Assembly (NCBI RefSeq): GCF_000174775.1
Contig: NZ_ACLR01000170.1
Coordinates: 1-64,000, forward strand
Direction of reading: 5' to 3'
Source of the DNA: Porphyromonas uenonis 60-3
GTDB lineage: Bacteria > Bacteroidota > Bacteroidia > Bacteroidales > Porphyromonadaceae
Length of the DNA stretch: 64,000 nt
Each line of letters opens with the position of its first letter. Position 1 is the stretch's first letter. The notes beneath the pieces were generated by a model, which saw nothing but the letters and a program-made list of their open reading frames with translations, had not been told where the DNA came from and did no database searches. The translations under genes were made by a program, and so were the position numbers. Below, one piece after another: positions 1 to 64,000 of this stretch.

Positions 1-197
1 AAGAGCATGGTGTCGGTCTTGACTCCTCGACCAGCGTTCTTCTTGCTCCAAGAGACGAGGCTCCGGAACCCCTTAGGGTTGTTTTCTACAGTGGTGTAGG
101 CGAGCTGCTGCTCGCTGTCTGATTCTGATTCGTAGCGAATCAGGGTGGCGTCCAGTTTTTCTTTGGAAACGTCGATGCCGATAAAGTGATATTCCAT
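1..197 (-). CDS. IS110-family transposase, N-terminal part (cut by window edge)
   Basis: Only the first 65 codons are in the window; the gene runs off the left edge. The start ATG reads from base 197. The N-terminus carries FIGIDVSKEKLD, the hallmark first catalytic block (first Asp of the DEDD tetrad) of IS110/IS1111 transposases, which use a RuvC-like fold and serine rather than classic DDE chemistry. The long structured noncoding stretch upstream of the start is what the IS110 branch has at its left end. Whether the copy is complete or active cannot be judged here. Confidence 0.9.
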   Translation of the reverse strand, partial: MEYHFIGIDVSKEKLDATLIRYESESDSEQQLAYTTVENNPKGFRSLVSWSKKNAGRGVKTDTML

Positions 198-430
198 AAC
201 TTTGTATCTGATTATTGATAAGGACCAGCTAGGCTACATTAGGCTATTACTTTAATTAGGCTATAGGCCTCACTTTCTAATGAGTCTCAAGTAGCTGAAC
301 TCCAGAGGGTCTATAACAGACCTTAGGCTCGAAGCCTCGTAGGGACGATAGATTACCCTCTGGTTGCTGTCCTTACCTCACTACAACAAAGGTAAGAACA
401 ACCCGTTCAACTGACCTAATCTCGGGTCGA
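198..430 (-). ncRNA. IS110 noncoding left end, candidate bridge RNA
   Basis: No reading frame is seen. On the strand of the transposase the stretch has several stem-loops: CCAGAGGGT (302-310) pairs with ACCCTCTGG (355-363) and encloses AGGCT-CGA-AGCCT (325-337); CTTACC (372-377) pairs with GGTAAG (391-396) over a 13-base loop; GACC (413-416) pairs with GGTC (425-428). TAGCCTA recurs three times between 231 and 265. In IS110 elements the end upstream of the transposase encodes the bridge RNA that specifies target and donor DNA; location and structure fit, but the RNA itself is inferred. Confidence 0.4.
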
Positions 431-455
431 TTTCTTTTCACTCTGCAAAGTTAAA

Positions 456-570
456 GTAGGGACGCACGATCTGTGCGTCCGTTGTAGAACGTTCTTGACG
501 ATGTAGCTTTTGACGGGACGGACGCACAGATCGTGCGTCCCTACAAAGGGCTACACGACTCGCTTTGACA
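456..570. repeat. Pair of inverted REP-like hairpin repeats
   Basis: Two copies of a hairpin, GGACGCAC-gatct-GTGCGTCC at 460-480 and GGACGCAC-agatc-GTGCGTCC at 520-540, face each other in opposite orientation, each with the flanking GTAGG/GTTGT words of the larger 54-base unit seen at 16031 and 53120. The arrangement resembles the paired REP (BIME) sequences of other bacteria. It sits between the IS110 noncoding end and the stop of the ABC permease gene. Confidence 0.8.
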
Positions 571-590
571 GAACTACAAGCGTTACTCGT

Positions 591-1934
591 CTAGATGCGG
601 AGCCAGCTCCAGAGGTCACGTAGGGAGGGTTTCTTGCCCGTGAAGAGGATTCCGACACGGTAGATACGTGCGGCTAGCCAGGCGATGCCAAAGGCGGTGA
701 GGTAGAGGAGCCCGATGCTGAGGATAAGCTCCCACGTGGCGACTCCATAGGGTAGTCGAACCATCATCACGAAGGGCGAAGAGAAGGGGATGATACTGCC
801 CCAGAAGGCCATCGTGCCGTCGGGATTGTCCATGCTGCCCATAGCGATGTAGAAGCCGAGCATCATGACGAGGACGAAGGGCATCATAAACTGGCTGGCA
901 TCTTCGTCGCTCGAGACGCTCGACCCGATCGCTGCAAAGAGCGAAGCGTAGAGGAGGTAGCCCCCGATGAAGTAGACGAGGAGCATGATGATGAGCTGTA
1001 CGAAGTTGATACTCTGTAGCACCTCTAGGCTAGACTGCATCTCGGTGACGGAGTCCATACTCATACCGCCTGCAAGACCACCCATCTGTGCGGGGTCTAG
1101 CTGTGAGAGTGCCGAGAGGTCGTAGACACCACCGACGGCGACAAGAGAGCCGACGACAAAGATAATTCCTCCGAAGATCAACCAGATAGCGACCTGTGTT
1201 AGTCCAACGAGGAAGACACCGACCATCTTTGCGATCATCATCTCTATGGGGCGAACGGTGCTGACGATGACCTCCATGATGCGGTTCTTCTTTTCCTCTA
1301 GCACACCGCTCATCACCTGTCCCGAATAGTTGGACATGAAGGCGAGGATGATACCCGAGAGGACCATCCCGATGACACCAGCTAGCGAGCCACTAGACTT
1401 AGCCTCCTCGCCCTTGGAGTCCCACTGATAGGTGGGCACGGAGATGGTGGTCTCCACATCGTTGATGATTTCGGGGAGTCCCTCTATATCGTACTGAGCG
1501 ATGCGTTGCTCTTTGAGCCGCTCGGTAAAAGCATCATTGATGTAGCGAACGATACCGTCGGGGAGCTTCTTGTAGGAGTAAAGGCTCCAGCCGTTGGGAT
1601 TGTTCATCAGCGTGTCTTTTATATAGAGGACTGCTGTGATTCCCTCTTCCTCGAGCTTTGCCTTGTCGGTATAAGCCTTGAGTGGCTCGGAGCTTGGAAT
1701 GAAAGTGTAGTACTCGTTGTCGGCCAGTACGTCGCTATAGAGTCCCGTCTCGTCAATGACGGCGACGCGCTCGTCACTGAGCGAACTCATACTGACGTAG
1801 ATAACGATAAAGAAGATAGCCGCAATGAGGATCGGGACGAGGAGGGTGGTGACGATGAAGGACTTCTTCTTGACACGCACCATGTATTCTCGCTCGATGA
1901 GTATGGAGAGCTTGGAGGGTGATTTCTTGTTCAT
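591..1934 (-). CDS. ABC-2 type transporter permease (NatB/YhaP-like)
   Basis: A 447-residue inner-membrane permease. One membrane helix near residues 24-48 follows a basic N-terminus (IEREYMVRVKKKSF), then comes a large extracytoplasmic domain of about 135 residues, then some five or six helices between about 185 and 430. This one-plus-many layout with a big periplasmic loop is typical of ABC-2 exporters of the NatB/CcmB-like group. It lies 14 bases downstream of the ATPase gene on the same strand, so the two form one exporter. The substrate (ion, drug, peptide) cannot be told from the sequence. Confidence 0.85.
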   Translation of the reverse strand: MNKKSPSKLSILIEREYMVRVKKKSFIVTTLLVPILIAAIFFIVIYVSMSSLSDERVAVIDETGLYSDVLADNEYYTFIPSSEPLKAYTDKAKLEEEGITAVLYIKDTLMNNPNGWSLYSYKKLPDGIVRYINDAFTERLKEQRIAQYDIEGLPEIINDVETTISVPTYQWDSKGEEAKSSGSLAGVIGMVLSGIILAFMSNYSGQVMSGVLEEKKNRIMEVIVSTVRPIEMMIAKMVGVFLVGLTQVAIWLIFGGIIFVVGSLVAVGGVYDLSALSQLDPAQMGGLAGGMSMDSVTEMQSSLEVLQSINFVQLIIMLLVYFIGGYLLYASLFAAIGSSVSSDEDASQFMMPFVLVMMLGFYIAMGSMDNPDGTMAFWGSIIPFSSPFVMMVRLPYGVATWELILSIGLLYLTAFGIAWLAARIYRVGILFTGKKPSLRDLWSWLRI

Positions 1935-1948
1935 AAGAGTGGGGCTGG

Positions 1949-2899
1949 TTAAAGGGTGGTCGTAGCGGGCTGAGCTTGAGCCGTGGTGGTACGGATGAAG
2001 ATGTCTTGCATGGAGGGTATCTCCTGCGCTACCTCTAGGAGGTGCAGGTCGGTGGGAACCAGCTCAGCGAGAGCGCGTACGTCACGCTGCTGCGGGTCTT
2101 TGAGGCGAACGCGCATATCGTGTCCCTCACGCTTGATCTCGAGTAGCTCAATCTGTTGCTCGGTCAGAGACTCGACCCAGTTGGGACGATACCCCTCGCC
2201 TGCGATGAGTAGCGAAGCGATGCCCTCGAAGTGGCTTCGCTTGACTTCGGTCACGTTGCCACGGAGCACTACCTTACTCTGGTTGATGAGGGCTATGTCA
2301 TCGCAGATCTCCTCGACGGACTGCATGTTGTGCGTGGAGAAGATGACGGCACAGCCGTTGTCTCGTAGCTCTAGGATCTCACGCTTGAGGAGCTCTGCAT
2401 TGACCGGGTCAAAACCGCTAAAGGGCTCGTCGAAGATGAGTAGCTTGGGACGGTGAATGACGGTGCAGATGAACTGGACCTTCTGCTGCATTCCCTTAGA
2501 CAGCTCCTCAACCTTACGGCGCCACCAGGGCATGATATCAAACTTCTCAAACCAGTGCTTCAGCTCCTGCTGCGCCTCCTGTCGGGAGAGTCCGTGCAGA
2601 CGAGCGAGGTAGATGGCTTGGTCGCCGACCTTCATCTTCTTATAGAGCCCGCGCTCCTCGGGAAGGTAGCCGATATGGCGTATATCTTCGTAGGTCATCT
2701 CCTTGCCGTTGAGCAGTACGGTTCCGCTGTCGGCGAGGAGGATTTTGTTGATGATCTTGATGAGGGTACTCTTGCCAGCACCGTTGGGACCGAGGAGTCC
2801 GAAGACGCTGTTGGGCTGGACTTGTATGGAGACATCGTCGAGGGCGAGGTGGTTCTTGTATCGCTTGACGATATGCTCTGCTTCTAGTAAGTATGGCAT
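1949..2899 (-). CDS. ABC transporter ATP-binding protein (NatA/YhaQ-like)
   Basis: A 316-residue cytoplasmic ATPase for the adjacent permease. Walker A GPNGAGKST is at 37-45, the signature LSKGM at 133-137, Walker B LLIFDE at 153-158 and the H-loop histidine (STHN) at about 190. The region after residue 220 is the extra C-terminal domain common in NatA-like exporters. The signature is LSKGM rather than LSGGQ, a frequent variant in this subfamily. A 34-base gap made of CTAACCTCTAAA-like repeats separates it from the gene upstream, so co-transcription is possible. Confidence 0.9.
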   Translation of the reverse strand: MPYLLEAEHIVKRYKNHLALDDVSIQVQPNSVFGLLGPNGAGKSTLIKIINKILLADSGTVLLNGKEMTYEDIRHIGYLPEERGLYKKMKVGDQAIYLARLHGLSRQEAQQELKHWFEKFDIMPWWRRKVEELSKGMQQKVQFICTVIHRPKLLIFDEPFSGFDPVNAELLKREILELRDNGCAVIFSTHNMQSVEEICDDIALINQSKVVLRGNVTEVKRSHFEGIASLLIAGEGYRPNWVESLTEQQIELLEIKREGHDMRVRLKDPQQRDVRALAELVPTDLHLLEVAQEIPSMQDIFIRTTTAQAQPATTTL

Positions 2900-2950
2900 G
2901 AGACTTTAGAGGTTAGAGGTTAGACTTTAGAGGTTAGACCTTTGAGGTTT
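2900..2950. repeat. Short GGTTAGA/CTCTAACC direct repeats
   Basis: The gap between two minus-strand genes consists of tandem versions of TTTAGAGGTTAGA. The same word family recurs at 17245-17275 and 53361-53420. It overlaps the stop codon of the HsdR_N-like gene (TAA read from 2936). Confidence 0.7.
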
Positions 2951-3410
2951 GGAGTATGTCGAGGGCTCGCTGGTAGGAGGGTATCTCGGCGAGCGGTTTT
3001 GCCGTGGCGGTGGCGTAGTCTATCTGCAGGACGAGGTGGAAGAGCCCATTGGTCATCATCAGGAGCGGTGCGTGATAGTGCGCGTTGTAGCGAGAGATCT
3101 GGTTGATCGTCTCCTGAGAGAGTGGCACTTCGGGCGCCTTGCACTCGATGAGGGCGAGGACTTGTCCGCCTGGGCCGTAGATCATCGCGTCAAAGCGGTC
3201 TTGACGTATGGAGCTGGCGACGAGGCTCTCCACCTGTATTGAGAGGCGCGGGTAGCCTAGATGATCCGAGAGATAGTGCAGGAAGTGCTGGCGCACCCAC
3301 TCCTCAGGGGTTAGAGCGACCATACTCTGACGATAGACGTCGTATATGACCGAACGCCCTGACTGCTCCTCAATAAGAGCAGGGTAGGAGGGTAAGTGGA
3401 GGGGTTTCAT
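2934..3410 (-). CDS. HsdR N-terminal-like protein (PD-(D/E)XK fold)
   Basis: A 158-residue protein of the type found in many Bacteroidetes and annotated as type I restriction enzyme R protein N-terminal domain (HSDR_N_2). The nuclease-fold core is visible: RFDAMIYG followed by LALIECKAP, giving the D-x(n)-ExK catalytic pattern. It stands alone, with no HsdM, HsdS or helicase beside it, so it is not evidence of a type I system. Its real role (perhaps DNA repair) is unknown. It is divergent from amn with a 54-base gap. Confidence 0.8.
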   Translation of the reverse strand: MKPLHLPSYPALIEEQSGRSVIYDVYRQSMVALTPEEWVRQHFLHYLSDHLGYPRLSIQVESLVASSIRQDRFDAMIYGPGGQVLALIECKAPEVPLSQETINQISRYNAHYHAPLLMMTNGLFHLVLQIDYATATAKPLAEIPSYQRALDILQTSKV

Positions 3411-3418
3411 TAACTTTG
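3411..3418 (+). promoter_or_regulatory. Predicted -7 box of the amn-holA promoter
   Basis: TAACTTTG matches the Bacteroidetes -7 consensus TAnnTTTG exactly and abuts the start codon of the divergent HsdR_N-like gene. It would give an RNA start near 3425 and a leader of about 40 bases before amn. A clear TTTG -33 box is not visible. Confidence 0.5.
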
Positions 3419-3444
3419 CTTCGCACTACAGCTATTAGACGGTG

Positions 3445-3452
3445 CAAAGTTA
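3445..3452 (-). promoter_or_regulatory. Predicted -7 box of the HsdR_N-like gene
   Basis: Read on the minus strand this is TAACTTTG, identical to the box at 3411 but pointing the other way. It would start RNA near 3438, 28 bases before the start codon. The two boxes face each other, so the two leaders would overlap. Confidence 0.5.
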
Positions 3453-3464
3453 CCATTTCCACCA

Positions 3465-4241
3465 ATGAAAACAAAGAAAGAGATTGCTACCAATTGGTTA
3501 ACGAGGTACACTACACGGAGCCTCGAGGCGTTTGCACCACACATACTCCTGACCAACTTCACGAGCTACCTGCAAGCTTTTGCCAAGAAGATCGGCGAGC
3601 CGATCCTAGGCGAGAGCGCCTCGATGCCAAACTGTGGCAATGCGGATATGACGATGATACACATTGGCATGGGCAGTCCGAATGCGGCGACGATCATGGA
3701 TCTGCTCTCGGCCATTGAGCCGCGGGCGGTGGTCTTCCTCGGTAAGTGTGGTGGGCTTAAGTCGCAGCTGACGCTCGGGGACTACGTCCTCCCGATTGCG
3801 GCGATACGTGGCGAGGGGACGAGCGACGACTATATGCCTCGTGAGGTACCGTCGCTCCCTTCCTTTAATGTGCTCAAAGCTTGTAGCAATGCGCTCCTCG
3901 AGGCGGGCATAACGTATGCCCCAGGGACGGTCTACACGACGAATAGACGGCTCTGGGAGCATGACGAGCACTTCAAGGAGTACCTCCGCACGACTCATGC
4001 GGACGCCATCGATATGGAGACGGCTACGCTCTTTACGGTGGGCTATGCGAACCGCATCCCTACGGGCGCTCTCCTGATGGTGAGCGATATGCCGATGACA
4101 CCCGAAGGGGTCAAGAGCGACGAGAGCGATAGCTACGTGACAGCACACTTCGCCGAGCAGCATCTCCAGCTCGGCATCCGCACCGTCGAGAGCCTCCTCC
4201 AATCTCCCGAGGAGATGAAGAGCATTGTCTTTGACTGGTAA
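3465..4241 (+). CDS. amn: AMP nucleosidase (short Bacteroidetes form)
   Basis: A 258-residue nucleoside-phosphorylase-fold hydrolase that splits AMP into adenine and ribose 5-phosphate. Visible marks are the MTMIHIGMGSPNA stretch, VVFLGKCGGL (phosphate/ribose pocket), and AIDMETATLF followed by LLMVSD, the Glu/Asp pair expected for ribose and base recognition. It is about half the length of E. coli Amn (484 residues), lacking the N-terminal regulatory domain, as usual in this phylum. holA follows 18 bases later in the same direction. Confidence 0.85.
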   Translation: MKTKKEIATNWLTRYTTRSLEAFAPHILLTNFTSYLQAFAKKIGEPILGESASMPNCGNADMTMIHIGMGSPNAATIMDLLSAIEPRAVVFLGKCGGLKSQLTLGDYVLPIAAIRGEGTSDDYMPREVPSLPSFNVLKACSNALLEAGITYAPGTVYTTNRRLWEHDEHFKEYLRTTHADAIDMETATLFTVGYANRIPTGALLMVSDMPMTPEGVKSDESDSYVTAHFAEQHLQLGIRTVESLLQSPEEMKSIVFDW

Positions 4242-4259
4242 TAGAGACATCAAACCGCT

Positions 4260-5309
4260 ATGACTGAACTCGTACAGATTAGTGACCAAATCCGGTCGGG
4301 GCAACCGCTCCCGCCTCTCGTGCTTGGCTACGGAGAGGAGAGCTACTATATCAATCGCCTAGAGGAGCTGGTCGTCGAGAACTATATCCCTAAGGAGGAG
4401 CGCACGACCCAGCTGGTCGTCTACTTCGGCTCCGAGACGACCGCTCCTGAGGTCCTTCAGCAGGCGCAGACCTTCTCCATGTTTGCGCCGAAGCGTCTGA
4501 TCGTCTTGCGTGATGCGCAGGATCTTAAGAAGAGCTCTGTCCTCAAGAAGCCGTACGGCATTGCCGAGCTGATACGCGATGCGACCACCTTTGCCGAGGG
4601 TACCACACTCCTTATATTATACCACGATGCGCTCCCCGCAGCTGCCAAGAAGAATGCGCAGGCGCTCAAGTCGCAGGTGGCGCTCATCGAGTCGGCACCT
4701 GTCAGGCGTGACAACGAACTAAGAGAGGCGATGATCCAGATGGCTAAGGGGCTAGACTTGGAGTTGGCTCCGCAAGCAATCTCGACGCTGATCGAGCGTG
4801 TCGGATACGATCTGGAGACGCTCTACTCGGAGCTGCAAAAGCTCTCCATACCTGCCAAGGGCGCTGGCGGACTCGTCTCTCGTGCCATGGTGCAGCAGGT
4901 GGTGAGCAAGTCGCGTAAGTACGGCCCCTACGACCTGCTCAATGCGGTGCAGCGACGCCGAGATGACGAGGCTCTGCAGATAGCACTCGCCATGGCGGAG
5001 GACGAAAAGCGGTACCCCGTTCCCCAGATCATCGCTTCGCTCTACGGCTTCTTTGCTAATCTGATGGTAGCGCACTATCTCCCATCCAATAGTCAGAAAA
5101 ATATACAGGAGGCGCTCAACCTGAAGTATGAGTCGATGGCTCGAATGTACCAGTCGGCCATGCGTCTCTACTCCAAGCAGCAGACGCTCAACATCATCTC
5201 CGCCATACGACGTGCCGACGGTGACGCCAAGGGTGCCCACGGGGTCAACGCCTCGGCACGCACCATCTACCTAGACCTCCTGACGCAAATCTTTGCGCTG
5301 AAGTACTAA
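4260..5309 (+). CDS. holA: DNA polymerase III subunit delta
   Basis: A 349-residue clamp-loader delta subunit that opens the beta clamp. The N-terminus has the PLVLGYGEESYYINRL stretch typical of HolA, corresponding to a degenerate P-loop region without a usable Walker A lysine. VYFGSETTAPEVLQQAQTFS and KRLIVLRDAQ are characteristic of the N-terminal AAA+ region, and the helical C-terminal domain begins near 215. Length is normal for the family. It is probably co-transcribed with amn. Confidence 0.92.
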   Translation: MTELVQISDQIRSGQPLPPLVLGYGEESYYINRLEELVVENYIPKEERTTQLVVYFGSETTAPEVLQQAQTFSMFAPKRLIVLRDAQDLKKSSVLKKPYGIAELIRDATTFAEGTTLLILYHDALPAAAKKNAQALKSQVALIESAPVRRDNELREAMIQMAKGLDLELAPQAISTLIERVGYDLETLYSELQKLSIPAKGAGGLVSRAMVQQVVSKSRKYGPYDLLNAVQRRRDDEALQIALAMAEDEKRYPVPQIIASLYGFFANLMVAHYLPSNSQKNIQEALNLKYESMARMYQSAMRLYSKQQTLNIISAIRRADGDAKGAHGVNASARTIYLDLLTQIFALKY

Positions 5310-5729
5310 ACGAACGCTCCCGCTCGTTGGAAATATCCTTCGAGCAGACACCTCCTCCCTTTCCGTTGATTACGATTTCTCCCGAGGAAATCGGAAATCT
5401 CCAGCGAGCAAACGGAAATTCTCCACGGAGCCGGGAAATAAAAGTTCGGAAGAATGAAATGAAACTTCGGAAGAAAGAAATCGAAGTTCCGAAGAATTTT
5501 TTTATTACTCCGTGGAGGATTTGCGTTTTCTATCGAGGCATTTTCGATTTCCTCGGGGGTGTGGTGTCGCGGTCCTTGGAGTGCGTTGAAGTGCCTCGGA
5601 GCCATCGGAGGGGTAACCCCTGTGAGGAAACACACGGAACGAGTAACTCCGTGTAGGGAGGCTCGGCCGAGCGTCACCTTTGCATCGTCTACTTATTAAG
5701 GAGCGAGATATGTTGGGCCTCAATGTGGG
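5310..5729. other. Intergenic stretch between convergent holA and mutL
   Basis: 420 bases with no credible gene. It holds copy 1 of the dispersed inverted-repeat element (5382-5556) and a G+C-rich stretch with short inverted words (GGTAACCCC...GTAACTCC) at 5610-5655. Open frames that cross it exist only because of the repeat. Confidence 0.7.
5382..5556 (-). repeat. Dispersed MITE-like element, copy 1
   Basis: About 175 bp, bounded by CCGAGGAAATCG at the left and its complement CGATTTCCTCGG at the right, with CTCCACGGAG / CTCCGTGGAG further in. The centre contains the conserved words GTTCGGAAGAATGAAATG and AAACTTCGGAAGAA. It is in the opposite orientation to the copies at 24488, 37347 and 53468. 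No transposase gene is linked. Confidence 0.8.
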
Positions 5730-7670
5730 TTAGAACCACTTGTCAATCTCATCGGAGGTGAGCGAGACCATGATGGAGCGCCCGAGCGGGTCGAACTGCG
5801 AATTGGGCGTCAGGAAGAGGTCTGAGATAATCTGACTAGGCTGCGCGGCTCGTGCATGGAGCGTGTGGCGTACCAGTTCGATGGCTTGGCGGAGCGCTTC
5901 GCCAGAGAGGAAGAGCTGCGCTAGGATTTCTGCAGGGGGAAGTGTGGTATCCGTATCGTCTTTATCGACCTGATCCAGGTATTCACCGAGCGTTTTGGTG
6001 ATCAAGTCGGCGACACCGATGGGGCGGAGTGGCTTGGGGACGGAGGTGATGAGGTAGACGTTTTCGTCTGGGTCTGCGGAGGCCTCTGCTTGTGGGGTGA
6101 TCTCAAAGCCGATCTGCTGCAAGCTCTCGACCAACTCGTGATGGGTCGGGTAGAGGTCGCTGGGTAGTGACAGTTCCTCGGCAAAGAGTAGTGGCTGTGC
6201 TTGGTCAGGTTCGAGTGTGAGTGTGGCTATTTGCTGTTCGTAGTAGATGCGTAGTAGCGCACGCTCGATCTGTATGACGGCGAGGCGGTCGCTCATGGTG
6301 GTGAAGAGGTAGCGCTCCTGAAAGGTGTAGACCAAGTTGGAGCTATGGGGCACAGGCTGAGAGGGGCTAGCGGAGACCGTAAAGAGTGGATCCATCGCTG
6401 TGGGGGCTGCCTCAGTGGGTTGGCTTTCGGGAAGTGTTGATTCGCCTCGTCTCTGCTGGAAGTCGTCGATAAAGCTTTCCCAATGAGCGGGCGAGCCACT
6501 ACTCATTGAGGAGAGCGGGTCGAGGGGCTTCTGGTCGTCCGTAGAGATAGCTTTAAAGGGATTGTACTCAGGGTCTATCTGTACAGGCGGTGGCTGAAGT
6601 GCAGTGCTACTCTGGCGTGTGGCATCGTAGGCTGGTATCTCAATGAGCTGATCGGTGCTAAAGGTGATAGCGGGCATAGCGCTGGTGGTGCTGAGGTGCT
6701 CTCGTAGCACTACCATGAGGAGCTTGAAGATGGCCTGCTCGTCGAGGAACTTGATCTCGGTCTTTGTCGGATGTATATTGACATCGATGCGACTGGGGTC
6801 CACCTGAAAGTAGATAAAGTAGTTGGGCTGGCTACCTGGCGCGACGAGGTCCTCAAAGACGTTCATGACAGCACGGTGGAAGTAGGGGTGCTTCATATAG
6901 CGTCCATTGACAAAGAAGAATTGCTGGGCTCCTCTGCGCTTAGCGTCTCGTGGCAAGGTGATGAAGCCCGAGACATTTGCCAAGGGACCCTGGTACTCGA
7001 TGGGGATGAGCTGCTTGGAGTAGCTCTTGCCTAGGAGGTCTACGATACGATGCTGGAGGTCGCTCTTGGGGAGGTTGCGTATGAGCTTGCCCTCGGAGTA
7101 GAGTGTGAAGGCAATCTCGGGGTAGACCAGAGCAATCCGCTCGAACTGGCGGTAGATGTGTCGTAGCTCTGTCTCGGAGCCTTTGAGGAAGCGTCGCCGT
7201 GCGGGGACGTTGTAAAAGAGATTCTTCACCGTGATAGAGGTGCCTATCTCGGCAACGGTGGGTGCGGAGCTGATGACCTCAGAGCCGTTGATCAAGAGCT
7301 TGTAGCCTATGTCACTGTCGGCTTGTCGTGTGATCAGCTCGATCTGAGCTACAGCCACGATGGAGGCAAGAGCCTCGCCTCGGAAACCCATGGATCGGAG
7401 CGTGAAGAGGTCATCGACGGAGGATATCTTGCTGGTGGCGTGTCTCTCGAAGGCCATACGAGCGTCTAGCGGACTCATCCCGACACCGTCATCGATGACG
7501 CGCATGAGCTCTTTGCCAGCATCTTGTAACTCAATGGCTATCTGCGTGGCGTGGGCATCGATGGCGTTTTCGACCAGCTCTTTGAGCATGGAGGCTGGTC
7601 GCTGGATCACTTCACCAGCGGCTATCTGATTGGCGATGCTGTCGGGGAGGAGATGTATGATTTCGCTCAT
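5730..7670 (-). CDS. mutL: DNA mismatch repair protein MutL
   Basis: A 646-residue GHKL ATPase that couples mismatch recognition to strand removal. ATPase motifs are intact: ELVENAIDA (catalytic Glu near 31), DGVGM, and GFRGEAL. The C-terminal dimerisation region is present, but where nicking MutL proteins have DQHAxxER the sequence reads VIQIERALLRIYYEQ (about 465-479), and the late CPHGRP-type block reads DPLGRS. The latent endonuclease therefore seems lost. The start overlaps the upstream stop as ATGA (7667-7670), implying translational coupling. Confidence 0.95.
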   Translation of the reverse strand: MSEIIHLLPDSIANQIAAGEVIQRPASMLKELVENAIDAHATQIAIELQDAGKELMRVIDDGVGMSPLDARMAFERHATSKISSVDDLFTLRSMGFRGEALASIVAVAQIELITRQADSDIGYKLLINGSEVISSAPTVAEIGTSITVKNLFYNVPARRRFLKGSETELRHIYRQFERIALVYPEIAFTLYSEGKLIRNLPKSDLQHRIVDLLGKSYSKQLIPIEYQGPLANVSGFITLPRDAKRRGAQQFFFVNGRYMKHPYFHRAVMNVFEDLVAPGSQPNYFIYFQVDPSRIDVNIHPTKTEIKFLDEQAIFKLLMVVLREHLSTTSAMPAITFSTDQLIEIPAYDATRQSSTALQPPPVQIDPEYNPFKAISTDDQKPLDPLSSMSSGSPAHWESFIDDFQQRRGESTLPESQPTEAAPTAMDPLFTVSASPSQPVPHSSNLVYTFQERYLFTTMSDRLAVIQIERALLRIYYEQQIATLTLEPDQAQPLLFAEELSLPSDLYPTHHELVESLQQIGFEITPQAEASADPDENVYLITSVPKPLRPIGVADLITKTLGEYLDQVDKDDTDTTLPPAEILAQLFLSGEALRQAIELVRHTLHARAAQPSQIISDLFLTPNSQFDPLGRSIMVSLTSDEIDKWF

Positions 7671-8062
7671 AGGAAGGAGAAGAGGGGTCCCTGTCTATAG
7701 TATAGTACCCAGATGACGAAGCCTAAGAGAATGAGCATAAGGATGCAGCGCAGGATGATCCCCGAGCGGGCGTAGTTGTCTATCCCTCGGTCTCGTTGCT
7801 TCTTAAGATGTCGCGTACCACCGTAGAGGCTCTCGGAGAGGGTGTCACGAAACTCTTCGCCAGAGCCATAGGCGGACTCTACTTGCTTGCCGTCTTCTTT
7901 GCTGGTGTCGTCGCTACTTCCTGCTGTGTCGGAGCCTTCGGCAGCTTCGAGCTCTCGTCTGATCTGCTCGATGCGTCGCTGGAGTTGCTCCTTCTTAGGA
8001 TCCCAGTAGATGGGTTGGTGGTGGAAGGTGCGCGGTTTTCGCGGTCTAAATATGAGTCCCAT
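7667..8062 (-). CDS. Small conserved membrane protein between ostA and mutL
   Basis: 131 residues starting MGLIFRPRKPRTFHH, a conserved opening for a small Bacteroidetes protein found next to OstA/MutL. A basic coiled segment (DPKKEQLQRRIEQIRRELE) is followed by a variable acidic/Ser-rich linker and one C-terminal membrane helix at about 106-124, suggesting a tail-anchored protein with its N-terminus in the cytoplasm. No function is known to me. Its first 184 bases overlap the 3' end of the ostA-like gene in another frame, and its stop overlaps the mutL start. Confidence 0.7.
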   Translation of the reverse strand: MGLIFRPRKPRTFHHQPIYWDPKKEQLQRRIEQIRRELEAAEGSDTAGSSDDTSKEDGKQVESAYGSGEEFRDTLSESLYGGTRHLKKQRDRGIDNYARSGIILRCILMLILLGFVIWVLYYRQGPLFSFL

Positions 8063-10005
8063 GAGTATAGTGGTAAGAGGTGCATGTAGCTCTGCAACGA
8101 GTCTGCGAGAGACAGTACGGAGCTGGTGTCGCTCTCTAGTGGGCGACGAATGTAGACGGGAAGTGGCTCCACGGCTATGGCAGTCGTATCGGGTGATGCC
8201 GTATTCTTAGCTTTTGCTGGCTTAGGCTTCTCAATGGCTTGCTTGTATTCCTTATAGAAGGCTTGCCATGCGGCTAGGCCATCGAAGCCTTTGCTCATCT
8301 TGCTGTTTTGCCCCTGCAGTGTGGCGAGCGAGTCGGTAGAGGCTGGAGGCGCTGTGCGGTCGGGGATAACATCTTCGGGTGAGAGCGGACGCTTGTCGCC
8401 ATGCCACTCGGCACCGCTCATCTGACGCAGTTCATCGGTGAGGTCTTGGATCGGGTGGATCGTTCCCTCGGCCTTGCCATGCCAGAGGATGTGGTCGAGC
8501 TTGTCATCGGTAATGTAGACATCCATCTGCGGGTTCTTAACCTGAGCCAGAGCGTAGTAGTGCTTCGCTTTCTCCTGTATGAGGTAGTAGCGAGATTCAA
8601 CGTTGGAGCGGTAGAAAGCGTGGTCAAGGGTCCCCTCGCGAAAGTATGCTTGGATCGTATCGGCCTTGACACGATCCTGCTTAACGGAGTCAAGCCAGCG
8701 AACGCTTGACGCATTAAGCCAGGCGAAGGCGTGGTCGATCGTATCGTTGGCAAGGTGTGCATAAATGGTGTCGCCCTTGAGCTGGGTCGAGTCGTTCCAC
8801 AAGATCGGAGAACCAAAGAGCTTGATGAGCGAGTCCAGGGAGAAGTAGTGCACCGAGTCCCCGATGGCCTGTATATCCTTGCGGTAAAGGCGTACGTTGT
8901 GGTAGCCTTTGGTGTACTTGACCTCTAGCGAGTCGGTAGCTCCTGGAGGCGGGGGCAGATTGCGCTTGATCCCCTCCATAATCTCGGCAGACATATATAA
9001 GGTGTCCTCCTCAGAGTAGTCCATGACGTAGGCTCGTCCTGTGGCATAGGTATAGCCGTTGTCTTGATCGAGATAGCCGTAGTCGCCGAAGTAGGTGGCC
9101 TTGTCTTTTTGGTTGTCTATCACCACGTCGTAGTAGGCCTGGCAGATCTCTCTTTTCTTGTCGTAGAGTATCGAGTCGCCCGTCATGGTGCCATCGGGAT
9201 GGGTGACGAGAGAATGGTCGAGGAGGATGCTCTGCTCGGTGTCGGTATTGTAAAAGCCACGATCCGTCTCTATCGTGACTGAGTCGGTCGTCTCAATGAT
9301 GGTGGGGCTAACGATACGGCAGATCGAGGTCTTCGTATTGTAGTGCAGGATGTCGGTGTCGAGGGTGAAGCGGTCGTTCTCTAGATGTACCTGATTCTGA
9401 AAGAGCGCTTCGTCAGAGCCCGTGTTGTACTCCCCGTAGACAGAGGTAAGCGTATTGATCGAGTCGGCGAGAGTACCGAAGTTGTCGTAGTAAGCGACCT
9501 TTTGGCTGCGATTGTAGAAGAGTCTTTCGGTAAAGAGGGTCGTGACATTCTTGGTCAATATCACATTGTCGTGGAGCTCCGCTAGAGTAGTCATACCGTC
9601 GTAGGTCATCTCTCCAGCGGTGATCGAGATCGAGTCACCCTCTTGTATCCGTACATGCCCGAAAGCGTCAAAGGAGTTGGTCACCTCGTTGAGATTGGCA
9701 CTATCGCAAGTCATGATCCAGCTACCGTGCCTGAGGCGTACATTACCTGACAAGATGACGACGTCCGGGAGTATAGCTTGATCGTGGCTGAGGATGTCGG
9801 CGTGGTCTAGGATGATGAGACGCTTGCCACTCACCATCGTAGGGGGAGGCGCTGGAGCCTCTACCGTATGAGGCGAAGAGTGTAGCCATGCTGTCCCACC
9901 CCAGAGCGGTAGCCCCACGAAGAGGAGCAGAGCGACTGCTAGCAACCCGCTGAGGGTGAGTAGTAGTCGCCTTGTCGTGCTTGCTTCGTTAGGCTGATGG
10001 GACAT
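7879..10005 (-). CDS. OstA/LptA-like LPS-transport protein
   Basis: A 708-residue envelope protein. An N-terminal signal-anchor (about residues 13-35, LLLTLSGLLAVALLLFVGLP) precedes OstA-type beta-jellyroll repeats, visible as recurring blocks such as VVILSGNVRLRHGS, FDAFGHVRIQEGDSI and MTYDGMTTLAELHDNVILT. By family it belongs to the LPS bridge between inner and outer membrane (LptA-like). The final 60 residues are Ser/Thr/Lys-rich, low in predicted structure, and lie over the next gene in another frame. It follows the SurA-like gene by 66 bases. Confidence 0.85.
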   Translation of the reverse strand: MSHQPNEASTTRRLLLTLSGLLAVALLLFVGLPLWGGTAWLHSSPHTVEAPAPPPTMVSGKRLIILDHADILSHDQAILPDVVILSGNVRLRHGSWIMTCDSANLNEVTNSFDAFGHVRIQEGDSISITAGEMTYDGMTTLAELHDNVILTKNVTTLFTERLFYNRSQKVAYYDNFGTLADSINTLTSVYGEYNTGSDEALFQNQVHLENDRFTLDTDILHYNTKTSICRIVSPTIIETTDSVTIETDRGFYNTDTEQSILLDHSLVTHPDGTMTGDSILYDKKREICQAYYDVVIDNQKDKATYFGDYGYLDQDNGYTYATGRAYVMDYSEEDTLYMSAEIMEGIKRNLPPPPGATDSLEVKYTKGYHNVRLYRKDIQAIGDSVHYFSLDSLIKLFGSPILWNDSTQLKGDTIYAHLANDTIDHAFAWLNASSVRWLDSVKQDRVKADTIQAYFREGTLDHAFYRSNVESRYYLIQEKAKHYYALAQVKNPQMDVYITDDKLDHILWHGKAEGTIHPIQDLTDELRQMSGAEWHGDKRPLSPEDVIPDRTAPPASTDSLATLQGQNSKMSKGFDGLAAWQAFYKEYKQAIEKPKPAKAKNTASPDTTAIAVEPLPVYIRRPLESDTSSVLSLADSLQSYMHLLPLYSWDSYLDRENRAPSTTNPSTGILRRSNSSDASSRSDESSKLPKAPTQQEVATTPAKKTASK

Positions 10006-10071
10006 AGACTCTTATAATCTAATGGGCAGAGATATGGATCCTCTATCGTCTTCCCAGAGGATGCGTCGGAG

Positions 10072-11490
10072 CTACTTCTTGATCCAACCTGGATACCTGA
10101 AGTTGCACTGCTGAAAGTCAGGGCTGATGCGTATATAAGTGCTCTTCTGATGCTGGACGATCCACTTGTCTATCTCCTTCTGCTTCTTATCCTGCAGGGC
10201 TAGTTGCTTGATAAGCTGAAAGTCGGTAGCCATATCAGCACGGTGCCCCGAGATACGCTGCTTGAGCTTAAGGAGAACGACCTGTGTATTGCCATTTGCA
10301 TCCTGAGAAACGAATGCTGGAGAGACATCGCCCACCTGCATCTTGTCTACTTGGGAAGCATAGTCTTGCTGTAGCTCAGACATCGTAAAGAGAGCCGTGC
10401 CGTAGCGGTCACTCTCCTGGTTTTCGTTGAGGAGGAGGCCATAGTTGTTTTTCGTCTCTTCCACGTTGCTACATAGGACGACGGCATCGTCAAAAGTCGT
10501 TTTACCATTGCGCACCACTACAGCGACAGAGTCCGCCTTGCTGACGGCTTGCTGTAGTTTGTCAGGTGCAATGCTGGGCTTGAGAAGTATGTGGCGGAAG
10601 TTGATTGTGTTGTCACGCTTCTCAATCAGCTGTACGATATGGTAGCCCGTAGCGGTACGTATGATGGGAGATACCTGCTTGGTGTCAGACAGTGCGAAGA
10701 CAACCTGTGCGAACTCAGGCTCTAGCGAACTACGAGCCACGAAGCCATACTCGCCACCACGTACAGAGGTGCGGGAGTCCTGCGAGTAGAGTCGTGCGAT
10801 CGTAGAGAAGTCACGTTGCCCAGCCCGGATGTCCTCGGAGTAGCCTCTGAGTTGCTCTTTGATCTTGTCAATAGCTGCTAGCTCAATCTCTGGAGTAATC
10901 CTAAGCACCTGCACCTCAACAGCATCTGGTATGTAGGGCAAGCTGTCTTGTGGTATCTGAGCGTAGTACGAGCGAATCTCTGAGGGCGTGACCGTGACTC
11001 CCTGGATGATCTTCTGCTGCATCTGTCGAACGATCTCATTATTGACCGCCATGGTGCGCTGTTGCTCACGAATGCTTGAGTAGGGACGATTGAAGTACTC
11101 CTCGAGACGCTCACGAGAGCCGACTTGCTGTACGAGGCTCTCCATAAAGTTGTCCACAAATCGGTCTACCTTAGTATTATCTACCGAGATACTATCAATC
11201 TTAGCTTGATTGAGGAAGAGCATCTGAACCGCTAGTTGCTCCGTCAGGTAGCAGTCGGGATTTCCCTCGAGGTGCATCCCCTGAGAGCGCATGTAGAGCT
11301 TTTGGTTCTCTATCTCAGACTTGAGTATGGGCTCATCGCCTACGGTCCATATGACCTCATCAACGATCGATCCTCTGGATGCTTTGTGCTGTGGCGTTTG
11401 TGCCGTCAGGGAGAAGCTCGCCAGTAGCGACAAGAGGATGAACGGTATCATCCAGCGTACATGTGATGTAGATGATCTATAGATAGACAT
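10072..11490 (-). CDS. Periplasmic parvulin-type peptidylprolyl isomerase (SurA-like)
   Basis: A 472-residue outer-membrane-protein chaperone. The N-terminus has a signal peptide (SHVRWMIPFILLSLLASFSLTA, cut near residue 30), then a SurA-type N-domain (VIWTVGDEPILKSEI). Parvulin domain 1 lies at about 180-290 (VQVLRITPE, FSTIARLYSQDS, RGGEYGFV, PIIRTATGYHIVQL); a second, more diverged one begins at NFRHILLKP. Lying next to an LPS-transport gene, it fits an envelope biogenesis cluster. Gap to recQ upstream is 25 bases. Confidence 0.88.
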   Translation of the reverse strand: MSIYRSSTSHVRWMIPFILLSLLASFSLTAQTPQHKASRGSIVDEVIWTVGDEPILKSEIENQKLYMRSQGMHLEGNPDCYLTEQLAVQMLFLNQAKIDSISVDNTKVDRFVDNFMESLVQQVGSRERLEEYFNRPYSSIREQQRTMAVNNEIVRQMQQKIIQGVTVTPSEIRSYYAQIPQDSLPYIPDAVEVQVLRITPEIELAAIDKIKEQLRGYSEDIRAGQRDFSTIARLYSQDSRTSVRGGEYGFVARSSLEPEFAQVVFALSDTKQVSPIIRTATGYHIVQLIEKRDNTINFRHILLKPSIAPDKLQQAVSKADSVAVVVRNGKTTFDDAVVLCSNVEETKNNYGLLLNENQESDRYGTALFTMSELQQDYASQVDKMQVGDVSPAFVSQDANGNTQVVLLKLKQRISGHRADMATDFQLIKQLALQDKKQKEIDKWIVQHQKSTYIRISPDFQQCNFRYPGWIKK

Positions 11491-11515
11491 AAGAGTTGTA
11501 TTGCTAATGTGGTCT

Positions 11516-13720
11516 TTATTGATTGCAGGAGTAGATGATCATAGCGAGTCGTAGCTCCGCCTCATTGTAGAAGTCTTCGTACTCGCTGATGAGATCGTCC
11601 AGGGTACACCCAGGGTGATCCTCTAGATACTCCTTTAGCTCGTCATAGCTATCCTCACCAAGCTCAGAGGTGATGAGGTAGTTGAGCTTTACCTTAGTGC
11701 CAGACTTGACGATGCGCTCCAGCTCTGTGAGCAGGTCGTCTGTGCTGATGGAGTGCGAGATAGCTATATCCTCAAGGATTATCTGACGGTCTAGTTGCTG
11801 CACGATAGAGATATGCTGCTTGGTATTGTTGGGCAGAGTGCGGATCTTGTAGTCCTCAGGTCGCTCTATCTCATACTCCTCGACATAGTTGCGTATGATG
11901 CGGACAAACTCCTCTCCATACTTGTCGGCTTGCTCTACATTGATACCCGAAATGTTTTTCAGCTCCTGTAAGGTTATGGGGTATAGAGTAGACATCTCCT
12001 CAAGTGCTGAGTCGGGGAAGATACCAGCCGTGCCGAGTCCTAGCTTGGTGCTCAGCTTCTTGCGTATATCCCTGAGTATGCTGTATAGAGCGGGGTCTGT
12101 GGAGGCCGTACGACCACGTCCACTAGATGCAGCGCTATCTACCTCATCATCATCGTCTAGATCATCGTCGTCATCGTCTAGATCCTCCGCATCGGGAGCG
12201 ACAATCTTGAATGAAGTAGGCTTCTTGATAAACTTCTTACCACTCGGTGTGACGCTCAGGATGCCGTAAGTCTCAGTACTCTCGGTGAGGTACTGCAGCA
12301 CCAATGCACGCTCTACGACTAGCTCCCAGATCTCTCGTGAGTAGTCTTCACCGATACCGTAGGACTTCAGCTTGTCATGATGAAAGTCCTCAATAGGGGC
12401 TGTGTCGCAACCTAGTATAACGTCGATGACGTGGTCCTTCTTAAATTGTTCTTTGAGCTCCAAGACCGTTTGGAGCAGTTGTTTCAAAAGCTCTTTCGCC
12501 TCCATCGTTTGTCTGTTTTTTGCACAATTGTCACACGCTCCACAGTTCTCCTGGTCATATCTCTCTCCGAAATAATAGAGCAAATATGCCCGTCGACACA
12601 TGGGCGTGAGTGCAAAGGTAGAAGTTTTTGCGAGTAATTGCCTACCTATTTCCTGCTCGGCGATAGGTTTTCCCTGCATGAAGTTCTCCAGCTTCTGTAT
12701 ATCTTTCTCATTATAAAAGGCTAAGCAATATCCCTCGCCTCCATCACGACCTGCACGTCCTGTCTCCTGATAGTAACCCTCGAGGCTCTTAGGCATGTCG
12801 TAGTGTATGACGTAGCGTACGTCGGGCTTGTCTATACCCATGCCAAAGGCTATTGTGGCGACGATCACACGGCACTCCTCACTGAGGAAAGCATCTTGGT
12901 TTGCCGAGCGCTCCTTAGCGTCCAGTCCCGCATGGTAGGGGAGAGCCTTGATGCCGTTCATCTGGAGTAGCTTGGAGAGGTTCATCACCTTCTCACGGCT
13001 CATGCAGTAGATGATACCGCTCTTGTTAGGTCTCTTGCGAATGAAGCGGATGATGCGCGCATTGACGTCTTCCCCCTTTGGCTCTACGCTGTAGTAAAGG
13101 TTAGGACGGTTGAAGCTAGACTTAAATATATTCCCATCGAGGATGCCTAGATTCTTGCGTATGTCGTGCTCCACCTTAGGCGTCGCCGTCGCCGTTAGGG
13201 CGATGATCGGTCTGCGTCCTATCTCATCGACTACAGGGCGTATCTTGCGATACTCAGGGCGAAAGTCATGACCCCACTCCGAGATACAGTGCGCCTCATC
13301 AATCGCAAAGAAGGATATCTTGATCTTGCGAAAGAACTCAATGTTCTCAGCCTTGCCGAGCGACTCGGGAGCTACATAGAGTAGCTTTGTAGCACCCGCA
13401 GAGACATCTTGATAGACCTGATCCAGCTGAGCTTTATTGAGCGACGAGTTGAGTACGTGCGCTATGTCGTTAGATCCAGTCGTCTCTCGCAGGGCATCGA
13501 CCTGATTCTTCATTAGAGCAATCAGCGGGGAGACGATGATAGCCGTCCCCTCCATGATGAGTGCAGGGAGCTGATAGCATAGGGACTTACCGCTACCCGT
13601 AGGCATCAAGACAAAAGTGTCGTGACCCTCCAGCAGGCTTTGGATGATCTCTTTCTGATTTCCCTTGAACTCTTCAAAGCCGAAGATCTTACTCAGTAGT
13701 TCTGTCAGATTGTGTGTCAT
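11516..13720 (-). CDS. recQ: ATP-dependent DNA helicase RecQ
   Basis: A 734-residue SF2 3'-5' DNA helicase. Helicase motifs: PTGSGKS (Walker A, near 41-47), DEAHC, TATATP, QETGRAGRDG. The RQC zinc cluster is visible as CRRAYLLYYF...CGACDNC. An HRDC domain follows, then a C-terminal winged-helix-like extension as in other Bacteroidetes RecQ (longer than the 610 residues in E. coli). Between RQC and HRDC is a strongly acidic linker (DAEDLDDDDDDLDDDDE) encoded by repeated GTCTAGATCATC-like DNA near 12150-12190 that may vary in length. Confidence 0.95.
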   Translation of the reverse strand: MTHNLTELLSKIFGFEEFKGNQKEIIQSLLEGHDTFVLMPTGSGKSLCYQLPALIMEGTAIIVSPLIALMKNQVDALRETTGSNDIAHVLNSSLNKAQLDQVYQDVSAGATKLLYVAPESLGKAENIEFFRKIKISFFAIDEAHCISEWGHDFRPEYRKIRPVVDEIGRRPIIALTATATPKVEHDIRKNLGILDGNIFKSSFNRPNLYYSVEPKGEDVNARIIRFIRKRPNKSGIIYCMSREKVMNLSKLLQMNGIKALPYHAGLDAKERSANQDAFLSEECRVIVATIAFGMGIDKPDVRYVIHYDMPKSLEGYYQETGRAGRDGGEGYCLAFYNEKDIQKLENFMQGKPIAEQEIGRQLLAKTSTFALTPMCRRAYLLYYFGERYDQENCGACDNCAKNRQTMEAKELLKQLLQTVLELKEQFKKDHVIDVILGCDTAPIEDFHHDKLKSYGIGEDYSREIWELVVERALVLQYLTESTETYGILSVTPSGKKFIKKPTSFKIVAPDAEDLDDDDDDLDDDDEVDSAASSGRGRTASTDPALYSILRDIRKKLSTKLGLGTAGIFPDSALEEMSTLYPITLQELKNISGINVEQADKYGEEFVRIIRNYVEEYEIERPEDYKIRTLPNNTKQHISIVQQLDRQIILEDIAISHSISTDDLLTELERIVKSGTKVKLNYLITSELGEDSYDELKEYLEDHPGCTLDDLISEYEDFYNEAELRLAMIIYSCNQ

Positions 13721-13820
13721 GGTAAGTGAGATTGACCGTCAGGAGAGCTGTTGTATGTACTCTCCAAAAGGTGGATAACGATTACATAGAGAGATGCACA
13801 GGTTTGTGTCAGAGGTAGAT

Positions 13821-15140
13821 TTAGTTTGCTAGAGAGGCAGTCATGCTCGGCGTCACCTTAGAGCGGGCATACTGCTCTGTGATACGTAGCGTCTTGCGCT
13901 TGAGAGAGGGTATCTCGTACATCGCATCGATCATGATCTTCTCCACGATCGAGCGTAGTCCACGAGCCCCCAGCTTAGTCTCGACAGCTATGCTGACGAT
14001 ATACTTAAGAGCGTCCTCGTCAAAGGTCAGCCGTACGCCATCCATCTCAAAGAGCTTCTGATACTGCTTCGTGATAGCGTTCTTAGGCTCCACGAGGATG
14101 CGCAGGAGCGACTCACTATCTAGAGCGTCTAGATAGGTGAGGATAGGCAGACGGCCTATGATCTCGGGGATCAAACCGTAGCGTCGTAGGTCTTGATGAG
14201 TAATGTGCGCCAGCAGATTGTTTTGGATTGTCTGGTAGTCCATCTGCTGCTCCTTATAACCCACCACACGGGTGTTGAGACGAGAGCCGATGATACGTTC
14301 GATGCCATCGAAGGCTCCTGCACAGATGAAGAGAATCTGCTGCGTATTGACCTGGATAAACTTCTGCTCTGGATGCTTGCGACCACCATAAGGGGGGACG
14401 TTGATGACGCTTCCCTCGAGCAGCTTGAGGAGACCCTGCTGGACCCCTTCTCCACTCACATCACGAGTGATGGAGGGGTTGTCGCCTTTGCGGGCTATCT
14501 TGTCGATCTCATCAATGAAGACGATGCCACGCTCTGCAGCTGCTACGTCGTAGTCACAGTTTTGCAGTAGACGAGAGATGATACTCTCTATATCTTCTCC
14601 CACATAACCCGCTTGCGTCAGAACCGTCGCATCGACCATCGCAAAGGGCACCTGTAACATACGAGCGATAGACTGCGCTAGTAGCGTCTTGCCACACCCC
14701 GTCGGTCCTACCATGAGGATGTTGCTCTTGGCAATCTCTACATCGTCCAGCTTAGAGCTCTCGTCACTCTTACCGTCCTTCTCTTGGCTAGCTAAGATAC
14801 GTTTGTAGTGGTTGTAGACAGCCACCGAGAGATACTTCTTAGCATCGCTCTGTCCGATCACATAGCGGTCCAGATAGGCATCTATCTCCTGAGGCTTAGG
14901 TAGCGACTCATAGGTGAGTGGAGCAAATGAAGCGTTCTTGACTTTCTGCTTCTCCTGTTGAGTAGCGTCCAGCACAGGTGCAGAGACAAGCCCGTTCTGA
15001 TAGAGCAACGTGTAGATCTGCTCAGCACAATCACTACAAATCTGTGCAGAGCCCTCGGCACCTATTAGTATAGGCACCTCGCTCTCAGGACGATTGCAAA
15101 AGGAGCATCGACGCTCTATCGAATTACTTTTCTTTGCCAT
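13821..15140 (-). CDS. clpX: ATP-dependent Clp protease ATP-binding subunit ClpX
   Basis: A 439-residue AAA+ unfoldase that feeds ClpP. The N-terminal zinc-binding domain has Cys at 12, 15, 35 and 38. Walker A is GPTGCGKT, Walker B FIDEIDKI, pore loop GYVGED, and the ClpP-binding IGF loop appears as IGRLP in the variant [10 protein letters not shown]. Sensor 2 is GARGLRSI. Its start overlaps the end of clpP by 17 bases, so the two subunits are translationally linked. Confidence 0.96.
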
Positions 15141-15840
15141 CTGCCTTCTTCTCCTTAGCTGTCTGCTTAGTCGATGTGAGTACTTTGTCGATCATACCAT
15201 ACTCTAGCGCCTCCGAGGCGGTCATCCACTTGTCACGGTCGCTGTCTCGCTCGATCTCCTCGACAGAGCGACCCGAGTGATCAGCGATGATTTTGTAGAG
15301 CTCAGCCTTCACCTTGAGAATCTCCTTGGCAGCGATCTCTATGTCGCTCGCCTGACCCTGCATACCGCCCATCGGCTGGTGGATCATCACCCGCGAGTGG
15401 GGTAGTGCGTAGCGCTTGCCCTCGGCACCCGCTACGAGTAGGACAGCAGCCATCGAGGCGGCCATGCCCGTACACATCGTCGAGACATCACAGCCCACAT
15501 ACTGCATCGTATCGTAGATGCCAAAGCCCGCATAGACCGACCCGCCAGGACTGTTGATATAGATCGAAATATCCTTGCCAGGGTCTGCATTGTCTAGGTA
15601 TAGGAGCTGTGCCTGGATCACATTGGCCGTGTAGTCGTTGACCTCCGTGCCGAGGAAGATGATACGATCCATCATCAGTCGGCTGAAGACATCCATCTGA
15701 GCCACGTTGAGCTGACGCTCCTCAATGATGGTTGGGTTGATATAGCCTGCAGAGGCAGTTATGTAGTCGTTGAGTGCATTCGTATTCATCCGAAGATGAG
15801 CGTGTGCATAGTGGACGAAGTCCTTATTATGGTCTGTCAT
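15124..15840 (-). CDS. clpP: ATP-dependent Clp protease proteolytic subunit ClpP
   Basis: A 238-residue serine peptidase that assembles as a double heptamer capped by ClpX. The catalytic triad is Ser129 (GMAASMAAV), His154 (HSRVMIHQP) and Asp203 (DSDRDKWM). Compared with E. coli (207 residues) it has an extended N-terminus of about 30 residues and a Lys-rich tail. In many genomes tig precedes clpP; here the upstream DNA is the repeat region instead. Confidence 0.96.
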
Positions 15841-15955
15841 ATTGATGAAGCAGAGTTGTGTGAGTTACTATTTATAGGTTAAAGGAGCGAAGCCAAGCTT
15901 CACTTGCTAAAGGTTATAGCCAGGCAAGTCAACCTCACCTAGCTCAATCCAGAAA

Positions 15956-15963
15956 CAAAGATA
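15956..15963 (-). promoter_or_regulatory. Predicted clpP promoter -7 box
   Basis: On the minus strand the sequence is TATCTTTG, an exact TAnnTTTG match, about 116 bases before the clpP start. No good TTTG -33 box is seen, so the assignment rests on the single box and its position. Confidence 0.4.
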
Positions 15964-16030
15964 ACGTTATTTCTGAACATACGCTACACCTCTCTCGTCG
16001 TAGATCCCGCAAATATCACGAGTAGCTGGT

Positions 16031-16346
16031 GTAGGGACGCACGGTGAGTGTTTAGCGGGAGGGCGTCCGTTGTGTCAAAGGTTACAGCGTCCGTTGTGTC
16101 AAAGCGAGACGTGTAACGGGTGTAGGGACGCACGATCTGTGCGTCCGTTGTGTCAAAGCGAGACGTATAACGGTTGTAGGGACGCACGATCTGTACGTCC
16201 GTTGTGTCAAAGCGAGACGTGTAACGGTTGTAGGAACGCTCGGTCGAGCGTCCGTTGTGTCAAGGCGAGACATATAATCTAGTCATCATACAAACCGGGA
16301 ATCGTAACTTTTAACGGGGCCGGACGCACGACCGTGCGTCCCTACC
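16031..16346. repeat. 54-base tandem array of REP-like hairpin units
   Basis: Units begin GTAGG at 16031, 16122, 16176 and 16230; the last three are exactly 54 bases apart, and the first holds an extra partial copy. Each unit has a hairpin followed by GTTGTGTCAAAGCGAGACGT. The stem is GGACGCAC/GTGCGTCC in some units and AACGCTCG/CGAGCGT in the unit at 16230. A further copy in reverse orientation lies at 16320-16346. There are no variable spacers, so this is not a CRISPR array. Confidence 0.85.
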
Positions 16347-16397
16347 CCAGGTTACACGTCCGATTACTCTGATACCTCAGATAGCTCTGATAAAAAG

Positions 16398-16505
16398 GAC
16401 CTCGCAAGAGGTCCGACGCTTCGTAGCCGTCGGTCGTAGGGGTTACAGCCCCGAACGACCGATGGATAGACGAACGTGGTAGATGATCGACCCCTTGTGG
16501 GTCGG
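16398..16505. repeat. Cluster of three imperfect hairpins
   Basis: GGACCTCGCAAGAGGTCC (about 16409-16426 region), CGGTCG...CGACCG around a GGGG...CCCC inner stem (about 16434-16462) and GACCCCTTGTGGGTC (about 16488-16502) follow one another just past the 3' end of the LRR gene. They could act as a terminator or RNA-stabilising structure; none has a clear T-tract. Confidence 0.45.
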
Positions 16506-16543
16506 ACTAGACGAAGCTTACAGTCCCAGTCAGAGCGCTCTTA

Positions 16544-17236
16544 TTATAGAACTCTCCAGTTTTTCTTCTCTGAAATAGTTACGTCAGCATCGCTACAGCT
16601 GTTTTTATCCTTTTTCTTAGAGGAGCGATCTACTAGATAAATAATACCACAGTACATACCCCTTCGATTGGGAAGACTATTCACCAACTTGGTCATAGCC
16701 TTGCCTTTGATATAATTGCTGTCGCAAGCAATAATCCTCAATCTAGCACACCCAGAAATGTTCAAGTTGGTCAGCTTATTGTTGCTGCAGTAAAGCAGGT
16801 CCAAAGCGGTGTTCTTTGACACGTCCAAACTAGTCAGCTTATTGTCGTTGCAGTAAAGCGTTTCCAAGGCGGTGTTCTTTGACATATCCAAGCTCGTCAG
16901 TTGATTCCATGAGCAGTCAAGCAGTTTCAAGGCGGTGTTCTTTGACACATTCAAGCAGGTCAGTTGATTCTCATTGCAGTCAAGCTCTGTTACATCGCCT
17001 CGGATGGTAATCGTCTGGTTTTTAGTTGTGTAGAACTTGAAACCGTCCTCGCTCATTTCTCCATTCTCTAGAGCCCCCTCGATGGATACGTTGCCATTCG
17101 CTACGACTTTTAGTAAGATTGTCTCTCCGACTCTTTTGGAGGTGGTCATGGTGATGACGCCTTGGGCGAGGAGAGTGGTGGACGCTAGGAGCGTGCCGAG
17201 AATGGCGAAGAGCCAGATGCGTAGATGTTTGCTCAT
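16544..17236 (-). CDS. Secreted leucine-rich-repeat protein
   Basis: 230 residues with a signal peptide (cleaved after LLAQ, about 25), a beta-rich N-terminal domain (25-80), and about four 21-residue LRR units from 83 to 165 of the form LDCSxNQLTSLDVSKNTALxx. At the DNA level the units are near-identical 63-base repeats, so copy number may drift. It ends WRVL, where related Porphyromonas LRR proteins usually continue further, so it may be shortened at the C-terminus. Likely surface or periplasmic; ligand unknown. It stands alone among repeats. Confidence 0.75.
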   Translation of the reverse strand: MSKHLRIWLFAILGTLLASTTLLAQGVITMTTSKRVGETILLKVVANGNVSIEGALENGEMSEDGFKFYTTKNQTITIRGDVTELDCNENQLTCLNVSKNTALKLLDCSWNQLTSLDMSKNTALETLYCNDNKLTSLDVSKNTALDLLYCSNNKLTNLNISGCARLRIIACDSNYIKGKAMTKLVNSLPNRRGMYCGIIYLVDRSSKKKDKNSCSDADVTISEKKNWRVL

Positions 17237-17375
17237 AATGTAGCTAGAGATTAGAAGTTAGAGATTAGGGGTTAGAAGTGGGGGGAGCGGTGAGGACTCG
17301 GCCGCGCGAGTTGTATTTTCTGCGAAGTTATACCTTTACTGGAAATTAAGCAAGAGGGGGGGAGAGGTTAGAAGT

Positions 17376-17748
17376 TATTGCTGTCTGATAAAAGTCAAAA
17401 AGGGCATACCGAGGGGGCTCAACCGCTGAATTGAAGCGGTTGGACTTTCTAGTTTTGATTTCCAAGCCCCCCTTTTGAGCAAAACGCCTTCTTGAACTCC
17501 AAATATTCCTGGTTTTTCAAGAGTGCCGTTTTTCAAACAAGTGTCCTTCAATGAGTAAATTGGCTGTTCGATAAAGATACGTAGTCTTTTTACTGTCTGA
17601 TTAGCTCTACAGTAGAAGGAAATCCCTTATAACAAACATTTGATGGACTCTCTGCTATAATCAGAAATCTGACAAGCTGTAAACTCGGCTGTCCGATGAA
17701 GTAAACGACTCTTCTTCAGCTGAAAAAATTTTATCGGACAGCAATAAA
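17376..17748. mobile_element. IS remnant or MITE with TTGCTGTCYGATAAAA ends
   Basis: The left end reads TTGCTGTCTGATAAAA and the right end is the complement of TTGCTGTCCGATAAAA, one mismatch in 16. Two partial internal copies (GCTGTTCGATAAA near 17564 and GCTGTCCGATGAA near 17689) suggest nested or repeated insertions. No transposase frame survives in the 373 bases between. The left flank TTA and right flank TAA are compatible with a short A/T target. Confidence 0.6.
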
Positions 17749-17901
17749 AGAAGAGTAATCCGCTCCCTTATGGTCTGTTGAGATGAATGGAGACTACAAG
17801 GTGCTCTGTGCATCAGAGCTCACGCTTTGTGGTCTGCTGTGTTGCTTTTGTGGAGGCTGACTAACTAGGCGTTGCTTTACGATTGGCATCCCAAGCACCT
17901 T

Positions 17902-18078
17902 TAGAGACTGTTGCATAAAGGCGAATCGCTGTGTTGCTTTCGGGATTCGGCTTCGGTCACATACGGAGGTATGCTCCCTTCAGACCTCACCCTCAGCGCC
18001 TTGCGCTTCATCCTTTCTGCAAAGTCAGGACAATCTTGCCTGCAAGATTGGGAGACTGTTGACTTTTGCAACAGTCTC
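17902..18078. mobile_element. Small element bounded by GAGACTGTTGCA inverted repeats
   Basis: GAGACTGTTGCATAAAG at the left is matched by the complement of GGAGACTGTTGCAAAAG at the right, about 177 bases apart. A second GGGAGACTGTTGACTTTTG runs next to the right end, producing a local hairpin. No gene is inside. It looks like a MITE or the leftover ends of an insertion sequence. Confidence 0.5.
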
Positions 18079-18101
18079 CTTTAATTAATAGGTGCTGGGG
18101 A

Positions 18102-20195
18102 TTAGCTGATTTGTCCCCAGTGGTGGGCGTTGGGGTGGATGCGCTCGAGGTTGATGCGGTAGAGCTCTGTGTCGGGTTTGTCGAGGAGAGGGCTATAGTC
18201 GAGGAGGTAGTTGACATCTAGTCGTGTGAGGGCGAGGAGGTTGTAGTCTGCCACGGGGTCGGCTATGCTGATGCCCGCTAGGGTACCGCTCTGTCGTGTA
18301 CCTTCCATCTGTCCGAAGCCTCGTAGACGCATATCCTCTTCCGCTATCTTGAATCCATCTTGCGTGGCAACCATTGTATCAATGCGTTGCTTGGCGTCGC
18401 CTTGCAAGTCGTCGGGCGTGACCAGGAGGCAGTAGCTTTTGTCGCCACCACGTCCCACCCGTCCTCGCAGCTGATGTAGCTGTGCTAGTCCGAAGCGCTG
18501 TGCATCGTTGATTACCATGACCGTAGCGTTTGGCACGTTGACGCCCACCTCGATGACTGTAGTGGCAAGGAGTATCGGCACCTCTCCCGAGGCAAAGCGC
18601 TCCATCTGCTCCGCCTTGTCCTCGGCACTGAGTCGTCCGTGAACGTAGACGACTCGCTCTTCGCCAAAGCGCTCCACATACTCCTTGTAGCCTACCTCAA
18701 GATTGGCAAAGTCAGACTCTTCGGTTCCCTCAATCATAGGGAAGACAACGTAGATCTGTTGTCCACGATTGATCGTTTCGTTGATGAGACTGTAGAGTGT
18801 TTCCTTCTTCTTTTCTGCTATCTGGACGGTTGTGATCGGTTTGCGCCCAGGGGGCATCTCGTCTATGACCGATACCTCTAGGTCGCCATACATGGTCATG
18901 GCTAGGGTGCGGGGTATCGGGGTGGCGCTCATGACGAGGATGTGGGGAAGGGTCAGCACGTTCTTGCCCCAGAGCTTGGATCGCTGGGCTACGCCAAAGC
19001 GGTGCTGCTCGTCGATGACGGCCATGCCGAGCTTGCGAAAGGCAACTCGCTCCTCTAATATAGCGTGTGTGCCGATCAAGATGGAGAGGCTACCATCGGC
19101 TAGTGCCGACAAGGTCTCACGTCGCTCTCTCGTCTTGCTGCTCCCCGTGAGGAGTGCGATGGATACATCGAGTCCCTCGACGAACTCGGAGATGGTTTCG
19201 TAGTGTTGCTGCGCTAGGATCTCCGTCGGGGCGAGCATGCAGGCTTGGTAACCGTTGTCTACGGCTAGGAGCATGGCAAAGAGTGCGACGAGAGTTTTAC
19301 CACTGCCCACGTCACCCTGCAGGAGTCGGTTCATCTGTGCTCCTGAGTTGGTGTCCCGACGGATCTCACGGAGGACCCGCTTTTGCGCTCCCGTGAGGTC
19401 GTAGGGGAGTGCGTGGTATAGACTGTTGAAGAGCGGGCCCACCTGATCTAGTCGGTAGCCCTCGTAGCGCATGCGCTGCATGACGGCTAGGCGACGTAGG
19501 TAGAGATTGAGGTAAAAGAGTTCGTCGTATTTGAGTCTGAACTTAGCCACCTGCGCCTGCTCAACACTCTGTGGGTGATGAATCCATCTGATAGCAGTCT
19601 GGAGTGGCACCAGATGGCGGTGCGCTATGAGTGGCTCGGAGAGCGTCTCGGGGATAGAGAAGTAGGGGCTCTGGAGAAGCTGGTCGATGTAGCGCCCTAA
19701 GAATGCGGAGTCGATGCGGGAGCGCTTGAGTCGCTCGGTGATTCGGTAGATTGGTTGGTACCCTCCGACGGATGGGTTGGGCTTGTCTGCGAGCTTGATT
19801 TCAGGGTGTGTGATCTGCAGCTGGTTATTGAAGAGCTGTAGCTTGCCGTAGACGATATATTTGCACCCAGGGGTGAGTGAGCGCTGTATGTAGTCTTGCC
19901 CTTTGAACCAAACCAATAGCAACTCTCCCGTGTCGTCCATAAGTCGTGCTGAGAGATTGCTCTTGCGTCCCAAAGAGGGGGCGCTAAAGGGTTGTAAAAT
20001 CCCCTCGACCTGCACCTCCGACATGGAGGGCATGAGCGAACCTATGGGGTAGATGACCCGACGGTCGGCGTAGCGGTAGGGGATGTGGTAGAGCAGGTCC
20101 CGATAGGTGTGTAGGTCTAGCTCTTCGGCTATTAGTTGCGCCCGCTTGGTGCCCAGTCCAGGCAGATCTGCTAGGGGTGTGGTCAAGAAGCTCAT
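18102..20195 (-). CDS. recG: ATP-dependent DNA helicase RecG
   Basis: A 697-residue SF2 branch-migration helicase that rescues stalled forks. An N-terminal wedge/OB domain (about 1-200; PLADLPGLGTKRAQLI, VQVEGILQPF) precedes helicase motifs QGDVGSGKT, DEQHRFG, MSATPIPRT and LHQLRGRVGRG. The C-terminal TRG region is present (LRGFGQMEGTRQSG). Length is normal. It is the last gene of the fabH-era-der-ispD-recG run, 29 bases after ispD. Confidence 0.96.
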   Translation of the reverse strand: MSFLTTPLADLPGLGTKRAQLIAEELDLHTYRDLLYHIPYRYADRRVIYPIGSLMPSMSEVQVEGILQPFSAPSLGRKSNLSARLMDDTGELLLVWFKGQDYIQRSLTPGCKYIVYGKLQLFNNQLQITHPEIKLADKPNPSVGGYQPIYRITERLKRSRIDSAFLGRYIDQLLQSPYFSIPETLSEPLIAHRHLVPLQTAIRWIHHPQSVEQAQVAKFRLKYDELFYLNLYLRRLAVMQRMRYEGYRLDQVGPLFNSLYHALPYDLTGAQKRVLREIRRDTNSGAQMNRLLQGDVGSGKTLVALFAMLLAVDNGYQACMLAPTEILAQQHYETISEFVEGLDVSIALLTGSSKTRERRETLSALADGSLSILIGTHAILEERVAFRKLGMAVIDEQHRFGVAQRSKLWGKNVLTLPHILVMSATPIPRTLAMTMYGDLEVSVIDEMPPGRKPITTVQIAEKKKETLYSLINETINRGQQIYVVFPMIEGTEESDFANLEVGYKEYVERFGEERVVYVHGRLSAEDKAEQMERFASGEVPILLATTVIEVGVNVPNATVMVINDAQRFGLAQLHQLRGRVGRGGDKSYCLLVTPDDLQGDAKQRIDTMVATQDGFKIAEEDMRLRGFGQMEGTRQSGTLAGISIADPVADYNLLALTRLDVNYLLDYSPLLDKPDTELYRINLERIHPNAHHWGQIS

Positions 20196-20224
20196 AGCAG
20201 TATGGGCAGAGAGAGGGGAAGGGC

Positions 20225-20977
20225 TTACCGACTCGAGAGTAGTCGCTGTGTAAGTCGCAGACGCTCCTGACGGGATGTGGTCAGGAGATGCTCGGCCCAG
20301 TAGAGTTGGTCAGGAGTAGTGATCTTGATATTCTCTGTGGTGTCAGGCACTAAAGCTAGGTCGCTGTAGAGCTGGTCATAGACAGAGCAGTCGTCGGTGA
20401 AACTCTCCTGATAGGGTTGCTGATAAGCCTCCTTGATGCGCTCCGACCAGAAGACTTGTGGCGTGCGTACCAAACGGTAGCGACTACGATCTACAGCTTG
20501 CGAAGGTTGTGCTCCAGCCCCTTCGTCGGGGTGGTAGCGTAAGCTCTCCGAGAGCTGTAGGACAGGCACAGCAGCACCTACACGCTGAGCCTCTTCGTAG
20601 CATTTGTCCACTACAGCCTTAGAGGCAAAAGGGCGCACCGCATCGTGGATGCCGACGAGTGTGCCGTCGGGTACGGTCCGTAGAGCCTTTCGCACGGTAT
20701 CAAAGCGTGTCTTGCCAGCTACGGATAGCTGGATGCGGTCTGCCAAGCGCATCCGTTGTATCGCATCTTCGATGACGACCCAGTAGTCGTAGGAGACTCC
20801 TAGGATGATGAAGTCAGTATGGGGTAGCATCGCCTCGACTGTGTGCTGAAGAATTGTTTTGCCACCCAGCTTGATGTACTGCTTGGGTAGCTCAGCACCC
20901 ATACGAACGCCCGATCCTCCAGAGGGGATGATGAGATATCTCTTCGTGTGATCTGACTCCTTTATTACTTGCTCCAT
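20225..20977 (-). CDS. ispD: 2-C-methyl-D-erythritol 4-phosphate cytidylyltransferase
   Basis: A 250-residue cytosolic enzyme of the MEP isoprenoid pathway, making CDP-methylerythritol. The nucleotide-binding opening IPSGGSGVRMGAELPKQY matches the family (GGxGxRMG...KQ), with VGIHDAVRPF and VRTPQVFWSERI as further hallmarks. A short insert (HPDEGAGAQPSQAVDRSR) around 171-188 makes it slightly longer than the usual 230 residues. Gaps to der and recG are 27 and 29 bases. Confidence 0.93.
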   Translation of the reverse strand: MEQVIKESDHTKRYLIIPSGGSGVRMGAELPKQYIKLGGKTILQHTVEAMLPHTDFIILGVSYDYWVVIEDAIQRMRLADRIQLSVAGKTRFDTVRKALRTVPDGTLVGIHDAVRPFASKAVVDKCYEEAQRVGAAVPVLQLSESLRYHPDEGAGAQPSQAVDRSRYRLVRTPQVFWSERIKEAYQQPYQESFTDDCSVYDQLYSDLALVPDTTENIKITTPDQLYWAEHLLTTSRQERLRLTQRLLSSR

Positions 20978-21004
20978 ATTTATAACAGGCTGTGAAGAGG
21001 AAGG

Positions 21005-22315
21005 TTACTTCTCTCTGAGGAAGACATTGATGGGAGTACCGCAAAAGTCCCAGTTCTTGCGGATTTGATTTTCGAGGAAACGCTTGTACGGCTCACGCAC
21101 CCACTGAGGTAGGTTGGCATAAAAGGCAAATGTCGGCACCGCTGTGGGGAGCTGCTGGACAAACTTGATCTTTATGTACTTACCCTTGATAGAGGGTGGG
21201 GGAGTCTTCTCGATGAGAGGTAGCAAGACTTGGTTAAGCTCGTGGGTTGGTATGCGCGTAGAGCGCATATCGTAGACATGCTGCGCCATCTCGATCACCT
21301 TCAGGATGCGCTGCTTGTTGAGTGCTGAGATGAAGATGATAGGGAAGTCAGTAAAGGGGGCGAACCTAGCACGGATTGCTTCCTCCATGGTGCGCTGCAC
21401 GGGCAGGCTCTTGTCCTCGACGAGGTCCCACTTATTGACGCAGACGACCAGCCCCTTGCTATTGCGCTGGATCACCCGAAAGATGTTGGCGTCTTGAGCC
21501 TCTATTCCTCTCGTAGCGTCAATGAGCATGATGCAGACATCGGCATTTTCGATGGCACGGATGGCACGAATCACCGAGTAGTACTCAAGGTCTTCGTTGA
21601 CCTTGCCTTTCTTGCGGATACCTGCCGTATCAACTAGGTAGAAGTGCTGATTGTACTTGTCATACTCAGCAAAGATACTGTCTCGCGTGGTGCCTGAGCG
21701 GTCGGTGACTATGTTGCGCTCCTCTCCGATGAGGGCATTGAGGAGCGAAGACTTACCCGCATTCGGTCTGCCCACGATGGCAAAGCGAGGAAGCTCAAGG
21801 AGAGGCTCATGATTGCCCTCCTTGGGGAGTAGTCCTAAGATGTGATCGAGGAGGTCACCTGTCGAGGAACCGTTAATCGCAGAGATAGGGTGCGGGTCGC
21901 CTAGACCTAGGGAGTAGAACTCGGCAGCGTCGTTGTGCTGGGTAAAGTTGTCCGCCTTGTTCGCCACCAAGATGACAGGCTTGCTAGTCTGTCGGAGCAT
22001 GAGAGCTATCTCGTCGTCTAGGTCCGTCACCCCGTTGAGAATGTCCACGACAAAGAGTATCAAGTCGGCCTCTTCGACCGCTATGCGGACCTGCTTATTG
22101 ATCTCCTCCTCAAAGACATCATCACTGCGCAAAACCCATCCGCCCGTGTCTACAATCGAAAAGGTACGCTCGCACCAAGTGACGTGGCCGTACTGTCGGT
22201 CACGAGTCGTACCCGCCTCGTCTGTGACGATCGCTTGGCGAGAGCGGGTCAGACGGTTGAAGAGGGTACTCTTGCCCACGTTGGGGCGCCCTACGATGGC
22301 TACTAGATTACTCAT
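21005..22315 (-). CDS. der: Ribosome biogenesis GTPase Der (EngA)
   Basis: A 436-residue double GTPase acting on the 50S subunit. Two G domains are clear: GRPNVGKST...DTGG...NKAD in the first and GRPNAGKSS...DTAG...NKWD in the second. A C-terminal KH-like domain follows ([19 protein letters not shown]). Length matches E. coli-type Der. It sits between era and ispD on the same strand. Confidence 0.97.
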
Positions 22316-22391
22316 AGCTTGATGTCTCTTATAGACTTCTTCTCTTAGTCTGCTTACTTAATATATAGGTGTGTCAAAAGCTACCCATCGT

Positions 22392-23312
22392 CTAGATGTC
22401 ATAGCCAAACTGTGTCAATGCTTGATCGCTCTGACGCCAATCCTTATCCACACGAACTAATAGTGTCAGGTGAATATGCTTGTCAAAGAATCGCTCCAGA
22501 TCCTTTCGTGCCGAAATGCCTAGACGCTTGATGGCGGAGCCTTTGTGACCGATGATGATCCCCTTCTGAGACTCACGCTCCACGAGGATTACGCAGCGCA
22601 TGTCAATCCTATCGGGACTCTCGACAAACTCCTCCACGACGACTTCCACAGCGTACGGCACCTCCTGGTGATAGTACTGAAGTGCCTTCTCACGAATGAT
22701 CTCCGAGACGAAAAAACGTGCTGGCCGATCGGTCAGAGCGTCCTGCTCGAAGTAAGGTGGCGATACGGGAAGTAGCTCCTCGATGCGCTTCTTGAGCGGT
22801 GCTAGGTTAAACTGCCTCAGTGCCGACACGGGGATAATCTCCGCCTGTGGGATGACACTGTGCCAGTAGTCCACCAGTTCCTCTAGATGCTTCTGTTCCG
22901 TCAGGTCTACCTTGTTGATGACAATGATGATCGGACAGGAGAGTCGCTGTACACGCTCCACAAAGTCGTGATGCTTGTCCCGCTCCTCCATCGTGTCGGT
23001 GACGTAGAGTAGCAGGTCGGCATCTTCTAGCGCCTGCTCCGAGTAAGCACGCATACGCTCCTGCAGCTTGTAGCTAGGCTGTAGCACACCAGGCGTATCG
23101 CTGTAGACAACCTGCATGCGATCGCTATTGACGATACCTAGGATACGGTGCCGCGTCGTCTGCGCCTTGCTCGTGATGATCGAGATGCGCTCCCCGACTA
23201 GGTAGTTCATCAGCGTCGACTTACCCACGTTTGGGTTGCCGACGATACTTACGAAGCCACTCTTGTAGCCCTCTGGCAAGGGGTTACTTGCGAGGTGCCG
23301 TAGCTCCGTCAT
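22392..23312 (-). CDS. era: GTPase Era
   Basis: A 306-residue membrane-associated GTPase for 30S maturation that binds the 3' end of 16S rRNA. G1 is [10 protein letters not shown]3 DTPGV, G4 NKVD; the KH domain near 215-290 shows [19 protein letters not shown]. Its start lies inside the end of fabH (29-base overlap), indicating coupled translation. Confidence 0.96.
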
Positions 23313-24306
23313 AGCCCCAGACTAGATAGACAGCTCCCCACGTGTACCCTGCACCGAAGGAGCTTAGGATGAGCTTGTCGCCCTTCTTGAGCTTAGGCTC
23401 ATACTCCCAGAGACAGATAGGTATCGTGGCGGAGGATATGTTGCCATACTTCTCGATGGTCACCATCACCTTGTCCATCGGCACTTCGGTATACTCCGAG
23501 ACTGCCTGGATGATACGCATATTAGCTTGGTGAGGTACTACCCAAGCGACATCATCGTTGGTCAGATGATTGCGCTTCATCACCTCACGGCTCACACGAG
23601 CCATGTCGAGGACAGCGTTTTTGAAGACATGCTGCCCCTCCTGATAGACAAAGTGCTCACGTCGAGCGACCGTCTCAGCCGTGGCAGGGCTAGCCGAGCC
23701 GCCCGACTTCATGATCAGGTGCGAGCGTCCATTGCCGTCCGTCTTGAAGAGGGCATCCTGCACGCCTAGCGAAGTGTCTTCCGTACGCTCTAGCAAGACG
23801 CATCCCGAGCCATCGCCAAAGAGCGGACTCGTCTGGCGATCGGTGTAGTCGATTGCTGCGGACATCTTCTCCGTAGCCACTACGATCAGTCGCTTGTACT
23901 GCCCAGAGCGGATGAAGTTCGCACCCGTCTCTAGAGCGTAGAGCCAGCTAGGACAGGCCGAGTTGATGTCAAAGGTGAAGGCATGTCGGCACCCAGTCTC
24001 AAAGGCTACTATCGAAGCGGTCGAGGGGAAGTGGTAGTCGGCCGTATTCGTCGCTAGTATGATCCCCTCCACGGAGAGCGGGTCTATATCCCATCGCTCC
24101 AACATCTGGCGAACGGCTTGGATAGCAAGGTAGGAGGCACCGAGACTCTTGTCCTTGAGTATACGGCGCTCCTTGATGCCTACACGTGTCATAATCCACT
24201 CGTCGGTGGTGTCGACCATCTGCTCTAGGTCGGCATTAGTCAGTCGATCCTCTGGTAGGTAAGCTCCTACGGCAGTGATCATCGCATTGTATTGGGTCGA
24301 AATCAT
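23284..24306 (-). CDS. fabH: 3-oxoacyl-[ACP] synthase III
   Basis: A 340-residue initiating condensing enzyme of type II fatty acid synthesis. The Cys-His-Asn triad is visible: Cys118 in INSACPSW, His in VPHQANMRI, Asn in [10 protein letters not shown]. It is first in the run fabH-era-der-ispD-recG. In many relatives rpmF and a DUF177 gene precede fabH; they are absent here and a dispersed repeat element occupies the upstream DNA. Confidence 0.95.
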
Positions 24307-24487
24307 GTACTAGATACTACTCTGAAATGGTATTCAGTCGCTAAGGTAGTAAAAATCGGACAACCTAACATACACTCGGACCGAAATATGTCCGCAAGGA
24401 TTGTAATTAAACACTATTTTACAGAGGTGGGTGGAGTCAACTTGCCTCTGTTTTTTTGTAATCTCTTGAATTTGCTGACTTTCTCAG

Positions 24488-24636
24488 GAGGAAATTGGGA
24501 ATCTCCACGGAGCAAACGAAAAATTCTTCGGAACTTCGAAATCTTTCTTCCGAAGTTTCATTTCATTCTTCCGAACTTTTATTTCCCGGCTCCGTGGAGA
24601 ATTTTCGTTTGCTCCGTGGAGATTCCCAATTTCCTC
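24488..24636 (+). repeat. Dispersed MITE-like element, copy 2 (best preserved)
   Basis: 149 bp with near-perfect terminal inverted repeats of about 38 bases: GAGGAAATTGGGAATCTCCA... at the left equals the complement of the right end through CACGGAGCAAACGAAAA. The core has TTCTTCCGAAGTTTCATTTC and ATTCTTCCGAACTTTTATTT. No coding capacity is apparent, and related copies lie at 5382, 37347 and 53468, always between genes. Confidence 0.85.
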
Positions 24637-24725
24637 GGTAGAAAGCGGTCATTCCATGTAATTTCTAGAGGAAAGGAGTAGAATGCGTCCTCACTGTAAG
24701 TGCTGGTCATTTGTCATAAAATAAC

Positions 24726-24733
24726 TAACTTTG
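24726..24733 (+). promoter_or_regulatory. Predicted phoH-queF-lipid kinase promoter -7 box
   Basis: TAACTTTG lies 51 bases before the chosen phoH ATG. The frame is open upstream of that ATG, but the box would then be inside the coding region, which argues for the later start. Confidence 0.45.
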
Positions 24734-24783
24734 GGACGAGCAAGAGACAAGCTCGCAAATACGAACTAGAAGAACAGACCAAT

Positions 24784-26220
24784 ATGCCAACCGCCAAAAA
24801 GAAGACCACCTCTGCCACGACAGAGCGTAAGGAGACTATTAGTAAGAGACCCTTTAAGATGAAGCCACGAGCCAAGGCCACGAGCCCAGCTACCGTCCTG
24901 TCGCATAGTAAGAACTTCGTCCTAGACACCAACGTTATCCTGCACGACTACGAGTGCCTGGATAAGTTTGAGGACAACGACATCTATCTCCCCATCGTCG
25001 TCCTAGAGGAGCTAGACAAGTTTAAGAAAGGCTCCGATCAGATCAACTTCAACGCACGTGCTTTCGTTCGCAAGCTTGATGAGCTGGCTGGCGCTGACTT
25101 CTTCGAGCATGGCGCTGACCTAGGAGAGGGGAGAGGGCGCCTCTACGTCTATCTAGGCAATAAACCCCACGAGCGTGTGGCGCATGCCTTTGGCGAAAAC
25201 ATCCCTGATCATAAGATCCTGAGCGCTACACTACACATCGCTGAGGCAAACCCCTCCGAGCGCACCATACTCGTGAGCAAGGACATCAACCTACGCATGA
25301 AGGCTAAGTCGCTCGGCATACCTGTGGAGGACTATTTCAACGATAAGGTGCCGACTTTTGATCTCTTTGACCAGGCTCAGCCGACCTTCGAGGGGATTGA
25401 TGCAGAGCTTATCAACCGTCTCTACGACAATGAGCAGGGCATCTCACTCGACGAGCTGGACTTCGGCAGTAAGATACAGCCCAATGAGTGCTTCGTCCTC
25501 AAGAGTGATCAGAGCAGTGTGCTGGTGCGCTACAACCCCTTTGAGGCGATGGTGCGACGAGTCGATAAGTATACCCACATGGGCATCACGCCGAGGAATG
25601 CGGAGCAGGCCTTCGCCTTTGACGTACTGATGGATCCCAACGTGCTCCTCGTGGCGCTCTCGGGCAAGGCTGGTACGGGCAAGACGCTCCTAGCTCTAGC
25701 TGCAGCTCTCGACCAAGCCGACCACTACGGGCAGATTATGCTGGCGCGGCCTATCGTGGCGCTCGCCAATAAGGACCTAGGCGCTCTGCCTGGTACGGAG
25801 CAGGAGAAGGTGAGACCCTATATGCAGCCACTCTTTGACAATCTGAATGTGATCAAGTCTCAGATGAAAGGTGGCAAGCAACAGGCTGAGCTGGAGAAGC
25901 TACAGCAGGACAACAAACTGATCATCGAGGCGCTCGCCTATCTACGTGGTCGTAGCTTGGCGGATGCTATCGTAATCGTTGATGAGGCGCAAAACCTAAC
26001 CCCGCACGAGGTCAAGACAATCATTACACGTGCTGGTGAGGGGACGAAGATGATCTTCTGCGGTGACGTGGATCAGATCGACTCGCCTTATCTAGACAGC
26101 CAGAGCAATGGTCTCGCTTACATGATCGATAGGATGCGTGGCGAGACGCTCTTCGCTCATGTTAACCTAATCAAGGGCGAGCGTAGCGAGCTGAGTGAGC
26201 TGGCTTCGCATCTGCTCTAA
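24784..26220 (+). CDS. PhoH-family ATPase with N-terminal PIN domain
   Basis: 478 residues from the chosen start (MPTAKKKTT); a longer start at 24700 would swallow the promoter box. A basic low-complexity head (about 1-40) is followed by a PIN ribonuclease domain ([13 protein letters not shown], then [16 protein letters not shown], carrying the expected Asp residues) and a PhoH helicase-like ATPase domain (SGKAGTGKT Walker [13 protein letters not shown] Walker [10 protein letters not shown]). The PIN-PhoH order is that of the PhoH2 group, RNA helicase/RNase proteins. It heads an operon with queF and a lipid kinase. Confidence 0.9.
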
Positions 26221-26254
26221 TTCTAATATTGTAGATACCCCCAAAACCTCTAAT

Positions 26255-26746
26255 ATGAAAGAAACTACATCTCCCTCCACGGCTCGTGATGGAGCCGTCG
26301 AGGGGCTCTCCCTACTAGGCAATAAGCGCACAGTCTACGCACAGGACTATGATCCGAGTGTGCTGGAGGCTTTTGAGAATAGGCATCAAGACCGAGACTA
26401 TCACGTACGCTTCGAGTGCCCTGAGTTTACTGCGCTCTGCCCGATCACGGGGCAGCCTGACTTCGCTACTATATATATAGAGTATGTCCCAGACGTGCGT
26501 ATGGTCGAGAGCAAGAGCCTCAAGCTCTATCTCTTTAGCTTCCGCTCGCATGGCGCCTTCCATGAGGATTGTGTCAACATCATCATGGACGACTTGATCC
26601 GTCTGATGGACCCGAAGTATATCGAGGTGACGGGCGACTTCTCTCCTCGCGGAGGCATTAGCATTGTGCCCTTTTGCAATTACGGTCGCCCTGGCACTCC
26701 ATACGAGGCGTATGCGCGTGAACGTATGCTCGCCTTCCACCACTAG
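26255..26746 (+). CDS. queF: NADPH-dependent 7-cyano-7-deazaguanine reductase
   Basis: 163 residues (start chosen at ATG 26255; an upstream in-frame ATG overlaps phoH). It reduces preQ0 to preQ1 in queuosine synthesis, the only known nitrile reductase family. The catalytic Cys62 and Asp69 are in [14 protein letters not shown], and the NADPH/substrate elements [13 protein letters not shown] and FHED are present. This is the short, single-domain (YkvM-type) form. No preQ1 riboswitch is evident in the 34-base gap before it. Confidence 0.93.
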
Positions 26747-26758
26747 ATCGACTGCGGT

Positions 26759-27655
26759 ATGAAAGGGGCTAAACGAAAGTACCTGACCATCATCAACCCG
26801 CACTCTGGTACAAGCCGTAAGACGAGTATCCCAGAGCTAGCTTACAACATCCTCTCTGAGAATGGTAGCGAGCTATACTTCGTCTACACCAACGAGCAGG
26901 GACACGTGGCGCAGATCATAGACGATGTGGCGACCCAGGGCTTTGATGTGGTGATCGGTGTCGGTGGTGATGGCACGATCAATGAGGTAGCCGATGCGGT
27001 ACGCCCTACGGATATGGCGATGGGCATCATCCCGATGGGCTCGGGCAATGGATTGGCGCGCTCTCTAGACATACCGATGGATCCTGAGGGTGCGCTGGAG
27101 GTCATTCGCAAGGGGTATGTCAAGCGGATCGACTGCTGTGAGGCAAACGGGGTCCCATTCTTCGTTACCTTTGGCGTAGGCTTTGATGCGCAGGTGACGG
27201 CTAGCTACGATCAGAAGAGCTTTCGTGGCCCGCTCTCGTATATCATCTCGACGGTCGATCAGTTTATCAAGCACAAGTCCTCGCTCTATCGCCTCCATCT
27301 CAATGGCGAGGTGATCGAGCAGAAAGCCTTTCTCGTGACCTGCGCTAATGCGGATCAGTATGGCAACAACGCTATCATAGCTCCCGAGGCGGAGCTGGAT
27401 GACGGGCTCTTTGATGTGGTGGTCATCCGCAACATGTCCTTACTGAAGGCTCCGCAGGTGGCGATCAACCTCTTTACCAAGAACATCAACGAGAGCGCCT
27501 CCATCGATATCTACCGCACCGACCATCTAATCATAGAGCGTGAGGAGGCGGACTATGCGCAGGTGGACGGCGAGCTCCTTGAGCTAGGTCGTCGCATCGA
27601 GATCACCATCCAGAAGCAACAGCTCCCCATCCTGGTCCCGCTGCTTAAAAGCTAA
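26759..27655 (+). CDS. Diacylglycerol/sphingosine kinase-family lipid kinase
   Basis: 298 residues of the YegS/BmrU/DagK-like family. NPHSGTSRK at about 13 and VIGVGGDGTINEVA at about 66 (GGDGT, the nucleotide-binding signature), then MGIIPMGSGNGLARSL, all characteristic. The C-terminal beta domain ends with the ADYAQVDGELLE block (catalytic Asp region). It probably phosphorylates a lipid such as diacylglycerol or a sphingoid base, the latter being plausible in Porphyromonas, which makes sphingolipids. It follows queF by 12 bases. Confidence 0.85.
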   Translation: MKGAKRKYLTIINPHSGTSRKTSIPELAYNILSENGSELYFVYTNEQGHVAQIIDDVATQGFDVVIGVGGDGTINEVADAVRPTDMAMGIIPMGSGNGLARSLDIPMDPEGALEVIRKGYVKRIDCCEANGVPFFVTFGVGFDAQVTASYDQKSFRGPLSYIISTVDQFIKHKSSLYRLHLNGEVIEQKAFLVTCANADQYGNNAIIAPEAELDDGLFDVVVIRNMSLLKAPQVAINLFTKNINESASIDIYRTDHLIIEREEADYAQVDGELLELGRRIEITIQKQQLPILVPLLKS

Positions 27656-27697
27656 CTCTCCCAAATGGAGCTCTAGCCCAAGCATTGATCTATAAAA

Positions 27698-27733
27698 CAA
27701 GAGCCTGCCCGCTGGTTAGCGAGTAGGCTCTTG
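27698..27733. terminator. Bidirectional hairpin terminator
   Basis: CAAGAGCCTgcCCGCT and AGCGagtAGGCTCTTG form a long stem over GGTT. It lies between the convergent lipid-kinase gene and the lipoprotein pseudogene; read on the minus strand it is followed by TTTTATAG, so it works better for the pseudogene side. Confidence 0.75.
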
Positions 27734-27782
27734 CTCTGCTTAGTGCACTGGAACTGTCGCAGACTGGCGACAGACTCCTTGC

Positions 27783-29439
27783 TTAGTGGTGTATGTAGCG
27801 AGTATTTAGGCGTATTTGTTTGCCTGGTTCGGGCTTGTAGTCATCGCCAGGCCAGAAGTCTGAGCCAAGCAGTGTGGAGCCCAGTCCCGTCAGCTTTACT
27901 ACATGCAGAGAGATGGTGTGCTCTGCATTGTAGTAGTACCAATACTCGTTGCCGAACTGATCCTTGCCTAGACCAGTGTACTGGTAGCCTGCCTTCTCGA
28001 GGACTGCCCTGAGCTCCTTGTCAATACCCGTCTTGAATTGCTTGGTAGGGTTGATCGTTAGAGCACCCTTATTATAGACATTCATATTGTCCTTGGTAGC
28101 ATTACTTGCGGCGCAGTAGTGATAGCCACTGATGGCAGCTGCTTTAAGCTTAGAGAGGCCCTTAATAGAGACCTCTAGGCGAGTAGAGGCATAGTCAATT
28201 TTGCCATCATCGCCTTTCATAGGAGCTCTGTAGGTGACATCCTCCCCCTTAGCCATCTCACTGGTGTAGATAGAGCCTGCGGGTGTCCCTGGGGTGGGCA
28301 CATCAGCAGGGTTGAACTTCTCGCCAAAGTTGTAGGAGGGGAAGATGCTGGTGTCCTCTGCAACGTTAGGTGCGGACGGCTTCTTCTTGGCACTGAAGCT
28401 AAAGACGATACCCCCCTGTGTCTCTGTAATGAGGACTGTGTAGTAGTTATTTTCGCTACTGAAGGTGTTTCCACCGACGATCGTCTTAGCAGGCTTGCTA
28501 AAGCCATTGCGTACAAACCACAGGCCTACATCGGGGTTGCTCTCGACCATATCAATGGTGAGTGCATGGCTGAGCGCTAGGATGCCAGGCTCGTAGGTAG
28601 TACCATTGCTTGTGTAGCCCTGTGGGTAATAACTGACTATGCTGAAGTTACCCTTCTTCTTGTCCTTAGCTACGAAAGTCGCACGCTTAGGATCATTGAG
28701 CGACTTCTCCTGTCTGAGCCCTAGAGTAGCTTCATACTGACGGATCTCATCTAGAGAGGTCTCCTCAGCTAGCTTGCTGGCAAGGGGAAGTCCTGGAGTG
28801 TCTTGTCTAGGTCTACCTCGGCGACCGACCCTGGCATCGGAAGGAAGGAAAGCTGCGCATAGCCAGCTACTGCACCTCTTGATACGCCTACGATGAGGTT
28901 GCCCTTGCGATACATCGGAGACTTGCTGGAGCTTTCGTCCATAGCTTCAAAGCCGTCATTGATGGTCATTATGTCAAAATCCCGTCTGACATCGCCCTTC
29001 TGGTCGTAGACGAGTTGCTCATCAATGAGCACGGTTGAGATCTGTAGCTTACCCTCGCCAGAATTGCCGATGAGGTAGATGCGTAGAGGCTGCTTGCTAC
29101 TCTTGTCTTGAGTGTTAAAGACGTAGTTCTTGAGGTTATTACCCTTTGCATCGGTGATTACTTTCTCCGTTTGTAGCACGGAGCCATGAGCTGCCTCCCA
29201 CTTTTGAGAGGATGCTCTCCTGCCGTAAAGTCTACGAAGGGTATTGGCAGATGCTTTAGATTGCCATCAGCATCTAGCTCATAGATAGGCGTGTACTCGC
29301 CCTGCTGGATGGGATCCTCCTTGTTGGGGTCTTTCTTATTGGGATCGCCTCCATCATCGGGACAGTCTTGGTAACAACCGACCAGCCCAAAGCAAGTTGA
29401 CATGATCAATGCGAGGATCAGAGAGATTTGTTTATTCAT
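27783..29439 (-). pseudogene. Lipoprotein gene broken by two frameshifts
   Basis: Three collinear minus-strand frames add up to one protein of about 550 residues. The first (29439-29158) begins with a lipoprotein signal (ILALIMSTCFGLVGC) and a Lys/Asp-rich linker, ending HPLKSGRQLMAPCYKRRK. The next frame holds the natural continuation ASSQKWEAAHGSVLQTEKV upstream of 29179, so a shift lies near 29205-29220 at AAAA. The second frame ends LQDFPLPAS at 28769; the third is open above 28550 and continues ASKLAEETSLDEIRQYE, so another shift lies near 28770-28790 at CCCC. I do not recognise the family. Confidence 0.75.
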
Positions 29440-29597
29440 AGTTCTAACCTTGTTAGTTTATATATCAGCGCTGGCATAGAGACCAAATAGCGAAGGAAGG
29501 TACCCATAGCAGATGACTGTCGTCAATCTTCTGAAGAAATAGACCTCCCTTGCGAACAAAGATACAAAAAGAAAGAGAACTACGCTCGTCTGCTAAA

Positions 29598-29672
29598 AGG
29601 TTCCACCGCTGGAACCGAAGAGTTCCTCCGTTGGAACTAAAAAGTTCCAAGAGGGGAACTACTTTTGGAACT
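29598..29672. repeat. Cluster of GTTCC/GGAAC inverted repeats
   Basis: GGTTCCACCGCTGGAACC is a perfect 6-base stem with a six-base loop, followed by GTTCCtccgttGGAAC and GTTCCaagaggGGAAC and a last TTTGGAAC. Successive units are about 24 bases apart with GTTCC-N6-GGAAC spacing kept while the loops vary. Confidence 0.7.
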
Positions 29673-29750
29673 TGTAAGTGTCAAGAGGATAGTGCGATAC
29701 GAAGAAGCTTTGACAGCGCCCTTTGGCAGTAAGGGGACGATGAAAAGAGA

Positions 29751-29792
29751 TGTAGCCCGCTGGTAGGAGAGATTTCCTATTAGCGGGCTACA
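29751..29792 (-). terminator. Rho-independent terminator after pepT
   Basis: TGTAGCCCGCTggtAGG and CCTattAGCGGGCTACA form a 14-pair stem around GAGAGATTT. On the minus strand it is followed by TCTCTTTTC and starts 25 bases after the pepT stop, closing the four-gene minus-strand operon. Confidence 0.85.
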
Positions 29793-29816
29793 CGTTTAAT
29801 GTGTTGGGGTTGGCTT

Positions 29817-31049
29817 TTACTCTAAAGCTCCCGATGTGGCATAGCGACGGACTAGCTGCGTCACGATGGCTAGGCAGCGCTCCATAGCATCGAGCGAGCA
29901 GTACTCGTGGATGGAGTGGAAGTTGCCCCCGCTGGTGAAGATGTTGGGGCAGGGGATGCCTCGCTCCGAGAGGACCGCCCCATCGGTGCCGCCACGTATC
30001 GGCTGGATGATAGGCTTGACACCGACCGCCTCATAGGCTGCCACCGCATGCTCGATGACCTCTGGGTGCGGAGCGATGTAGTCGTACATGTTGCGGTACT
30101 GGTAGGAGACTTCGACCGCTAGCTGTGCGGCGTGTGGCTCTTCGTTGATCTGCTGAGCCACCTCTCGGATGCATGCTATGCGCTCCTCTAGGAGCTGGCG
30201 GTCGTGGTCGCGGATGATGTACTCAGCGGTTGCGGACGAGACATCTCCCGCCATGTGGCATAGGTGCAGGAAGCCCTCTCGTCCCTGGGTTACCTCGGGT
30301 CGCTCGTGCGTGTAACCTAGTCTGTAGTCGAGCTTGATGAGCGACTGGAGTGCGTGGCGCATCGTGTGGTAGGCACTGCCTGGGTGGACGTTGTGTCCTG
30401 TGGCGGTGATGCGTACGGAGGCTGCGTGAAAGCATTCGTACTCAAACTCGCCCTCAAGTCCTCCGTCGATGGTGTAAGCGTAGGTCGCCTGAAGCTGGCT
30501 CTCGTCAAAGGACTCTAGCCCTCGTCCCACTTCTTCGTCTGTCGTGAAGGCTAGTGCGATAGGTCCGTGCGCTAACTCGGGCTTGCTCTGTAGCTCCGCA
30601 GCGAGGGTCATCAAGATGGCGACGCCCGCCTTGTCGTCAGCTCCGAGGAGTGTCGTACCATCGCTCGTGATGAGCGTATGCCCCACATAGCGTAGCAGGT
30701 CGGGGTAGTCGCTGGGACTGAGTATGCTCCCCTTTAGCTGAATTGGCTTGCCGTCGTAGTTGGGGTGGAGACAGGGAGAGACCTTTTCGCCAGGAGCTTC
30801 GGGAGAGGTGTCTACATGAGCGAGGAGCGCGATGCGGGGAACCTTTTCGTAACCGGCCGTGGCGGGGATTTGCGCTATCACATAGCCCGCATCATAGCAA
30901 GTGGCAGGTATCTGTAGCGCCTCTAGCTCCGAGTGAAGCAGACGGAGCAAGTCCCACTGACAGGAGGTCGAGGGCTTCGTCGGACTATTTGGATCGGAGG
31001 TGGTGTGCACCTTTGCGTAGCGGAGGAATCGCTCTAGGAGTTGGCTCAT
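29817..31049 (-). CDS. pepT: Peptidase T (tripeptide aminopeptidase)
   Basis: A 410-residue cytosolic M20 zinc peptidase that releases N-terminal residues from tripeptides, fitting an asaccharolytic, amino-acid-fermenting lifestyle. Di-zinc ligands are visible: HVDTSP, LGADDKAG, FTTDEEVGRG, and the late GGNFHSIHEYCS. The Bacteroidetes-typical start MSQLLERFLRYAKVHTTSD matches the family from the first residues. It is last in its operon, 15 bases after the HAD/hotdog fusion gene. Confidence 0.95.
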   Translation of the reverse strand: MSQLLERFLRYAKVHTTSDPNSPTKPSTSCQWDLLRLLHSELEALQIPATCYDAGYVIAQIPATAGYEKVPRIALLAHVDTSPEAPGEKVSPCLHPNYDGKPIQLKGSILSPSDYPDLLRYVGHTLITSDGTTLLGADDKAGVAILMTLAAELQSKPELAHGPIALAFTTDEEVGRGLESFDESQLQATYAYTIDGGLEGEFEYECFHAASVRITATGHNVHPGSAYHTMRHALQSLIKLDYRLGYTHERPEVTQGREGFLHLCHMAGDVSSATAEYIIRDHDRQLLEERIACIREVAQQINEEPHAAQLAVEVSYQYRNMYDYIAPHPEVIEHAVAAYEAVGVKPIIQPIRGGTDGAVLSERGIPCPNIFTSGGNFHSIHEYCSLDAMERCLAIVTQLVRRYATSGALE

Positions 31050-31064
31050 AGTGTGTGCAGAGGC

Positions 31065-32327
31065 TTAGCGCTGCTTGAGGATACTATTGATGACGCGGCA
31101 GGTGGAGATGAGCTTACCGCTCTGGGTGGAGTAGATATCCACGTTCCAGACGTGGGTGCTGCGCCCCTTGTGAAGTATCGTGGCGACGCCGCGCACGGTG
31201 TCTCCGACGACTGTCGAGGAGACGTGGTAGCCACTCACCTGCATGCCGACTTGTATCTCGCCTTCGTTGGCTATAGCCACTGAACCTAGCCCCGCGAGGG
31301 TCTCGGCAAAGGCTAGCGAGGCGCCTCCGTGCAGGATGCCCATTGGCTGTCTCGTGCGACTGTCCACGGGCATCGTGCCAGTGACATAGCCCTGCGCTAT
31401 CTCTGTGCAGCGCATGCCGAGCGCTCCCATGAGTGTGTTGGGCATGATAGCGTTGGCATCTTCTGGGTCAAAGGGAACCCCATCGTAGCGCAGCTTGATC
31501 TGCTTGGTGATCATGTGGGCTAAGCCCGCAGCATCGCAAGAGGTGGTGATATAGTCGGCGCAACTCTTGAGTGGCTCGGGAGCGTTTGCCATAGCTACGC
31601 CTAGTCCAGCGCGCTGTACCATGGCGACATCCTCTAGGGTGGTGCCGACGGCGATGATGTTTTGCTGGTTAAGGTCTAGTCGGTCTAGGATAAAGTCCAG
31701 CGCACCCCGCAGGCTGACGCCAGAAGCCACGATCGAGAGCTCATTCATCGGCTCATCGTAGAGGGTGGCGGTCAAGGTTTGCTCGGCTTTGAGCCGTTCG
31801 CTCAGCTTCTCCAGTCGATCCTGTCTGGCTAAGATGAGCGCTCTAAAGATTGGTTCGGAGGGCGCTTGGAAGGATTCGTCCGCTTCGGCCAATTCCAAGA
31901 TCGGCATACCCCAGAGCTTGGCGAGCTGTAGGACACGAGGCTGATGGGTCTTGGTCGCGTAGAGCGCTTTCTCGCCAATGAGTGCGAGCGTGTAGTCGCT
32001 ATTCACCAGCTCGTAGAGACGAGTGAGCTCGGCGGGGCGGAGTGGGCGAGAGGCCAGCTCACGACCCGTGCGACAGTTGTGAACGCGTGCGCCTAGATGG
32101 GAGATGATGTAGCCACTATTGCGTGGTAGTTGCAGCTGCTCGGAGAGCTTCAGGAGACTAGTCATAGGCGCTTCGCTGGCGATCGCCACACGTAGAGCGT
32201 ACTCCTCCTGCACCTCTAGGAGAGCTTCGCGGTCCTCTAGCGCTATCTGCCCATTGCTCCCGAGCAGACAGTCACGGTCTTTGATGGCGAGGAACTTATA
32301 GCCACCACTCTTTGCTTGATCTGTCAT
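31065..32327 (-). CDS. HAD-like (Cof-type) domain fused to hotdog thioesterase
   Basis: 420 residues. 1-275 have the Cof-type HAD layout but with eroded catalytic blocks: DRDCLL in place of DxDGT (Asp17, Asp19), VSLRGAL with Arg207 where Lys is expected, and GTTLED (228-233) where GDxxND is expected. 285-420 form a hotdog thioesterase of the PaaI/DHNA-CoA type with an intact active-site region LHGGASLAFAET (His333, Glu342). A plausible substrate is DHNA-CoA, since menaquinone synthesis is needed (menA at 48752), with the HAD part as scaffold. This is inference. Confidence 0.8.
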   Translation of the reverse strand: MTDQAKSGGYKFLAIKDRDCLLGSNGQIALEDREALLEVQEEYALRVAIASEAPMTSLLKLSEQLQLPRNSGYIISHLGARVHNCRTGRELASRPLRPAELTRLYELVNSDYTLALIGEKALYATKTHQPRVLQLAKLWGMPILELAEADESFQAPSEPIFRALILARQDRLEKLSERLKAEQTLTATLYDEPMNELSIVASGVSLRGALDFILDRLDLNQQNIIAVGTTLEDVAMVQRAGLGVAMANAPEPLKSCADYITTSCDAAGLAHMITKQIKLRYDGVPFDPEDANAIMPNTLMGALGMRCTEIAQGYVTGTMPVDSRTRQPMGILHGGASLAFAETLAGLGSVAIANEGEIQVGMQVSGYHVSSTVVGDTVRGVATILHKGRSTHVWNVDIYSTQSGKLISTCRVINSILKQR

Positions 32328-32338
32328 AGGACTCCTTA

Positions 32339-34147
32339 TTATAATGCGGACCAGTTAAACTGTACCCCGATGCGCCCGCTGTAGGGCTGCTTCATATTGT
32401 AAGTACCTAGTCCATAGTACTGACTGTCGAAAGTGGCAAAGAGCGTCCACATATCCGTCAAGCGATACTGCGCTGTCACCTCAGCGGTAAACCTTGTGAG
32501 CGAAGCCCACGCTGCGCCCTCACGAAGCCCAGTCTTGGGAGCCTGAGCGGGGTGAAGGATCTTTGGTGAGAGGCAGGTGTCGTAGTAAACCACCCCACGA
32601 AGGTCTAGGCGACGCATAGGACGGACGGCCAACTTCGCATAGCTCTGGAAGTAAGGCTTGGGGACGCGGACGGAGAAGTTCGCCTGACGGTTGAACTGCG
32701 CTCCGAGGCTCAGCTCACACACCTTTGCGATGACCGTAGAGAGGTCTAGACCTGCGTAGAAGATGTCTAGCTTCGTGTAATCATTGCGCTGCGACTGTAG
32801 CCATGAGCAGTAAAGCTCTTCGCCAGTGTAGTAGGGTAGGAGGTTGAAGCCGTAAGTGCGGCCATAGTGATCGTACCCGCCGTACAGCTCGTAGGTGCCA
32901 GAGCCGAGCTGGAGCTTGACGCCTGTGCGGGAGCCGAGCTGCTGACGCTCAGGTCTAGGCAATGCGTTGAGCATGACACCTGGTATGCGAGCTAGGTAGT
33001 CAAAGGGGAGGACATCTTGTATTCCACCTGAAGCCCGCAGGTACCACTCCCAGCGCCTCTGATCAGAGAGCGACAGACGAACCTCTGGGTAGACCAGCAC
33101 CTCTTGGTTGGCAAAGTCCACGCCGACACCGCCTGAGAAGTCTAGGTCGGCAAAGTTAACGAACCCACGATAGCGGAACTGCGGGTGTGCCCTTAGGAGA
33201 AAGAGCTGTGAGGGCTGACTCGTGCGGATGCGCATATCGGCGCTCAGTCCGAGAGACCAGTCTTCAGAGAGCTGCACAGCGGTAGCTCCATCAGCGTCAA
33301 TCGTATGTAGATATTCGCTAGCCAGGAGGTCGCCTGGGGCTGGGCTAGGTAGTGAATGGTATAGGAAGGCGTAGCGTGCACCAAGGTCAAAGGTCCAGTT
33401 ATGCGCCTGGAGGTTCTCTATGCGACCCGTTAGGCTATACTCGCGTAGCTTGTCTTGCCAACGGGTGCGGTCCAGTAGGGGGAGCGTACCCATCTGCATT
33501 CTATGCTGCGTAGGGGTGTGCGCAAAGATGTGACTACGGATGCCTCCCTGCAGCTTGACGGTGCTCTCCTTCCAGTGATAGCTGTAGCCTAGGACTCCCT
33601 CGGTAGCGTGGCGGTACATCTCCGTCTGTCGGGGAACTTCCTCAAGGTAGTGATAGTCTGGATCGGACTGGTCCATAGGTCCATGCACGGAGCGGTTAGG
33701 CCCGTTCTTGCTGAGCGTGAAAAGCTCCGAGCGATGCGTCAGATCGAGAGAAAGGACATTGTGCTTGCTCCCAAAGTGCCACTGCCCCGCCAGATCCCCA
33801 CCGAAAGCCGGTGCAAAGCCTCCGAAGAGCCGAGCCATGATCCCATTGTAAGGCTGAGGCACCTCACGGGCAAAGCTAGACAGCTGAGGCGTCGGCGCTG
33901 GCGAGAGGGTAGGTGTGAAGTCTCTCGTGGAGCGAGGTGTGGCTGGGTTGTAGCGCTCTATCTGAGGCTTCGTCAGAGGTATCAGCGTAAAGATAGGATT
34001 GGTGTCATCTATCTGTCTCACCTTTTCGCTCACCACGGTGACCTCACGGCTGATCGTGTCACGCTTGGCGGGAGGGGTGGGCTTTTGAGCTAAAGCTGGG
34101 AGCAGACTGCTGAGCAGTACTGGGAGAAGTATGTATAGTCGTTTCAT
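32339..34147 (-). CDS. Outer-membrane beta-barrel protein (TonB-receptor-like barrel)
   Basis: 602 residues with a signal peptide (cleaved after LALA, about 20), a Pro-rich periplasmic stretch (21-100) and then alternating amphipathic strands with aromatic girdles through to the end (GRIGVQFNWSAL). There is no recognisable TonB plug or carboxypeptidase-like repeat, so it is a barrel-only relative. It lies 43 bases after the TPR gene, a pairing that recurs in Bacteroidetes and suggests joint work at the outer membrane. Function unknown. Confidence 0.75.
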   Translation of the reverse strand: MKRLYILLPVLLSSLLPALAQKPTPPAKRDTISREVTVVSEKVRQIDDTNPIFTLIPLTKPQIERYNPATPRSTRDFTPTLSPAPTPQLSSFAREVPQPYNGIMARLFGGFAPAFGGDLAGQWHFGSKHNVLSLDLTHRSELFTLSKNGPNRSVHGPMDQSDPDYHYLEEVPRQTEMYRHATEGVLGYSYHWKESTVKLQGGIRSHIFAHTPTQHRMQMGTLPLLDRTRWQDKLREYSLTGRIENLQAHNWTFDLGARYAFLYHSLPSPAPGDLLASEYLHTIDADGATAVQLSEDWSLGLSADMRIRTSQPSQLFLLRAHPQFRYRGFVNFADLDFSGGVGVDFANQEVLVYPEVRLSLSDQRRWEWYLRASGGIQDVLPFDYLARIPGVMLNALPRPERQQLGSRTGVKLQLGSGTYELYGGYDHYGRTYGFNLLPYYTGEELYCSWLQSQRNDYTKLDIFYAGLDLSTVIAKVCELSLGAQFNRQANFSVRVPKPYFQSYAKLAVRPMRRLDLRGVVYYDTCLSPKILHPAQAPKTGLREGAAWASLTRFTAEVTAQYRLTDMWTLFATFDSQYYGLGTYNMKQPYSGRIGVQFNWSAL

Positions 34148-34190
34148 CGATGATAGGCTTAATCGTGAGAAATGGAAGGCGAGAGGCGCA

Positions 34191-37100
34191 TTAGCGAGCC
34201 GTACTTTGGCGAAGCTGTGCGAGCTTCTCTGTGGCGCGCTGACGTATCGGCGAAGTCTCGTCGGTGTAGTTCTTGAGCAAGCTCTCTAGGTATAGTCTTG
34301 CCGTGTCGGGATCCCCCTTGGCGAGGTACCAGTCGGAGAGCGTTATGATCGTCTCAGCAGATAGATCGGGGTCTGGGTAGGCTTCGTTGACCAGCTTGTC
34401 CAGTAGCTGCTTCGAGTAGCTTTGCTGCACCTTGTTGGAGACGTAGTACTGAGCTAATAGGAGCGTCCCCTGACTGCCAGCGTAAGTCCCTATGCGAGCG
34501 ACAAGAGGCTTTAGCAAAGATTCGATCTGGTTGCCACGACCTGTCTTCAAGTAGCTGGTAGCTAGGCGACAAGTCAAGAGGTCTAGTTGCTCTTGGCTCC
34601 ATCCCTTAGCTTTGTCTAGCTGAGGGGTTACGACCTTGATGACCCACGCATACTGTCCTGCGTGGAGTGCGCTCTCAGTAGCTGAGAGCAGTGTCGTCTG
34701 ATAGCTCGCAGGGGCTAGCGGTAGTGTGAGTAGCTCTTGCTGCAAAGGCAATGCCTGCGCAAAGGCTCGCTGATGAAGGCGGATCGTAGACATCCTTTGG
34801 AGCAAACCAATGTGTAGCTCCTGCGACAGTTGCTTGCGACTGGGGTAGATGCGCTCATAGAGTGTCAGAGCGTCTGCCTCCTTACCAGCACGTTCGTAGA
34901 GATCGCCCAAGTAGTAGTGCGCTAAGAGCGAAGAAGCACCTTGTGGCTTCAGGGCTAGGTACTCCTTGAGCAAGCGCTCTGCCTGTGGCTGTCTGGACTG
35001 GTAAGCACGCTCGGCCGTCTCGAAGGAGATGCTCATCGCCTCGCTCTCGTTGATGGCATAGCTGCCGCCGATGCTATTGGCGTACTGGACAAACTCAGTG
35101 GAGCGTCCCTCCTCGATGTAGATACTCTTCAGCGCTTCGTAAGCTTGCTTCGCCTCGCCACTCTGTGGCGCCTCTGCGAGGAGCGCCTTGTAAGTCTCGA
35201 TGGCTCGGTTCGTTTCGTTCCTATTATAATATAGTAGTGCCAACTGCAAGGCAGCCTTGCGCCCATACTCGCTCTGCGGGTACTCCTGCGTCAGGCGTGT
35301 GAAAGTTCCGATAGCCTCCGCATGCTGTCCGTACAGTTCCATAGCTCGTCCCTGATCATACATAGCGCGAGGCTTGTAAAGGCTGTTCGGATGGCGAGCG
35401 ATCAATTTATCAAGTGCAGCTATCTGCGCCTTGTAGTCCTTCTTGAGACCCTCAATGTCGGACAGCATATAGAGCGCATAGACCTGATTGTCAGGAGCGA
35501 TCCTGTAAGCCTCCTCGTAGTAGCGTACGGCAGGTGTGTAGTGTCCCTGCATATAGTGCGCATCGCCTAGGCGAGCGTGGACATCCGCCTGCAGCGTATT
35601 ATCGAGCGTGCCCTCTTGGAGTAAGATAGAGAGCGTCTGCGTGGCAGCACTGTACTGCTTCTGCTTGATCTGACTGTAGCCCAGTAGGTAGCGAGCTATC
35701 TGTAGCTGTGCGCTAGTAGCTGTGCGCTTATTGAGGATAGCAGTGAGGGCTTGTGAAGCACGCTTGTAGGCTCCCTGCTGAGAGAGGAGTTGCGCCCCTA
35801 GTAGCTCCGCTTCAGTGTGGTGTGTGGAGCGCGTGCCGAGCCCTTGCGCTTGCTGGTTGTAGTGCTGTGCTAGGGCTAGGTCGCCCGCCTGTTGCGCCTG
35901 CTGTGTGAGCTGATTCAGCAGATAGCACTGCGCCTCTACAATAACGGGCGAAGGATTCTTGATACGTCCTATCGAGGCTAGACTAGTCAGGTAATCGGGG
36001 CTGCGGTAGTAGCTCTCAATGAGGAAGTGCTCCATCGCCTCACGGTGTGCCGACTGGGCGAATGTATTGAGAAACTCCTCGCAGAGCCTCACCTCCTGAC
36101 CAAACGACCCGCCCGCCTTACTGCGCATCAGCAATACCTGCTCATAGATGGCAGCTTCACGGATCGTAGGAGCTACAGCTCTATCTGCTGCCACCTGATA
36201 GGAGGCCAAAGCTTCGGAGTAAAGCCCCATATCTCTACGAGCACGGGCTAGGTAAAGGTTGGCCACCCCGCTCGTCTCCGCATCGCCACGGGTCGCTAGG
36301 AGTAGATGCGGGATCGCTTGCTCCGTGCGCTCCGTCTCCATGTAAGCCGCTGCGAGGATAAGTTGGTCTTCGGGTGTTAGGGCATTAGCCTTTTGCTCTG
36401 CTAGTGGAGCGAGACGCTCGATAGCTTTGCTCGGCTCCTCCAGACGATACCACGCGTTTGCCTCTAGGATCTGACTCTCCGTGCGCTGCTCCTCCGAGAG
36501 GCGTGCCGTAGCAAGTGCCTCGGTGTGCGTGAGCACCGACTGATAGTTTTGCCGATAGAGGGCTATCCGCGCCAGTCCTAGACGAGCGTCATACTGCAGG
36601 TCGCCCTGATCCTGTATCGGGAGGAGCGTGCGCTCAGCCTTGTCTAGATTGTTTTGCGCTATGTATAGTTGCGCTAGATAGAGCCTAGCCACATCGCCCC
36701 AGTAACCTCCATTGTCAGCAGTCAACTCAAAGAGTCGCTCGACCTGATCTACAGAGCGACCAGACAGTAGGAGCGCATAGGCCATCTTGACCTGCCACTC
36801 GCTCCGCGCCTCACGTGTCAAGGTGCGCTCACGCACCTGCTCTAGCGTATGGCGAGCACGATTGTACTCCTTATTATATAGGTAGTGTGTGGCACGAGCT
36901 ATGCGCGCTATCTGCGCCTGACGGGAGACGGGCTCTCTGGTGATATACTCCTCCAGCTCGGCTGCAGCACTCGGACGACCCAGCAGATGCGCCCCATAAG
37001 TGGCAAACCACCCATCCGCCTCGCTCAGACGTCGTGTAGAAGAGAGGAGCGTCATGGTGCGTAGGGGCGAGCCAGCTGCGAGAGTCACCTCGATGGCATG

Positions 37101-37202
37101 CTGCTCGGTGGGTCTGCTAAAGGTCTCTTGCGCCTGTAGTGGATAGGCTAGTGGCAAGCTACCACAGAGCAGTAGCGTATATAGGTATCCTTTGTAGTTC
37201 AT
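34191..37202 (-). CDS. Periplasmic tetratricopeptide-repeat protein
   Basis: 1003 residues, signal peptide to about 25 (LLLCGSLPLAYPLQA), then almost wholly helical TPR-type repeats, e.g. QADVHARLGDAHYMQGHYTPAVRYYEEAYRIAPD at about 535-570 and KPRAMYDQGRAMELYGQHAEAIGTFTRL following. It probably scaffolds other envelope proteins, such as the barrel encoded next. It is the first gene after a strong consensus promoter. Confidence 0.85.
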   Translation of the reverse strand: MNYKGYLYTLLLCGSLPLAYPLQAQETFSRPTEQHAIEVTLAAGSPLRTMTLLSSTRRLSEADGWFATYGAHLLGRPSAAAELEEYITREPVSRQAQIARIARATHYLYNKEYNRARHTLEQVRERTLTREARSEWQVKMAYALLLSGRSVDQVERLFELTADNGGYWGDVARLYLAQLYIAQNNLDKAERTLLPIQDQGDLQYDARLGLARIALYRQNYQSVLTHTEALATARLSEEQRTESQILEANAWYRLEEPSKAIERLAPLAEQKANALTPEDQLILAAAYMETERTEQAIPHLLLATRGDAETSGVANLYLARARRDMGLYSEALASYQVAADRAVAPTIREAAIYEQVLLMRSKAGGSFGQEVRLCEEFLNTFAQSAHREAMEHFLIESYYRSPDYLTSLASIGRIKNPSPVIVEAQCYLLNQLTQQAQQAGDLALAQHYNQQAQGLGTRSTHHTEAELLGAQLLSQQGAYKRASQALTAILNKRTATSAQLQIARYLLGYSQIKQKQYSAATQTLSILLQEGTLDNTLQADVHARLGDAHYMQGHYTPAVRYYEEAYRIAPDNQVYALYMLSDIEGLKKDYKAQIAALDKLIARHPNSLYKPRAMYDQGRAMELYGQHAEAIGTFTRLTQEYPQSEYGRKAALQLALLYYNRNETNRAIETYKALLAEAPQSGEAKQAYEALKSIYIEEGRSTEFVQYANSIGGSYAINESEAMSISFETAERAYQSRQPQAERLLKEYLALKPQGASSLLAHYYLGDLYERAGKEADALTLYERIYPSRKQLSQELHIGLLQRMSTIRLHQRAFAQALPLQQELLTLPLAPASYQTTLLSATESALHAGQYAWVIKVVTPQLDKAKGWSQEQLDLLTCRLATSYLKTGRGNQIESLLKPLVARIGTYAGSQGTLLLAQYYVSNKVQQSYSKQLLDKLVNEAYPDPDLSAETIITLSDWYLAKGDPDTARLYLESLLKNYTDETSPIRQRATEKLAQLRQSTAR

Positions 37203-37263
37203 CGGTAGTAGTCTTATCTGATGGGGGGCGAAGTCCTCTGGATACGCCCAATCGATTCTAACG

Positions 37264-37294
37264 CAAATCTACTGAAATAACTCTTGAGGGCAAA
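37264..37294 (-). promoter_or_regulatory. Full-consensus Bacteroidetes promoter of the TPR operon
   Basis: On the minus strand: TTTG (37294-37291), 19 bases, then TAGATTTG (37271-37264). This fits TTTG-N19-21-TAnnTTTG exactly, 62 bases before the start of the TPR gene. It is the clearest promoter in the window. Confidence 0.75.
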
Positions 37295-37346
37295 ATATAG
37301 TCAAGCCTGACACCTGATACAAGATGACTTCATCGATGGCACTATC

Positions 37347-37520
37347 AAGGAAATCGGACAATTCCTCGGTGGAGATTGTTGATTATCCTGCGAGGAAACG
37401 AAAAATTCTTCGGAACTTCGAAATCTTTCTTCCGAAGTTTCATTTCATTCTTCCGAACTTTTATTTCCCGGTTCCGTGGGGAATTTTCATTTGCTCCTTG
37501 GAAATCCACGATTTCCTCGG
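37347..37520 (+). repeat. Dispersed MITE-like element, copy 3 (left arm diverged)
   Basis: The core and right arm match copy 2 almost base for base (CGAAAAATTCTTCGGAACTT, TTCTTCCGAAGTTTCATTTC, right end ATTTCCTCGG). The left arm carries about 20 extra bases and is rearranged, so its outer boundary is approximate. Confidence 0.7.
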
Positions 37521-37732
37521 TAGAATTTGGAATCAGCGGAGATGTAGGAGTCACTGTGGAGTGAGGTTAGAGCGCTATATAGCGAGGATCTAGCCATATT
37601 TTCCAGGTTTGTCACTGTATGTAGCTCCTAGAGGGGAGGATTACAATGCCACTTTCAGGACTCTCTACGGATAATATATCTAGAAAGCAATCTTTTTCGC
37701 TACCTAATGGTAGGTATTCAAAATATTATTCG

Positions 37733-37740
37733 TAACTTTG
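37733..37740 (+). promoter_or_regulatory. Predicted korDABC promoter -7 box
   Basis: TAACTTTG, an exact TAnnTTTG match, 84 bases before korD. An in-frame upstream ATG at 37756 is possible but has weaker family support. Confidence 0.45.
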
Positions 37741-37824
37741 AGGGCGAAGAACTAATTGTATCACGGTACTCGACTTTTATCCGTTGAGATGAGAGGGGGT
37801 ACAACAATCTATAAAGTACTACAC

Positions 37825-38052
37825 ATGGCAAAATTTAGAGGAGCAATCGTAGTCAACGAGCAGCGCTGCAAGGGGTGCAACCTCTGCGTTGTAGCATGCC
37901 CTACTACGAGTATCTCGCTTCACCCTGATGAGGTGAACGATAAGGGGTATCACTACTGCTACATGAGTAGCCCCGAAACGTGCATTGGCTGCGCAAACTG
38001 TGGCGTGGTTTGTCCCGACGGTTGTATCAGCGTCTATAAAGTAACCCTTTAA
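37825..38052 (+). CDS. korD: 2-oxoacid:ferredoxin oxidoreductase, 4Fe-4S subunit (delta)
   Basis: 75 residues, start chosen at MAKFRGAIVVNEQRCKGC, which matches the family opening; an earlier ATG would add 23 unrelated residues. Two 4Fe-4S motifs: CKGCNLCVVACP and CIGCANCGVVCP. It passes electrons from the TPP/CoA chemistry of the complex to ferredoxin. First gene of korDABC, 14 bases before korA. Confidence 0.92.
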   Translation: MAKFRGAIVVNEQRCKGCNLCVVACPTTSISLHPDEVNDKGYHYCYMSSPETCIGCANCGVVCPDGCISVYKVTL

Positions 38053-38066
38053 TCCTAATAGCTATC

Positions 38067-39146
38067 ATGGCAGAAGTAAAACTGATGAAGGGCAACGAGG
38101 CCCTGGCACACTCGGCAATCCTCAACGGACTGGATGGCTATTTCGGATATCCTATCACACCTCAGTCTGAGGTCCTCGAGACTCTTATGTCGCTACGCCC
38201 CTGGGAGAAGACTGGCATGGTCGTCCTACAGGCTGAGAGCGAGGTCTCTTCTATTAACATGGTATACGGAGGTGCTGGCGCTGGTAAGCGTGTTATGACC
38301 TCCTCCTCTAGCCCTGGTATCAGCCTTATGGCTGAGGGTATCAGCTACATCGCTGGTGCTGAGCTACCTACTCTGATTGTCAACGTCATGCGTGGTGGCC
38401 CTGGTCTAGGTACGATCCAGCCAAGTCAGGCTGACTACTTCCAGACCACTAAGGGTGGTGGTCACGGTGACTACCGCCTCATCGTACTAGCTCCTTACTC
38501 TGTACAGGAGATGGTAGACTTCGTAGGTCTCGGTATGGATCTAGCATTTAAGTATCGCAACCCCGTCATGATGCTTAGCGATGGTATCATCGGACAGATG
38601 ATGGAGAAGGTGGTACTACCCGATCAGAAGCCTCGTCACACCGATGAGGAGATCGCTGCTAGTTGCCCCTGGGCTACTACGGGTCATACACCTGACAAGC
38701 GTGCTATCATCACTTCTCTCGAGCTAGACTCAGCTGTGATGGAGCAAAACAACCTACGCTTCCAGGAGAAGTATCGCAAGATCGAGGAGAACGAGATCCG
38801 CTACGAGGAGACGATGACGGAGGATGCTGACTACGTACTCGTAGCTTTTGGCTCTTCTGCACGTATCTGTCAGAAGGTCGTTCAGGTGGCTCGCCAAGAG
38901 GGTCTCAAAGTAGGTCTCGTACGTCCTATCACGCTATGGCCTTATCCATACGAGGTGATTTCCAAGCTCGCTGAGCGTGGTGTCAAGGGCTTCCTCTCTG
39001 TCGAGCTCAACGCTGGTCAGATGGTCGAGGATGTCAGACTAGCCGTCAACGGCCGTTGCCCTGTAGAGCACTTCGGACGTATGGGTGGTATGCTATTCTC
39101 TCCAGATGAGGTCCTCAACGCTCTGCGTACGAAGCTCGTCAAGTAA
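38067..39146 (+). CDS. korA: 2-oxoacid:ferredoxin oxidoreductase alpha subunit (KorA/VorB type)
   Basis: 359 residues. The opening LMKGNEALAHSAILNGLDGYFGYPITPQSE is that of the alpha (pyrimidine-side) subunit; EMVDFVGLGMDLAFKYRNPVMMLSDG is also typical. Database names for this type alternate between 2-oxoglutarate (Kor) and 3-methyl-2-oxobutanoate (VorB); the substrate cannot be settled by reading. The complex decarboxylates a 2-oxoacid to an acyl-CoA with reduced ferredoxin. Codon use is biased (GGT, CGT, GCT, CTA), suggesting high expression. Confidence 0.92.
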   Translation: MAEVKLMKGNEALAHSAILNGLDGYFGYPITPQSEVLETLMSLRPWEKTGMVVLQAESEVSSINMVYGGAGAGKRVMTSSSSPGISLMAEGISYIAGAELPTLIVNVMRGGPGLGTIQPSQADYFQTTKGGGHGDYRLIVLAPYSVQEMVDFVGLGMDLAFKYRNPVMMLSDGIIGQMMEKVVLPDQKPRHTDEEIAASCPWATTGHTPDKRAIITSLELDSAVMEQNNLRFQEKYRKIEENEIRYEETMTEDADYVLVAFGSSARICQKVVQVARQEGLKVGLVRPITLWPYPYEVISKLAERGVKGFLSVELNAGQMVEDVRLAVNGRCPVEHFGRMGGMLFSPDEVLNALRTKLVK

Positions 39147-39188
39147 GCTTACCCTCTTATCAATAACCAGTAATAGACAACGAATATC

Positions 39189-39992
39189 ATGGATATAAAG
39201 GATATAACCAAACCAGAGAACTTGGTATATCAGAAGCCAAGTCTGCTCAATAATAATACGATGCACTACTGCCCTGGCTGTAGCCACGGTGTCGTGCACA
39301 AGCTGGTTGCAGAGGTCCTCGAGGAGATGGGCATGGGCGACCAGGCCGTCGGTATAGCTCCTGTGGGCTGCTCCGTCTTCGCATACAACTATATAGACAT
39401 TGACTGGCAGGAGGCTGCTCATGGACGTGCGCCCGCTGTCGCTACTGCTATCAAGCGTCTCTATCCTAATAAGCTCGTCTTCACCTATCAGGGTGATGGT
39501 GACCTAGCTGCTATCGGTACCGCTGAGACGATCCACGCTGCAAACCGTGGTGAGAACATCGTCATCATCTTCATCAACAACGGTATCTATGGTATGACTG
39601 GTGGTCAGATGGCTCCTACCACACTACTCGGTATGAAGACTGTCACCTGCCCTGATGGTCGTACACCTGAGCTCAACGGCTACCCACTCGTCATCTCTAA
39701 GATCCTCTCTGAGCTAGACGGTACTTGCTACGTCACACGTCAGAGTGTACACACGGCTGGTGCTGTTCGCAAGGCTAAGAAGGCGCTACGCAAGGCTTTT
39801 GAGAACTCACTCGCAGGCAAGGGTACCAGCGTCGTTGAGTTTGTCTCAACCTGCAATACGGGCTGGAAGATGACTCCTGCTAAGGCTAATGAGTGGATGT
39901 CGAAGTTTATGGTCGACAAGTACGCTCTCGGTGACATCAAGGATGTCGAGTCTAAGGGTAGCAACGACGAGGTGGTTACAATGAAAATCTAA
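39189..39992 (+). CDS. korB: 2-oxoacid:ferredoxin oxidoreductase beta subunit (TPP-binding)
   Basis: 267 residues carrying the thiamine pyrophosphate site: YCPGCSHGVVH near the start and the TPP fold block GDGDLAAIGTAETIHAANRGENIVIIFINN (GDGD...NN). It has no C-terminal ferredoxin insert because korD supplies the clusters. Strongly biased codons like korA. The complex needs TPP, and thiamine genes lie at the right end of the window. Gap to korA is 42 bases. Confidence 0.92.
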   Translation: MDIKDITKPENLVYQKPSLLNNNTMHYCPGCSHGVVHKLVAEVLEEMGMGDQAVGIAPVGCSVFAYNYIDIDWQEAAHGRAPAVATAIKRLYPNKLVFTYQGDGDLAAIGTAETIHAANRGENIVIIFINNGIYGMTGGQMAPTTLLGMKTVTCPDGRTPELNGYPLVISKILSELDGTCYVTRQSVHTAGAVRKAKKALRKAFENSLAGKGTSVVEFVSTCNTGWKMTPAKANEWMSKFMVDKYALGDIKDVESKGSNDEVVTMKI

Positions 39993-40011
39993 TCAGACGA
40001 AAGGAACAACT

Positions 40012-40557
40012 ATGAATTACGAAATAGTCATATCTGGCTTCGGAGGTCAGGGTGTACTCTCTATGGGTAAGATCATTGCTTACTCTGGTATCATGGAGAA
40101 TAAGGAGGTATCCTGGATGCCTTCTTACGGACCTGAGCAGCGTGGTGGTACGAGTAACGTCACGGTCATCGTCAGCGATGAGCCTGTGAGCTCACCCGTT
40201 GTCAACGAGTATGATGTCGTCATCGTGCTCAACCAACCATCACTCGACAAGTTCGGTCCTCGTGTCAAGAAGGGCGGTATCCTGATCTACGACCCAGCTC
40301 TCATCCAGCACAAGTCTGATCGCAAGGACATCAACATCTACGAGGTCCCCGCTACGGAGCAGAGTATGGAGATGGGTAATGACAAGATCTTCAACATGAT
40401 CATACTCGGTGGTATGCTTAAGGCCGCTCCTATGCTAAAGCTCGAGAGCATCATCGCAGGTCTTAAGAAGTCTCTGCCTGAGCGTCACCACAAGCTGATC
40501 CCCCTCAACGAGGAGGCTATTAAGCGCGGTATGAATAGTCTGAGCAAGGTCAACTAA
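40012..40557 (+). CDS. korC: 2-oxoacid:ferredoxin oxidoreductase gamma subunit
   Basis: 181 residues with the family opening ISGFGGQGVLSMGKIIAYSG and the WMPSYGPEQRGGTSNVTVIVS block, which contact CoA. Starts 19 bases after korB. A strong terminator follows about 40 bases after its stop. Confidence 0.92.
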   Translation: MNYEIVISGFGGQGVLSMGKIIAYSGIMENKEVSWMPSYGPEQRGGTSNVTVIVSDEPVSSPVVNEYDVVIVLNQPSLDKFGPRVKKGGILIYDPALIQHKSDRKDINIYEVPATEQSMEMGNDKIFNMIILGGMLKAAPMLKLESIIAGLKKSLPERHHKLIPLNEEAIKRGMNSLSKVN

Positions 40558-40594
40558 TCTAGGGAGACCCGCACACACTATATAATATAATGTC

Positions 40595-40640
40595 AAGGCG
40601 TCCGCCGATCTACTCGTTAGATTGACGGACGCCTTTCTCT
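40595..40640 (+). terminator. Rho-independent terminator after korC
   Basis: AAGGCGTCCG and CGGACGCCTT form a perfect 10-base stem, extended inward by CGATCTA/TAGATTG with mismatches, and are followed by TCTCTTTT. It separates the kor operon from topA. Confidence 0.9.
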
Positions 40641-40674
40641 TTTCGGCTAAAGCGTTCGTTTCCTTATAAAAGAG

Positions 40675-40682
40675 TACCTTTG
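40675..40682 (+). promoter_or_regulatory. Predicted topA promoter -7 box
   Basis: TACCTTTG fits TAnnTTTG, 44 bases before the topA start and just past the kor terminator. The -33 region has only TTCG. Confidence 0.45.
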
Positions 40683-40725
40683 CACCGATTGAGACTGAGG
40701 CAACGGTCTCAGATAGCGTGAGAAT

Positions 40726-43179
40726 ATGGCAAAGCAGAAGAACTTAGTAATAGTAGAGTCCCCCGCAAAGGCGAAGACGATTGGCAAATTCCTCGGAGCT
40801 GACTACAAAGTGCTCTCGAGCTATGGACACATACGTGACCTCAAGCCGAGCAGCTTTAGTGTAGACGTGGAGCACCACTTCGCACCCATCTATGAGATCC
40901 CCGCAGATAAGCAGCGTCTCGTATCGGAGCTTCGCAAAGCGGCTAAGGCGAGTGACGTCGTCTGGCTCGCATCCGATGAAGACCGCGAGGGAGAGGCGAT
41001 CGCTTGGCACCTTTATCATGTGCTAGACCTACAGAACAAGGAGACACACCGTATCGCATTCCATGAGATTACTAAGAGCGCCATACAGCACGCCATACAG
41101 AACCCACGCTCGATCAACGAAAACCTCGTAGATGCTCAGCAGGCGCGCCGTGTCCTAGATCGTATCGTAGGCTTTGAGCTCTCGCCAGTCCTCTGGCGAC
41201 GTGTCGGCCCCTCGCTCTCGGCTGGACGTGTGCAGAGCGTAGCCGTGCGTCTCATCGTAGAGCGGGAGCGCGAGATACTAGCCTTCCAGCCCGAGACCTC
41301 TTTTGCCATCTCATCTCGCCTAGAGACCAAGGGCGGAGAAACCTTTACTGCGACACTCCCTGACAACCTTCCCTCCGAGGAAGCTGCTCGCCAACTCATG
41401 CAGCGAGCTATCGATAGTCAGTCCACCTTTGCTGTGCAGCAGGTTGAGCAGAAGCCTGGGCGTCGCTCGCCATCGGCACCATTCACCACGAGTACGCTCC
41501 AGCAGGAGGCTTCTCGCAAGCTCGGTATGAGCGTTTCCAACACGATGCGTGTGGCGCAGGCTCTTTACGAGCGAGGTCTCATCACTTACATGCGTACCGA
41601 CTCGGTCAATCTCTCCAGCCTCGCACTCCATGATGCCGAGACAGTAATCCTAGAGCAGTGGGGCGCCGACTACTATCAGCGCCGACATTACCACGTTAAG
41701 AGCAAAGGAGCGCAGGAGGCGCACGAAGCTATTCGCCCGACCTATCTGCGCAATGCCACGATACAAGGGACCAAGCAGGAGCAAGCCCTCTACGATCTCA
41801 TCCGCAAGCGCACGCTCGCTAGTCAGATGGCCGACGCACGCATTGAGCGGACGATCGCGCAGATCGCTTCGCAGGGTGCAGAGCCCGTACGTCTAGAGGC
41901 TCGTGGCGAGGTCATCGTCTTCGACGGCTTCATCAGCGCTTACACGGAGAGCCGTGATGATGAGGAGGATACTAGTAGCAATGAGCTTCCCAAGCTGAAG
42001 GCCGGAGACCTGCTACAGCTACGAGAGATAGAGGGGCGCCAATCCTTTACCAAGCCCAAGCCCCGCTACACCGAAGCATCCCTCGTTCGCAAGATGGAGG
42101 AGCTAGGCATCGGTCGCCCGTCTACTTACGCACCGACGATTCAGACGATCCAAAACAGAGATTACGTTCGTCGTGGCGAGAGCCAAGGCGAGAGTCGCGC
42201 TGTGCTGTACCTCAGCTGGCAGCACAGCGCAGGAAATACAACTATCCAGTCGCACCAGCAGAAGGAGCGCTACGGTGGCGACCGTGGACGGCTGGTCCCC
42301 ACTGATATGGGCATTGTGGTGACCGACTTCCTGACGGAAAACTTTTCCCGTGTCGTGGACTACAACTTCACGGCCGATGTCGAGGAGCGCTTTGACAAAG
42401 TTGCCGAGGGCGAGGCCCAGTGGCAGGATCTGATTGGAACGTTTTACGATAAGTTCCACCCGATGATCGAGGAGCAAAGCCAGTCAGGTGCCAAGCGCTA
42501 TACAGGCGAGCGTCTGCTCGGCACCGATCCCGTCAGTGGCAAACCAGTTATCGCGCGCATCGGTCGCTACGGTCCGATGGTACAGATCGGAGAGGCGCCC
42601 GACAATGATCTGCCCGAGGCGGAGCGGGAGCGCTTGAAGCCACGCTTCGCCAGTATCCCCAGCAATCTGCTCATAGAGACCATCACGCTAGAGGAGGCGC
42701 TGAAACTCTTTGATTTGCCTCGCACGGTCGGTGAGTTTGAGGGAGGTGACGTAGTCGCTGCCGTAGGTCGCTTCGGCCCTTATCTACGGCACAAAGGAGC
42801 CTTCACCTCAATCCCCAAGAGCAGTGGCCTGACGCCCGAGGAGATAACGCTCCAGGAGGCGATTGAGCTGATTGAGGAGAAGCGTCGCAAGGACGCTGCC
42901 AGTCTGCTCAAGAGCTTCCCCGAGGACCCCGACATTGCAATCCGTGACGGACGCTGGGGCGCTTACATCAAGGCGGGCAAGAAGAACTACAAGCTCACCA
43001 AGGAGCAGAAAGCTGACCCCACGAAGCTGACATACGCCGAGGTCGTCGCCATCATCGCTGAGCAAGACAAAGAGACCCCGAAGAAGGGACGTACCACGAC
43101 GAAGAAGACTACAACGAAGAAGGCGACTACCACTGCCAAGAAGGCGGCGCCTAAGCGTAGTGCAGCCTCTAAGTCTTGA
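40726..43179 (+). CDS. topA: DNA topoisomerase I
   Basis: An 817-residue type IA topoisomerase that relaxes negative supercoils. The Toprim domain opens KNLVIVESPAKAKTIGKFLG, the acidic DxD-type site is in LASDEDREGEAIAWHL, and the active-site tyrosine is in GLITYMRTDSVN (near 288). The C-terminus has no Cys4 zinc ribbons; instead three short repeats (IGRYGPMVQIG, VGRFGPYLRHKG, DGRWGAYIKAGKKNYK) precede a Lys/Thr/Ala-rich tail from about 785, probably a DNA-binding extension. truA follows 22 bases later. Confidence 0.96.
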   Translation: MAKQKNLVIVESPAKAKTIGKFLGADYKVLSSYGHIRDLKPSSFSVDVEHHFAPIYEIPADKQRLVSELRKAAKASDVVWLASDEDREGEAIAWHLYHVLDLQNKETHRIAFHEITKSAIQHAIQNPRSINENLVDAQQARRVLDRIVGFELSPVLWRRVGPSLSAGRVQSVAVRLIVEREREILAFQPETSFAISSRLETKGGETFTATLPDNLPSEEAARQLMQRAIDSQSTFAVQQVEQKPGRRSPSAPFTTSTLQQEASRKLGMSVSNTMRVAQALYERGLITYMRTDSVNLSSLALHDAETVILEQWGADYYQRRHYHVKSKGAQEAHEAIRPTYLRNATIQGTKQEQALYDLIRKRTLASQMADARIERTIAQIASQGAEPVRLEARGEVIVFDGFISAYTESRDDEEDTSSNELPKLKAGDLLQLREIEGRQSFTKPKPRYTEASLVRKMEELGIGRPSTYAPTIQTIQNRDYVRRGESQGESRAVLYLSWQHSAGNTTIQSHQQKERYGGDRGRLVPTDMGIVVTDFLTENFSRVVDYNFTADVEERFDKVAEGEAQWQDLIGTFYDKFHPMIEEQSQSGAKRYTGERLLGTDPVSGKPVIARIGRYGPMVQIGEAPDNDLPEAERERLKPRFASIPSNLLIETITLEEALKLFDLPRTVGEFEGGDVVAAVGRFGPYLRHKGAFTSIPKSSGLTPEEITLQEAIELIEEKRRKDAASLLKSFPEDPDIAIRDGRWGAYIKAGKKNYKLTKEQKADPTKLTYAEVVAIIAEQDKETPKKGRTTTKKTTTKKATTTAKKAAPKRSAASKS

Positions 43180-43201
43180 TAGCTCCCCACCCTCAAAAGC
43201 C

Positions 43202-43990
43202 ATGGAGGCTCCCATACAGCGTGTATTCCTCGAGGTAGCTTACGACGGCACCAACTACTGTGGCTGGCAGGTACAGCCCCGTGGTGTTTCGGTGCAGTCT
43301 GAGCTAGAGCGCGCCCTGTCCATGCTCTTTCGCCAGCCGATCTCGGTCACGGGAGCTGGTCGCACAGACGCTGGGGTGCACGCCTACAGTATGATGGCAC
43401 ATGCCGACCTTCCGATCCCGCACCCACCGCTAGCACAGATACAGAGAGGCTTGTGTGGCATACTGCGTGGTGGCATATCCGTTCGCTCTGTCACGCCCGT
43501 CATCCCGACAGCGCACGCCCGCTTTGACGCTACCTCACGAAGGTATCACTACTACATATCGGCTTGTAGCAACCCCTTCTGGGGTGACTACTGCTGGGAG
43601 CGACGCACGCTCCCCGATATGGAGCTGATGAACGAAGCTTGTCGCCACTTCATCGGTGAGCACGACTTCACCTCCTTTAGCAAGTTACACACGCAGACGA
43701 AGCACAATCGCTGTACCGTCTACACAGCGCATTGGGAGCAGGTCGAGATGCCTGGTCTCTGGGATGCGATGCGCTACGAGGTGTGTGCCAATCGCTTCCT
43801 CCACGGCATGGTGCGTACGATGGTTGGGACGCTCCTTGAGGTGGGCTACGGACAGCGCACACCAGACTCTATCGCAGAGCTGATCCAGAGAGAAGACCGC
43901 ACGCTAGCCGGCTCGGCAGCTCCAGCCCGTGCGCTCTTCTTCGTCGAGGCCACCTATCCCGACTCGATCTATAGCCTAGATCCTCAGTAA
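43202..43990 (+). CDS. truA: tRNA pseudouridine(38-40) synthase
   Basis: 262 residues from the chosen ATG (an in-frame ATG at 43160 would overlap topA and add non-family residues). The opening RVFLEVAYDGTNYCGWQVQP and the catalytic block GAGRTDAGVHAYSMMAH (catalytic Asp in RTDAGVHA) are clear, with RYHYYISA and FLHGMVRTMVGTLLEVG as further TruA marks. Modifies U38-40 of the anticodon arm. Likely co-transcribed with topA. Confidence 0.94.
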   Translation: MEAPIQRVFLEVAYDGTNYCGWQVQPRGVSVQSELERALSMLFRQPISVTGAGRTDAGVHAYSMMAHADLPIPHPPLAQIQRGLCGILRGGISVRSVTPVIPTAHARFDATSRRYHYYISACSNPFWGDYCWERRTLPDMELMNEACRHFIGEHDFTSFSKLHTQTKHNRCTVYTAHWEQVEMPGLWDAMRYEVCANRFLHGMVRTMVGTLLEVGYGQRTPDSIAELIQREDRTLAGSAAPARALFFVEATYPDSIYSLDPQ

Positions 43991-44086
43991 GAGCCTCATC
44001 GGCTACACACGCTCTCGTCACATTCACTTCCTAAAAACAGCTCTTCAAGGGTTGTCGTACCTACGGCAACTCCCATGTCGTTTGCG

Positions 44087-44268
44087 CAAATTCCAGTTTC
44101 TTCCGCATGAAACTCCAGTTTCTTCCGTATGAAACTCCAGTTTCTTCCGTATGAAACTCCAGTTTCTCTCGTATGAAACTCCAGTTTCCCCCGTATGAAA
44201 CTCTAGTTTCACCCATATGAAACTTTAGTGCCAAAGGGGGATGAAACTTTAGTTTCACTAGGTGAAAC
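44087..44268. repeat. 22-base tandem repeat with GAAACTccAGTTTC palindromes
   Basis: GAAACT starts at 44109, 44131, 44153, 44175, 44197 and 44219, a strict 22-base period, then at 44243; a decayed unit begins at 44087. Each unit is GAAACT-CC-AGTTTC plus TTCCGTAT-like filler. Later units change to GAAACTctAGTTTC and GAAACTttAGTTTC, keeping the arms while the middle drifts. Confidence 0.9.
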
Positions 44269-44353
44269 CAAGGTTTGGCGTGGTTTTGCTCCGACGGCTC
44301 AGAGGCATTCGTCGCGTACCGCTCCAACCAAAGGCATAAAGGTCAAAACAAAA

Positions 44354-44375
44354 AACGGCCACAAGAGTGACCGTT
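44354..44375 (-). terminator. Rho-independent terminator for the ten-gene tadA operon
   Basis: On the minus strand: AACGGTCAC-TCTT-GTGGCCGTT followed by TTTTGTTTTG. Nine paired bases with one G-T type mismatch, and a strong T-tract. It lies about 145 bases after the tadA stop. Confidence 0.85.
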
Positions 44376-44454
44376 CTCCGTTCAATAACTATTTAATTGA
44401 TGATTCCTACAAGCTACCTCTTGGTCTAGTACACTTATCGGAGTAAGAATATCA

Positions 44455-44506
44455 AGTGCACTTGGAATTTCTCTGTAAATAGGGGCATTTATCAAGTATA
44501 CTTGAA
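44455..44506. promoter_or_regulatory. Two perfect 12-base palindromes, possible operator pair
   Basis: CAAGTGCACTTG (44455-44466) and CAAGTATACTTG (44495-44506) are perfect palindromes sharing CAAGT/ACTTG half-sites with centres 40 bases apart. A weaker CAAG-N6-CTTG lies near 44412-44425. They are just downstream of tadA, where no promoter is apparent, so the role is open. Confidence 0.4.
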
Positions 44507-44519
44507 AATTCTGGAGCGG

Positions 44520-44987
44520 TTAGCGAGAGCGGCGCTTGCGCTGGAAGTAGGAGACCATCAGTTCGCGGCACTCCTCCTCACAGACACCTCCCATGACGAC
44601 ACTCTTGGGGTGGGGGAGCGTACTGCTGTAGCGCATGTAGCCGCCCTTGGGGTCAGCAGCGCCATAGACGATACGTCCTATCTGTGTCCATCGCAAGGCA
44701 CCCATACACATGGGGCAGGGCTCGACGGTCACGTAGAGCGTGCACTGCGGGAGGTACTTGCCTCCGATGGCTGCAGTGGCCTGCGTGATGGCAAGCATCT
44801 CGGCGTGTGCCGTGGGGTCGTTGAGCAGCTCAACTTGATTATGACTCTTTGCTAAGATGCGTGTGCCGACCGCTATGACAGCTCCGATGGGCACTTCGTC
44901 AGCTTCGTAAGCTACGAGAGCCTGCTGGAGGGCTAGCTGCATCATGCGCTCGTCTAGGAGTGGATCTATGGGAGGGAGCCCAGTCAT
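44520..44987 (-). CDS. tadA: tRNA-specific adenosine deaminase TadA-like
   Basis: 155 residues of the zinc deaminase family. HAEMLAI supplies the zinc His and proton-shuttle Glu, and EPCPMCMGAL the two zinc Cys. EVPIGAVI and NDPTAHAE match TadA, which makes inosine at the wobble base; a guanine or free-nucleoside deaminase is the alternative. Starts 3 bases after the TlpA-like gene, the last member of a long minus-strand run. Confidence 0.88.
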   Translation of the reverse strand: MTGLPPIDPLLDERMMQLALQQALVAYEADEVPIGAVIAVGTRILAKSHNQVELLNDPTAHAEMLAITQATAAIGGKYLPQCTLYVTVEPCPMCMGALRWTQIGRIVYGAADPKGGYMRYSSTLPHPKSVVMGGVCEEECRELMVSYFQRKRRSR

Positions 44988-44990
44988 ACC

Positions 44991-46100
44991 TTAGCGATGA
45001 TAGATTGACTCGAGCGTGTCGAAGAGCTCGGCACCACGTAGGGAGCGTGCGGAGATTGTCCCGTCGGGCGCTATCAGCATGATCTCGGGGATGCTATAGA
45101 TCCCGTAAGTGATGGATGTATGGGCGGTAGGCTCATAGAGTTGTGGCCACTGGAGCTGGTACTCGGACTGTAGCATCTTTAGATTGTACCGATCGTCCCA
45201 GAGGAAGATGCCGACCATGTTTAGTCCGCGCTCATGGTAGATTTTGTAAGCTTTGATCAGGTTAGGCATCTCGTCTAGGCAAGGTTTGCACCAGCCAGCC
45301 CAGCAGTGCAGGAGGGTGTAGCAGCCTGGGAGCAACTGCTCGGATAGGGAGGTCGTATCGCCCTCTAGTGTCTCTAGGGGAAGGTCTATGATGGGGGTGC
45401 CAGGAGCAGTACGGTAGAAGTTGTCTACGGTGCTTAGGTAGAGATCTATCTCTTTATTCTTCAAGACGAGGGGTCCCATATGGCTTCGCACGAAAGGCGC
45501 CGTCTCGAGGAGGCTCTCATAGTTGATCGTCAGGAGCATTACCGAGGCGATGATTCCGACGGGGTCGTTGGGGTGGCGCAGGCAGTAGTCTTTAGCCAGT
45601 GCGGTGTAGTTGTCGATAGCGGACTTAAAGCCTTGATCGAAGGCGTCATAGAGCGCACTGTCGGGCGGTACGTTGGCCAGCTTTCGCTTGAAGTCTCCTC
45701 CCAAGCTGTCGAGGGAAACGTAGAGGCGGTCGAGCTCTTGATTGAGATAGTCACCCTCGATTAGTCTACGCTTGATGAAGTCAATAACGAGTGGCTGTGT
45801 CGAGAGGACGATTGGGATAGGTTGCTCTCCAGTTATCTCTAGGTAAGCGATGTCTTGGCCCATGCTGTCCACATAGTCTCCCTTGAGGTGAAACTCCCCT
45901 TTGTACACAAAGCAACTGTCGATGGTTTTACCGTCTAGAGTCAACTTGAGCAAAGGCGGGTCGGCACCTTCCTGCGCATCGGTGTATCCTGATATGTGGT
46001 ATCTCTGTTGCTTGTGGCAACTGCAGAGGAGGCTCAGCACAAGGATGAGGAGCAGGAGGAGTGTCCTAGAGAGGCGTCGCTGTGTGGTGTGAGTAGACAT
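44991..46100 (-). CDS. TlpA-like thiol-disulfide oxidoreductase lipoprotein (DUF4369 type)
   Basis: 369 residues. A basic start, hydrophobic stretch and lipobox LLCSC (Cys near 28) indicate a lipoprotein. The N-terminal half (about 33-240) resembles the DUF4369 domain typical of Bacteroidetes; the C-terminal half is a thioredoxin fold with active site WCKPC and cis-Pro loop YSIPEIML. Likely keeps cysteines reduced in envelope proteins. 18 bases after the sirtuin gene. Confidence 0.85.
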   Translation of the reverse strand: MSTHTTQRRLSRTLLLLLILVLSLLCSCHKQQRYHISGYTDAQEGADPPLLKLTLDGKTIDSCFVYKGEFHLKGDYVDSMGQDIAYLEITGEQPIPIVLSTQPLVIDFIKRRLIEGDYLNQELDRLYVSLDSLGGDFKRKLANVPPDSALYDAFDQGFKSAIDNYTALAKDYCLRHPNDPVGIIASVMLLTINYESLLETAPFVRSHMGPLVLKNKEIDLYLSTVDNFYRTAPGTPIIDLPLETLEGDTTSLSEQLLPGCYTLLHCWAGWCKPCLDEMPNLIKAYKIYHERGLNMVGIFLWDDRYNLKMLQSEYQLQWPQLYEPTAHTSITYGIYSIPEIMLIAPDGTISARSLRGAELFDTLESIYHR

Positions 46101-46118
46101 GAGCGGAGGAAAGGACTA

Positions 46119-46838
46119 TTACGACTGAGGCATCAAGATGTCGAGCAACTCTTTGACCCCTTGCGTGGCAACCTTCTGAATGTGTGTGACATGAGCGATG
46201 CCGTGCGTATTGACCTCTTTGGGATCAATGAGGTAGATGGGAGTCCCGTTGGGAACGTAAGCGAGGAGGCTCGCAGCGGGGTAGACATTGAGCGAGGTGC
46301 CGACGACCACCATAATGTCTGCCTGGCTTGCCTCACGGATGGCTGGCTCGATCATGGGGACTGCCTCGCCAAACCATACAATAAAAGGTCTCAGCTGCGA
46401 CCCGTCGGGAGCGAGATCGCCCACATGCAGGTCGGGATGCTTGGGATCGACGGGGTAAGTCTTCTGGGTATTGCGCACGGAGCAGTTTTTCATCAACTCG
46501 CCATGGAGGTGGATCACTTTGCTGCTGCCAGCACGCTCGTGGAGGTTGTCCACATTTTGCGTCACGACGGTCACATCGTACTGACGCTCCAGCTCGGCCA
46601 GTCCATAGTGTGCCGCATTGGGCTCGCAGCCTACATAGTCACGACGACGAGCATTGTAAAAGTCTAGCACCAACTGAGGATTGCGTACGAAGCCCTCGAT
46701 GGAGGCTACGTCCTGGACGGGGTAGTTCTCCCACAGCCCGTCACTATCTCTAAAGGTGGATATGCCACTCTCGGCACTGACGCCAGCACCGGTGAGGATG
46801 ACCAGCTTGCGCTTCGCTTGATTGCTTGGATTAGTCAT
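46119..46838 (-). CDS. cobB: Sir2-family NAD-dependent protein deacylase
   Basis: 239 residues. NAD site GAGVSAESGISTFRDSDGLW, catalytic His in HLHGELMKN, and VVGTSLNVYPAASLL. FYNAR (Y-x-x-R) matches the class III pair that selects succinyl/malonyl-lysine in SIRT5 and CobB. The four zinc cysteines are missing except one (KNCSV), a condition known in other Bacteroidetes sirtuins, so the zinc module is probably lost. Confidence 0.88.
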   Translation of the reverse strand: MTNPSNQAKRKLVILTGAGVSAESGISTFRDSDGLWENYPVQDVASIEGFVRNPQLVLDFYNARRRDYVGCEPNAAHYGLAELERQYDVTVVTQNVDNLHERAGSSKVIHLHGELMKNCSVRNTQKTYPVDPKHPDLHVGDLAPDGSQLRPFIVWFGEAVPMIEPAIREASQADIMVVVGTSLNVYPAASLLAYVPNGTPIYLIDPKEVNTHGIAHVTHIQKVATQGVKELLDILMPQS

Positions 46839-46879
46839 AGTGTCTGTCTTTTTTATAGTGTGCGCCTAAGGTACGAAAC

Positions 46880-47500
46880 TTATTTCTCAAGGTCAAATAA
46901 GGGCTCGGGCTGCAAGAGTTGAAAGCCCTGTCGGTGTAATGGACAGGAGCCGTGCTGGCGGATCCCCTCACGGTGCTGCGCTGTCGGGTAACCTTTGTTT
47001 TGCTCCCAGCCGTAGTGCGGGTATTCTAGCGCTTGCTGTGTCATATACTCGTCTCGGTGCGTCTTGGCAAGGATAGAGGCGGCAGCGATGGCTAGATAGC
47101 GGTCGTCGCCCTTGACGATGGTGTGGTACTCAACCTCGTCGGGGCGTGGGTCGTAGTAGTTACCATCGATGAGCAGACGCTCCGGTGTGCAGGACAAAGC
47201 CTCGATGGCGCGCTGCATGGCAAGCATAGAGGCATGGAGGATGTTGATCTGCTGGATCTCCTGAACGGTTGCCACGCCCACGGCCCACGCTGTGGCGTGC
47301 TCCTCGATGAAGTGGCGTAGCTCTTCGCGTTGCTTTGCGGTGAGCTTCTTACTATCTCGCAGATGCGGGTGGTCTAGCGTGTCGGGCCAGATGACTGCTG
47401 CCGCGTAGAGGTCGCCAGCGAGGGCTCCTCGTCCAGCCTCGTCACAGCCGCACTCGATGAGTCCGTCCGATGCGTAGCGATGTAGTAAGGACATAGCCAC
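46880..47500 (-). CDS. rnhB: Ribonuclease HII
   Basis: 206 residues. The DEDD-type active site begins at Asp20-Glu21 in ECGCDEAGRGALAGDLYAAAV; the third Asp is in LLIDGNYY. It removes RNA from RNA-DNA hybrids, including single misincorporated ribonucleotides. Two bases after sufS, and overlapping no neighbour. Confidence 0.95.
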   Translation of the reverse strand: MAMSLLHRYASDGLIECGCDEAGRGALAGDLYAAAVIWPDTLDHPHLRDSKKLTAKQREELRHFIEEHATAWAVGVATVQEIQQINILHASMLAMQRAIEALSCTPERLLIDGNYYDPRPDEVEYHTIVKGDDRYLAIAAASILAKTHRDEYMTQQALEYPHYGWEQNKGYPTAQHREGIRQHGSCPLHRQGFQLLQPEPLFDLEK

Positions 47501-47502
47501 CT

Positions 47503-48729
47503 TTAGCCTAGCATGGTGAGCGCACGGTGTAGCGCTTTCGCAAAGATCTCTAGATCCTCGTGCGTGTTGTACAGACCGAGGGAAGCTCTGATCGTGGCGT
47601 GGTGTCCCATACCCTCGATGAGCGGGATGGCGCAGTGATGGCCCGTGCGGAGTGCTACACCCTGCTGGTCTAGGAGCAGACCGAGATCGTAAGCGTGTGC
47701 CTGATGGCTGATGAAGGTGACGACGGCTCCCTTGCTAGGGGCGGTACCGAGGATCTCAAGCGAAGGCTCCTGACTGATGATCTGCGTGAGATGCTCTAGG
47801 AGCTCGGTCTCGTAAGCGTGGATGCGGTCCAGGCCTATAGCGGAGATGTACTCAACGGCTGTGGCGAAGGCGTGCGAGCCGATGAAGTCGGGCGTACCTG
47901 CCTCAAACTTGTACGGCAGTTCGTTGAAGGTGGTCTCCTCAAAGGATACGTGCTCGATCATTTCGCCACCATACTGGTAGGGCGGTATCTGCTCAAGGAG
48001 CTTGCGCCGTCCCCATACGATGCCAATGCCTGTGGGGCCGTACACTTTGTGAGATGAGCAGACGTAAGCGTCGATGCCGAGCTCCTGCACATTGACCGAC
48101 ATGTGGGGCGCGGACTGTGCTCCATCGACGATGATGATGGCGCCTTTGTCGTGGGCCAGACGAGCTAGCTGTGCGATAGGATTGACCGTGCCGAGGACGT
48201 TGCTCACATGTGCCACGGAGACGATCTTAGTGCGGTCGGAGAGTAGCGCCTCAAAGGCGGGGAGGTCCAGCGAACCGTCCTCTAGAAGCGGAGCGACACG
48301 CAGATGCGCTCCTTTGCGTAGGCAGAGCTGTTGCCACGGCACGAGGTTAGCGTGGTGCTCCATGGCGGTGATGAGCACTTCGTCATCGGGACCGACGAGC
48401 GTTTCGCCAGCCGTAGAGGCTAGCAGGTTGAGCCCTTCGGTGGTGCCACGTGTGAAGATTACTTCGTTAGGGTCGGACGCACCGATGAAGTGTGCCAGCG
48501 TGGCACGCGCAGCTTCGTGACGATCGGTCGCCTCACGGCTAAGTTGGTAGACGCCTCTGTGGACGTTGGCGTTGTATCGTGTGTAGCCCTCGGTGATAGC
48601 ATCGATGACCACTTGGGGCTTTTGTGTAGTGGCACCGCTGTCTAGGTAGACCCAGCCAGGCTGCGCTGAGGCGTAGTGCTGTATGAGCGGGAAGTCTAGA
48701 CGATATGAGGAGAGGTCTGTGGAAGACAT
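47503..48729 (-). CDS. sufS: Cysteine desulfurase, SufS type
   Basis: 408 residues from ATG at 48729, preferred over an earlier in-frame ATG (48771) that would overlap menA. PLP lysine in SSHKVYGPTGIG, active-site cysteine in RTGHHCAIPL, and the group II opening YRLDFPLIQHYASAQPGWVYLDSGATTQKP. It supplies sulfur for Fe-S assembly. No other suf gene is adjacent, so it must work with partners elsewhere. Confidence 0.93.
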   Translation of the reverse strand: MSSTDLSSYRLDFPLIQHYASAQPGWVYLDSGATTQKPQVVIDAITEGYTRYNANVHRGVYQLSREATDRHEAARATLAHFIGASDPNEVIFTRGTTEGLNLLASTAGETLVGPDDEVLITAMEHHANLVPWQQLCLRKGAHLRVAPLLEDGSLDLPAFEALLSDRTKIVSVAHVSNVLGTVNPIAQLARLAHDKGAIIIVDGAQSAPHMSVNVQELGIDAYVCSSHKVYGPTGIGIVWGRRKLLEQIPPYQYGGEMIEHVSFEETTFNELPYKFEAGTPDFIGSHAFATAVEYISAIGLDRIHAYETELLEHLTQIISQEPSLEILGTAPSKGAVVTFISHQAHAYDLGLLLDQQGVALRTGHHCAIPLIEGMGHHATIRASLGLYNTHEDLEIFAKALHRALTMLG

Positions 48730-48751
48730 AAGGATAAGAGAAATGTTTTGA

Positions 48752-49633
48752 CTAAAGCAACAGCCCGTCAATCAGATAGGCTGCTATATGTACGACGGCT
48801 AGCAAGACGACCCCTAGGGAGGTGCGCCTGAGCACAGCGTTGAGCTGGCTGCCAGTCACATGGATCATCTGACGGTATACGGATAGCGCGTAGAGAAGGT
48901 AGGGGAGGAGTAGGACGATGCCCCAGATGTTTCCCTTGAAGGCAACGATGGAGAGGAGCCATGCGAGGAGTATGTTGGCCAAGTAAAACTTCGGGGCGAA
49001 CTCTTGGCCGAGACGTACGATGCTCGTTCGCTTATTGTTTTTGCGATCCTCCTCGTAGTCTCGGTAGTTGTTGACCACAAGGATATTGACCGCCACCGCT
49101 CCCATGGCTGTTGCCACGAGAAAGCTCTGTGTCGTGACCGCTCCTGTCAGCAGGTAGTAAGTGGTTATCACAGCGACCCAGCCGTAGAAGGTCATCACCG
49201 CCACGTCACCTAGCCCAAGGTAAGCGAGCGGGAAGGGGCCACCTGTGTACATCCAGGCGAAGAGTATGATGAGCGCCCCGAGGAGTAGTAGCCATGGGCT
49301 AGTCAGCAGGCAAAGGGTCACCCCCGACACGGCTGCGATGAGCCCCCAAAAGAGAGCCACCCCGATGATGTCACGCTCTCGCAATTGACCCGAAGCGAGC
49401 GGACGGCTAAAGCCTACGCGCTCCTCGCCATCAGCGCCACGCTTGAAGTCGTAGTAGTCGTTGCAACAGTTCGAAAAGGATTGCGCCGACAGCCCCACGA
49501 CAAGGCAGAGCGTCCCGATGAGCCAGTTAGAGTCGCCCTGTAACCAAGCCAAAGCGATGGCAACGGCTATCGGTGCTAGCGAAGCTGGCCAACTGTACGG
49601 TCGTGAGACCGAGATGAATTGCTTGAGGGTCAT
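48752..49633 (-). CDS. menA: 1,4-dihydroxy-2-naphthoate polyprenyltransferase
   Basis: A 293-residue integral membrane UbiA-type prenyltransferase making demethylmenaquinone. Both Asp-rich blocks are present: NCCNDYYDFKRGADGEERVG and NNYRDYEEDRKNNKRT. About eight hydrophobic helices are visible. Shows that the organism makes menaquinone, used in its anaerobic fumarate respiration. 33 bases after the aspartate kinase gene. Confidence 0.93.
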   Translation of the reverse strand: MTLKQFISVSRPYSWPASLAPIAVAIALAWLQGDSNWLIGTLCLVVGLSAQSFSNCCNDYYDFKRGADGEERVGFSRPLASGQLRERDIIGVALFWGLIAAVSGVTLCLLTSPWLLLLGALIILFAWMYTGGPFPLAYLGLGDVAVMTFYGWVAVITTYYLLTGAVTTQSFLVATAMGAVAVNILVVNNYRDYEEDRKNNKRTSIVRLGQEFAPKFYLANILLAWLLSIVAFKGNIWGIVLLLPYLLYALSVYRQMIHVTGSQLNAVLRRTSLGVVLLAVVHIAAYLIDGLLL

Positions 49634-49666
49634 AACGTAGAGCGAGTGTCTCCAGGCTACACTTTA

Positions 49667-51043
49667 TTATAGTACCTCTGGTCCTGGCGTACGCAGATGA
49701 GCGAAGAGGTGATCCGAGAGATAGACCATCGCACGCTTCTTCTCTTCCGTTGCGATGACTAGGTCAATGCTGTTGCTGCTAGTCCCATAACAGATAAGCC
49801 GTACAGCGACATCGTCCACCGCCTCGAGGATACGCGCCTCAAAGCCTATGCGATGCCAACCCATATCTCCGACAATTGCCAGGATCGAGAGGTCGCTCTG
49901 CACGGAGCCCTCTGCCCAGGGAGTCATCTCCTTGATCAACGTATCTATAGCCCCCGAGTCCTCCTCCGTGACGATGACGTAGCCATCGCCCGAAGCCATC
50001 AAGATGTCCGGCTCTATGTGCAGACGGTGCATAGCCTCCGTCAGCGTAATGAGGAATTGCCCCGTAGAGACGTCGCTATTGCTCAGATGTTTCAGCAGAA
50101 GCGTCACGACACACATCCCGTCCTTTGCCGAGATTGCTTTGATCATATCTCTGTTTGTCACATGAGATATGAGCGTGCCAGGGGCCGAGGGGTCGAGCGT
50201 GTTGAGCAGTCGCACTGGGATACCCGCACGTCGTGCTGGCTCGATGCAAGCAGGGTGCAATATCTTAGCACCGCAACGCGCTAGCTCGGCTGCCTCGCCA
50301 AAGCTCAGACGACGCACTGGCGACGTCATATTGACCACCCGCGGATCGTTGTTGTGTAGCCCGTCAATGTCGGTCCATATCTGTATCTCCTCAGCTTGTA
50401 CCGCCTCGCCAATGAGCGTAGCGCTGTAGTCGCTTCCGCCACGACGTAGGTTGTCCACCTCGCCGAAAGCGTTGCGACAGATGTACCCCTCCGTGAGAAA
50501 GAGCGCCTCCGCATCGCGCACCCCCTCGACCATCGGACGCAACCGCTGAGCGATGTACTCGATGTCTGGTCGTCCCTCGTGAGTAATGCGCATGAAGTCT
50601 AGCGCCAAGAGCTTGTGCGGTGTGATCCCCTCGTAGAGCTGTAGCGTGAGCGCCATCAGAGCGGTACACATCATCTCTCCGCAGGCGAGGATCTGCTTCT
50701 CGTCGTTGTGGGTAAAAGCCTCGTTGAGCGTCTGTAGCAAGAGGCTATCCAAGATTGGGGTCAAAGCCTCCTCCGCCAGTTGCTGGTGTAGCTCATGCCC
50801 CGCAAAAAGCTCCGGCACCACATTGTCTATGTAGCGGCTGCGGAGCATCTCCACATGACGGGTCGCACGGTCACGCTCGCCAGAGGTAATCAGCTGCGTC
50901 AGCGTCACGAGATCGTTCGTCGTGCCTGCCATAGCCGAGAGTACCAGCGTCTTGCGCCCTGGTATACATGCCACTAGATGCGCTACCGAGCGTATGCGAT
51001 CTGGTGAACCGACAGAGGTGCCGCCAAACTTCAGTACGATCAT
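49667..51043 (-). CDS. lysC: Aspartate kinase (monofunctional)
   Basis: 458 residues. The kinase opening VLKFGGTSVGS, substrate loop LTEGYICRNAFGEVDNLRRGGSDYSATL, and two ACT domains (about 310-450; MCVVTLLLKHLSNSDVSTGQFL, SILAIVGDMGW) for allosteric feedback. No homoserine dehydrogenase domain, unlike the ThrA fusion. The first committed step to Lys/Thr/Met or diaminopimelate. Starts at ATGA overlapping the stop of the ftsE-like gene. Confidence 0.93.
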   Translation of the reverse strand: MIVLKFGGTSVGSPDRIRSVAHLVACIPGRKTLVLSAMAGTTNDLVTLTQLITSGERDRATRHVEMLRSRYIDNVVPELFAGHELHQQLAEEALTPILDSLLLQTLNEAFTHNDEKQILACGEMMCTALMALTLQLYEGITPHKLLALDFMRITHEGRPDIEYIAQRLRPMVEGVRDAEALFLTEGYICRNAFGEVDNLRRGGSDYSATLIGEAVQAEEIQIWTDIDGLHNNDPRVVNMTSPVRRLSFGEAAELARCGAKILHPACIEPARRAGIPVRLLNTLDPSAPGTLISHVTNRDMIKAISAKDGMCVVTLLLKHLSNSDVSTGQFLITLTEAMHRLHIEPDILMASGDGYVIVTEEDSGAIDTLIKEMTPWAEGSVQSDLSILAIVGDMGWHRIGFEARILEAVDDVAVRLICYGTSSNSIDLVIATEEKKRAMVYLSDHLFAHLRTPGPEVL

Positions 51044-51789
51044 AGCGCTACTTCAATAGGATCTGTAAAAGGCTCAGAGCTAGTTCCCTCAACTTGCTCT
51101 AGGGTAGGGGATAAGTCAATGCGCTCCAGCGTACGACTCTCCAGGTTGATATGGTATCTCGTAGCGGGTAGCTCCTGTATGAGCGTCTCATTGTGCGTGC
51201 TCATCAGCACTGCTACGCCCTCCTTAGCCAGGGACTGGATCAGTTGACCGATCAGTAGCGACGTCTCACTGTCTAGTCCCGTCGTAGGCTCATCAAGTAG
51301 GATCAGACGTGGACGTACGACTAGGGCACGCGCTATGCAGATACGCTCAGCCTCGCCACCGCTCAGCTCGTGCGGGTACTTGTAGTGCTTGCCCTCCATG
51401 CCGACCTGCTTCAGCGCCTCCTCGATACGCATAGCACGCTGCTCTCGCTTTTTCACTCCCACAGCACGCAAGACGAAGTCTAGGTTGCCCTGCACCGTGT
51501 AGTTATATAGGAGCTGCGCCTGTGACTGGAAGACGATCCCCAGCGAGCGCCTCAGAGCTTGTCGCTGACGTACGGACATGCGGTGCAGGTTGTAGTCCAG
51601 CACTTTAGCGACGCCTCCCTTAGGCGCCAGCTCGCCATAGAGTAGCTCTAGAAGCGAACTCTTGCCACTCCCCACGGGTCCCGTAAGGTAGGCAAAGTCC
51701 CCCGCTTCGAGCGATAGTGTGACGTCTCGTAGTAGTTCATGCTCCTGGCGTGATACCGTGACGCCCTGTAGGTCAATGATCGTACTCAT
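51040..51789 (-). CDS. ftsE: FtsE-like ABC ATPase
   Basis: 249 residues. Walker A GPVGSGKSS, Q-loop QSQAQLL, signature HELSGGEAER, Walker B LILLDEPTTG, H-loop STHNE. The layout and opening (VSRQEHELLRDVTLSLEAGDFAYLTGP) resemble Bacteroidetes FtsE, which pairs with FtsX to activate septal hydrolases; no ftsX is adjacent, so a LolD-like role is possible. ATGA overlap with lysC. Confidence 0.82.
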   Translation of the reverse strand: MSTIIDLQGVTVSRQEHELLRDVTLSLEAGDFAYLTGPVGSGKSSLLELLYGELAPKGGVAKVLDYNLHRMSVRQRQALRRSLGIVFQSQAQLLYNYTVQGNLDFVLRAVGVKKREQRAMRIEEALKQVGMEGKHYKYPHELSGGEAERICIARALVVRPRLILLDEPTTGLDSETSLLIGQLIQSLAKEGVAVLMSTHNETLIQELPATRYHINLESRTLERIDLSPTLEQVEGTSSEPFTDPIEVAL

Positions 51790-51815
51790 AAGTGGCTAAC
51801 GTCTAGATTAAATGT

Positions 51816-52343
51816 TTACTGTAGCGCAAAGCGCAGATACGCCTCGCAGTTTGCTGGCAACCTCTCGGCGACCGTATCGCTATAAGTATCGTAAAAGGCG
51901 TGATGCCCTATATAGTCAGCTCGTGCGAAAGCTGCTAGCCCCTCATATGGTGTGAGGAAAGTCGCTAGCGTATGCTTTTGAGATCCGCCCTCGCAGAAGT
52001 TTGCCTCAGCGCTACCGCATGAGACAGCAACACCGAGCTGACGACCAACCCATGCGTCGCCCCCCTCACCGAAGGCCCAGCCCTCGCCAAAGACCTCGTC
52101 AGTCCACTGCTTCAAGATCGCTGGAGCGGAGTACCAGTAGAGGGGGAACTGTAGTATCACACGATCGTGACGCTCCACGAGCGCACGCTCATGCGCCACA
52201 TCTATAGGCGTCCCCGTGGGGTAAGCGTCACAGAGGCTATGTATCGTAGCGTGCCCCGTGAGCGCCTCCATCCAAGCTTTGTTGATGACAGAGTGCTCCA
52301 AGTCGGGGTGCGCTACGATGATCAGCGTATTATGATTCTTCAT
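51816..52343 (-). CDS. Flavodoxin-fold NAD(P)H oxidoreductase (KefF/MdaB-like)
   Basis: 175 residues. Opening TLIIVAHPDLEHSVINKAW and the block VILQFPLYWYSAPAILKQWTDEVF are typical of the NQO1/KefF flavin quinone reductases; FGEGGDAWVGRQLGVAVSCG continues the FMN site. Probably a cytosolic two-electron quinone reductase. 6 bases after the barrel gene and 26 before the ftsE-like gene. Confidence 0.85.
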   Translation of the reverse strand: MKNHNTLIIVAHPDLEHSVINKAWMEALTGHATIHSLCDAYPTGTPIDVAHERALVERHDRVILQFPLYWYSAPAILKQWTDEVFGEGWAFGEGGDAWVGRQLGVAVSCGSAEANFCEGGSQKHTLATFLTPYEGLAAFARADYIGHHAFYDTYSDTVAERLPANCEAYLRFALQ

Positions 52344-52349
52344 AAGGAC

Positions 52350-53039
52350 TTAGAATGTAAAGCCAGCACCGAGATAGAAGGAGGTATTGCGCATAGCCTT
52401 CTGACCAAGCTTCTCTATCTTGGGATCATTCTTCTCAAGCTTCAGTTCATCGACGAAGCCCAAGTCAGCACCTAGCATACCGTACCACGAGCCGAAGGTT
52501 ACCTTAGCCTTAGCACCCAGACCGATGTCGTAGCGCTTGAGCTTGGCGCTATCCATTCCGAGGATACCATCCTTGTAGACGTTGTAAGTCTTCTGGATAT
52601 CGTCTAGGATCTTGCCCTGGCTAACGGTCGCTCCTAGAGCGTAAGCAAAGTAAGGACCAGCCTCTATGGAGCAACCGATGCGAGGCGTCACGTTCAGGCG
52701 CACACCCACGTTGATGGGGATCTGCATATAGTGGCTGTAAACCTTGATGTCGCCACTCTTCCCCATCAAGTCGAGGACTGTATACTGATTTCCCTTCATC
52801 GCAAGAGATAGTCCCGTGCCGACGTACATCATCTTGCCCACGTTGACATCCAGTCCAGCACCGAGACGGTAGCCGACGAAAACCTTGTTTTCAGAGACAT
52901 CTTGGAGAGTCTTGGCTTGTGAAAGGTTAAAGAGCGGAGCTGCGTCAACGTAGATACGCAGAGGCATCTGAGCCTGCGCCGTGCCACCGAGAGCGCAGAG
53001 CGCCACGAGTGAAAGTAGTAGTGTACGTAGTCTTGTCAT
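52350..53039 (-). CDS. Small outer-membrane beta-barrel protein (porin family)
   Basis: 229 residues with a signal peptide (about 1-23, LLLSLVALCALGGTAQA) and an eight-strand-like barrel pattern with a terminal aromatic (SFYLGAGFTF), as in the OmpA-like/outer-membrane-beta-barrel family (PF13568 type) common in Bacteroidetes. Function unknown. First in a run of ten minus-strand genes. Confidence 0.8.
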   Translation of the reverse strand: MTRLRTLLLSLVALCALGGTAQAQMPLRIYVDAAPLFNLSQAKTLQDVSENKVFVGYRLGAGLDVNVGKMMYVGTGLSLAMKGNQYTVLDLMGKSGDIKVYSHYMQIPINVGVRLNVTPRIGCSIEAGPYFAYALGATVSQGKILDDIQKTYNVYKDGILGMDSAKLKRYDIGLGAKAKVTFGSWYGMLGADLGFVDELKLEKNDPKIEKLGQKAMRNTSFYLGAGFTF

Positions 53040-53076
53040 AGTAGTATATGTATAAGCTAAAGTTGCAATTACTCCT

Positions 53077-53084
53077 CAAAAGTA
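53077..53084 (-). promoter_or_regulatory. Predicted -7 box for the ten-gene operon
   Basis: Minus-strand TACTTTTG fits TAnnTTTG, 38 bases before the barrel-protein start. No clear -33 box. Confidence 0.4.
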
Positions 53085-53119
53085 CAACAATCTTGCGAGA
53101 TGAGTAACGATGAGACGTG

Positions 53120-53345
53120 TACCCCGCCGTGGAAACGCTCGGTCGATACGTGTAACCCGCTGTGGGGACGCACGGGAGTGTCTAGCGGGAGGGCGTCCGT
53201 TGTAGTACAGCAAGACGTGTGACGGTTGTAGGAACGCTCGGTCGAGCGTCCGTTGTGTCAAAGCAAGACGTGTAATCCGCCGTATGGACGCACGGGAGTG
53301 TCTACAAAGGGTTACACGTCCCGTGTGACCCCCACAACGGGTTAC
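53120..53345. repeat. REP-like 54-base units, third locus
   Basis: Units at about 53120, 53163, 53227 and 53281 repeat the words GGACGCAC / AACGCTCG, GCGTCCGTTG, CAAGACGTGTAAC seen at 16031. The unit at 53227 has the variant stem AACGCTCG/CGAGCGT; those at 53163 and 53281 have the left arm GGACGCACGGGAGTGTCTA with an altered right arm. Confidence 0.8.
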
Positions 53346-53360
53346 TTGTCCGATCCCTCC

Positions 53361-53420
53361 GACCTCTAACCTCTAATCTCTCATCTCTAACCTCTAATTT
53401 CTCATCGTCTAACCTCTAAC
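53361..53420. repeat. CTCTAACC-type short tandem repeats
   Basis: CCTCTAACCTCTAATCTCTCATCTCTAACC and so on; an imperfect 7-8 base period. Same word family as at 2900 and 17245. Confidence 0.7.
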
Positions 53421-53467
53421 TCCCTCAATGCACTTCGAAACCCTTCGACACCCTAGACCCCACACCT

Positions 53468-53642
53468 CCGAGGAAATCGAAAATCTCCAGGGAGCAAACG
53501 AAAATCCTCCACGGAGGCATAAAAAAAATCTTCCGAACTTTGATTTGCTTCTTCCGAAGTTTCATTTCATTCTTCCGAACTTTTATTTCGGCCCTCCGTG
53601 GAGAAAATTCGTTTTCTATCGAGCTATCCGCAATTTCCTCCG
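53468..53642 (+). repeat. Dispersed MITE-like element, copy 4
   Basis: CCGAGGAAATCGAAAATCTC at the left pairs with GCAATTTCCTCCG at the right; the core holds CTTCTTCCGAAGTTTCATTT and ATTCTTCCGAACTTTTATTT. It lies just upstream of the defence operon promoter. Confidence 0.8.
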
Positions 53643-53694
53643 TAGGCGACGAAAACTAGATCAGTTCGGACACGCTACTCTCTTCTTTTAATGT

Positions 53695-53702
53695 TATCTT
53701 TG
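53695..53702 (+). promoter_or_regulatory. Predicted defence-operon promoter -7 box
   Basis: TATCTTTG fits TAnnTTTG, 18 bases before ATG 53721. A frame open upstream from 53691 overlaps the box, which favours the 53721 start. Confidence 0.5.
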
Positions 53703-53720
53703 CAGAGTAGTACGACAGCT

Positions 53721-54779
53721 ATGGCACAAAATAAGATTGAGGTAGACATATTAGAGGACAAGCTCCCCACGTCTCTCCTAGAGATACTCCTGCAGGATCA
53801 CACTACGGAGAAGAATATCTTTTGGGCTTGCAATGACTATGAGGAGCTCGGGGCGGGTTACGCCTTTTCCGACCCCATCACCCTAGGCTCTATCCGGGGG
53901 GAGCATGGGCGGGTCATCATGCCCCGTGTTATGAAGCATCGTGACCTGAAGCGACGTCGTACCAAGGAAAAGGCGGAGATATTTACCCCAGCGTGGGTCT
54001 GCAACCTACAGTGTAACTGTGGCGACGATGGGTACCTCGCTGAGGGGAGCAGCTTCAACTACAATCTAGATGCCGAGGGTCGTGAGTGGGAGGCTACGAC
54101 TGAGCCTATTCGCTTTGCCGAGGGGGTGACGTGGCAGGACTATATCCTTAGGACCTGTATGGAGATCACCTGTGGCGAGGCCCCTTACTTGGCCAGTCGC
54201 TACGATGCAGTCACGGGTGAGACGATACCTATATACAAGCGCATCGGGCTCCTCGACCGCAAGCTACGTGTCGTCGGCGAAAACGTCTCAGACCGTGCCG
54301 ACTGGCTCGTCTGGGTGACTAAGTCCTTCCAGAGTGTCTACGGCTACGAGTGGCAGGGGGACAATATCCTCCTAGCTCGTGAGAATATGCTCTACACCTT
54401 CATCGAGTACTATCGTGACCGCTGGGGCGAGGAGCCTACGCTGGAGGAGCAGACGGAGATCGCAGAGGTCATAGCGTGGAATATTTTCCAGATGGATGGT
54501 CTCAAGTTTGTCATCCCTAACTCCTGCCATGAAGAAGTGCAGCACTCAGGTCTATTCGAGGCAGATGTCAAGCGTGTCCCTTGTCCTGGCTGTAAGAAGA
54601 ATGACCCGCTCCTGCACAACGGCATCTATGCCAAGATCAGAGATTGGCAGCAGGATGGAGTGCTTCACCTCGTCGATGTCTATCGCCAAGGCAAGGCACG
54701 CAATGAGCGTGAAGCAATGGAAGCTAAGAAGGCGGAGGCGGAGCAACGTCAATCAAAGCAACGTAAGAAGAAGCAATGA
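53721..54779 (+). CDS. Conserved protein of restriction locus (database name: restriction endonuclease subunit M)
   Basis: 352 residues from MAQNKIEVDI. I recognise the family from blocks NIFWACNDYEELGAGYAF, RVIMPRVMKHRD, KAEIFTPAWVCNLQ and LLDRKLRVVGEN; it occurs beside large helicase-methyltransferases but its biochemistry is not known to me, and no methylase motif is seen. Cys-rich pieces (CNLQCNCG near 102 and CHEEV...CPGCKK near 258-285) could bind a metal. The C-terminus is charged and coiled-coil-like. Overlaps the next gene by ATGA, so both are made together. Confidence 0.75.
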   Translation: MAQNKIEVDILEDKLPTSLLEILLQDHTTEKNIFWACNDYEELGAGYAFSDPITLGSIRGEHGRVIMPRVMKHRDLKRRRTKEKAEIFTPAWVCNLQCNCGDDGYLAEGSSFNYNLDAEGREWEATTEPIRFAEGVTWQDYILRTCMEITCGEAPYLASRYDAVTGETIPIYKRIGLLDRKLRVVGENVSDRADWLVWVTKSFQSVYGYEWQGDNILLARENMLYTFIEYYRDRWGEEPTLEEQTEIAEVIAWNIFQMDGLKFVIPNSCHEEVQHSGLFEADVKRVPCPGCKKNDPLLHNGIYAKIRDWQQDGVLHLVDVYRQGKARNEREAMEAKKAEAEQRQSKQRKKKQ

Positions 54780-57700
54780 GTGAAGAACTGATTGATACGT
54801 TAATTATTGGGAGGGTAGAACCTTATATTTACGCTTTCTCGACGGAGAGTGTACCCAACTATCTCAAGGTTGGGGATACTTACCGACCAGTCTTACAACG
54901 GCTGGATGAGTGGAGACGCTACTTCCCCAATTTGCGTTCTCGCTATAGTGCCGTAGCTAAGGTCGATGAGGAGACCTACTTCCGAGACTTTGCGGTGCAT
55001 CGCTATCTAGAGCATCAGTTACAGCGTAGTCGGTTGCGTCCGAGCGACCTGTCTGAGGAACTTTACTACTCGCGGGAGTTCTTTCGAGAAGCTACGGAGG
55101 AAGACCTGCGCCAAGCGATGGCAGACATTGAGCAATCTTATGAGCGTGGAGAGGGTCGGTATGATTTCTTCAAGTTTGAGGAGAGTCGTATTCCTGTGAA
55201 ACACACCTATAAGCGTACAGAGAGCTTTGAACCACGACCAAACCAGCGGGAGACAATCGAGCGATTTAAGAAGGCCATATCACAAGGGCGTAGCAACCTG
55301 CTGATGTATGCGGTGATGCGCTTTGGTAAGAGCTTTACCTCGCTCTGCTGTGCGGTTGAGATGCAAGCGAAACTTGTCCTTGTGGTCTCTGCAAAGGCAG
55401 ATGTCCGCGAGGAGTGGAAATGCTCAGTCGAGAGCCACGTGAAGTTTGCCGAGTACAGCTTCCTAGACAAAGACAAGCTCATGGAGAGTGAGACAGTTCT
55501 AGAGGATACGTTAGCTACAGGGCGTGCCGTAGTCTTCTTGACGCTACAAGACTTGATGGGTAGTGAGATCAAGCAGCGTCATCATGCACTCTTCGACCGT
55601 GAGATAGATCTCCTACTCATTGATGAGACTCACTATGGAGCTAGAGCCGCAGAGTATGGTCGTGTTCTGAAGCTCAACAAGAGAGAGCTCAAACAGGAGA
55701 CTTACGAGCTGGACAGTGCTGAGCAGTACGATGATTGTACAGAGCTAAAGCAACTGCGTAGCCGTGTCCGTATTCACCTATCGGGGACTCCTTATCGCAT
55801 CTTGATGGGGAGTGAGTTTGAGGCGGAAGATATTATCGCCTTCTACCAGTTCTCAGACATTGTCGAGGAGCAGGCAGAGTGGGACCGTGAGCATATACTC
55901 TCGGATGAGGTGAAAGAGTGGGACAATCCCTACTACGGCTTCCCCCAGATGGTGCGCTTTGCCTTCCTACCTAATGAAAGCTCGCTACGTGTTATGGAGA
56001 CATTGCGGGCAGACGGCTATGAGATGGGTCTGTCAGAGCTCTTTCGTCCTCGCTCTATCTTGCGAGACAATAAGGAGGGACGGCACCGCCTATTCGTCCA
56101 CGAGGATGAGATCTTGGAGTTTTTACAGGCGATTGATGGCGTGCAGAAGGATGCGCATCTATTGCCTTTCCTTGATTTGGAGCAGATCAAGCGAGGGCAG
56201 ATGTGTAGGCATCTCGTTTTCGTCTTACCCTACAGAGCTTCGTGCGATGCCATGGAGCATCTATTGACGGAGTATAAAGAACTCTTCCGCAATCTATCTG
56301 ACTACACCATAGTCAATATAGCTGGTGTCGATGATCCCAAGCGATATTGTAGCACCGAAGATGTCAAAGCTCAGATAGCTGACTGCGAGAGAAAGGGCGA
56401 GAAGAGTATCACCCTAACGGTCAATCGTATGCTAACGGGTAGCACCATCCCTGAGTGGGATACGATGCTCTATCTCAAGGATTGTGCCTCGCCACAAGAG
56501 TACGACCAGGCTATCTTCCGACTTCAGAATCAGTACATACGGACGCTGACGACAGAGGATGGCTCGGAGCAGGTCAAGTACAATATGAAGCCTCAGACGC
56601 TTTTGGTAGACTTTGACCCGCAGCGGATGTTTCGCCTACAGGAGCAACGAGCGCAGATCTACAATGTCAATACGGATCAAGCTGGCAATAAGAAGCTTCA
56701 GGAGCGCATTGAGACGGAGCTACGCCACTCGCCGATAGCTACAATCGGAGCCGAAGGCTTACAGCGTGTAGAGGCTAGTGACATAATGGATTCCGTGCGC
56801 TCCTACAGTGCTGAGCGCAGTGTGATGGATGAGGCTACCGAGATACCGATAGACTATACGCTACTGGCTGACGAGCGGATGCGCTCTGTCATCTCGCAGC
56901 TGAATCCGATAGATGCCTCTAAGGGAATAGAGATACAGGCGGTCACGGGCGAGGAGAGCGAACTAGAGCTAGAGACACATGACACGCCTAAGGGAGGCGG
57001 TGCTACCTCTACGCAGGTAGCTCCCTCCGCAGAGACTGATGAAGGTCGCTTGCTGGGCAAGCAGTTGGCGACTTACTATGCGCAGATACTCTTTTACGCT
57101 TTTCTGACAGAGACTCCAGTCTCCTCGCTAGAGGATCTGATAGCTTCGATCAGTCAGGGTGCAGACAATAAGCGCATAGCACGCAATGTGGGGTTACAAG
57201 CCTCTATCCTACAGATCATACAGACCGTGAGCAATCCTTTTGTCTTGCGAGCTCTGGACTATAAGATTGCGAATATCAACACGCTGATGAGTGACACGTC
57301 GCTTATCCCGAGTGAGCGTGTAGCTGTGGCGATGAAGAAGTTCGGACGACTCTCCTCATCGGAGATAGTCACGCCACAGGCTGTCGCACTAGAGATGATC
57401 GATGCGCTAGACGAAGGTGTCATCACGTCAGAGACACGTATATTAGACATAGCGTCCAAGCAGGGCGAGTTTACCAGAGCTTTGGTCAGCAGGTTTGGCA
57501 TGGCAGTCGGACGCAATGTCTATGCTCTCCCCACCTCCACGGTGAGTTACGAGTTTACCCTCAAGGTCTATCGTCTCCTCGGATTAGACACCGACCATGT
57601 CATTTCAGACTTTACGACCTATGATATCCTTGATAAAGAAAAGAAAGACAGAATCATGCAGCAACTCATAGATATGAACTTCGAGATAGTAATTGGAAAT

Positions 57701-58705
57701 CCTCCATACCAAGAGTCAGATGGAGGAGCGGGAGCAAGCTCTAAACCAATTTATCAAGAGTTTGTGTATGCTTCCAATGAAGTCGCAAAGTCGCATTCAG
57801 TAATGATTATGCCCGCTCGTTGGTATACAGGAGGAAAAGGTCTAGACCAATTTCGAGAGGATATGCTTACAGATAAGCATATAAAACTCCTCTACGACTA
57901 TCAACGTCCTGACGAAGTCTTCCCAAACACAAACAATCGTGGTGGGGTTTGCTTTGTTGTTAGGGATCGTCGCTTCGATAACTCCAAGGGGCAAACGACA
58001 ATTGTATCTAATTATGGAGGAGGAAAAACGTCTATGCAGCATCGTAGCTTAAAAACGAAAGGGCTGAAGATTTTCATCCGCCATCAAGAGTCTATAACTA
58101 TTCTAACTAAGGTGACGAAGCATCCTGATTTTAGTTCTATAGCCAATTACATTTCATCTCGAAAGCCGTTTGGTATAGAAGGAAATGTTGTTGAGGATAA
58201 CAGCCTATTTAAGAGACAACGGACAAAGAGCAACCCTATTTTGTGCTATGGTCGTTCTTCAGCGAGAGGGTATGTGCCTTTGTCGTTGGTAAAGACTAAT
58301 GTAGATTGGATAGAAAGGTACAAAGTCTATATACCATATGCAAACAATATTGGCACTGAGCTTAGTGATGACAACTTGAATGCTTTTATAGGGGCACCAA
58401 ACACTGTTTGTTCAGAGACTTTCCTAGCGGTAGGCGTTGACTTAAACTTATTAGAAAAAGAGGCAACCAACATAGTCTTGTACCTTAAGACTAAGATGGT
58501 TCGATTTTTACATAGTTTGAGTAAGTCAAGCCAACATGGTACGAGTAAGACTTATCGGTTCGTGCCACTGCAAGACTTCACCGCAGATTCTGACATCGAC
58601 TGGAGTCAGTCGGTCACCGATATAGACCGTCAGCTCTACAAGAAGTATGCCCTCACCCCCGACGAAATAGCCTTCATCGAGGAGAAGGTTCGCCCTATGG
58701 TGTAA
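54776..58705 (+). CDS. Single-chain restriction-modification-like protein: GIY-YIG, SF2 helicase, N6-methyltransferase
   Basis: 1309 residues. 15-105: GIY-YIG/T5orf172-like nuclease (PYIYAFS, YLKVGDT, catalytic-Arg candidate in VLQRLDEW). About 160-640: SF2 helicase with Walker A-like MRFGKS (181-186), DETH box (283-286) and a motif VI-like YDQAIFRLQNQ (576-586). 660-850: linker/coupler. 860-1060: Eco57I-like methyltransferase, motif I DIASKQGEF (891-899, not the usual CGSG) and motif IV NPPY (975-978). 1060-1260: probable target-recognition domain. The order is that of type ISP enzymes, but with a different nuclease. Codons 949-1260 are A+T rich. Confidence 0.85.
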   Translation: MSEELIDTLIIGRVEPYIYAFSTESVPNYLKVGDTYRPVLQRLDEWRRYFPNLRSRYSAVAKVDEETYFRDFAVHRYLEHQLQRSRLRPSDLSEELYYSREFFREATEEDLRQAMADIEQSYERGEGRYDFFKFEESRIPVKHTYKRTESFEPRPNQRETIERFKKAISQGRSNLLMYAVMRFGKSFTSLCCAVEMQAKLVLVVSAKADVREEWKCSVESHVKFAEYSFLDKDKLMESETVLEDTLATGRAVVFLTLQDLMGSEIKQRHHALFDREIDLLLIDETHYGARAAEYGRVLKLNKRELKQETYELDSAEQYDDCTELKQLRSRVRIHLSGTPYRILMGSEFEAEDIIAFYQFSDIVEEQAEWDREHILSDEVKEWDNPYYGFPQMVRFAFLPNESSLRVMETLRADGYEMGLSELFRPRSILRDNKEGRHRLFVHEDEILEFLQAIDGVQKDAHLLPFLDLEQIKRGQMCRHLVFVLPYRASCDAMEHLLTEYKELFRNLSDYTIVNIAGVDDPKRYCSTEDVKAQIADCERKGEKSITLTVNRMLTGSTIPEWDTMLYLKDCASPQEYDQAIFRLQNQYIRTLTTEDGSEQVKYNMKPQTLLVDFDPQRMFRLQEQRAQIYNVNTDQAGNKKLQERIETELRHSPIATIGAEGLQRVEASDIMDSVRSYSAERSVMDEATEIPIDYTLLADERMRSVISQLNPIDASKGIEIQAVTGEESELELETHDTPKGGGATSTQVAPSAETDEGRLLGKQLATYYAQILFYAFLTETPVSSLEDLIASISQGADNKRIARNVGLQASILQIIQTVSNPFVLRALDYKIANINTLMSDTSLIPSERVAVAMKKFGRLSSSEIVTPQAVALEMIDALDEGVITSETRILDIASKQGEFTRALVSRFGMAVGRNVYALPTSTVSYEFTLKVYRLLGLDTDHVISDFTTYDILDKEKKDRIMQQLIDMNFEIVIGNPPYQESDGGAGASSKPIYQEFVYASNEVAKSHSVMIMPARWYTGGKGLDQFREDMLTDKHIKLLYDYQRPDEVFPNTNNRGGVCFVVRDRRFDNSKGQTTIVSNYGGGKTSMQHRSLKTKGLKIFIRHQESITILTKVTKHPDFSSIANYISSRKPFGIEGNVVEDNSLFKRQRTKSNPILCYGRSSARGYVPLSLVKTNVDWIERYKVYIPYANNIGTELSDDNLNAFIGAPNTVCSETFLAVGVDLNLLEKEATNIVLYLKTKMVRFLHSLSKSSQHGTSKTYRFVPLQDFTADSDIDWSQSVTDIDRQLYKKYALTPDEIAFIEEKVRPMV

Positions 58706-58729
58706 TATGAACTATAAAAACTAGGTAAT

Positions 58730-60139
58730 ATGTACCAAATCCGAACAACAGATATAGAAATCCCAGTTGGAGACCCTTTCCGTAACTGTAAACTGGGACG
58801 TCAACAATATGCAGAGGTCTTGAAGACTTTGACGATAGGGAACAATAACGGTTGCGTGATCTCTCTAAATGGAGCTTGGGGAACAGGTAAGACTACTTTC
58901 ATCCAGATGTTTAAGCAAATGATGAACAATGAAGGGTATCCTACGCTCTACTTCAATGCTTGGGAAACTGATTATATTTCAGACCCAATCATTGGACTAA
59001 TAGGAGAACTGAAAAAGCTGGAAGGGAAAGGAACTAAATCTAGAGTTAAAGATATGGCTCAGAAAATAGGCCCTATTCTTGTCAAGAGAGCAATCCCCGA
59101 GTTTCTCAAACACGTTCTAAAAAAACATGCTGGAGAAGAATGTGCAGACATTCTTAAGGAAGTAGCAAAAGGAGGTGCAGAACTATTTGAAGCGGAGATC
59201 GAGAACTACGAAAACCAAAAGAAAAGCATTGAGGGGTTCAAAAAGGTATTAGGAGAGTACGTATCTACATTAGGTGAAAAGGCACCTCTCATCTTTATTG
59301 TAGATGAACTAGATCGATGTAATCCTCACTATGCTGTAATGGTCTTGGAGCGAATCAAGCACCTGTTCTCCATTCCTCAGATAGTATTTGTGCTAGCGAT
59401 AGACAAGGAGCAACTTTGTAACTCTATCAAGGGGTATTATGGAAGTGATAGAATTGATGCGGCGGAGTATCTACGTCGATTTATAGATATAGAGTACACC
59501 TTGCCCAGTCCTGACTATAGAAGCTTTATCAAAGTGGAATTAGAAAGATTGGATTTCCAAGCTCTCTTCAAAGGAAGTCAGAAGATGAATACCTGGGAAG
59601 AGACTATTACTAGCATACTAGTATCCTTCGCGGAGAAGTCACATTTAAGTTTACGTCAGGTACAGAAAATGATGAACCAGGTTAGGTTAACATATTCTAC
59701 GATAGATGTAAACAACGAGAACTATACCAATCGTGTTATCGCTCTTTTTCTACTAGTGTACATTAGATCTTTTCATAGTGAGGTATATGACCTAATTACG
59801 AAGAAAGAGGCTACGTTGCAAGAGGTTGCTAGTCAAATCGAAAGATGCTTGCCGTTGTCGCTATTCAATAAAGAAGCAGAGAGTAATCGTGCTCCAAAAT
59901 CTTTGGCGCATGCTTTTACAGTTATCCTGCTCATGTACTCAAACGATGAAAATGGATACCCCAAATATTCATTGTTTGAAAAGAACGAAGAGGGCTTAAA
60001 GATCAAGTTCTCCGTTGAAAGATTTCATGAAGACGATATAGTCGAGGCTTTGAAGGTTTACGCTGGCATGCCAATTTATATAACCCTAGATTCTTTGATA
60101 AGTAAGGTAGAGCTGTACGACAATGTTCGAGTGAATTAA
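58730..60139 (+). CDS. KAP-family P-loop ATPase
   Basis: 469 residues. Walker A GAWGTGKTT at 48-56, the KAP-typical FNAWETDY at 75-82, and an extended Walker B LIFIVDELDRCNP at 187-199, followed by LERIKHLFSIPQIVFVLAIDKEQL. There is no clear transmembrane pair, unlike many KAP proteins, so it looks soluble. KAP ATPases occur in phage-exclusion and other defence loci. It follows the large enzyme by 24 bases and is lower in G+C (25 of 60 in the line at 59041). Confidence 0.85.
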   Translation: MYQIRTTDIEIPVGDPFRNCKLGRQQYAEVLKTLTIGNNNGCVISLNGAWGTGKTTFIQMFKQMMNNEGYPTLYFNAWETDYISDPIIGLIGELKKLEGKGTKSRVKDMAQKIGPILVKRAIPEFLKHVLKKHAGEECADILKEVAKGGAELFEAEIENYENQKKSIEGFKKVLGEYVSTLGEKAPLIFIVDELDRCNPHYAVMVLERIKHLFSIPQIVFVLAIDKEQLCNSIKGYYGSDRIDAAEYLRRFIDIEYTLPSPDYRSFIKVELERLDFQALFKGSQKMNTWEETITSILVSFAEKSHLSLRQVQKMMNQVRLTYSTIDVNNENYTNRVIALFLLVYIRSFHSEVYDLITKKEATLQEVASQIERCLPLSLFNKEAESNRAPKSLAHAFTVILLMYSNDENGYPKYSLFEKNEEGLKIKFSVERFHEDDIVEALKVYAGMPIYITLDSLISKVELYDNVRVN

Positions 60140-60360
60140 TTCCACCTTTAGCCCACTAGAGTTTTCGTCTTGAAGATGACTCGCTTTAACCTATTCAACT
60201 TTCCCTTATGAAAGAACTTTGTGGAAGTTGTTAGTCCTGGTCGATACATTACAAAAATGCAAAGGATAGCTGGAAGTCACTCAGAGCAGTGAGATGCATA
60301 ATTACTATTAGCTATGATGTACCTTTGTGGCTGGTAAATAATAGCTGGTGGTGGGTCGTG

Positions 60361-61104
60361 TCAGGCGAGGTCGAAGGTGTGCCACGAGCCGTGCCACAGG
60401 TCGACGGTGAGGAGTTTGCCGAGGAGGGCGGGCGTCTGCCCTAAGGCTAGCTGGAGCGTTTGGCTCGCTTGGATGCTGCCGATGACGCCAGCGGTGGCGC
60501 CGATGACGCCGGGCGGTACGGTCTTCTCTGCGCTGTGCGGCTCGCTGTACAGGTCGCGGTAACGCAGACTACTAGAGGGTGCAAAGATGGTGCATTGTCC
60601 CCTCCATCCTTCGATGGCTCCATGCACAAGTGGCTTGGCGGTGCTGCGGGTGTAGTCGTCTAGGAGGTAGCGTGTGGGGTAGTTGTCCGTAGCATCAACG
60701 ATGATTTGGTAGTCGGCTAGTAAGGTCGCTACATTGGTCTCATTGAGTCGCTCGGTGATGGCCTCGATATGGAGGGTACTATTGAGCGCGATGAGACGCT
60801 TTTGCGCTTGGATAGCTTTGGGGTGTGCGAGGTCGGACTCACAGTAGAGGATCTGACGCTGGAGGTTGGACGGGGAGACGACATCGCAGTCGATGATGGC
60901 GATGCGCCCGATGCCTGCAGCTGTGAGGTAATAAAGTATAGGAGCCCCCAAGCCCCCAGCGCCAACGACCGCCACGCTCGTCTGAGCGAGGAGTCGCTGA
61001 CCCTCGGGACCTATCTCGGGGAGCTGTAGCTGACGCTCGTATCGTGCGCTGTCAGCGATGCCCTTGTTGCCCGTATTGTTTTGGGGCGTGCGGGTTACAT
61101 CCAC
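60361..61104 (-). CDS. thiF: ThiF/MoeB/HesA-family adenylyltransferase
   Basis: 247 residues. Opening RYERQLQLPEIGPEGQ, nucleotide site VAVVGAGGLGAP, and IVDATDNYPTRYLLDD match E1-like enzymes that adenylate the C-terminus of ThiS for sulfur transfer. The four zinc cysteines usual in MoeB/ThiF are absent (SSSLRYRDLYSEPHS in place of CYRC...C), as in other Bacteroidetes members. Overlaps thiH by 10 bases; last gene of the thi run and convergent with the KAP gene. Confidence 0.88.
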   Translation of the reverse strand: MDVTRTPQNNTGNKGIADSARYERQLQLPEIGPEGQRLLAQTSVAVVGAGGLGAPILYYLTAAGIGRIAIIDCDVVSPSNLQRQILYCESDLAHPKAIQAQKRLIALNSTLHIEAITERLNETNVATLLADYQIIVDATDNYPTRYLLDDYTRSTAKPLVHGAIEGWRGQCTIFAPSSSLRYRDLYSEPHSAEKTVPPGVIGATAGVIGSIQASQTLQLALGQTPALLGKLLTVDLWHGSWHTFDLA

Positions 61105-62201
61105 TGGTCCCAGTCTTTCCAGATGACTTCGTATCCCTGTGCTTTGATAGCAGCGATCATCTCTTCGGGAGAGCGTGAGTCGTTGATAGAGAATTGCTCG
61201 AGCTCAGGATTAGGATCGACATAACCGCCAGGCTGTGTGCTACTGCCGGCACTCATAGAGTTGGCGCCGATGCGTACCGCCATATCTCTGAAGGCACTGC
61301 TCTCGCGTGTGGATAGCGAGATCTCGACCTCGGGGTCAAAGATGCGGTAAGCACAGATGAGCTGTACCATCTGACGGTCGTTGATCGGGTCTGCGGGCAT
61401 GTAGGAGCCTACGTGTGGACGCAGACGGGGTAGCGAGATAGAGTACTTGGTCTGCCAGTGGTGGCTCTCTAGATAGTCTAGGTGTAGCGCGGTGAAGAAA
61501 GCGTCCGTGCGCCAGTTGTCTAGTCCTAGGAGAGCACCGATACCGACCTTGCGAAAGCCTGCCTCAGCGGCTCTGTCGGGCGTCTCTAAGCGGAAACGGT
61601 AGTTAGCCTTGAGCCCCTTGGGGTGAAAGCGTGGGTAGCTCTCCTCGTTGTAGGTCTCCTGGTAGACGCAGACGTAGTGAGCGCCCGCCTCGACGAGAAC
61701 TTTGTAATCCTCGACAGACATAGGCTGTACCTCGATCGATATTTGCGCAAACATGGGGCGGATGAGCTCGATGACCTGACGGTAGTAGTCGACGCCAGCA
61801 TGCTTGGGCGACTCGCCAGCCACGAGAAGGATATGGGTGAAGCCCATGTCGGCAATAGCTTTTGCCTCAGCCTGCACCTCCTCCATGGTGAGTACCTTGC
61901 GGACGATCTTGTTCTCCTGATTGAACCCACAGTAGACGCAGTGGTTGTGGCAATAGTTAGAGAGGTAGAGAGGCTCGTACATGCGTATGGTTTTGCCAAA
62001 ACGCTCGATGCTGAGCTGCTGTGCTTTGGTCGCCATAGCGTCTAGGTAAGCATCTCCTGCGGGGGAGATGAGCGCCTTGAAGTCGCGTAGAGTAGGCGTA
62101 GCTGTGGCGATGGCGTGCTCTACATCTTGAGCAGTAAAGGTGTCAAACTCAGCACACTCCTGCTCCCAATTGTACTGCTGCTTATAATCGTAGAATGTCA
62201 T
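61095..62201 (-). CDS. thiH: 2-iminoacetate synthase (radical SAM)
   Basis: 368 residues. The radical-SAM cluster motif CHNHCVYC lies in LSNYCHNHCVYCGFNQ. The enzyme cleaves tyrosine to dehydroglycine for the thiazole ring in anaerobes. Other family marks are RMYEPLYLSNYC and MSAGSSTQPGGY. Shares a TAATG overlap with thiG and overlaps thiF by 10 bases. Confidence 0.95.
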   Translation of the reverse strand: MTFYDYKQQYNWEQECAEFDTFTAQDVEHAIATATPTLRDFKALISPAGDAYLDAMATKAQQLSIERFGKTIRMYEPLYLSNYCHNHCVYCGFNQENKIVRKVLTMEEVQAEAKAIADMGFTHILLVAGESPKHAGVDYYRQVIELIRPMFAQISIEVQPMSVEDYKVLVEAGAHYVCVYQETYNEESYPRFHPKGLKANYRFRLETPDRAAEAGFRKVGIGALLGLDNWRTDAFFTALHLDYLESHHWQTKYSISLPRLRPHVGSYMPADPINDRQMVQLICAYRIFDPEVEISLSTRESSAFRDMAVRIGANSMSAGSSTQPGGYVDPNPELEQFSINDSRSPEEMIAAIKAQGYEVIWKDWDQWM

Positions 62202-62983
62202 TAGTCAAAGAATCCTTGGAGTGGTGAAGTGGCGGTGGCAGTCATATCGGTAGCGGGCTGGTGCAGTCCCATCTCGTAAGCTGAGCGACCAGCCTCGACA
62301 GCTTTTCTAAAGGCGATGGCCATAGCTACTGGGTCGGCAGCGGTGGAGATGGCGGTATTGACGAGTACCGCATCGGCTCCTAGCTCCATAGCCTCGGCAG
62401 CGTGCGAGGGACGACCGATACCAGCGTCTACAACTACGGGAACGGTGCTCTCAGCGATGATGATGCGTAGCATGTCTCTCGTGGTGAGTCCCATATTGCT
62501 GCCGATCGGAGCGCCAAGGGGCATGACGCAAGGTGCACCGACCTCCTCGAGTCGCTTACAGAGTACGGGGTCTGCCTGTATGTATGGCATGACGATGAAG
62601 CCCTCCTTGACGAGTTGCTCGGTGGCGCGGAGCGTCTCCATAGCATCGGGGAGAAGGTACTTGGGATCGGGGTGTACCTCTAGTTTGATCCAGTTGGTCT
62701 GTAACGCCTCACGGGCTAACTGTGCTGCGTAGACCGCTTCGTCGGCAGTGCGTGCGCCAGAGGTGTTGGGTAGGATGATGACATTGGGGCGTGTGATGCT
62801 CTCAATGAGTGTGTCGTGGAGGCCTGCAGAGGTCTCTACTCGGCGAAGCGCGACAGTGATAAGCTCGCTGCCAGAAGCGTCGAGTGCGTCTGACATTAGT
62901 TGATTGTTGGCAAATTTGCCAGTTCCGATGAAGAGGCGCGAGGTGAAGTCGTGGTCTCCGATTTTCAATGACTTAGTCTGCAT
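62201..62983 (-). CDS. thiG: Thiazole synthase
   Basis: 260 residues, TIM barrel. [35 protein letters not shown], and [13 protein letters not shown] match ThiG; the Schiff-base lysine is in WIKLEV. It builds the thiazole moiety with ThiS-thiocarboxylate and the ThiH product. 25 bases after the thiDE fusion. Confidence 0.95.
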
Positions 62984-63008
62984 GTGTATAGTAGATTAGA
63001 ATGTATGT

Positions 63009-64000
63009 CTAATTAGGAAAGCTTGATGTGTCACGCAGTAACTGCGATACGGTATGGCCCATATCGGTGGCGTGCTCGATGGCACCGCTCACGGCGATGC
63101 CGTCAATGTCTTTGTTGCTAAAGAGAGTCTCAGCATCTTCTGGTCGTATGCCTCCGATAGCTACAATCTGAGGAACGATGAACTGTCGGTTCGTCTCTTT
63201 GACTTGCTGAGCTATCTGCGAGATACCCTCTAAGCCTAGGATGGGAGCGAGGAGTGCTTTGGTCTGTGTGTCTCGATAGGGACCCACACCGATGTAGTCA
63301 ATGTTGGCCGCCAAGGCACGAGGTAGGTCGTCAAGACTATTGACCGTATAGCCGATGATGTACTCATCGCCTAGGATACGCCGCGCCTCTTGTGGAGGGC
63401 AGTCTCGCTTGCCGAGGTGAACCCCGTCAGCGTCTACAGCGATGGTGGCGATGATGTCGTCGTCGATGAGCAAGCAGGCATCGTAGCAATCGGTCAGCCT
63501 GCGGAGGCGCAGTCCCATCTCGATGCGCTCTTCGGTGGTCGCCTCCTTGAGTCGTAGCTGCACCCAGCGCCCGCCCGCCTCAAGGTATTGGGATACCTTA
63601 TTATATAGTCTGTCGGGGTCCGACTCGTTGGTCACGTACTGTAGATCAAAGTCAAAGTACAGATGCTGCTTCTTCCGACTTCCTCTAAATATCTTGGGAC
63701 AAAGTAGCTGTCGCTCGGGGAGGTTGGGTTGCCCCGCAAAGATAGTGGCGAGGTAGTGGCAAGCACGCTGCACGGAGCTAACGAGGCTGTACTCCATAGC
63801 CCAGTAGCTGGCGATTGCTGCGGAGAGCATACAGCCAGTCCCGTGGATTGACTTGTCGTAGCGATGCGTGTAGTAGGGGTGGATGCCGTCGCTAGTGATC
63901 AGTTGGTTGACCACAAGATGTGGCGAAGTGGTGTCGTGTCCACCCTTTAGTAGAATAGCCACATCGTGCTTCTGAGCAATGCGCTGGAGCTCTGCGGGAT
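63009..64000 (-). CDS. thiDE: ThiD-ThiE fusion: HMP-P kinase / thiamine-phosphate synthase (5' end outside window)
   Basis: The frame is open to base 64000, so the start lies beyond the window. The N-terminal part visible is the end of an HMP/HMP-P kinase: AILLKGGHDTTSP and the anion-hole block SIHGTGCMLSAAIASY. From about residue 110 of the visible frame it is a thiamine-phosphate synthase: VQLRLKE, LIDDD, GVHLGKRD, YIGVGPYRDTQTK, VAIGGI. Together it would phosphorylate HMP-P and join HMP-PP with thiazole phosphate. The family also shows such fusions in the order ThiD-ThiE in other Bacteroidetes. Confidence 0.92.
   Translation of the reverse strand, partial: PAELQRIAQKHDVAILLKGGHDTTSPHLVVNQLITSDGIHPYYTHRYDKSIHGTGCMLSAAIASYWAMEYSLVSSVQRACHYLATIFAGQPNLPERQLLCPKIFRGSRKKQHLYFDFDLQYVTNESDPDRLYNKVSQYLEAGGRWVQLRLKEATTEERIEMGLRLRRLTDCYDACLLIDDDIIATIAVDADGVHLGKRDCPPQEARRILGDEYIIGYTVNSLDDLPRALAANIDYIGVGPYRDTQTKALLAPILGLEGISQIAQQVKETNRQFIVPQIVAIGGIRPEDAETLFSNKDIDGIAVSGAIEHATDMGHTVSQLLRDTSSFPN

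What the first reader, a model, noticed from the sequence alone, without database searches (positions are those of the whole stretch)
53721..60139. Three-gene restriction/defence operon: conserved 352-aa partner, GIY-YIG-helicase-methyltransferase giant, KAP ATPase
The giant protein has nuclease, SF2 motor, coupler, methyltransferase and recognition regions in type ISP order, but with a GIY-YIG-like head in place of the Mrr-type nuclease. It is translationally coupled to a conserved partner of unknown function and followed by a KAP ATPase. I know of no described mechanism for this combination. It may modify host DNA with one chain, translocate on foreign DNA, and use the KAP ATPase as an additional effector or sensor.
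Basis: partly seen in the sequence, partly recalled or inferred. Interest (0 to 1): 0.75.

Follow-up and report, generated by a model that had tools for sequence, protein, structure and literature searches.

The report
Split-methylase restriction system with KAP neighbour
These genes encode a DNA restriction-and-modification system whose DNA-marking enzyme is split over two proteins, a wide-spread kind already known by name (DrdVI type), with an unrelated defence-type ATPase gene attached in only two related species.

Summary
The three genes are real: a 352-aa protein (53721-54779), a 1309-aa giant (54776-58705, 4-nt overlap) and a KAP ATPase (58730-60139). The giant is GIY-YIG nuclease, SF2 motor, coupler, degenerate methyltransferase N-half ("KSG"), NPPY catalytic half and recognition domain. 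The "partner of unknown function" is identified here: it carries methyltransferase motifs X, I, II and III but no NPPY, and in four other loci its homologue is fused directly to the NPPY half. It is most likely the SAM-binding half of a split m6A methyltransferase. Gene for gene the core is homologous to DrdVI (M1, M2, GIY-YIG translocase), a family called "split methylase/RM"; co-expressed M1+M2 of DrdVI and MaeIV methylate DNA in E. coli. So this is a new member of a known kind, with R and M2 fused. KAP is an add-on: it accompanies the giant only here and in one congener; other loci carry Gabija or nothing there. The two congeneric loci are about 96% identical except that the recognition cassette is swapped at NPPY. 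Unsolved: why these enzymes keep two N-halves for one catalytic half; predictions fold the catalytic half with either.

The parts
53695..53702 (+). putative Bacteroidota -7 promoter box (TATCTTTG)
   Evidence: read in the sequence; consensus from own knowledge, not tested
53721..54779 (+). PART / M1: SAM-binding half of a split N6-adenine methyltransferase (motif X FTP, motif I EITCGEAPYL, motif II YGYEWQGD, motif III QMDGLK; no NPPY)
   Evidence: fused to the NPPY half in L013, L018, L019, L120
54776..58705 (+). giant 1309-aa R-M2 protein
54824..55123 (+). GIY-YIG (T5orf172) nuclease domain of the giant, aa 17-116
   Evidence: PF10544 E 8.5e-6; conserved catalytic-type residues
55166..56755 (+). 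SF2 motor, aa 131-660 (MRFGKS, DETH, SGTP)
   Evidence: ResIII E 7.6e-11; 28% identical to R.DrdVI, 1.6e-43; motifs
56756..57325 (+). coupler, aa 661-850
   Evidence: AlphaFold model m5f964c67cb4c aligns to LlaGI/LlaBIII coupler plus MTase, Z 18.7/17.5
57326..57658 (+). degenerate methyltransferase N-half (KSG half: TP, LDIASKQGEF), aa 851-961
   Evidence: T, K and G invariant in 21 sequences and in A6; stays on the R protein when the NPPY half is a separate gene or fused to PART
57659..58702 (+). catalytic (NPPY, aa 975-978) and target-recognition half, M2-C
   Evidence: Eco57I PF07669 E 1e-18; 36% identical to M2.DrdVI, 5e-73; swapped in G317
58730..60139 (+). KAP-family P-loop ATPase (PADLOC PDC-S20), accessory
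   Evidence: PF07693 E 4e-42, PDC-S20 477 bits; next to the giant only in G000 and G317

Best explanation
The core (53721-58705) is a DrdVI-type split-methylase restriction-modification system. PART supplies the SAM-binding half (motifs X, I-III), and the giant's C-terminal module supplies the catalytic NPPY half and the target-recognition domain; together they methylate an adenine in host DNA. The giant's ATPase motor and GIY-YIG head are the restriction side: on an unmethylated site the enzyme uses ATP, probably to translocate, and the GIY-YIG domain cuts. The motif specificity sits in the NPPY-TRD cassette, which is exchanged as a unit between related loci. The KAP gene is a separate accessory defence-type ATPase that travels with this locus in two related species. 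Shown: domain content, homology to DrdVI, invariable neighbourhood of a SAM half, natural fusions, cassette swap, sporadic KAP. Inferred: pairing of PART with the NPPY half in this protein, methylation, ATP-driven cleavage, any phage defence.
For: Homology to each DrdVI gene on pDrdVI: M2 36% id 5e-73, motor 28% 1.6e-43, GIY 48% over 29 aa, PART-family profile versus M1 29 bits. M1-2.DrdVI cloned in E. coli gives m6A at GCAGCC (PMC6430315); M1-M2.MaeIV gives GCACY and is called a split methylase similar to DrdVI (PMC10113651); [quoted passage not shown] M1.DrdVI matches only the N-terminal part of N6_Mtase and MmeI_Mtase. PART has motifs X, I, II, III and no NPPY. In 17 of 17 loci reached without using PART as query and readable upstream, a SAM half lies beside the NPPY half. 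PART is fused to the NPPY half in L013, L018, L019 and L120, while the KSG half stays on the R protein in L019 and L120. AlphaFold of the L019 fusion: pLDDT 92.7, pTM 0.89; matches CamA Z 18.9 over 72-652 and METTL5 181 residues at 3.3 A spanning the junction. Cassette swap at NPPY between G000 and G317.
Against: PART matches M1.DrdVI only weakly. The giant's own KSG half plus NPPY half also folds as a methyltransferase (pLDDT 85.5; CamA 396 residues at 3.9 A, M.TaqI 344 at 4.0 A), more canonically than the PART fusion (CamA 411 at 7.1 A), so the models do not show that PART rather than KSG pairs with NPPY. KSG residues T, K and G are invariant, so that half is not simply decaying. No methylation, cleavage or phage data exist for this locus. 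The papers read do not say whether M1 and M2 are each needed.
Confidence: 0.75

Rival explanations
1. The giant is a self-sufficient type-ISP-like enzyme: KSG half plus NPPY half bind SAM through a variant motif I and methylate alone; PART is a structural or regulatory partner.
For: KSG-NPPY folds canonically; KSG residues invariant; the two halves are in one chain in most loci.
Against: The motif I Gly is replaced by Lys and the motif II acidic residue is lost; a SAM half is always encoded next door; PART-NPPY fusions detach KSG from NPPY; phage FNU4 has a PART-NPPY fusion and no detectable KSG half in its 44 kb; in phages PTm1/PTm5 the KSG half is frameshifted while PART and the NPPY half are intact.
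Confidence: 0.15
2. A genuine three-gene defence system in which the KAP ATPase is a functional component, for example a back-up effector triggered when restriction fails.
For: Same strand, 24 nt behind the giant, retained with the giant in two species; KAP of the same PADLOC family sits just upstream of hsdM in G070.
Against: Only 2 of about 11 GIY-giant loci have it; 8 phylum genomes have KAP without the giant; the slot holds Gabija in G300 and a GajA-like fragment in L034 (L034 by sequence resemblance only); the G317 KAP has Asp in place of a Walker A Gly.
Confidence: 0.1

Closest known systems
DrdVI (Deinococcus wulumuqiensis pDrdVI) and MaeIV: split methylase/RM family
   Same: SAM half as separate small protein, NPPY-TRD protein with KSG half, GIY-YIG-motor protein; similarity of each part tested for DrdVI
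   Different: DrdVI has three genes in order M1-M2-R; here R and M2 are one chain in order R-M2, and PART is longer (352 vs 212 aa) with a divergent motif I
Type ISP (LlaGI, LlaBIII)
   Same: nuclease-motor-coupler-MTase-TRD order; coupler/MTase fold similarity
   Different: GIY-YIG instead of Mrr nuclease; SAM half supplied by a second gene
PADLOC PDC-S20 (KAP single-gene defence candidate); PifA and QatA more distant
   Same: full-length match 477 bits
   Different: a single-gene candidate; here it lies behind an R-M gene

Membership tests
DrdVI-type split methylase/RM | separate protein with MTase motifs X, I-III but no catalytic NPPY | tested here: met
   PART; profile link to M1.DrdVI
DrdVI-type split methylase/RM | homologous NPPY plus recognition module | tested here: met
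   36% identity to M2.DrdVI, 5e-73
DrdVI-type split methylase/RM | translocase fused to GIY-YIG nuclease | tested here: met
   PF10544 and ResIII; motor 1.6e-43 to R.DrdVI
DrdVI-type split methylase/RM | m6A methylation by the two M proteins together | not testable with these tools
   needs expression and long-read sequencing
Type ISP | Mrr-type (PD-(D/E)XK) nuclease head | tested here: not met
   N-terminus is T5orf172/GIY-YIG
Type ISP | motor, coupler, MTase and TRD in one chain | tested here: met
Type ISP | self-sufficient methyltransferase in that chain | tested here: inconclusive
   fold complete but SAM motifs degenerate; PART in trans
PDC-S20 KAP ATPase | full-length match to the family model with Walker A and B | tested here: met

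The most novel reading that the evidence does not exclude
The single catalytic/recognition half is shared by two mutually exclusive N-halves: paired with PART (SAM-competent) it methylates; paired with its own KSG half (SAM-incompetent, next to the motor) it only recognises DNA and licenses translocation and cutting. The enzyme would decide between modification and restriction by swapping half a protein domain.
Probability: 0.15. Interest if true: 0.75.

Novelty: new member of a known kind. Interest (0 to 1): 0.4.

Why it matters
It turns a "conserved protein of unknown function", annotated in records as restriction endonuclease (subunit M), into a testable half-enzyme, places the giant in a family with proven methylation activity, and separates the KAP gene from the system. 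The conserved presence of two competing N-halves for one catalytic half is a clear structural question, and single-cassette exchange suggests how these enzymes change specificity.

Tried and rejected
Viral scans with the giant and with KAP as single queries found nothing. Sequence search of PART, giant and KAP against PDB chains found no relatives. Idea that phage PTm1 lacks the KSG half altogether: rejected, a frameshifted copy lies upstream. Idea that the 500-aa MT systems work without a SAM half: rejected, a canonical SAM-half gene lies beside each one read. Idea that structure prediction would tell which N-half is used: it folds both. Inverted repeats flanking the spare cassettes were found in only one of three loci, 160 nt at 76%. 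Two paper searches, on KAP defence and on type IIG inversion, gave no direct precedent by title and abstract.

Full report
Observation. The three ORFs are present as described: PART (53691/53721-54779), giant (54776-58705) and KAP (58730-60139), all on the + strand, with a 4-nt overlap between the first two and a 24-nt gap before the third. Pfam and PADLOC confirm GIY-YIG (PF10544), ResIII and Eco57I domains in the giant and a KAP NTPase; PADLOC calls PART a type II methyltransferase, the giant a type IIG enzyme and KAP PDC-S20. GIY-YIG and SF2 motifs are conserved across 18 relatives.

The partner. PART has no Pfam match, but its alignment shows invariant FTP (98-100), E158 with CGE and P165, E220-W-GD and QMDG-K. 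They sit where gamma-class adenine methyltransferases have motif X, motif I (compare M.TaqI EPACAHGPFL, recalled), motif II and motif III; the catalytic NPPY is missing. The giant has NPPY (aa 975-978). In front of it lies a second N-half with TP and LDIASKQGEF; in all 21 compared proteins T, K and G of this KSG half are invariant while the motif I Gly and motif II acid are lost.

Natural rearrangements. The NPPY-TRD module occurs fused to the R protein (this window and most loci), free (L119, L124), or fused behind PART (L013, L018, L019, L120). When it is free or behind PART in loci with a complete R gene, the KSG half stays at the end of that R protein. In the 500-aa MT systems a 210-260-aa protein with a canonical motif I (EPACGSGNFL and the like) and no NPPY lies beside the MT gene. 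In 17 of 17 loci that were reached with the giant as query rather than with PART, and that are readable upstream, a SAM half is the neighbour: L084-L096 and L144, L145, L146, L148 (L083 and L147 are cut by contig or record ends). Phage FNU4 has PART-NPPY and no KSG detectable; in phages PTm1 and PTm5 (identical here) the KSG half is broken by a frameshift.

Known family. One plasmid hit is pDrdVI. Its M1, M2 and R proteins correspond to PART, KSG-NPPY-TRD and GIY-motor, and M1 matches only the beginning of N6_Mtase/MmeI_Mtase. Published: M1-2.DrdVI methylates GCAGCC when cloned; DrdVI is a fused translocase and REase with a GIY-YIG relative; [quoted passage not shown] The present system is therefore a member, with R and M2 fused. 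I did not find in these texts where the split lies or why M2 keeps an N-half.

Structure. AlphaFold of the natural fusion L019 (PART homologue plus NPPY half) is confident (pLDDT 92.7; pTM 0.89) and matches CamA, MmeI, LlaGI and M.TaqI across the junction. The giant's own 661-1309 is also a complete methyltransferase fold, geometrically closer to CamA and M.TaqI, with a coupler like LlaGI. So either N-half can complete the catalytic half in silico. Chemistry favours PART, because it alone keeps the SAM motifs; this is inference.

Cassette and site. G317 (same genus) has a locus about 96% identical up to aa 950, then about 30% in 965-1250, then 76-89% at the end, followed by a 93% identical KAP. 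The exchanged piece is the NPPY-TRD cassette; in the window it is also lower in G+C (42% versus about 50%), and KAP is 39%. Between the same flanking genes G296 carries a type III R-M system and G320 no defence gene recognised by eye, so this is probably an exchange site for defence genes.

KAP. Within the family KAP occurs only in G000 and G317; in the phylum sample eight other genomes have it without the giant. G300 has Gabija behind its giant. KAP is best seen as an accessory.

Verdict. Ordinary in kind, well anchored in a known but little-described family, with one open mechanistic question worth an experiment.

Noticed in passing
L091:6283-9313, L090:5935-11061, L113:12405-15210: Spare NPPY-TRD cassettes in inverted orientation beside the expressed one, each locus with a tyrosine recombinase gene (PF00589) next to it: possible inversion switching of specificity in DrdVI-type enzymes; a spare copy in direct orientation lies at L085:2366-3388.
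   Followed up: partly
L118, L122, L123, L131, L132, L134, L135 (prophage-like contigs): PART-like SAM-half genes without a detectable NPPY partner nearby; in the records searched (all but L134's) none on the whole contig; may complement or disturb a host enzyme.
   Followed up: partly
L125-L129 (155-412 kb virus contigs); L133 similar: PART-like gene placed between genes that look like DNA polymerase and sliding clamp (by eye); the NPPY half is found elsewhere in some of these records, partly in 1.8-1.9 kaa frames.
   Followed up: partly
L083:3011-4417 (G317): KAP copy 93% identical to the window's has GTDKTT instead of GTGKTT in Walker A.
   Followed up: no
L111:5897-8981 (G070): PDC-S20 KAP gene directly upstream of a type I hsdM gene, same strand.
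   Followed up: no
L149:2848-8051 (G296): Type III R-M pair at the same chromosomal site as the window's system.
   Followed up: yes
window 53090-53430: Intergenic stretch with several near-repeats (gacgtgtaa..., cctctaacctctaatctctcatc) upstream of PART.
   Followed up: no
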